A stretch of 28,208 nt of DNA from Bdellovibrio sp. (GTDB taxonomy: Bacteria; Myxococcota; SpSt-1050): NCBI GenBank assembly GCA_020725805.1, contig DYEF01000086.1, forward strand, positions 1 through 28,208. Direction: 5' to 3'. Positions within the stretch are counted from its first letter, which is position 1. Every line of letters starts with the position of its first letter. The position numbers and the translations under genes are program-made. Positions 1 to 28,208 of the stretch are shown here, piece by piece. Under the pieces are notes generated by a model. The model saw only the letters and a program-made list of their open reading frames with translations. It was not told where the DNA came from and searched no databases.

Positions 1-957
1 ATAACCCCATTCGTTGTCATACCAGCTGAATACCTTAACGAGATTCCCGTCCATTACAGCAGTGCTCAGGGCATCCACGGCGGAGGGAACGGGGAAGTGA
101 TTGAAATCTATCGAGACAAGCGGAAGGTCACAATAATGTAATATGCCTTTCAGTTCGCCATCAGCTGCCTTTTTGAGTGCGGCATTAACTTCATCCTTCG
201 TAGTATTCTTCTCAACTATTACCGACAGGTCCACCAAAGATACATTGGGAGTCGGCACCCTTATAGCAACACCGTCGAGTTTCCCTTTGAGTTCTGGCAA
301 TACCATTCCTACTGCCTTTGCTGCGCCTGTTGTAGTAGGAATCATAGACATTGCCGCAGCCCTTGCCCTTCTGAGGTCCTTATGGGGGAGGTCCAGAATC
401 CTCTGGTCATTGGTATATGAGTGTATCGTTGTCATATATCCCTTTACAATCTTGAAATTATCGTTGAGAACCTTTGCAACCGGTGCAAGACAGTTGGTTG
501 TACAGCTTGCATTTGAGAATATTTCCATAGACTTGTCATATTTGGTATGGTTTACGCCATAGACGAATGTTGGAATATCCTTATCCTTCGGCGGGGCAGA
601 GAGAACTACCTTCTTGGCTCCGGCCTTGATGTGTTTGGAAGCATCCTCTCTCGAAAGGAATTTACCGGTTGATTCAATGACGATATCCACCTTTCTGTCT
701 TTCCATGGGAGTTCTTCAGGATTTTTCACGGAAAGTACCTCTATCTTCCTGTCACCGGCAATTATCGAATTACCATCATCCCTTACGTCATAGGGAAGTG
801 TACCATGTACAGAATCATATTTAAGAAGATGTGCAAGTGTCTTTGCGTCTGTGATATCATTTACAGCTACAAGCTCTACATTCTTGTGTTCCATAACAAT
901 TCTTGCCACACATCTGCCAATTCTTCCAAAACCGTTGATACCTATTCTGATAGCCAT
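1..957 (-). CDS. gap: Glyceraldehyde-3-phosphate dehydrogenase, type I (3' end outside window)
   Basis: NAD-dependent glycolytic enzyme that oxidises and phosphorylates glyceraldehyde-3-phosphate to 1,3-bisphosphoglycerate in the cytoplasm. The reverse-strand translation begins [15 protein letters not shown], the Rossmann glycine motif, at the ATG at 955-957. The catalytic motif [12 protein letters not shown] places the nucleophilic Cys near residue 152. 'VAVND' supplies the Asp near residue 34 expected in NAD-preferring enzymes. The visible part ends with SWYDNEWGY at the window edge, so 319 codons are seen and roughly 15 C-terminal residues are missing. A strong ribosome site (AAAGGAGG) lies 6 nt before the ATG. 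The gene follows the seven-gene operon in the same direction, but a 229-base gap and its own promoter suggest separate expression. Identification is essentially certain. Confidence 0.98.
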
Positions 958-987
958 CTCATACCTCCTTTAAGAGTTGGTCTGGTA

Positions 988-1016
988 TTTCTAATCATAT
1001 TTTTTGCTATTGTCAA
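988..1016 (-). promoter_or_regulatory. Predicted sigma70-type promoter for gap
   Basis: On the minus strand a perfect -35 TTGACA (1011-1016) is followed after exactly 17 nt by TAGAAA (988-993), a 4/6 match to the -10. It lies about 30 nt upstream of the gap start codon and its ribosome site. Prediction from sequence only. Confidence 0.65.
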
Positions 1017-1099
1017 TCCAAATAATAATAATATGTAGAGATAATACAAAATTAGAACTACCGGAATAAATTCACCATTTTCCTGATTGCGGCATTTTG

Positions 1100-1122
1100 T
1101 CAGACAATAATAATCTGTCTGA
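1100..1122. repeat. Inverted repeat between the operon end and gap
   Basis: TCAGACA (1100-1106) and TGTCTGA (1116-1122) form a perfect 7-bp stem with a 9-nt loop. It lies 65 nt past the stop of the last operon gene. No T-tract follows it on the minus strand, so it is not a standard intrinsic terminator. It could be an RNA 3'-end hairpin or a binding site. Confidence 0.35.
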
Positions 1123-1186
1123 GCGGAGTACAGACCCTTGAATTTGAACTCTTCTCTCTACGTATGAATATCAGGATAAGAAATAT

Positions 1187-2593
1187 TTACTCACATTCAT
1201 CAATCGTTGCCGGAAAGACCTTCGAGGGAGATTTCCACTGAGAGACAGGCAGTTTATTCCCTTTTGAGTCCTGCTGCCTCTCCTGTGCATCTTTTATACC
1301 ATCCTTGTCTGCATCGGTCTCCCAGTTAACCGTTCCTGTCCCGCCTTTTGACGGAAGGAGCTGATTTGCCTTGTCCTTATTGGTCGTCTCATCTCCGAAT
1401 GAATCATATCTGGTTACGAAATGGTCACCGTTTACATCCGCAATTTCGAGCAGTCTCTGATTGCCGGGCCACTCCTCTGTCCCTGTCCAGATATCACCGG
1501 ACAGACCGAATGTAAATTTATAACCTATTCTGAGTCCCTTCGGCAGAATGAATGAAATGGTCCATATATTATCTCCTGCTATCTCGTCTCCGTTTGTTCC
1601 GTCATCATACATCTGGACGACATTAGGCTTCCAGTTCTTGAAGACTTCCTGATTCAGTTTCTCGTCCTGAACAGGGGATTCCTTGTGTATTCCAAGGGCA
1701 ATAAACATCTTTGCCCCGTCTTTTTTTGTAGCCCACTTGTAGGGATTTATCGTATTGCCGTTGGAATCCGTAAGACCCTCGTTGATGTTCGCAGTAATTA
1801 CGGTGGCAAGTCTTGTCTCGTCATATTTTGCAACAAACTCAAACTCCTGTGCACTCTTCTCCATCTGATTCTCAAACGGTTCGACTGACTTATTATCGCC
1901 GTCCGAATAGTTTACATCATTATTTTTCAGAAAATCCTCTGACAGAATACTCCTTTTGTCAGGGTCTTTAAGAAATGATACTACATCAAACATAATATCA
2001 CTGCCATTTTCACTTCCTGCACTGATTATCTTTGAGACCATTGTAAAAAATCTGTTTGATTCGGTATTTTGTTCGAACTTTGAAAATACATCACTTTTTG
2101 CATTCTTTACTGCACAAAAGGAGACAGCAGAGAGAGACGAGCCCATCTTTCTGAGTTTTTCTGCAGCAAGTATCGTGTATGCAGTACTCTTCTCATCAAC
2201 CGGGTTTTCGATTACCTTTACCCTGAACGATTCACTCCTGCTCTCCTCTATCGTAGTAGCTTTTTTCAGCTGAGGATAGATATCCAGAAGAACCCTGTTA
2301 CCGCTTTTAAGCATAATTATGGCATTATTGAGGTCTACTTTCGAACTCACCTCTATCACAAACTTTCCGTCAGACTCGATGTTTCCGCTTTTTAACGCTA
2401 TGCTTTCACCCGTCGAAGATATCAGATCGGCCGTACCGGATTTAAAAAGTGTGTTTATACCTGCAATCAGGCGGTTTTCAACTGAGCCCGGATCATCAGG
2501 AACATTAGATAAATTGCTAAATAAAAGGCTCTCAATCCCGCAACCTGATAATGCCGGAATAAGCAAAACTAATATGATAAACTTCTTCACCAT
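1187..2593 (-). CDS. Lipoprotein with acidic choice-of-anchor-X-like module and Ca-binding-like motifs
   Basis: Function unknown. The 468-residue product begins MVKKFIILVLLIPALSGC, a lipoprotein signal peptide whose lipobox Cys is residue 18. Residues about 60-240 are a polar domain I do not recognise. Residues about 255-400 carry a beta-rich module with the signature DDGTNGDEIAGDNIWT (near 329-345), which resembles the module I know as choice-of-anchor X. After it come a dockerin-like DVNGDHFVT and a thrombospondin-3-like DADKDGIKD, both typical Ca-binding loops. The same DDGxNGDExAGD signature occurs in the first gene of the operon. The ATG overlaps the stop of the upstream barrel gene by 7 nt (translational coupling), and GGAGG precedes it. 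Probably anchored in the outer membrane beside the barrel encoded just upstream; this is inference. Confidence 0.85.
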   Translation of the reverse strand: MVKKFIILVLLIPALSGCGIESLLFSNLSNVPDDPGSVENRLIAGINTLFKSGTADLISSTGESIALKSGNIESDGKFVIEVSSKVDLNNAIIMLKSGNRVLLDIYPQLKKATTIEESRSESFRVKVIENPVDEKSTAYTILAAEKLRKMGSSLSAVSFCAVKNAKSDVFSKFEQNTESNRFFTMVSKIISAGSENGSDIMFDVVSFLKDPDKRSILSEDFLKNNDVNYSDGDNKSVEPFENQMEKSAQEFEFVAKYDETRLATVITANINEGLTDSNGNTINPYKWATKKDGAKMFIALGIHKESPVQDEKLNQEVFKNWKPNVVQMYDDGTNGDEIAGDNIWTISFILPKGLRIGYKFTFGLSGDIWTGTEEWPGNQRLLEIADVNGDHFVTRYDSFGDETTNKDKANQLLPSKGGTGTVNWETDADKDGIKDAQERQQDSKGNKLPVSQWKSPSKVFPATIDECE

Positions 2594-4503
2594 ACTACCT
2601 CCATAGTTGCCTTCGAACGGAATACCTTGAATATATTTTCGTGCGGTGACTGCTCTCCCCTGTTCTGGTTTTTATCGATATATTCCAGATAATATCTGAT
2701 AGAAGCACCTCCGAAGACATACGATAAAAGGATGAAGGGTTTGTGTTTTACCGTCACATAATCATAATAAATTGTCTCTGTAGGGTCACTCGAACGTTTC
2801 TTCTCGTCCCAGTTGTCATACTGATAGCCGATACCTGCCCTGAATTCATCATTAAACTGATATTCTGTAGCAAGGCGAAGTGTGAGAATATTCCCCGAAT
2901 AATCATCGTCTTTTGTCCCGGCCTTCCTGCCGTCCGAATCCATTATGTACTTTGCCTTGAGCGATAATGTCAGTCCGCTCAGATACGAAGGGATATATTT
3001 CGTAGTAAAGACGAAGAGATTCGTAAGTCTGTCCTGATTTCTCTTATAGACTGAACGCGGATCTCTTCCCCTGTCGAGGGTGTTGGAATAGTCATAGAAA
3101 TCGGTATCGGTATATCCCTCGGAATACGTAAAATTGGGGTATGTATTATCAATATCACGGTTCTGTCTGTTTGTATTGTAGGTCAGAAGCGTATATTCGA
3201 GAGAGAATGTAAAGTCTCCTGTATTCAGGTTGTTCAGAAGTGTTAATCCTCTCCAGCCGATACAGGACTCATAGAACGGTTCGTCAAAATCAATAAACTC
3301 GTTTGCAAGATTCAGCGTCGGGAGCTGTCCGCCCTCCATAAATCCGTCCGTAATCAGGACATCTGCCTCTCTCCGCGTCCCGAATGTGGCAGTCCAGTTC
3401 TCCCCGAAATTGAAGAGCTCGAGCTTTAACTGATAGTTTATATCCTCAAACGGGACTATCTCGAAGAGGAGCTTTTCAACCGCATCACTTACAGGGTCAG
3501 ATGAATATATCATAGGAAACATCCCCTGAGATTCTTTTACCCCGTTCGTTGCATACTTCGTATTGATAGCGGAGAGCGAATATCCGAAAAGCAGATTAAC
3601 CGAAATCCTGTCCGTAATATCATACTGCATTTCAAGTGTGGCATTCAGGTTTCTGTATCTGTAATCCATAGAGACTGAATGGTCTTTTTCACACCCCTCA
3701 ATCGGGTTTCCGAGTTCGTCCTTGCAGTCAGGGTATTTGGCACCGATTGCATCCGGGTCCAGAAGGTTTGCCTCGAGGTCATTTACAAAACTGACAATCC
3801 CTGTAAGATTCAGCCTGTCAGTGAAATTATATTTTGCTTTTGCAGCATAGGCATAGTCATTTGTATAGAAAGGATTTGTGAGAATCGGGTCCCCGATTCC
3901 GGTCGACCAGCCGGGTCCGACATATAGTTTCGGGAGTGCAATAACACCAAGCACATACTCGATATCTCTCCCTTTATTCGCCCCTTCGATGAAAATACCC
4001 TTTCCGTTATCCCTGTCGATGTAACGGGATTTACCGATTGTATAGGAGTTGAACATCGAAAAATCCGATGAACCTACACTCACTGCCGTAACAAAAGGTA
4101 TCGGCGGGGCAAGTCTGATATTATACCCTCTCAGTTTTATATATTCGGCGTGATTCATACCGAGTGATTCTCCGGAGGTATTTGGTCTGTCATACTTTAT
4201 ATCTCCGTTTTCCCACCAGTCCTGCCATACAGAACCGAATCTGCTCTCGAGCCTGACGGTCGCCAGTACATACTGAGAGACGTTCCCTTTTATGTTCAGT
4301 TCGAACTCTGAGCCCGCTCCGTTATCTCCGCTTATCCCCTCCTTGGGCCAGAAAGGATTTCCGAGGGTAAGCACCCCCTGTGAATCGTTATTCCGGTACA
4401 GCCACTTATTGTATATCTTGCCGGAGAGTTCGAAATTTGCAGTATCCGAAAATGCTGACGTCGAGAAAATAACCAAAAGAAGTAAAAAAGAAAATCTTTT
4501 CAT
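2587..4503 (-). CDS. Outer-membrane beta-barrel protein (porin-like)
   Basis: A 638-residue protein with a Sec signal peptide (MKRFSFLLLLVIFSTSAFSD, probable cleavage after the Ala-Phe-Ser region near residue 19). Almost the whole mature chain consists of alternating hydrophobic/polar strands rich in Tyr, Trp, Asn and Asp, with aromatic girdle patterns. It ends MEVVW, and a terminal aromatic residue is the usual BAM recognition feature. The first strand region contains YRNNDSQG, and a Trp-rich loop (WQDWWENGD, near residue 92) follows. I do not recognise a named transporter family. It lies 20 nt after the DOMON-like protein gene and overlaps the downstream lipoprotein by 7 nt, so the three products are probably made together as an outer-membrane set. 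A weak ribosome site (AGGGA) precedes the ATG at 4501-4503. Confidence 0.85.
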   Translation of the reverse strand: MKRFSFLLLLVIFSTSAFSDTANFELSGKIYNKWLYRNNDSQGVLTLGNPFWPKEGISGDNGAGSEFELNIKGNVSQYVLATVRLESRFGSVWQDWWENGDIKYDRPNTSGESLGMNHAEYIKLRGYNIRLAPPIPFVTAVSVGSSDFSMFNSYTIGKSRYIDRDNGKGIFIEGANKGRDIEYVLGVIALPKLYVGPGWSTGIGDPILTNPFYTNDYAYAAKAKYNFTDRLNLTGIVSFVNDLEANLLDPDAIGAKYPDCKDELGNPIEGCEKDHSVSMDYRYRNLNATLEMQYDITDRISVNLLFGYSLSAINTKYATNGVKESQGMFPMIYSSDPVSDAVEKLLFEIVPFEDINYQLKLELFNFGENWTATFGTRREADVLITDGFMEGGQLPTLNLANEFIDFDEPFYESCIGWRGLTLLNNLNTGDFTFSLEYTLLTYNTNRQNRDIDNTYPNFTYSEGYTDTDFYDYSNTLDRGRDPRSVYKRNQDRLTNLFVFTTKYIPSYLSGLTLSLKAKYIMDSDGRKAGTKDDDYSGNILTLRLATEYQFNDEFRAGIGYQYDNWDEKKRSSDPTETIYYDYVTVKHKPFILLSYVFGGASIRYYLEYIDKNQNRGEQSPHENIFKVFRSKATMEVVW

Positions 4504-4523
4504 AATCTGTCCCTGATTTTATT

Positions 4524-5348
4524 TTATCTGTAAACCATAGGAATTCTGACAATCTCCCACTTTGAAGGATCCGGATCACATTTAAATTTCTTGAGAATTT
4601 CGTGTTGTTTATCCGTCTCATCCTTTCCGCCTTTTGCAGGAGATACCAGCATATCAATTATATGCGGGTCGCAGTCATAGTCAGAGCCACCACCGAATCT
4701 GTGTGGTCCTTCATATTCATTTACCTTGCGGGTTAAAAAGTCCTTCTTGTCAGGATAACCTTCGTTACTCTGCATCACAGCCTGAAATCCCCACTTCGGT
4801 GAGAAACCTCCGAGTTCCTTCTTCCCCACAACGGCTACGATACTTCTGCCCTGAACGAATGTCTTCTTCGGAATCACGATTTTGTCTCTGAATTTCTCTG
4901 CCTTGAGCTTTATCTCATCATTAATCCTTGCCTTGCTCTGAGGCGAGAGAATTACTACCTTTTCGTAAAAAGACTCCTTTTCGAACTTTATATTTAGTCC
5001 GGGCAGTCCGTCCTCTTCTCCCGAACCCTCCTTATGGTCGGTATCGATAAAGACGAATGCCATCTGAATCGAAAATCCGTTTCCGCCCTGAGGCCAGCTC
5101 TTGGAATTCCACGGGTCCTCTATCTTTGCATTGACCGTGAGTTTGAACTCCACATCCTCGCCCTTCTCCTTTATCTCAAGCTTTGTGATATCAAACGAAC
5201 CCTTTTTATAGACAGGGTCTGTGGGATAGATATAAGTCCCCGGACCGTTGTCATCCCCTGCCGGATCATCCAGTACAACCTCATCGGCAAAGAGATTCCC
5301 GAGGATTAACAGATTCACAATAACAAATGCAAAAAATAGTCTCTTCAT
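4524..5348 (-). CDS. Secreted glucodextranase C-terminal/DOMON-like domain protein
   Basis: A 274-residue periplasmic or secreted protein with a signal peptide (MKRLFFAFVIVNLLILGNLFA, cleavage near residue 21). The mature N-terminus carries DDPAGDDNGPGTYIYPTDP, then KKGSFDITKLEI, NGFSIQMAFVFIDTD and WGFQAVMQSNEG. This is the signature order of the glucodextranase C-terminal (GDE_C) domain, a DOMON-like beta-sandwich that binds carbohydrate in known enzymes. No catalytic domain is attached, so a sugar-binding role is inferred. The open frame extends upstream to 5441, but the ATG at 5346-5348 is chosen because AGGAGG sits 8 nt before it and the signal peptide starts there. It lies 40 nt after the PAP2 gene and 20 nt before the barrel gene. 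Confidence 0.85.
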   Translation of the reverse strand: MKRLFFAFVIVNLLILGNLFADEVVLDDPAGDDNGPGTYIYPTDPVYKKGSFDITKLEIKEKGEDVEFKLTVNAKIEDPWNSKSWPQGGNGFSIQMAFVFIDTDHKEGSGEEDGLPGLNIKFEKESFYEKVVILSPQSKARINDEIKLKAEKFRDKIVIPKKTFVQGRSIVAVVGKKELGGFSPKWGFQAVMQSNEGYPDKKDFLTRKVNEYEGPHRFGGGSDYDCDPHIIDMLVSPAKGGKDETDKQHEILKKFKCDPDPSKWEIVRIPMVYR

Positions 5349-5388
5349 CCGTAAAACCTCCTGAAAAGGGTCTGATAACCGATATTTT

Positions 5389-5973
5389 CTATACCAATTT
5401 TTTATTCTTAATGCAATTAAACAATTCAGCCATTCTGTCAAACAGAAGAGGCGAAATTATTATCGAAAACAGGGCAATAAGAAAACCGGCAATCACATCG
5501 AGCGGGAAATGCACCCCCATATATATCCTGCCGTAAGAGATTACAAACCAGTAGACCAGAAGAAGGGCTTTGAATACTATATTCACCTTTCTGAAGAAGA
5601 ATACGAGTATAAGCGAGGCAACAGCAGAATCTCCGGACGGGAATGACATTTTATAATATGGAAGAAGCAGATGAACATCGTCAAGAAATGAGGCCGGTCT
5701 CGGTGCAGCAATAAGAACCTTGAGAGAGATAACAAATAGAGCGGTAATAACAGAAGAAAGAAGAAGGTATATAAATTCGGTTTTTCTCTTTCTGATGAAA
5801 AGGAATATAAGAATAATGACCACCACCTCTGCCCTTCCCAGAAATCTTGCCAGAAGGAAAAAGTTGTCAAAAAACTGAGTGTGATTCCCGTTGATAAATC
5901 TGAAGAGAGCGGTATTTATTCCGAAATTTTCGATATTAAGGCCGTGTATCACAGGATGGATTTCAGAAGCCAA
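5389..5973 (-). CDS. PAP2-superfamily membrane phosphatase-like protein
   Basis: A 194-residue integral membrane protein with about five or six hydrophobic segments. It has the three-part PAP2 acid-phosphatase signature: K85-x6-R92-P93, then PSGD (112-115), then GR-x5-H155-x3-D159 (GRIYMGVHFPLD). Family members remove phosphate from lipid pyrophosphates, phosphatidic acid or lipid A at the periplasmic face. Two positions deviate: the motif-2 His is Asp115 (PSGD instead of PSGH), and the motif-3 Ser is Gly148. The nucleophile His155 and its partner Asp159 are kept, so the protein may be active, altered or non-catalytic. The start is a TTG (5971-5973) with AGGAGG 4 nt before it, overlapping the end of the A24 peptidase gene by 11 nt. 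Confidence 0.88.
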   Translation of the reverse strand: MASEIHPVIHGLNIENFGINTALFRFINGNHTQFFDNFFLLARFLGRAEVVVIILIFLFIRKRKTEFIYLLLSSVITALFVISLKVLIAAPRPASFLDDVHLLLPYYKMSFPSGDSAVASLILVFFFRKVNIVFKALLLVYWFVISYGRIYMGVHFPLDVIAGFLIALFSIIISPLLFDRMAELFNCIKNKKLV

Positions 5974-7033
5974 GAAGCCTCCTGACAGTTAATATAATAT
6001 TGCCAAACCCCGTAAAGTACGTAAAAGCATACCCGATTACTATGTAGGCGGAGAAAGAGAATGTCCGCTGTCTCTCCACATATTCAATCTTATTTTCCTC
6101 AATATACTCCCTGAGGACAGATAACTGCTCATTCGTCAATCCGTCCATAAACATATCACCGAGTCTCTCCGCCATTTCGCCTTTGTCCAGTTTGTTCTGG
6201 GCAATAAACTCCTTTGAGAGTGAATCACCCGGTTTTAGTCTTTCAGCCCTTACGATTTCAACATCGAGGTATTTCAGGACAGATTCATAGAATATCCGGA
6301 AAAGTATTACAATGAAGGCAAGAAGACCAACGGAATATATCTGACCGAGCATCTCTTTTCCGGTCTGGATGTAGAGCATAATAATATTTACTATTACAAC
6401 GAGTATCCCTGCAATGTACATTTTTCTGCCCGTAAATATTCTGGATGCCGAAGACATTACAAAAAAGACCAGAAGCATAGAGAGAAGATTGAATCTGCCC
6501 TGAGGGAGATGAGAGAAGAAATTCAGGTAAATAACCCTTGAAACGAGCATCATAATCAGCGCCGCGGTGATATTCTTCAGCAGACCCCGGGCTGTACTTA
6601 TTATACCTGTCTTTCTGAAATTAACCCTTCTTACTGAATCATATATGAGTGAGATAAGTAAGACAGGAATAACCGGTACAAATATGTTTATCAGAAAAAC
6701 GAATGTCTCATTGAAGATGCTGATCACACTCTCTCCCTCGATGTGGAAGAAGAGAGAGAGAAGCCAGAAGAGTTTTGCGTCACCGGCTGACCAGCCGCCT
6801 ATATACCATAGACCTGTTCCGATTACACCCGAGATGAGAAATCTCAGAAAAAAGACCTGAACCGGAATAAAACTCGCTCCGAATACAGCGGCAACAGATG
6901 TAAAAATTATAACGAGAATAAGGCCTGTAAAGATGACTTCGTTCCTTATTTTTTTGTATAGGATATCTTCGTAGAGTAAAAAGAGGGCGACAAGCAGTCC
7001 GGCAGGTGCTATTATGTTATAAATCAGTCCGAT
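5963..7033 (-). CDS. A24-family (prepilin/preflagellin-type) aspartic membrane peptidase, non-canonical start
   Basis: Polytopic inner-membrane protein of about 356 residues. Reading upstream of the first canonical codon (GTG at 6725-6727), the frame stays open and encodes the catalytic part of an A24 peptidase. With ATC at 7031-7033 as residue 1, the N-terminus is GLIYNIIAPAGLL, the first catalytic Asp is D23 (YEDILYKKIRN) and the second is D85 (GGWSAGDAKLF). The C-terminal half (RLKPGDSLSKEF, GLTNEQLSVLREY, a final hydrophobic segment) resembles the C-terminal domain of archaeal-type preflagellin peptidases. No ATG, GTG or TTG occurs in this frame between an upstream in-frame stop (inside the radical SAM gene) and 6727. 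AAGGAGGG ends 7 nt before the ATC; CTG (7025-7027) and ATT (7022-7024) are further candidates. It overlaps the radical SAM gene by 10 nt and the PAP2 gene by 11 nt. It would cleave a class III signal peptide, but no obvious substrate is in the window. Confidence 0.75.
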   Translation of the reverse strand: MGLIYNIIAPAGLLVALFLLYEDILYKKIRNEVIFTGLILVIIFTSVAAVFGASFIPVQVFFLRFLISGVIGTGLWYIGGWSAGDAKLFWLLSLFFHIEGESVISIFNETFVFLINIFVPVIPVLLISLIYDSVRRVNFRKTGIISTARGLLKNITAALIMMLVSRVIYLNFFSHLPQGRFNLLSMLLVFFVMSSASRIFTGRKMYIAGILVVIVNIIMLYIQTGKEMLGQIYSVGLLAFIVILFRIFYESVLKYLDVEIVRAERLKPGDSLSKEFIAQNKLDKGEMAERLGDMFMDGLTNEQLSVLREYIEENKIEYVERQRTFSFSAYIVIGYAFTYFTGFGNIILTVRRLLGF

Positions 7034-7956
7034 TGCAAAACCCTCCTTATCACGAAAGCGGGGTCGAGAAAGAGCGGATATAATTCCTTCGAACTGTAAT
7101 ATGTATCCATCTCATAGAGACCTGCACAGATCGAATTATATGTGCAGACCTTACAGACATCTGTCTTGCCGTGATAGAATCTCTCCTGAACGATCTTCCC
7201 CTTGTCGTCCAGAAAATTGACGATTCTCTCTTCGCCTTTGATAATCTTCCTTGTCTCTGTCGAATATTCGGCAAACTCCGCCATATAACAGAGTGGTACC
7301 CTCTCGACCCTGAAAGAGTAGCCGGACTTTTGCAAATACTTCAGTGCATTATTAAGGCTCATCTCGAAATCAGTGAGTTTTGCAACAGTATCGGGATTCT
7401 CGCTCACCCTGTTCATTGTCGGGTCTATATTGTTGAATATGAAATGTCTGATGAACGGAAATTTTTCTGTAAGTGTTATCACAATCTCATCAAGGTGGTC
7501 AGAATTATACTTGTTTATGACAATGTTTATCATCGTCATCATATTCAGTCTGCCGGCATTCTGTATCGAGGCAAAGAGGTGTCTTAGGGAATCCTTTTTG
7601 CCTGTCAGAAATCCCTGAAGTCTGTTCCTTACAGTATGGACCGAAAAATGAACCGACCTCAGGCCCGAATCATAGAGCCTTCTGAATAGTTTTTTGTCCG
7701 AGAGCCTCTGACCATTCGTGATAACCCTGACCTCCAGCCCCTTTCCGATACCATATTCGACAATCCTGTCTAGTTCGTCGAGGAGCGTAGGTTCTCCGCC
7801 GGTCAGGATGATACCTCTGTATTTCAATCTGGCAAATTCATCGATCTGTTCTTTTGCCCTATCGAACGAGAGGTCCTTCTCTATCTCGGGATTGGAACAG
7901 AATCTGCACTTCTGGTTACACCTTCTTGTTACCTGAATATACCCGATATTTGCCAT
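7024..7956 (-). CDS. Radical SAM enzyme with C-terminal Cys cluster
   Basis: A 310-residue cytoplasmic protein. The radical SAM [4Fe-4S] motif is C13-x3-C17-x2-C20 (CNQKCRFC), followed by the SAM-binding LTGGEP near residues 52-56. Late cysteines C223, C268, C271 and C277 (PLCYM; CKVCTYNSIC) could hold an auxiliary iron-sulfur cluster, as in SPASM/twitch-type peptide or small-molecule modifying enzymes. I cannot name the reaction. The ATG at 7954-7956 is 3 nt after the stop of the large lipoprotein gene, with no clear ribosome site, which suggests translational coupling. The downstream A24 peptidase overlaps its last codons. It is unlike the other radical SAM protein in the window (16812-18059) in length and Cys layout. 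Confidence 0.88.
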   Translation of the reverse strand: MANIGYIQVTRRCNQKCRFCSNPEIEKDLSFDRAKEQIDEFARLKYRGIILTGGEPTLLDELDRIVEYGIGKGLEVRVITNGQRLSDKKLFRRLYDSGLRSVHFSVHTVRNRLQGFLTGKKDSLRHLFASIQNAGRLNMMTMINIVINKYNSDHLDEIVITLTEKFPFIRHFIFNNIDPTMNRVSENPDTVAKLTDFEMSLNNALKYLQKSGYSFRVERVPLCYMAEFAEYSTETRKIIKGEERIVNFLDDKGKIVQERFYHGKTDVCKVCTYNSICAGLYEMDTYYSSKELYPLFLDPAFVIRRVLQSD

Positions 7957-7959
7957 AGT

Positions 7960-10905
7960 TTACTGGATTTCGGCCGCCCCGGTTCTTTCATAAGAGAATC
8001 CGTCATCAGTACCGTTCAGGTCACAGTAAATCCAAGGACCGTTCTTATACTTTGCCCTGAAATAGTAATAATAACTACCGGCCTTCGTGAATTTAAGAGC
8101 AGCTTTATATTCGTCATTATTGCCTTTGTCTATATTAAATGACGAGGGTATTACAGTCCCTGTTGCAGGGTTGACAGGATACGAATCAGTATATAACAAT
8201 TCGACTGTAATATCCGAACCCTGACCGGCTCCGTCGGTAATACCGCCCAGATAAACCTGAGAATATATATCCCTGAGTTCATTTACCTGTGCCGAATAAT
8301 TCTCGGGCCACTGAATATTGCACCAGTCAACCACATCACCGACAGCAATCCTGCCTAATTTATCAGGAGATATCCCGTTGTCGCTTCCGTCTGCATCGGC
8401 ATAAAGCCAGTTGGTACCATCAAAGGAGTATCTGAAAGTATATGAATAATGACCTGCAGAGCTAATAACCAGTTTTGCCTTATATTCGTCATTGTTTCCT
8501 GCATCGCCGTTATAAACCGCATCTGTCCATTTCCACGATGAATCCTGAGGATAAGTCCCTCTCGGCCCGTAACCAAGCTGTGCATAGATTCCTGCACCAT
8601 GACCGGCATTATCTGTAATCCCCGTATGATAGACCTGTCCGTAAATAAATTCGGTCTCTGTATTCTCTGATACCCGTATAGTATACGGCCATTGCAGATT
8701 ACCCCACTCTGGGAGAGCCGCCGGCGATTCAAACTCGAATGCCTGTGCAAGTGTTGCTGACTGCCCGTCGGGATTTACGACCTTTACATCGACCTTGCCG
8801 GCAGGATGAGACGGGGTCTTGCATACGACTACCGCAGAATTCTGAACAATGACGTGTGATGCCTCCTTTGAACCGAAAAATACCTTAATGCCATAGACAA
8901 AATTCTCTCCGTTAACCTCCACCGGGTCTCCTCCGTAAGTGCTCCCCTTCACCGGATTGACTGAGTTTATTTTGGGAGGATTCTGAGCCGCATCGACAAC
9001 TTTGAGCAGACCTGCCTGGTCTTTGGAAAATCCGTTATCCGAACCATCCTTATCACAATAGACCCAGCTCTTGCCATCGTCCAGACTATATCTGAATGCG
9101 TAGATGAAATTCCCTGTCTTGTCCGGCGTTATCTTCGCCATATATTCATCGTTATTGCCGGCATCAACATTGAAAACAGCGTCTTTCCATTTCCAGATTT
9201 CCACATCATCGTTCAGTGCCCCGTAGCCAAGCTGCGCTTTAATACCACTGCCCTGCCCGATTCCTTCCGTCAGACCCTCTTCGTAGACCTGAGAGTATAC
9301 GGCATCTGACTCATTATTGACAATCACTGTCATCTCGTATGGCCACTGGATATTGCACCAGTCAACCTTCGGATTTGCCTCATAATACGTAAAACCACCA
9401 GAAAGGTTATCCGTCTGACCATCAGGATTTCTGACTATTACATCTACCACACCTTTTTTGTGAGGAGCGGTCCTGCAGGTAAGTTTCGAAGAGCTGACAA
9501 ATGCTACATTCTGGCATTCGTCCCCTATAAATACCTTTGCCCCGCTGACAAAATCCTTTCCGTTTATCGTTACATCAGTCCCGCCGTCTGTAACACCTTT
9601 ATCCGGTTCAACCGAAAGTATCTTGGGTGCCGGTATCTCCTCATAGGTAAATCCGTTACTGAATACAGCCTCCTTATTGTCAGGATTTACTACCTTCACA
9701 TCCACGCTCCCTTTGTTACCCGACGGGCTCTGTACCCCGAGTTCCGATGAACTCAGAAACTGAATATTGTCGGCGACCTTTGCCCCGAAATAGACCTTTG
9801 CCCCCTGTTTGAAATTCTTTCCTCTTACAGACACCTTCGTTCCACCGCTTACAGGCCCTCTGTCCGGCTCTATAAAAGTTATAACAGGAGCGGCAGTCTC
9901 ACCTTTGCCTCTGCCTACGATAATAGTCGTATTTTTGGACTTTCCCCTCGACTCCAGTTCCAGAGATATCTCCTCTTCAAGGAATTCTCCGCGTTTATTG
10001 TAATCCGAATATGCCTTTACGCCCTCGGTTGCGGCATCCCCGTTTACCTTATATTCCACACCATCCTCACTATTGAAGACAAAGACAAACTGGACATGCT
10101 GGTCTATGTACAGAAGCCCGTCGTGGTCACCCAGATGTTTTGAATGAATATAGGTATATACGCCGTCTCCGGCCTTTTCGTCTCCGTTCTGACCGTCGTC
10201 AAGAATCTGAACCGGTGTCCAGGAATTCATCGACCCTTTGATAAATATATTTTCAATCTTTGCCCCGCCTTTGAAATCCTGATGAATATTATTCATATCA
10301 ATAACTATTTTTGCATCCACATCACCGAATTTATGGAATTTTATCCCCTGAGCATCCTTTTTGCCTGTAAAACCCTTTTCAATCACGAACTGACCGTTTG
10401 GACCCTCCCAAATCCAGTTGTTCCATTCGTTTATAAGACCATATTCGAAAGTAATATCATTTGCAGAATCCGGTTTTATATAAATCTCGGTCGAGAAGAT
10501 ATGGTCTCCGGCAGTTGCACCCTCCATCTCGTGTCCGCCCTTTGAAATCGGTCCGTCATCAAACAGCGGCGGAAAGGGGCCATCGGTCGGGAGCCAGGAG
10601 GAAGCGAAGACTGCAATATTGCTCTTTTCGTCCCATACAAATGAGCCGTTCCATTTCATCTGTCCGTCCTTATAGGTCTTATTCTCGGAATCATCTACAT
10701 AGAATGTAACAACGGCATAACCTTCGGGCTTCACCCATCTTGCCCCGCCTGTATCAGTAATAACATCCCCTCCGGTATCCGCAATATTTATGTCAGTAAT
10801 AACTCCGTCTTTACCCACATCATCCGCGCCCGAACCACCACCGTCCGAACATGCAATAAATAACAACAGAATCGCAAAAATGCTTGCAACTGATAAATTC
10901 TTCAT
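7960..10905 (-). CDS. Large multidomain surface lipoprotein with IPT and WxNxQWP repeats
   Basis: A 981-residue lipoprotein (numbering from the ATG at 10903-10905). The signal peptide ends in LLFIAC with the lipid-attached Cys near residue 19, followed by a Gly/Asp-rich linker. Residues about 57-320 hold two acidic beta modules with DDGPISKGGHEMEGATAGDHIFS-type and DDGQNGDEKAGDGVYT motifs. IPT/TIG immunoglobulin-like domains follow at about 339-422, 426-508 and 644-726. Three copies of a module opening with W(C/G)N(I/L)QWP and containing YxQVY, GNNDEY and DGxDxG(F/I)S lie at about 515-638, 734-856 and 860-980. These are probably carbohydrate- or protein-binding. A TTG two codons earlier is open, but GGAGG is 7 nt before the ATG and only 1 nt before the TTG, so the ATG is chosen. 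First gene of the seven-gene operon. No catalytic domain recognised. Confidence 0.87.
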   Translation of the reverse strand: MKNLSVASIFAILLLFIACSDGGGSGADDVGKDGVITDINIADTGGDVITDTGGARWVKPEGYAVVTFYVDDSENKTYKDGQMKWNGSFVWDEKSNIAVFASSWLPTDGPFPPLFDDGPISKGGHEMEGATAGDHIFSTEIYIKPDSANDITFEYGLINEWNNWIWEGPNGQFVIEKGFTGKKDAQGIKFHKFGDVDAKIVIDMNNIHQDFKGGAKIENIFIKGSMNSWTPVQILDDGQNGDEKAGDGVYTYIHSKHLGDHDGLLYIDQHVQFVFVFNSEDGVEYKVNGDAATEGVKAYSDYNKRGEFLEEEISLELESRGKSKNTTIIVGRGKGETAAPVITFIEPDRGPVSGGTKVSVRGKNFKQGAKVYFGAKVADNIQFLSSSELGVQSPSGNKGSVDVKVVNPDNKEAVFSNGFTYEEIPAPKILSVEPDKGVTDGGTDVTINGKDFVSGAKVFIGDECQNVAFVSSSKLTCRTAPHKKGVVDVIVRNPDGQTDNLSGGFTYYEANPKVDWCNIQWPYEMTVIVNNESDAVYSQVYEEGLTEGIGQGSGIKAQLGYGALNDDVEIWKWKDAVFNVDAGNNDEYMAKITPDKTGNFIYAFRYSLDDGKSWVYCDKDGSDNGFSKDQAGLLKVVDAAQNPPKINSVNPVKGSTYGGDPVEVNGENFVYGIKVFFGSKEASHVIVQNSAVVVCKTPSHPAGKVDVKVVNPDGQSATLAQAFEFESPAALPEWGNLQWPYTIRVSENTETEFIYGQVYHTGITDNAGHGAGIYAQLGYGPRGTYPQDSSWKWTDAVYNGDAGNNDEYKAKLVISSAGHYSYTFRYSFDGTNWLYADADGSDNGISPDKLGRIAVGDVVDWCNIQWPENYSAQVNELRDIYSQVYLGGITDGAGQGSDITVELLYTDSYPVNPATGTVIPSSFNIDKGNNDEYKAALKFTKAGSYYYYFRAKYKNGPWIYCDLNGTDDGFSYERTGAAEIQ

Positions 10906-10932
10906 ACTCAAACCTCCGTCTGGCGGAGAATT

Positions 10933-10961
10933 ATTCTATTAACAAATTTAATGGCCGTCAA
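10933..10961 (-). promoter_or_regulatory. Predicted promoter of the seven-gene operon
   Basis: Minus strand: -35 TTGACG (10956-10961), a 17-nt spacer and -10 TAGAAT (10933-10938). Each hexamer matches consensus at 5/6. It lies 27 nt upstream of the ATG of the large lipoprotein. I found no comparable promoter in the short gaps further down the operon. Confidence 0.7.
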
Positions 10962-11377
10962 CCCAAATTGTTAGAAAAGGAGTATCTTAATACCCGAATT
11001 TCCAAAAATCCCGAATAGTTTCAGAAAGAGACAGGAATCAATCAGATAAAACTGTACAACTGATGCTGTATATTGATTTTTCAGTCAGATGTTAAGATGC
11101 TGATATACGGACAAAAAGCAAGAGATAAAATGTTAAAGCATTACTTAATAATTATTACTTATCTATATGATTTTATTGAATATATAAGCACTTACTATTT
11201 TAGTGAAAATTCTTTTTTCCTGCCTTTATGTCTGGCACCGTGAATTAATCAGGTTATACAGAAGCGGCTCTCTTTTACATTGCAAAATTAAATTTTGCTT
11301 CAATTCTGTATTGCTTTTAATATTTTTTTATATTAAAGAGAAGCACTTGTTTAAGTTATATCCTTAATGGAGGTTTT
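10962..11377. other. AT-rich intergenic region between divergent genes
   Basis: About 415 bases separate the operon promoter from the GH2 start. The region is AT-rich with no convincing coding frame. Nothing matches a good -35/-10 pair for the plus-strand gene. The only clear structure is a short palindrome at 11282-11298, and the GH2 ribosome site (GGAGG) lies just before 11378. Confidence 0.6.
11282..11298. repeat. Palindrome upstream of the GH2 gene
   Basis: GCAAAAT (11282-11288), TAA, ATTTTGC (11292-11298) is a perfect 7-bp inverted repeat with a 3-nt centre, about 80 nt before the GH2 start codon. It could be a regulator site or chance in AT-rich DNA. Confidence 0.3.
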
Positions 11378-14300
11378 ATGCCTGTAGTAGAAGTAAATCC
11401 CAGAAACGCAAGATTGAAGGCCGGTGAATCTACCCTCTTTTATGTAAAATTCTTTGACAATGGCGGAAATCACATAGGACCTGAAAAACCTCAGGAAATA
11501 ACAATCAATATTAAAAGCGGCAATGGCCATCTGGGAAGCCCTGTCATCTCCAACAAAACTGCTGTCTTCTCGTTCTCACCGATTACAGAAAAGGCAGTTC
11601 TGGAGATTGCCGGTAACGGAATAATCGACCCCCCTACAGTCGAGGTCCTGCTTGATAAGGAACTCAATGTAATGCCCAACTCGGTTTATAAAAATTCCAC
11701 AAATATCTTCAACAGTGACGCCATCAGCGAAGCTGAGTATACAAAGGAGAGTTTCGAAGCGCCTACAAGCAGAAAAGAGATTGAAAGTCCGTGGTATTAC
11801 AAGGCGGATTTTGAAGGAAAACTGATGAAGAATGAGGAAGAGGTGGCAAAGATAACGTATGCCGATACAGAATGGAGAAGCTCCAAAATACCGATAAACT
11901 ATTCACTCGAGGATTCCGCACTCAATGATTACTACGGCTGGGTCTTCTTCAGGAAGAGAGTTAAAATCGACGGGGAATTTCTGAGAAAACACGAAAGATT
12001 CTATCTCAGATTCAACGGGGTCGATTATTTTGCCAGAGTCTGGTTCAACGAGAAATTTCTGGGGAGTCACGAAGGTTATTTCAATCCGTTCCAGTTCGAT
12101 ATAACGAATATTATAAAAGAAGGTGAGAATGTCATTCTTCTGGAAGTAAAGAATCCCTACGACAACGGTATCAGGACCGCATCAGAAGAGAACGCCACAA
12201 ATCTTGCAGAAAAAATATGGGTCAAGGGGATTCTGAATTACCACGACACAAGACCCGGCTCAATAATGCTCGACGACAAAACTGCACAGACTATCGGGAC
12301 AGGTGGTATTGTCGATACCGTTGAAATCATAGGGACAAACAATATCAGGTTTGAAAATGTCAGAATTGACACACTCGACATAAACGAAAATTCTGCAAAG
12401 CTCAGACTTACACTCGACATCGGTAACTATACTGACAGGGAAGGGAATTTTTACATTACGACTGAAATAAAGGGACGCAGCAATTCACATACAATAAATA
12501 TGAGGCACAGGGTATCACTCGGAAGAGGATTTACGAGATTTGTCATAGAAAAAGTTATTGAGAATCCTTCCCTCTGGTGGCCATATTCACACCCCGAACT
12601 CGGGAATCCCGAACTCTATGATATAAGAATCTCCATTGCAGACACCATAGTCAGGGACTTCGAAATAGAAGTGGAAAAACCCTCCAAATCCAAACGTTCG
12701 AAGAAGAAGGAGAAGGAAAAGAGAATAGTCAAAATGCGGAAATACTATGACTGCTTTGAGCATACCTTCGGATTCAGAGAGACAAAACTCATAAAATCCG
12801 ATGAGAAAGCCGAATTCTACATCAACGGAAAACGGATATTTGTCCGCGGGACGAATATTATCCCATCCATCTACTTCTCGAAAATAAATCAGTATACTAT
12901 CCAGAGGGACATCAGCCTCCTGAAAAAGGCCGGTCTGGATGCCGTCATAGTGCTCGACCATCTGCTTCCTGAAATTTTCTACAAAATGATGGATGAGGCA
13001 GGAATCATGGTATTTCAGGAGTTTACCCTCGTCTGGGAATACAATATTGCAAATTTTAAAAGGGAATGCGGAGATTCATCCCTGACCTCGAACGTTGAAG
13101 TGATAAAGCGAATGGTAACAGAGGCTCTGATAAAATACCAAAACCACCCGTCAATAGTCTGGTGGTCGATGCACGATGAACCATTCTTTACCTTCGGCAA
13201 TTTTGATGCCGGTGAGACTGTCGTCCCCGAAAAGGTATTCGCAGAAGACGAAAAACCCCCGTTTATGATAGACAGGAGCGGCAACAGGATTCTGGATGAA
13301 GAGATTAAAAAGGCTATTGAAAAATACAGCCCGTCCGTCCCCTTTCACATCAGCGGAAACGAGTATACAAACTCAACCAATTATTACGGCTGGTACAACG
13401 GCACAATTCTGGACCTGTATGAAAAGAAGGCTGAGGTAATGCCGATCGAGTTTGGTGCTCAGGCCGCCCAGTTCTCTTCGGAGAAGAACATCTACAAAAA
13501 ATACGAAGACCTTTTCTGGCCCCCTAAAAACGAAGAGGCTTATCATAAACTGACCTTCCATGACTGTCAGCTTCCTCTTCTCTCTGCAAGAATCGGAAAG
13601 ACCTCCCGCTATGAAAGATATCTGGACTGGGTCTTTGCCTCACAGCTGTATCAGGCATTTGTACTAAAATCACACATTGAATATTTCAGAATACACAAAT
13701 ACAATCCCACAGGCGTTCTTTTCTACTTTATGTTCAATAACTACTGGGAAGGCATTACCTGGGCGACATTATCCGACAACCGGGAACCTACAATTGCATA
13801 TCAGCAGCTGTGCGAATATAACAAACCCGTTCAGGCAATTGCAATTGTCAGAAGCGGTATATTCAACGAATCATCAGTCAGCATCCCCCTCTACATTGTC
13901 AACGATGAGCACAAAGGACATAACAACCTCAGACTTACTGCAAGAATCAGAAGAACCGGTAATACTTTTATAGTCAGGTCTGACCCTGAAGGTTTTGAGG
14001 AAGGAATAAAGACACAGTTTATGCAGTATGAACACAGGGATATTCTCCTAGCATTACATCCTGCAGATGAAGGTAAGGAGGTTCTCAATACCTACGAATT
14101 TGACATTAACCTGCCCTCTGATTCTGTCAGCAAGATTACCGAACTGCAGATTACATCTGACAATATGTCCGGACCCTCTCACTTTATACTCGAACTCGAA
14201 CTAAAGAATCAGAACGGCGAGACGATTGCAACAAACAGATATCCGGTTGTCATTGCACCAAAAGAGTTTACAGAGTCACTCCCCTGCGGTATTTCACCCA

Positions 14301-14545
14301 AACCCGAATTCACCATAGAGATATCCGCAAGGCTCACAAAACCCACAAATATCCCCGTAAAGTTTTCGCTCGAAAGACTCTATAGCCTGAAACCGGGTTA
14401 CGGGGCAATACTCTTCGGTGAAGACAAAAGAGTACTTAAAAACCTCGAACCGGGTCTGTACAGACTGATTTATACTCATATGAATACCGAAAGGATAAGA
14501 GAATTTATTCCCTGCTCGGATATGAAGATAGTACTCGAAATATGA
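11378..14545 (+). CDS. Glycoside hydrolase family 2 protein (beta-mannosidase-like)
   Basis: A 1055-residue enzyme expected to hydrolyse a beta-glycoside with retention. An N-terminal Ig-like domain (about 1-95) precedes the GH2 jelly-roll sugar-binding domain (about 135-265, with YYGWVFFRKRV, RFNGVDYFARVWFNEKFLGSHEG). An Ig-like sandwich follows, then a TIM barrel entered at FGFRET (near 463) and RGTNIIPS. The probable acid/base is Glu601 in WWSMHDEP and the nucleophile Glu691 in MPIEFGAQ, 90 residues apart as expected. The residue before the acid/base is Asp, where most GH2 enzymes have Asn. A Lys-rich stretch (about 434-455, KSKRSKKKEKEKR) precedes the barrel. There is no signal peptide, so it is probably cytoplasmic. 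GGAGG precedes the ATG. The stop lies 3 nt from that of the convergent Cys-rich lipoprotein. Substrate not determinable. Confidence 0.87.
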   Translation: MPVVEVNPRNARLKAGESTLFYVKFFDNGGNHIGPEKPQEITINIKSGNGHLGSPVISNKTAVFSFSPITEKAVLEIAGNGIIDPPTVEVLLDKELNVMPNSVYKNSTNIFNSDAISEAEYTKESFEAPTSRKEIESPWYYKADFEGKLMKNEEEVAKITYADTEWRSSKIPINYSLEDSALNDYYGWVFFRKRVKIDGEFLRKHERFYLRFNGVDYFARVWFNEKFLGSHEGYFNPFQFDITNIIKEGENVILLEVKNPYDNGIRTASEENATNLAEKIWVKGILNYHDTRPGSIMLDDKTAQTIGTGGIVDTVEIIGTNNIRFENVRIDTLDINENSAKLRLTLDIGNYTDREGNFYITTEIKGRSNSHTINMRHRVSLGRGFTRFVIEKVIENPSLWWPYSHPELGNPELYDIRISIADTIVRDFEIEVEKPSKSKRSKKKEKEKRIVKMRKYYDCFEHTFGFRETKLIKSDEKAEFYINGKRIFVRGTNIIPSIYFSKINQYTIQRDISLLKKAGLDAVIVLDHLLPEIFYKMMDEAGIMVFQEFTLVWEYNIANFKRECGDSSLTSNVEVIKRMVTEALIKYQNHPSIVWWSMHDEPFFTFGNFDAGETVVPEKVFAEDEKPPFMIDRSGNRILDEEIKKAIEKYSPSVPFHISGNEYTNSTNYYGWYNGTILDLYEKKAEVMPIEFGAQAAQFSSEKNIYKKYEDLFWPPKNEEAYHKLTFHDCQLPLLSARIGKTSRYERYLDWVFASQLYQAFVLKSHIEYFRIHKYNPTGVLFYFMFNNYWEGITWATLSDNREPTIAYQQLCEYNKPVQAIAIVRSGIFNESSVSIPLYIVNDEHKGHNNLRLTARIRRTGNTFIVRSDPEGFEEGIKTQFMQYEHRDILLALHPADEGKEVLNTYEFDINLPSDSVSKITELQITSDNMSGPSHFILELELKNQNGETIATNRYPVVIAPKEFTESLPCGISPKPEFTIEISARLTKPTNIPVKFSLERLYSLKPGYGAILFGEDKRVLKNLEPGLYRLIYTHMNTERIREFIPCSDMKIVLEI

Positions 14546-14548
14546 ATC

Positions 14549-16627
14549 TTATTGCTTGCAGTTTGCTACAGAAGAAATATTTTTTGTAATATTATTAATC
14601 CTGTATGTGGTGTTGTCATATACACCGCCTATTGTTTCACTACCTAACAGAATACCGGTATCATTTTCAGCCGATTTCGAGAAATTAAAGACAGTAAAAG
14701 CGGCGTTACTATCTTCCGTAAGATAAAAATCTGTACATCCCCCGAAAGCAACCGGGTTATTAGATATATCCATTACAAACATATCTCCCACATCAGTAGA
14801 AATAATAATCGAGGGTGAACCAAAAATATTATCCTGCAATATATTGGAAACAATATTAGAAAAATTAAACCGCCATATATTTACAATATTCTTAGCATAG
14901 TTATATTTCAGTAATTTGCTCTTTTGTATATCATCCTGATAGTAGGATGTAAATATATTACCATTTATATCTTCCAGAACATATGCACTAAACACATCTG
15001 TTGCTTTTATAAAATGACTATTATTTATACTCATATCCTCCTGCATCTCTGCAAACAAATATCCATTACTACTAAAATAATCGTGAGTAACTATTGAAAT
15101 AAATGTGTTTTTATTGTTCAGCTTATATATACTTCTTATCAGGTTTGACTTCAGGTCATTCATTTTGTCATCGCGCAAGAGGATTCTTCTTGAGGAATTA
15201 ATCTGGCTGAGGTTTGGAGATATTGTAAAATAACTCAAAAATTCTGTATCAACTTCTTTTGTTATTGCATAAATTCCCAGTTCACCGATTGCATTCATTA
15301 CAATACCTCCGGCAAAATAATAGGCTGCGGAGATCTTCTTTGCCATTGATTCACCAAAAGTGCTGCTGACCCTGATTATCAACTTGTCATTCTTATCCAC
15401 AGCAACATATAAATAACCTTCGATATTAATCAAATTGAGTGTCTTACAGGTACCACAATTAAAGTATATCGTTGATAACTGACTGTTATTCGGTTTTCTC
15501 TCTGTTGCAAAAATAAAGACCCTCTCATCCGAATATCCTGCAATAAAAATATTATTATTATCAAGAATAATAACATCGGAAAGATATATATTCTCACTAT
15601 TACCTGTATCGGAAAGTTCCGAAGTAACATTGTAAGCATATAATATTTCACCGAATCTGTTCATCTCTCCGAAAATATTTTCATAATTACCATTTGCAGC
15701 AATAAAAACATATCCGTCCGGACTGGGTATCAGTTTGATTATTTTATTCATACCTGAATACTTCCTCGGAAAGTAATTCCATTTTTCACAGCCATTCCAT
15801 GCTGCTTTATCCTCATCAATACAATAAGAACTACATTCATAAGAGTACTTCCCCGAGACACAATTTGCATTATTAATACACTTCATATTTTTGATAGCAT
15901 CGCAACCGCCGCAATTGTTTATATCGTTATTACCATCTACTTCACACCCGTCAGCCCAGTCACCGTTACAATTGAGGTAAGGGCTGTTACACACGCACAA
16001 ACCGCTGATACATTCTGCATTTGCCCCGCATCCGCTTCCGCAACCCCCTGCATCAATTCCTGCATCATAACTGACATCTGTGCCCGCATCTTCTGTTTCC
16101 TCAACACATATATTATTTACACAAATATGTGGTGAAGTACAATCATCCGTATTTCTGCAGGCAACACAGATATTTCTCTCTGTATCACAATGAGGTCTTC
16201 CCGAATCTTTGCAATCTAAATCGATTACACAATATCCGCCTGTATCCGTACCACCGTCGTTCATATCCTGTACACAAATATTATTAATACACATTAAGTT
16301 CGAAGGACAATCACCCGAATTTCTGCACTGCACACATATATTCCTCTCTGTATCACAATAGGTTCTCTCAGGATTTGAACAATCATTATCCCCTTTACAG
16401 TACTCAGATATTGCATCTGATGAGTCCGTAGAAATATCCTTTACAACTACATCAGAAATCACATCCGGCAGATTATCTCTCTTTACGCATATAAATTCTT
16501 CATTGCATACAAGGCCGTTAAGACAGGACTGGTCATCAAAACATCTTTCATTCTCCATTCCGATTTTTGAACGTGAAATACAGCCGGTCACAGAGAGTAT
16601 CAGGATAATATAAATGATTTTCTTCAT
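14549..16627 (-). CDS. Cys-rich repeat lipoprotein
   Basis: A 692-residue lipoprotein of unknown function, starting MKKIIYIILILSVTGC with lipobox Cys16. The frame is open up to 16759, but the ATG at 16625-16627 is chosen because GGAGG lies 6 nt before it and the signal peptide begins there. Residues about 25-120 and 133-174 are Cys-rich. Two close copies (about 77-118 and 133-174) share YCDTERNICV/HCDTERNICV, C-R-N-x2-D-C and NNICV, and are joined by a linker containing NDGGTDTGG. A further Cys-rich part continues to about 280 (CGSGCGANAEC; a DWADGCEVDG motif seen in myxobacterial-type surface proteins). The rest, to 692, has repeated YVFIA/NNIFIAGY/YLYVAV strands suggestive of a beta-propeller, but I recognise no family. 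Its C-terminal coding DNA is noticeably more AT-rich than its neighbours. Confidence 0.85.
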   Translation of the reverse strand: MKKIIYIILILSVTGCISRSKIGMENERCFDDQSCLNGLVCNEEFICVKRDNLPDVISDVVVKDISTDSSDAISEYCKGDNDCSNPERTYCDTERNICVQCRNSGDCPSNLMCINNICVQDMNDGGTDTGGYCVIDLDCKDSGRPHCDTERNICVACRNTDDCTSPHICVNNICVEETEDAGTDVSYDAGIDAGGCGSGCGANAECISGLCVCNSPYLNCNGDWADGCEVDGNNDINNCGGCDAIKNMKCINNANCVSGKYSYECSSYCIDEDKAAWNGCEKWNYFPRKYSGMNKIIKLIPSPDGYVFIAANGNYENIFGEMNRFGEILYAYNVTSELSDTGNSENIYLSDVIILDNNNIFIAGYSDERVFIFATERKPNNSQLSTIYFNCGTCKTLNLINIEGYLYVAVDKNDKLIIRVSSTFGESMAKKISAAYYFAGGIVMNAIGELGIYAITKEVDTEFLSYFTISPNLSQINSSRRILLRDDKMNDLKSNLIRSIYKLNNKNTFISIVTHDYFSSNGYLFAEMQEDMSINNSHFIKATDVFSAYVLEDINGNIFTSYYQDDIQKSKLLKYNYAKNIVNIWRFNFSNIVSNILQDNIFGSPSIIISTDVGDMFVMDISNNPVAFGGCTDFYLTEDSNAAFTVFNFSKSAENDTGILLGSETIGGVYDNTTYRINNITKNISSVANCKQ

Positions 16628-16684
16628 TAAAGACCTCCGATAAATACCCCGGAAGAATACCGGAAAAGCATTGTACTTGAATAC

Positions 16685-16713
16685 ATTATTAAAACACCAG
16701 AGATAAAAGTCAA
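16685..16713 (-). promoter_or_regulatory. Predicted promoter of the Cys-rich lipoprotein
   Basis: Minus strand: TTGACT (16708-16713), a 17-nt spacer and AATAAT (16685-16690), each 5/6 to consensus. It is 57 nt upstream of the chosen ATG, which supports the internal start over the longer open frame. Confidence 0.65.
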
Positions 16714-16811
16714 CAGAAATTCTGAGAATCTTATCCGCCACTATTATATCCGGAAACAAATCCCTAAAGTTCTACTAATTAAAAAACCGCATACCTTCTG
16801 CTAAAAAAGTC

Positions 16812-18059
16812 TTATTTACATCCCACGGCCGGCATCTCGGATTCATCCAGAAGTTTTATCGGATATGGCAGTATTGAGCCATCAGGTATTCTGTCAATAT
16901 ATTTCTGTCTGAATTCAGGCGTCTGCATACGGCACATCTGATGTCTCTTCTTATATGCCGGGTGATTGGTCATTCTCTCCCAGACTGTCCTTGTCCCCTC
17001 CTCGACCGCATTGCCAAACGAAATTGGAGTAAAATCACAGGGGGTCATCTCACCGTAAGCCGTCATATAATACTGATTATAGGCAGCAAAACAGCCCATC
17101 GAGATCGGGGAGTTTACATAAGCCTGTGCCGTCAGTGTGGGATATCCCGGTTTCTTGAAGTAATCAAGAGTATCTCTCATTATCCCTTCCTTATCCTCTG
17201 CTGTCAGGAGTATATCGGTCTTGCGCATAAATGCACCGGTCGGAACGGCATCAAAGAGAACAATCTCGCATACACCGGTATTCTTTCCAAGTTCCATAAG
17301 ATCTTTCAGCTCACCCTTCTGATATCTTTCGTGAGTAATATAAGAGGAGAAGCCTACCATAATATCCAGTTTCTTACAGGTCTCTACCGATTTCATTACC
17401 TTCTTATAAAGGCCCGGCCTCTTTCTCAGGTAATCGTGCTCCTCTTCATAAGGTGAATCGAGACTGATAAATATGGCGTATATACCTGCATCCTTCAGTC
17501 TTTTGAGATTCTCTTCGCTGTGAAGTTCGCCGTTTGAAAACATAAGTACTGTAGCCTTGTCTTTATCTACAAATTCAACGAGTTCAAAGATATCCTTTCT
17601 TACGAGCGGTTCGCCGCCAGTATAGATAATATTTGTGCATCCCATCTCCACGGTATCATAGATAATCTTCTTCCACTGGTCAGTTGTAAGCCAGTGCTTA
17701 TCAGGATTCTTGGAGAGCTGCGCCGAACAGTGATAGCAGTCCAGCTGGCAGGCATAGGTGAGTCCAAGGGTGGCTGCGGCAGGTATTCTCTCTCTCAGAT
17801 AGACCCTTCTCAGTCTGTAGACAAGCTCCCTTTTTCCGGCCTTTGAGGGAAGCGGCGGGGCAAAGAAAGATACAGACCTTGCACCTTTATAATAACCTGC
17901 CACCTTGAATTTGTTGAATCGGTCTGCAGTCTTCACAACATATGCAAACGCCTCTTCAGGCATTTCTCCCGTCTTTCTGGCCACAAGTTTACCTTCAATA
18001 AGGTCGATTTCGAAATTCTCGAGTACTGACGGGTCTTTAAGTTCACATCTTTTCTCCAT
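16812..18059 (-). CDS. Radical SAM protein with twitch/SPASM-like C-terminus
   Basis: A 415-residue cytoplasmic enzyme. A 90-residue N-terminal extension precedes the radical SAM core, whose cluster motif is C104-x3-C108-x2-C111 (CQLDCYHC) and SAM motif TGGEP (147-151). The C-terminal part has C323, C341 (EMTPCDFTPISFGN), C376 and C414, which could bind an auxiliary cluster. The GEMTPCDF...FGN pattern is common in SPASM/twitch radical SAM enzymes that modify peptides or cofactors. Its substrate is unknown, and no small peptide gene is visible beside it. The ATG at 18057-18059 lies inside the last codons of the TetR gene (17-nt overlap) with AAGGAG 6 nt before it, so regulator and enzyme are co-transcribed. 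Confidence 0.88.
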   Translation of the reverse strand: MEKRCELKDPSVLENFEIDLIEGKLVARKTGEMPEEAFAYVVKTADRFNKFKVAGYYKGARSVSFFAPPLPSKAGKRELVYRLRRVYLRERIPAAATLGLTYACQLDCYHCSAQLSKNPDKHWLTTDQWKKIIYDTVEMGCTNIIYTGGEPLVRKDIFELVEFVDKDKATVLMFSNGELHSEENLKRLKDAGIYAIFISLDSPYEEEHDYLRKRPGLYKKVMKSVETCKKLDIMVGFSSYITHERYQKGELKDLMELGKNTGVCEIVLFDAVPTGAFMRKTDILLTAEDKEGIMRDTLDYFKKPGYPTLTAQAYVNSPISMGCFAAYNQYYMTAYGEMTPCDFTPISFGNAVEEGTRTVWERMTNHPAYKKRHQMCRMQTPEFRQKYIDRIPDGSILPYPIKLLDESEMPAVGCK

Positions 18060-18675
18060 AATTTACTCCTTGTAAAATATTTTTCTTCTGAAATAATAAA
18101 ATTATTTTTTTCAGTTCGTTATACAGATCCCTGAGATTTACCGAATCTCTCCTGACTCTCCACTGAAGCATTGTTCCCTCTATTACACCCAGAAAAATAG
18201 CTGATACCGCCTCACTGTTACCATCTATAAAATCACCATTCTCGATTCCTTCCCTCATTATACTGTTGAGAATTTTCCGTATCTCGTCCTGAAGCTCAAA
18301 AATAATACGGTTTACGGTCTTGTTCCTGATGCTCTGCCCCCAGTATTCAATCCACACAGCCATCAGCCCGTATAAATCCTCTTCGTCCCTCAGTAAGTGA
18401 TAATTTACAAAGGCATTTAGTTTATCAAGAGGAGTATCAAACTTGCCGATATATTTTCTGAGCCCGTTTACATAATTCTGGCTCAGTTGTTTCATCAGTT
18501 CGGAGAGCATCTCGTCCTTATTTTCGAAATAGTAATGTATTATCCCCCTTGCCACCCTGCTCTTTTTCGAGATATCGGTTATCGAAGTCTTCAGAAAGCC
18601 TTTGCTGACAATACTCTTATATAAGCCGTTCAGTATCTGTTCTCTTCTGAGAGGTGCTATAATCCTTCTACTCAT
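18043..18675 (-). CDS. TetR/AcrR-family transcriptional regulator
   Basis: A 210-residue DNA-binding regulator. The N-terminal helix-turn-helix is typical: REQILNGLYKSIVSKGF, TSITDISKKSRVARGIIHYYFENKDEML, with the conserved YYF near residue 48. The all-helical ligand domain follows (about 75-195), of the BetI-like type. It overlaps the radical SAM gene and should control that transcription unit. The start ATG (18673-18675) has no good Shine-Dalgarno. The predicted transcription start lies only about 20 nt upstream and coincides with a palindrome that is a likely operator, which implies autoregulation. The inducer is unknown. Confidence 0.92.
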   Translation of the reverse strand: MSRRIIAPLRREQILNGLYKSIVSKGFLKTSITDISKKSRVARGIIHYYFENKDEMLSELMKQLSQNYVNGLRKYIGKFDTPLDKLNAFVNYHLLRDEEDLYGLMAVWIEYWGQSIRNKTVNRIIFELQDEIRKILNSIMREGIENGDFIDGNSEAVSAIFLGVIEGTMLQWRVRRDSVNLRDLYNELKKIILLFQKKNILQGVNYGEKM

Positions 18676-18680
18676 TTAAG

Positions 18681-18696
18681 TTGGACATCCATCCAA
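18681..18696. promoter_or_regulatory. Candidate TetR operator
   Basis: TTGGA (18681-18685), 6 nt, TCCAA (18692-18696): a 16-bp inverted repeat of TetR-operator size. It lies 5 bp before the TetR start codon and directly downstream of the predicted -10, where bound repressor would block initiation. Confidence 0.55.
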
Positions 18697-18702
18697 ATAC
18701 CT

Positions 18703-18731
18703 ATTATCCATACAACGGTTACCCTTGTCAA
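18703..18731 (-). promoter_or_regulatory. Predicted promoter of the tetR-radical SAM unit
   Basis: Minus strand: perfect -35 TTGACA (18726-18731), a 17-nt spacer and GATAAT (18703-18708, 5/6). This is one of the strongest promoter matches in the window. The expected start point (about 18696) falls at the edge of the palindrome. Confidence 0.75.
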
Positions 18732-18882
18732 GCATTAATCGTCTGATTTGTTCGGATTATTCAGAAATAATGATGTAAGAATGTGTATATTTATTCCCGT
18801 CACCTATGCCCCGGGTTAAATCAAAGTCCAAAATCAGAAATATCACAGACCCGTGCTTTGAATTGTCAGCCTAACAAAATAG

Positions 18883-18911
18883 TTGAAATTTGTATTTTAT
18901 TGGTATATAGA
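18883..18911 (+). promoter_or_regulatory. Predicted promoter of the DUF177-rpmF-acpP-rpiB-glyA-secA run
   Basis: Plus strand: TTGAAA (18883-18888), 17 nt, TATAGA (18906-18911). It is 27 nt before the GTG start of the DUF177 gene. Moderate match only. Confidence 0.5.
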
Positions 18912-18938
18912 TGACACCCTTAATATACGGGAGATACC

Positions 18939-19466
18939 GTGGAGATAAGACTTGAAGATTTTTCGACAGCGCGGATAGATAAGGAAGAGATATTCCCGCC
19001 TGCTACCATTGACCAGTGGCTGTCGGACTATGATGGTTACAGAAATTACGGCGATATCATTTCGAGGGCACATTTTACAAGAAGAAATACAAATATACTA
19101 ATGCAGGCAGAACTAAAAGGGAATATAATAGGTGTCTGCAGCAGATGCCTTGAGGATGCACTGATACCCATTGATACAGACATAACCATTATGTTTATAC
19201 CTTCAAGCCAGCAGAAAAAATATGCTGAGGACGAAGAGGTCGAACTGGAGAGCGATGAACTGGACGTCGAATACTACAAGGGCAACCGTATCGATGTTGA
19301 CTATCTCCTAAGAGAGAGTCTAATCCTTGCAATCCCCTACTCCCCGCTCTGCAGTGAGTCCTGCAGGGGACTCTGTCATATCTGCGGCGGAAACCTCAAC
19401 AGAGGGGAATGCACCTGCAAAAAGGAAAACAGAATTTTCAGTAATATTAAAATTAATCTGTTTTAA
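18939..19466 (+). CDS. YceD-family (DUF177) protein
   Basis: A 175-residue cytoplasmic protein of the YceD/DUF177 family, which is nearly always encoded just before rpmF and has been linked to 23S rRNA/ribosome assembly in plants and bacteria. The family signature CSRCLE (near residue 67) is present. A C-terminal Cys set, C-x3-C-x3-C-x2-C followed by C-x-C (SPLCSESCRGLCHICG, ECTC), suggests a zinc site. The start is GTG (18939-18941) with GGGAG 5 nt before it. The stop is 15 nt before rpmF, as in the classical pair. Confidence 0.9.
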   Translation: MEIRLEDFSTARIDKEEIFPPATIDQWLSDYDGYRNYGDIISRAHFTRRNTNILMQAELKGNIIGVCSRCLEDALIPIDTDITIMFIPSSQQKKYAEDEEVELESDELDVEYYKGNRIDVDYLLRESLILAIPYSPLCSESCRGLCHICGGNLNRGECTCKKENRIFSNIKINLF

Positions 19467-19481
19467 GAAAGGAGTTTTGCC

Positions 19482-19664
19482 GTGGCAGTACCAAAGAGGA
19501 GAAAATCCAAATCAAAGAGAGACATGAGAAGGTCGCAGTGGAAACTGTCTTCAGTAAACGTAATAACCTGCCCGAACTGTATGGAACCAATGCTCCCGCA
19601 TCACATTTGTCCGGGTTGCGGATACTACAAGGGCAGACAGATTATCGAGAAGGAAGAGGAATAA
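19482..19664 (+). CDS. rpmF: 50S ribosomal protein bL32
   Basis: A 60-residue protein beginning (G/M)AVPKRRKSKSKRDMRRS, the universal L32 N-terminus. It is followed by CPNC (near 30-33) and CPGC (near 44-47), which bind zinc in the C+ form of the protein. The start is GTG (19482-19484) with GGAG 7 nt upstream. It lies directly after the DUF177 gene as usual. The gene that normally follows, plsX, is not present here. Confidence 0.97.
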   Translation: MAVPKRRKSKSKRDMRRSQWKLSSVNVITCPNCMEPMLPHHICPGCGYYKGRQIIEKEEE

Positions 19665-19683
19665 AACTTTAAGGAGGGTAATC

Positions 19684-19992
19684 TTGAAAATGAAAAAACT
19701 ATTCTTTTTAAGTATCTTTATACTGGCTGTTGCATCCTTTTTTGCCTGTTCGGATCCGTGCAGGGATGCGGCAGATAAGGTGAAAGACTGCCTTGAAAAG
19801 TTCTGTACAAAATACGGCAATTCAACCGACCAGGCAAAGATGAAATGCAACACCTTTTACACTGTATGCCCCAACGGGGAAAATCCTGCCTGCGGATTTG
19901 ACTTCGACAAGTGCAGCAGAGATAATTCACTGGCAGATGATATACTTGACGGCAAATGTGACGATAAAACCGGAGAAATTATAAAGGAATAG
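19684..19992 (+). CDS. Small Cys-rich lipoprotein
   Basis: A 102-residue lipoprotein that I do not recognise. The signal peptide KMKKLFFLSIFILAVASFFAC ends in a lipobox with Cys22. The mature part contains eight further Cys (PCRDAADKVKDC, KFC, MKC, VCP, ACG, DKC, GKC), spaced as in a small disulfide-bonded helical domain. TTG (19684-19686) is taken as the start because AAGGAGG lies 6 nt before it; ATG at 19690 is the alternative. It sits between rpmF and acpP, where plsX and fab genes are found in many bacteria. The gaps (19 and 35 nt) suggest co-transcription with them. Confidence 0.82.
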   Translation: MKMKKLFFLSIFILAVASFFACSDPCRDAADKVKDCLEKFCTKYGNSTDQAKMKCNTFYTVCPNGENPACGFDFDKCSRDNSLADDILDGKCDDKTGEIIKE

Positions 19993-20027
19993 AAATTTTT
20001 CTTGTCTATCCCGATACGGAGGGTCAA

Positions 20028-20267
20028 ATGCTCAATATAGAAACAACACTCAAAGAAATAATCTCTGAAAAGACAGGGGCAAAAATTGAAGATATCAGAA
20101 TGAACACCCATTTTGTGGAAGATCTGGGAGCTGATTCCCTTGAAATAGTCCGGATTATTATGGCCATTGAAGATAAATTCCGCATTGAAATCCCTGATGA
20201 GGATATGGAAAAGATTGCCACCTTTCAGGATGCCATAAACTATATCAGGGAGAGATACAAAGGGTAA
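20028..20267 (+). CDS. acpP: Acyl carrier protein
   Basis: A 79-residue acidic helical protein that carries acyl chains on 4'-phosphopantetheine. The attachment Ser is Ser37 in EDLGADSLEIV. The length and the helix-II/III pattern (VRIIMAIEDKFRIEIPDEDMEKI) are standard. GGAGG lies 7 nt before the ATG. The stop TAA is directly followed by the ATG of rpiB. Neighbouring fatty-acid-synthesis genes (fabD, fabG, fabF) are absent from the window. Confidence 0.96.
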   Translation: MLNIETTLKEIISEKTGAKIEDIRMNTHFVEDLGADSLEIVRIIMAIEDKFRIEIPDEDMEKIATFQDAINYIRERYKG

Positions 20268-20720
20268 ATGCAAAAAATAATTTATATAGGTTCTGACCAC
20301 GCGGGATTCCTTTATAAGGAGAGAATAAAGGAAATGCTTCAATCCTCGGGATACAAGGTAACAGACAGGGGCTGTTTTGACGAAAATTCAGTGGATTATC
20401 CGGTATATGCAGGTCTCGTTGCAAAAGACATATCAGATAGCAAAGATACATTCGGAATCCTTATTTGCGGGTCAGGTATAGGTATGTCAATTGCAGCCAA
20501 CAAATACAAAGGTATCAGATGTGCACTCTGCCATAATGAGTATACAGCAGAGATGAGCCGCAGACACAATAACGCAAATGTGCTCGCACTCGGAGCAAGG
20601 GTCATCGGTATTGATCTGGCACTATCTATAGTCAGAAGATTTCTTGAGACAGAATTTGAAGGTGGAAGACACCAGAAGAGGCTCGACCTTATATGCGAAG
20701 CCGAGAAATCCCAGTCATAA
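20268..20720 (+). CDS. rpiB: Ribose-5-phosphate isomerase B
   Basis: A 150-residue enzyme interconverting ribose-5-phosphate and ribulose-5-phosphate (or a related aldose/ketose phosphate) in the pentose phosphate pathway. It has the RpiB/LacAB signature: GSDHAG (8-13), the catalytic base Cys67 in ILICGSGIGMSIAANK, and RRHNNANVLALGAR near 98. It starts immediately after the acpP stop (0 nt gap) with only a weak AGGG, so translation is probably coupled. Its end overlaps glyA by 28 nt. rpiB-glyA adjacency is common in deltaproteobacteria and Firmicutes. Confidence 0.96.
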   Translation: MQKIIYIGSDHAGFLYKERIKEMLQSSGYKVTDRGCFDENSVDYPVYAGLVAKDISDSKDTFGILICGSGIGMSIAANKYKGIRCALCHNEYTAEMSRRHNNANVLALGARVIGIDLALSIVRRFLETEFEGGRHQKRLDLICEAEKSQS

Positions 20721-21898
20721 AAGAATTTCTGAGACAGGAAGAAAAGAGGCAGAAGAATACAATCTGCCTTATTGCGTCAGAAAACTATATCAGCAGGGAT
20801 GTCAAAGAAGCCCTGTCGTCCGATATTATCAATAAATACGCCGAGGGTGTACCGAAAAAGAGACATTATCCCGGCTGTATTATTGCAGACAACCTCGAAG
20901 AGTACGGCGAGATTCTTGCAAAAAGACTCTTCAAAACAGAAGGAGCGAATCTCCAGCCCTACTCCGGTTCTATTGCAAATCTGATTGCATTCAGAGCGAT
21001 TCTCAAAAAAGGTGACAGGATTCTTGCAATGCATCCGTTCGACGGCGGACACTCCACACACGCAACCACTCAGCATATCAGCGGCGAAATCTATAAAACA
21101 TTCTTCTACAGGGTTAACAGGGACGGTCTGCTCGATTACGAACTCATACGAAAAGAGGCCAGAAGAATAAAACCTGACCTTATAATTGCCGGTTCAAGTT
21201 TTTATCCCCAAAAGATCGACTACAAATCCTTCTCGGATATTGCAAGGGAAACAGGTTCGCTCTTTCTCGCCGACATCGCTCATCCTGCCGGATTTATAGC
21301 AGCCGGACTACACAACTCACCGGCAAAATATGCCGATATAATTACATCCACAACCCACAAGACCCTGAGAGGTCCCCGCGGCGGTCTGATAATGTACAAA
21401 AAAAGATATAAAAATGCTGTATCAGAGGCAGTCTATCCGGGTGTTCAGGGAGGACCGCTCTTAAATCTCGTTGCAGCAAAGGCTGTTGCGCTTGCAGAGG
21501 CACTTGATAAAAGTTTTGTAAAATATCAGAAACAGGTCATAACAAATACACAACTTCTCTGTCAGTTTTTGAAAGAACGCGGATTCAGACTATATACCGG
21601 AGGGAGTTCGAATCATCTGATAATTATTGATTTAAGGCCTCTCGGACTGAATGCATCTTCAATCGAAAAGGATCTTGAATCAATAAATATTACCTCAAAT
21701 GCATTACCGGTTCCGGGGAGAGACGGCAGGACCCCTGACGGACTGAGAATCGGCACATCTGCCATTACTACTCTCGGTTATACAGAAAATGACATTATGG
21801 ACATCTCCGAGATACTCTACCTTGTTATTAAAAAAAGAGAGATGAATAAGGCCGAAAAACTGCAAAAGGCACTTATTAACCGGATAAACAAACATTGA
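20693..21898 (+). CDS. glyA: Serine hydroxymethyltransferase (divergent)
   Basis: A 401-residue PLP enzyme converting serine and tetrahydrofolate to glycine and 5,10-methylene-tetrahydrofolate. The key residues are present: Tyr49 and Glu51 of YAEG, the PLP-stacking His120 (GGH), Asp194 and His197 (DIAHPAG), the PLP Lys223 (TTHKTLRGPRGG), and the substrate-carboxylate Arg in GLRIGTSAIT. Several near-invariant positions differ: YAEGVPKKRHY for YAEGYPGKRYY, QPYSGSIAN for QPHSGSQAN, DIAHPAG for DMAH(I/V)AG, and GGPLLN for GGPLMH. It is therefore a divergent but probably active member; an aldolase-like side activity cannot be excluded. It overlaps rpiB by 28 nt and lies 18 nt before secA. Confidence 0.92.
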   Translation: MRSREIPVIKEFLRQEEKRQKNTICLIASENYISRDVKEALSSDIINKYAEGVPKKRHYPGCIIADNLEEYGEILAKRLFKTEGANLQPYSGSIANLIAFRAILKKGDRILAMHPFDGGHSTHATTQHISGEIYKTFFYRVNRDGLLDYELIRKEARRIKPDLIIAGSSFYPQKIDYKSFSDIARETGSLFLADIAHPAGFIAAGLHNSPAKYADIITSTTHKTLRGPRGGLIMYKKRYKNAVSEAVYPGVQGGPLLNLVAAKAVALAEALDKSFVKYQKQVITNTQLLCQFLKERGFRLYTGGSSNHLIIIDLRPLGLNASSIEKDLESINITSNALPVPGRDGRTPDGLRIGTSAITTLGYTENDIMDISEILYLVIKKREMNKAEKLQKALINRINKH

Positions 21899-21916
21899 TA
21901 TCAAAAGGGAAAAGCA

Positions 21917-24652
21917 ATGATAGATAAAATACTGAAAGCCCTGTTCGGAACATATCACGACAGAGAGCTGAAGAGAATTTCCCCTATTATTTCAAAAATC
22001 AACTCCTTAGAGCCTGAAATAAAGAAATTATCCGATGACGAGATGAGGCTCAGGACAATAAAATTCAGGGAATTCATCGATAATGCAAGAAAGGAAAAAT
22101 TTAAGGGCAACAAGGCTGATTCGCTCTCCGAATTCAGATTTGAACAGGAGCTTCTCAGCCAGATACTCCCCGAGGCGTTTGCCCTTGTAAGAGAGGCCTC
22201 TGTAAGAACCCTTGGTATGAGACACTTCGATGTTCAGCTTATCGGCGGAGTTGCACTGCACGAAGGCAAAATTGCAGAGATGAAGACCGGTGAAGGAAAG
22301 ACGCTCGTTGCTACCCTTCCCGCATACCTGAACGCGTTATGCGGCAAAGGTGTTCACATAGTTACTGTAAATGAATACCTTGCCAAGAGAGATACGGAAT
22401 GGATGGGGAAGATATACCGTTTTCTGGGACTGACTGTCGGCACAGTCGTTCCCCAGATGTCTGATACAGAGAGAAAAGCAGCCTACAACTGTGATATTAC
22501 CTACGGGCACAATTCAGAGATAGGATTCGATTATCTGAGGGACAATATGAAATTTTCACTGGATGATTATGTCCAGCGTGAGCACTACTATGCAATAGTC
22601 GACGAGGTAGACTGTATTCTTATCGATGAGGCAAGGACACCGCTTATAATATCAGGTCCCTCCGAGGAATCTACGGAAATATACTACCGTACCAATTCGA
22701 TTGTAAAGTATCTCAAAAGGGCACCGTCTGATGATGAGAAGGAGAGGATGCTGGGAGACTTCTGGGTCGATGAAAAATCCAAAAATGTAATTCTGAACGA
22801 GGCAGGTATAGAAAAGGCGGAAAAACTCCTTGGCGTCGATAATCTCTATGACCCTTCAAATATAGAGCTTCTGCACGCCCTTCAGCAGGCACTCAGGGCA
22901 CATATGTGCTTCGAGAAGGAGAAGGATTATATTGTAAAGGACGGCGAGGTAATGATAGTTGACGACTTCACCGGCAGAATCATGGAAGGGAGGAGATGGA
23001 GTGACGGACTGCATCAGGCTATAGAAGCAAAGGAGGGAGTATCGATTCAGGCCGAGAACCAGACACTTGCAACAATTACCTATCAGAACTATTTCAGACT
23101 CTATAAAAAACTGGCAGGAATGACAGGCACAGCGGATACAGAAGCCGAAGAGTTCAAAAAGATTTATAATCTGAGCGTGAATGTCATCCCCACAAACAAG
23201 CCTATGATAAGGAAGGACTATCAGGACGCAATCTTTGCTAATGAAAAGAGCAAATTCGATGCCGTAATCGAAGAGATTATCGAATGTTATGAGAGGGGTC
23301 AGCCTGTCCTTGTGGGTACAATTTCAATCGAAAAATCAGAAAAACTTTCGGAGATGCTCAAAAAGAGAGGTATCCCTCATAATGTCCTTAATGCAAAACA
23401 CCACGAAAAAGAGGCATTTATTGTCGCTCAGGCAGGAAGATATAAGGCTGTGACGATAGCAACAAATATGGCAGGCAGAGGAACAGATATTCTTCTGGGC
23501 GGTAACCCTGAAATGCTTGCAAGACAGGAGGTCGACGAGACACAGGAGCCGGAAGAATTCAGAAGAGTTTTAGAGGAATACAAAAAGATATGCGCCGAGG
23601 AGAAACTGAAAGTTATCGAAGCCGGAGGCCTGCACATAATCGGAACGGAGAGACACGAAAGCCGCAGAATCGACAACCAGCTCAGGGGCCGTTCAGGACG
23701 ACAGGGAGACCCCGGCTCCTCCAGATTCTTTGTAAGTCTCGAAGATGACCTGATGAGGATGTTTGGCGGAGATTCCATTAAGGGCGCTATGGCACGTCTT
23801 GGTATGGAAGACGGACAGCATATAGAACACAAGTGGCTTTCAAGGGCCATTGAGAATGCACAGAAGAAGGTGGAGGCACATAACTTCGAAATAAGAAAGC
23901 ATCTTCTGGAATACGATGATGTTATGAATCAGCAGAGAAAGACCATATACAATCTCAGGAGGTCCGTCCTCGGCGCAGAAGATATCAGGGAACTGGTGAT
24001 AAAGGCCATAGACGAATATATTTGTCTCCTCGTCGATACATTCTGTCCCGAAAAGGCAAAAATCGAAGAATGGGATATCAAGGGTCTGCAGGACAAATTC
24101 TTCTCTGTCTTCGGCGTTCAGATAGACCTCTCGCAATCTTCTGTCAGGAGAGAATCATACGAAGACCTTCTCTATGACGCGGCTATACAAAAATATGAAG
24201 AAAGGGAAAGGGAAATAACACCTGCTATAATGAGAAAACTGGAGCAGTATATCTACCTCCAGACCCTTGACGACCAGTGGAGGGAACACCTGCTCACAAT
24301 GGACCACCTAAGAGAAGGTATAGGACTCAGGGGATACGGGCAGAAAGACCCGAAAATCGAATACAAACGGGAAGGATACGCATTTTTCATAGATATGATG
24401 GACCGTATAAGAGAGAATATGCTATCAAAACTTATGAAGGTCCAGCTCGCACAGAAGGAAGATACAGAGATCGAAAAATTCAGACCAAAGGCAAGAAGAA
24501 TGAATGTTGGACCCGCACAGAATGCCCCGCCAAGACCGACTACCGTAATCAAAGGGAAGAAAATCGGTCGCAACGACCCCTGTCCCTGCGGTTCGGGGAA
24601 GAAATACAAGCACTGCTGTCTGGAAAAAGACGAGGCCGCCGGAAGGGTCTGA
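21917..24652 (+). CDS. secA: Protein translocase ATPase SecA
   Basis: A 911-residue motor that drives preproteins through SecYEG. Walker A is MKTGEGKT (122-129). The DEAD-type box is [20 protein letters not shown]. The preprotein-binding region, the second nucleotide-binding fold ([40 protein letters not shown]) and the helical scaffold follow in order. The extreme C-terminus [18 protein letters not shown] is the SecB/ribosome-binding zinc tail. Slightly longer than the 901-residue E. coli protein. The ribosome site is AAGGGA, 8 nt before the ATG. It is the last gene of the plus-strand run and converges with mfd, 46 nt apart. Confidence 0.99.
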
Positions 24653-24698
24653 GAACTGATTTAAGATAAATTAGTAATCCGTAAAACAGATCTGCACA

Positions 24699-27600
24699 TT
24701 ATTCTGCAATTAATTCTCTCAGATTAAAAAGCCATTCTCTAAGCATCGCAAAGATATCTGTATAATCACCTGTAGAAATGATAATTCTGGAATCCGGACT
24801 GATTCTGACCTGTTTATGATATTTCGCCATAAACGGAATGATCCTGTCTGTACTTATCCTTGCCTGCGCATCGAAGACGACAATCAGAGAGTTTCTGTAT
24901 TTCTCAATACTCCTTATTCCCATACCTCTGGCAATTATTTTAATCTTTGACAACTCTTTAAGATTTTCAACCTCCGGTGGATACTCACCGAATCTGTCCT
25001 TAAGTTCGGATACGAGATTATCAACACTCTCCCCGCTCTTTGCCGCAGAAAATCTGTGATAAAAATTCAGCCTGATAGAAACATCGTCGATATAACTATC
25101 GGGTATAAATACAGGCACATCGACTCTGATTTCCACTTCCGGCATTCTCTTTACGGGAACACCCTGAATCTCGGATAATGCATCTTCAAGGAGTTCATTA
25201 TAGAGGTCAAAACCTATCCCGTCTATAAACCCTGCCTGTTTTTTGCCGAGAATTTCGCCTGCCCCTCTGAGTTCAAGGTCCTCACTTGCAATATTGAATC
25301 CTGCACCCAGCCCCTGATGTCTGTAAAGAATATCCATCTTCCTTTTGACTTCCTTATTCAGATTCGCAACGGACGAGAACAGAAAATAGGCATAGGCATT
25401 TACATTACGTCTACCCACCCTGCCCCTCAGCTGATACAGCTCGGAGAGACCGAAAAGTTCGGCTGAACTGACTATTATTGTGTTGACATCAGGGATATCA
25501 AGCCCCGAGCCGATAATATTGGTCGATACAAGAAGGTCGTATTTTTTCTGATAGAAGTCGTGCATTACCTCTTCGATCTTTTCCGGCGGCATTCTACCGT
25601 GGGCAACGGCAATCCTTACATCTTTCATAAGTCCCTTCAGGTGTTTTGCCATAGCATCAATTGTACGGATTCTCGGATTCACAAAGAATACCTGTCCTCC
25701 CCTTCTTACTTCCTTCAATACAGCATTACAGATTACCTCCTCGTCAAATCTGGAAATTACAGTCCTAACCGGTATTCTACCCTCGGGTGCGGTAGTAAGA
25801 ACCGAAAGGTCAATAAGGTCAGATAATCCCATATGGAGTGTCCGCGGTATCGGTGTAGCTGTTGTAATCAGGACATCAAGAGCTGGATTCTCCCTTTTCA
25901 GTCTCTCTTTCTGTTCGACTCCGAATTTATGTTCCTCATCAATAACAAGGAGTCGCAGATTCCTGAACTGAATACCGCTTGAGAGAATCTTGTGTGTCCC
26001 GATAATAATATCAACCTTTCCTTCCCTGATATCCTTTACAATCACTGATGATTTCTCACTGCTGACAAATCTCGACAGCATCTCCACCCTGAGAGGAAAA
26101 TTTTTCAGACGCTCCCTGAAATTGCTGAAATGCTGTTCGGCCAGAATGGTCGTCGGCACAAGGACCGCTACCTGATAACCGGAGGATGCTACAATGAATG
26201 CCGCTCTCAGAATTATCTCGGTCTTACCGAAGCCCACATCCCCGCAGACAATCCTTTCCATCGGATATTCCCTGAGCAGATCCCTTCTTACCTCTTCAAT
26301 AGACCTCATCTGATCGGGTGTTTCGGTAAATTCAAATCCTTCACAGAATCTCTCATACATATCCTCATTAAAGGAAAGAGGGTCTTTCCTAATTAGTTTT
26401 CTCTCGGCCTTAATACGCAGTATCTCTGCTGCAAATCTGAGCAGTTCCTCCTTTATCTTTATCTTTCTCTTCTGCCATTGCTCCTTCCCTAGAGGTGATA
26501 TGGCAGGGGCTTTACCCGCCCCGCTCTCATATTTGTTTATCAGGTCTATGCTGAGTGCCGGAAGATATAAAAGCCTTTTGTCTTTATACTCAATTACAAT
26601 ATAATCCTGAATTCCGCCCTCAGAGGATATCTTTTTAAGTCCCCTGTAAATCCCGACGCCGAAATCCCTGTGAACAACATAATCACCTGTCTTTATCTCC
26701 GAAAACTTGAGTCTGAGCATTCTGACCTTGTCGTAAACAGACTCTTCGTATTCGTATACCTTCTTCTCCCTTATTATCAGATTGAGAGGCAAAAACAGAA
26801 AATTGCCTGTACAAAAGGCATGAGACGTATTAGCCCTTAAAAAAGAGAATCTGCTCTCTGATTCAGCTCTGTCAGAGAACACAATATTCATAATCCCGAG
26901 AATCTCCCCGAATATCCGTCTCTGCTCGTCATCTGTGTATAAAAATATAACCTTCTGATAATTGGCCATCAGCCTTTCAATTTCTGTCTTTATATCGGCA
27001 AGTGTTACGTCCGTACTCTTTTTAAGATACAGTCTGAATTTAGTAATCAGAACCTCGATATCAGGCTTACGGTATTCTGTGTCAGCCCTTATACTCTGCC
27101 CAATCAGAGATTCGATTTCCGCCTTCTTTGTTACGAGTGAATCGAATGGAGGAATAATCTTTTCACTATTTAAAATTTCGGAATAGTTACCCTCAATATT
27201 CTGATAGAACTCACCGATATCTGCAAGAAGAATATTCTTGTCAGATGAGAAGAAAACCGTATTGTTAATATCTCCTGATGCCTTTATATAATCAATCACA
27301 GAAGAACAATTATAGTTATACATAAACGGGAGAAAATGCTCTCTCAGATTAAATTCGAATGACGCATCAAGTTCGTCAATATACTCCTTTATTATCTTTG
27401 CAGAGAGTCCGTTCTCGGATGCAACGGTCTTTATATTTTCGATTGTAATATTTTTCAGACTCTCATCTATAATAAATTCGTTAACCGGTATAATGTCGTA
27501 TGTATCTGTATCCTTGAATCCCCTCTGTGATTCAATGTCAAAATATCTTATTTTTTCGATAAGTGAACCAAGGAAAATGATTCTTGCCGGCAATGTCTGA

Positions 27601-28079
27601 TTTACTGCAAATATATCAATAATCTCACCCCTGACAGAAAACCTCCCCTTCATATCAACCACATTATCCCTGATATATCCTGCCCTTATCAGTCTTCCTG
27701 TTATCTCCTTCTGATTTACCTTATCTCCTCTTTTAAGAGAGAACATATTCTCACGGAAAATATTAAGAGGTATGGTCTTCGGAACGAGCGCCCGTACAGG
27801 TATAATGACAAGCTCAATGTCATCTCTTCCCAGAAGAGCCCCGAGAGACTGCATTTTCAGGCACAAGAGTTCCGGTACCGGTGCAATTCTTGAAAACGGT
27901 TCATATTCATCATAGTGAAAAACCAGACTGCGGATATTCCTGCCGGTAAAGAAAACCGATGCCGCCTGAATACTATCTGAGAATTCCTTTGCCTCCGTCC
28001 TGTCAGAACAGAGGACAATTACCTTCTTCCCTTCATTTGCAGCATCAAGAACAGGCTTTATAAGACCATAAATTCCCAT
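24699..28079 (-). CDS. mfd: Transcription-repair coupling factor Mfd
   Basis: A 1126-residue ATPase that removes stalled RNA polymerase and recruits UvrA. The UvrB-like N-terminal region (YEPFSRIAPVPE, IIPVRALVPK, RGEIIDIF) is followed by the RNA-polymerase-interaction domain (GDYVVHRDFGVGIYRGL). The RecG-like motor comes next, with Walker A GDVGFGKTE (near 612-620), DEEHKFG (near 712), TATPIPRTL and YQLRGRVGRR. The C-terminal TRCF domain closes the protein. The ATG at 28077-28079 lacks a Shine-Dalgarno. The frame stays open upstream (YNFLYSLTP), and AAAGGA precedes a CTG at 28095-28097 by 9 nt, so the true start may be non-AUG and six codons earlier. There is no clear terminator between it and secA. 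Confidence 0.97.
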   Translation of the reverse strand: MGIYGLIKPVLDAANEGKKVIVLCSDRTEAKEFSDSIQAASVFFTGRNIRSLVFHYDEYEPFSRIAPVPELLCLKMQSLGALLGRDDIELVIIPVRALVPKTIPLNIFRENMFSLKRGDKVNQKEITGRLIRAGYIRDNVVDMKGRFSVRGEIIDIFAVNQTLPARIIFLGSLIEKIRYFDIESQRGFKDTDTYDIIPVNEFIIDESLKNITIENIKTVASENGLSAKIIKEYIDELDASFEFNLREHFLPFMYNYNCSSVIDYIKASGDINNTVFFSSDKNILLADIGEFYQNIEGNYSEILNSEKIIPPFDSLVTKKAEIESLIGQSIRADTEYRKPDIEVLITKFRLYLKKSTDVTLADIKTEIERLMANYQKVIFLYTDDEQRRIFGEILGIMNIVFSDRAESESRFSFLRANTSHAFCTGNFLFLPLNLIIREKKVYEYEESVYDKVRMLRLKFSEIKTGDYVVHRDFGVGIYRGLKKISSEGGIQDYIVIEYKDKRLLYLPALSIDLINKYESGAGKAPAISPLGKEQWQKRKIKIKEELLRFAAEILRIKAERKLIRKDPLSFNEDMYERFCEGFEFTETPDQMRSIEEVRRDLLREYPMERIVCGDVGFGKTEIILRAAFIVASSGYQVAVLVPTTILAEQHFSNFRERLKNFPLRVEMLSRFVSSEKSSVIVKDIREGKVDIIIGTHKILSSGIQFRNLRLLVIDEEHKFGVEQKERLKRENPALDVLITTATPIPRTLHMGLSDLIDLSVLTTAPEGRIPVRTVISRFDEEVICNAVLKEVRRGGQVFFVNPRIRTIDAMAKHLKGLMKDVRIAVAHGRMPPEKIEEVMHDFYQKKYDLLVSTNIIGSGLDIPDVNTIIVSSAELFGLSELYQLRGRVGRRNVNAYAYFLFSSVANLNKEVKRKMDILYRHQGLGAGFNIASEDLELRGAGEILGKKQAGFIDGIGFDLYNELLEDALSEIQGVPVKRMPEVEIRVDVPVFIPDSYIDDVSIRLNFYHRFSAAKSGESVDNLVSELKDRFGEYPPEVENLKELSKIKIIARGMGIRSIEKYRNSLIVVFDAQARISTDRIIPFMAKYHKQVRISPDSRIIISTGDYTDIFAMLREWLFNLRELIAE

Positions 28080-28121
28080 CGGGGTAAGAGAATACAGAAA
28101 ATTATATCCTTTACAACAAAA

Positions 28122-28149
28122 ATAAAAATCTCTGTAACTGCAACGTCAA
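28122..28149 (-). promoter_or_regulatory. Possible mfd promoter
   Basis: Minus strand: TTGACG (28144-28149), followed after about 17 nt by an AT-rich TTTATT-like -10. It would start transcription near 28113. A TATAAT at 28101-28106 is an alternative -10, but it has no good -35 and would leave only about 14 nt of leader. The -35 overlaps one of the two palindromes upstream. Confidence 0.35.
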
Positions 28150-28186
28150 AATGTTACATTTCTGCAAAATTAAAATGTTACATTTT
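28148..28186. repeat. Tandem pair of AAATGT-T-ACATTT palindromes upstream of mfd
   Basis: AAAATGTTACATTT occurs at 28148-28161 and again at 28172-28185 (24 bp apart, start to start). Each is a 13-bp palindrome with a single central base; the second extends to 15 bp. The spacing is close to two helical turns plus a few bases. This looks like a regulator-binding array for mfd or for the gene beyond the window edge. Confidence 0.5.
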
Positions 28187-28208
28187 TCGGCTTCATTGAT
28201 TTTCATAT

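Follow-up and report, generated by a model that had tools for sequence, protein, structure and literature searches.

A conserved AUC codon as the probable start of an archaeal-type A24 peptidase gene in a Myxococcota genus

The peptidase locus and its start region

The window, i.e. the whole stretch of 28,208 nucleotides analysed here, carries on its minus strand a TIG-domain protein gene, a radical SAM gene, an A24 peptidase gene and a PAP2 phosphatase gene in this order (5389–10911). For comparison with the window's own genome (G000), a separate assembly of the same genus (G001; JAOAFA010000077, Deltaproteobacteria bacterium SKW273), which is the only same-genus genome in the comparison set, and a more distant genome of the same order (G002) were used. 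The features of the locus are as follows:

7960–10911, minus strand: TIG-domain protein gene, preceding the radical SAM gene; order retained in G001
7024–7956, minus strand: radical SAM gene, upstream of the peptidase gene, 310 aa; orthologue in G001 82% identical
7041–7048, minus strand: Shine-Dalgarno (SD) sequence AAGGAGGG, 7 nt before the ATC; AAGGAG retained in G001
7031–7033, minus strand: proposed AUC start codon (ATC); same codon in G001, neither genome having a canonical start
7024–7033, minus strand: overlap of the radical SAM gene end with the peptidase start, 10 nt; radical SAM stop codon TGA at 7026–7024
5963–7033, minus strand: predicted A24 (FlaK/Arc_PepC-like) membrane peptidase gene, 356 aa counted from the ATC start
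6965–6967, minus strand: codon of catalytic aspartate D23 in the motif YEDILYKKIRN; invariant in the alignment
6779–6781, minus strand: codon of catalytic aspartate D85, WSAGDAK within GGWSAGDAKLF; invariant in the alignment
6725–6727, minus strand: first canonical codon, GTG (residue 103); 254-aa product without both aspartates
5389–5973, minus strand: PAP2-family phosphatase gene, downstream; overlaps the peptidase gene end, order retained in G001

The minus-strand frame 5963–7111 is open from 7111 to a TGA at 5963–5965, and ATG, GTG and TTG are absent from the 26 codons upstream of the ATC as well as from the first 102 codons counted from it. An earlier sequence-only reading of this DNA had described a frame open for about 100 codons upstream of the GTG at 6727, encoding the D23 and D85 motifs and lacking a canonical start back to the preceding stop, so that translation from the GTG would lose both aspartates; motifs and coordinates proved correct throughout. 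The position of the first canonical codon after D85 also agrees with its expectation that a standard gene caller would annotate a truncated protein: since a rare AUC start cannot be placed by such programs, ordinary gene finders would remove the active site of the peptidase.

Taken alone, the absence of canonical codons over 102 codons is only mildly unusual, with a chance probability of about 0.04 under the codon usage of the window, in which ATG, GTG and TTG make up 3.2% of codons. Because a gap of this length thus has about a 4% chance by codon usage alone, a second genome was needed. Between AAGGAGGG (7048–7041) and the ATC (7033–7031) lies the spacer TTTTGCA (7040–7034), in agreement with the 7 nt given by the sequence-only reading. 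Measured from AAGGAGG, the distance from SD to start is 8, a value that 14 of 143 starts with an SD share (mode 7) and that is inside their range. By itself, the SD is not strong evidence, because AAGGAGGG doubles as Arg-Arg codons of the radical SAM gene in an AGA/AGG-rich window, these two triplets encoding 85% of the Arg residues in those window genes that were counted.

Family assignment and the catalytic half

The window protein alone matches Pfam A24 (PF01478) with 25.5 bits (E = 1.9e-5; gathering score 26.5), and a six-frame genome search raised the score to 28.5 bits, above the cut-off. In an alignment of 24 sequences, which includes distant relatives from archaea (DPANN and others), candidate-phyla bacteria and further groups, D23 and D85 are invariant, the latter as part of the GxGD-type motif WSAGDAK. 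Among these 24 sequences, 23 match A24, 13 Arc_PepC (PF06819) and seven Arc_PepC_II (PF06847), while the window protein by itself matches neither PF06819 nor PF06847. Of the homology to A24 and Arc_PepC families anticipated from the motifs, the A24 part is confirmed for the upstream half and the Arc_PepC part supported indirectly, through the relatives.

The family profile matches FlaK (PDB 3S0X, A24B) at 7e-7, and the same structure was the top fold match of the predicted model (probability 0.97, E 0.42), the match covering the N-terminal part only. The model has a mean pLDDT of 77.5, with a first helix at residues 2–26 and block confidences of 85–96. The distance from AUC to D23 fits the 18–29 codons that separate an ordinary start from the first aspartate in most of the distant relatives. 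With FlaK, the peptidase shares the character of a GxGD-type membrane aspartic protease, the D23/D85 pair and relatives carrying Arc_PepC domains, but differs in its bacterial host, its radical SAM neighbour, its AUC start and a diverged C-terminal half. The best reading of these sequence and model comparisons is an archaeal-type (FlaK/Arc_PepC-like) membrane peptidase, a family defined in part by the cleavage of class III signal peptides. As the same genome has two further A24 genes, both with higher Pfam scores, the peptidase may have its own substrate.

The start region in related genomes

The peptidase gene was found in 3/195 genomes of the phylum, all three in one order. In G001 it shares 58% protein identity with the window protein and follows the radical SAM gene (82%), with the order of all four genes conserved, while of the four-gene set only the radical SAM and A24 genes were found together in G002. 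Another family of the phylum (L063, L064, L066, L067 and L068) has radical SAM orthologues of 50–54% identity with no A24 gene behind them, which suggests that the peptidase was gained or lost beside the radical SAM gene.

The start region of G001 reads ATAAGGAGAGTATTACA-ATC-GGA-ATA-ATC and retains AAGGAG, the spacing and the ATC, and its peptidase frame has no canonical start codon at the ATC region and none until residue 104. This comparison with a close relative, proposed in the sequence-only reading, thus returned the same arrangement, and since G001 shows it too, the AUC form carried by these two genomes is a property of the genus as far as sampled and not of one assembly. In G002, the peptidase can begin at a GTG overlapping the radical SAM stop.

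Over the 90 bases before the ATC, G000 and G001 differ mainly at radical SAM third positions (19/30, versus 4 and 2 elsewhere), whereas from 10 bases past the ATC it is the peptidase frame that the differences fit, with 17/48 at position 1, 6/49 at position 2 and 34/49 at position 3. When extended upstream of the ATC, the peptidase frame showed no protein-level conservation between the two genomes. Constraint on this frame starts at about the ATC rather than upstream. From the ATC to the first canonical codon, pN is 0.22, pS 0.82 and protein identity 64%, compared with 56% for the remainder of the protein, which indicates that this region is under purifying selection. Conservation of the ATC and the SD does not count as independent evidence, because the same bases sit in radical SAM codons, those of the ATC in CAA TCG, and may in part reflect that gene.

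The rarity of such cases was surveyed using 296 non-overlapping reciprocal pairs from sampled stretches that amounted to 1.38 Mb of G000 and 0.89 Mb of G001, the peptidase gene and infC being deliberately included. The survey recorded coding conservation that precedes every canonical codon, and the non-overlap filter was applied against antisense shadow frames. Sixteen pairs were flagged; after reading, conserved coding that lacks a canonical start was left only for the peptidase gene and infC, and the other 14 were put down to a fragment, shadow frames, overlaps with upstream genes or similarity that extends into the leader. It is the shared layout in G001 together with this rarity (2 among 296 pairs) that gives weight to the missing start. 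General use of AUN starts in the lineage was not seen in the 296 pairs. In both genomes, infC (L017, G000:C73; L018, G001:C59) has no conserved canonical start and reads AAGGAGG-TTYGCC-ATA, i.e. AAGGAGG-N6-AUA, so that the genus very probably makes use of AUN initiation. In several other members of the phylum, the infC start was read as AUC or AUU; the AUC stands in a similar layout, as in L009 (GGAGGT-GTAGCC-ATC) and L008 (AGGAG-TCAGTC-ATC), these start positions being unannotated and assigned by reading. As a side observation, comparison of a 12 kb region (L168, G001:C83) with L207 showed that a 442-codon frame of L207 has a G001 counterpart spanning only the part after residue 193, possibly owing to a frameshift, a split gene or an assembly error in G001.

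Initiation at the AUC codon and its possible role

The lack of a canonical start in two species, the conserved layout of AUC and SD, the onset of frame constraint at about the AUC and the complete catalytic half make it highly probable that the product of the locus is a complete prepilin/preflagellin peptidase of archaeal type (A24, FlaK/Arc_PepC-like), whose translation begins at a conserved AUC within the final radical SAM codons. AAGGAGGG, a strong SD within the radical SAM gene end, would place the ribosome on the AUC, and because the radical SAM stop codon sits 4 nt downstream of this triplet, ribosomes finishing the radical SAM gene could re-initiate there. In an E. coli reporter, addition of an SD raised re-initiation more than three-fold (PMC2268962). 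The initiator tRNA would decode AUC with a third-base mismatch, A and U being paired and C mismatched, and for this reason weak initiation, with partial rejection by IF3 in the manner of infC, is to be expected. Start codons whose third base pairs weakly are disfavoured by IF3 in a reconstituted system (PMC10158994). Weak initiation at the AUC would hold the peptidase scarce relative to its neighbours; by analogy with such systems, low expression and a link to initiation fidelity, as the sequence-only reading had also considered, are plausible.

To our knowledge, few bacterial genes besides infC retain a non-canonical start. Conserved cases are already known in infC, sigR, pncA, ccpN and cvfC1, and the peptidase probably joins this short list as a weak-start gene. 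The gene for IF3, infC, starts with AUU in E. coli, ATC in Streptomyces and AUA in S. aureus and resembles the peptidase gene in its AUN start and strong SD, as does the infC of the same genome; there, IF3 regulates its own synthesis, whereas any IF3 control of the peptidase would be by extension. In Streptomyces, where infC has ATC, sigR is an operon gene with a conserved non-canonical start and a misplaced annotated start, but its codon is GTC, its protein is unrelated, and its repression by IF3 was established experimentally (PMC5472188), a control that for the peptidase is only inferred. S. aureus retains AUA (ccpN) and AUU (cvfC1) starts with strong, well-spaced and extended SD motifs and lowered yield (PMC13009471); the codons are others, and initiation was mapped and yield measured there, while the peptidase start is proposed from sequence comparison. 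The AUU start of Borrelia burgdorferi pncA, an enzyme whose essential N-terminal part is likewise stripped by ordinary annotation and which is truncated in databases, was in contrast to the peptidase start proved by genetics, biochemistry and structure (PMC13398362). If the proposed start holds, an archaeal-type peptidase would provide a natural example, other than infC, of a conserved AUC start. The gene represents a clear, testable candidate, and others like it can be found in unannotated genomes by a simple check of where conserved coding begins relative to the first canonical codon.

Whether an AUC start would serve a purpose is a separate matter. There is close to an even chance, in our estimate, that the start is real but without regulatory role, having arisen by drift or being held by the overlapping radical SAM codons, with the strong SD and re-initiation compensating. 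The CAA TCG bases are unchanged in G001, and an AUG in place of the AUC would change the penultimate Ser of the radical SAM protein to Trp. However, other families show little conservation of the radical SAM tail, so that this constraint looks weak, and yield is indeed lowered by other non-canonical starts that are conserved (PMC13009471). More tentatively, the AUC may be a maintained regulatory device that ties peptidase synthesis to the IF3 level and to radical SAM translation, in which case processing of the peptidase substrate would follow the state of the translation machinery.

A separate start would be dispensable if a programmed −1 frameshift near the radical SAM end, with AAGGAGGG as stimulator, produced a radical SAM–peptidase fusion. 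Relative to the radical SAM frame, that of the peptidase is indeed −1, and both genomes have the SD-like sequence a short distance upstream, but neither species has an X XXY YYZ slippery heptamer (GGG TTT TGC AAT and GAG TAT TAC AAT regions), no RNA element folded better than shuffles, and the G002 peptidase has a GTG of its own as start, overlapping the radical SAM stop; this reading is therefore very unlikely. Slightly more improbable still is translation from the internal GTG (6727) into a short protein without catalytic aspartates, with the upstream half as a relic, given that this half is the more conserved one, with pN far below pS, and both aspartates are invariant. That a base error in the draft assembly (115 contigs), where single-base errors can occur, conceals an ordinary ATG, GTG or TTG is hardly credible, as a separate genome at 58% protein identity has the same codon, SD core and spacing and no canonical codon.

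Of the explanations offered in the sequence-only reading, namely a rare AUC, CUG or AUU start or a base error, AUC was thus retained and the error set aside, and a CUG start at codon 3 was disfavoured by the ATA of G001. The fourth codon is AUN in both genomes (ATT/ATC) but lies 16 nt from AAGGAGGG. Burial of the SD in a conserved hairpin was likewise rejected, since the folds differ between the species and are no better than shuffles. A GAGGG-like sequence precedes the GTG near residues 103–106 in both genomes (6725–6727 in the window and its G001 counterpart), which speaks for some use of this codon, and a shorter form of the peptidase may arise from it as a minor additional product.
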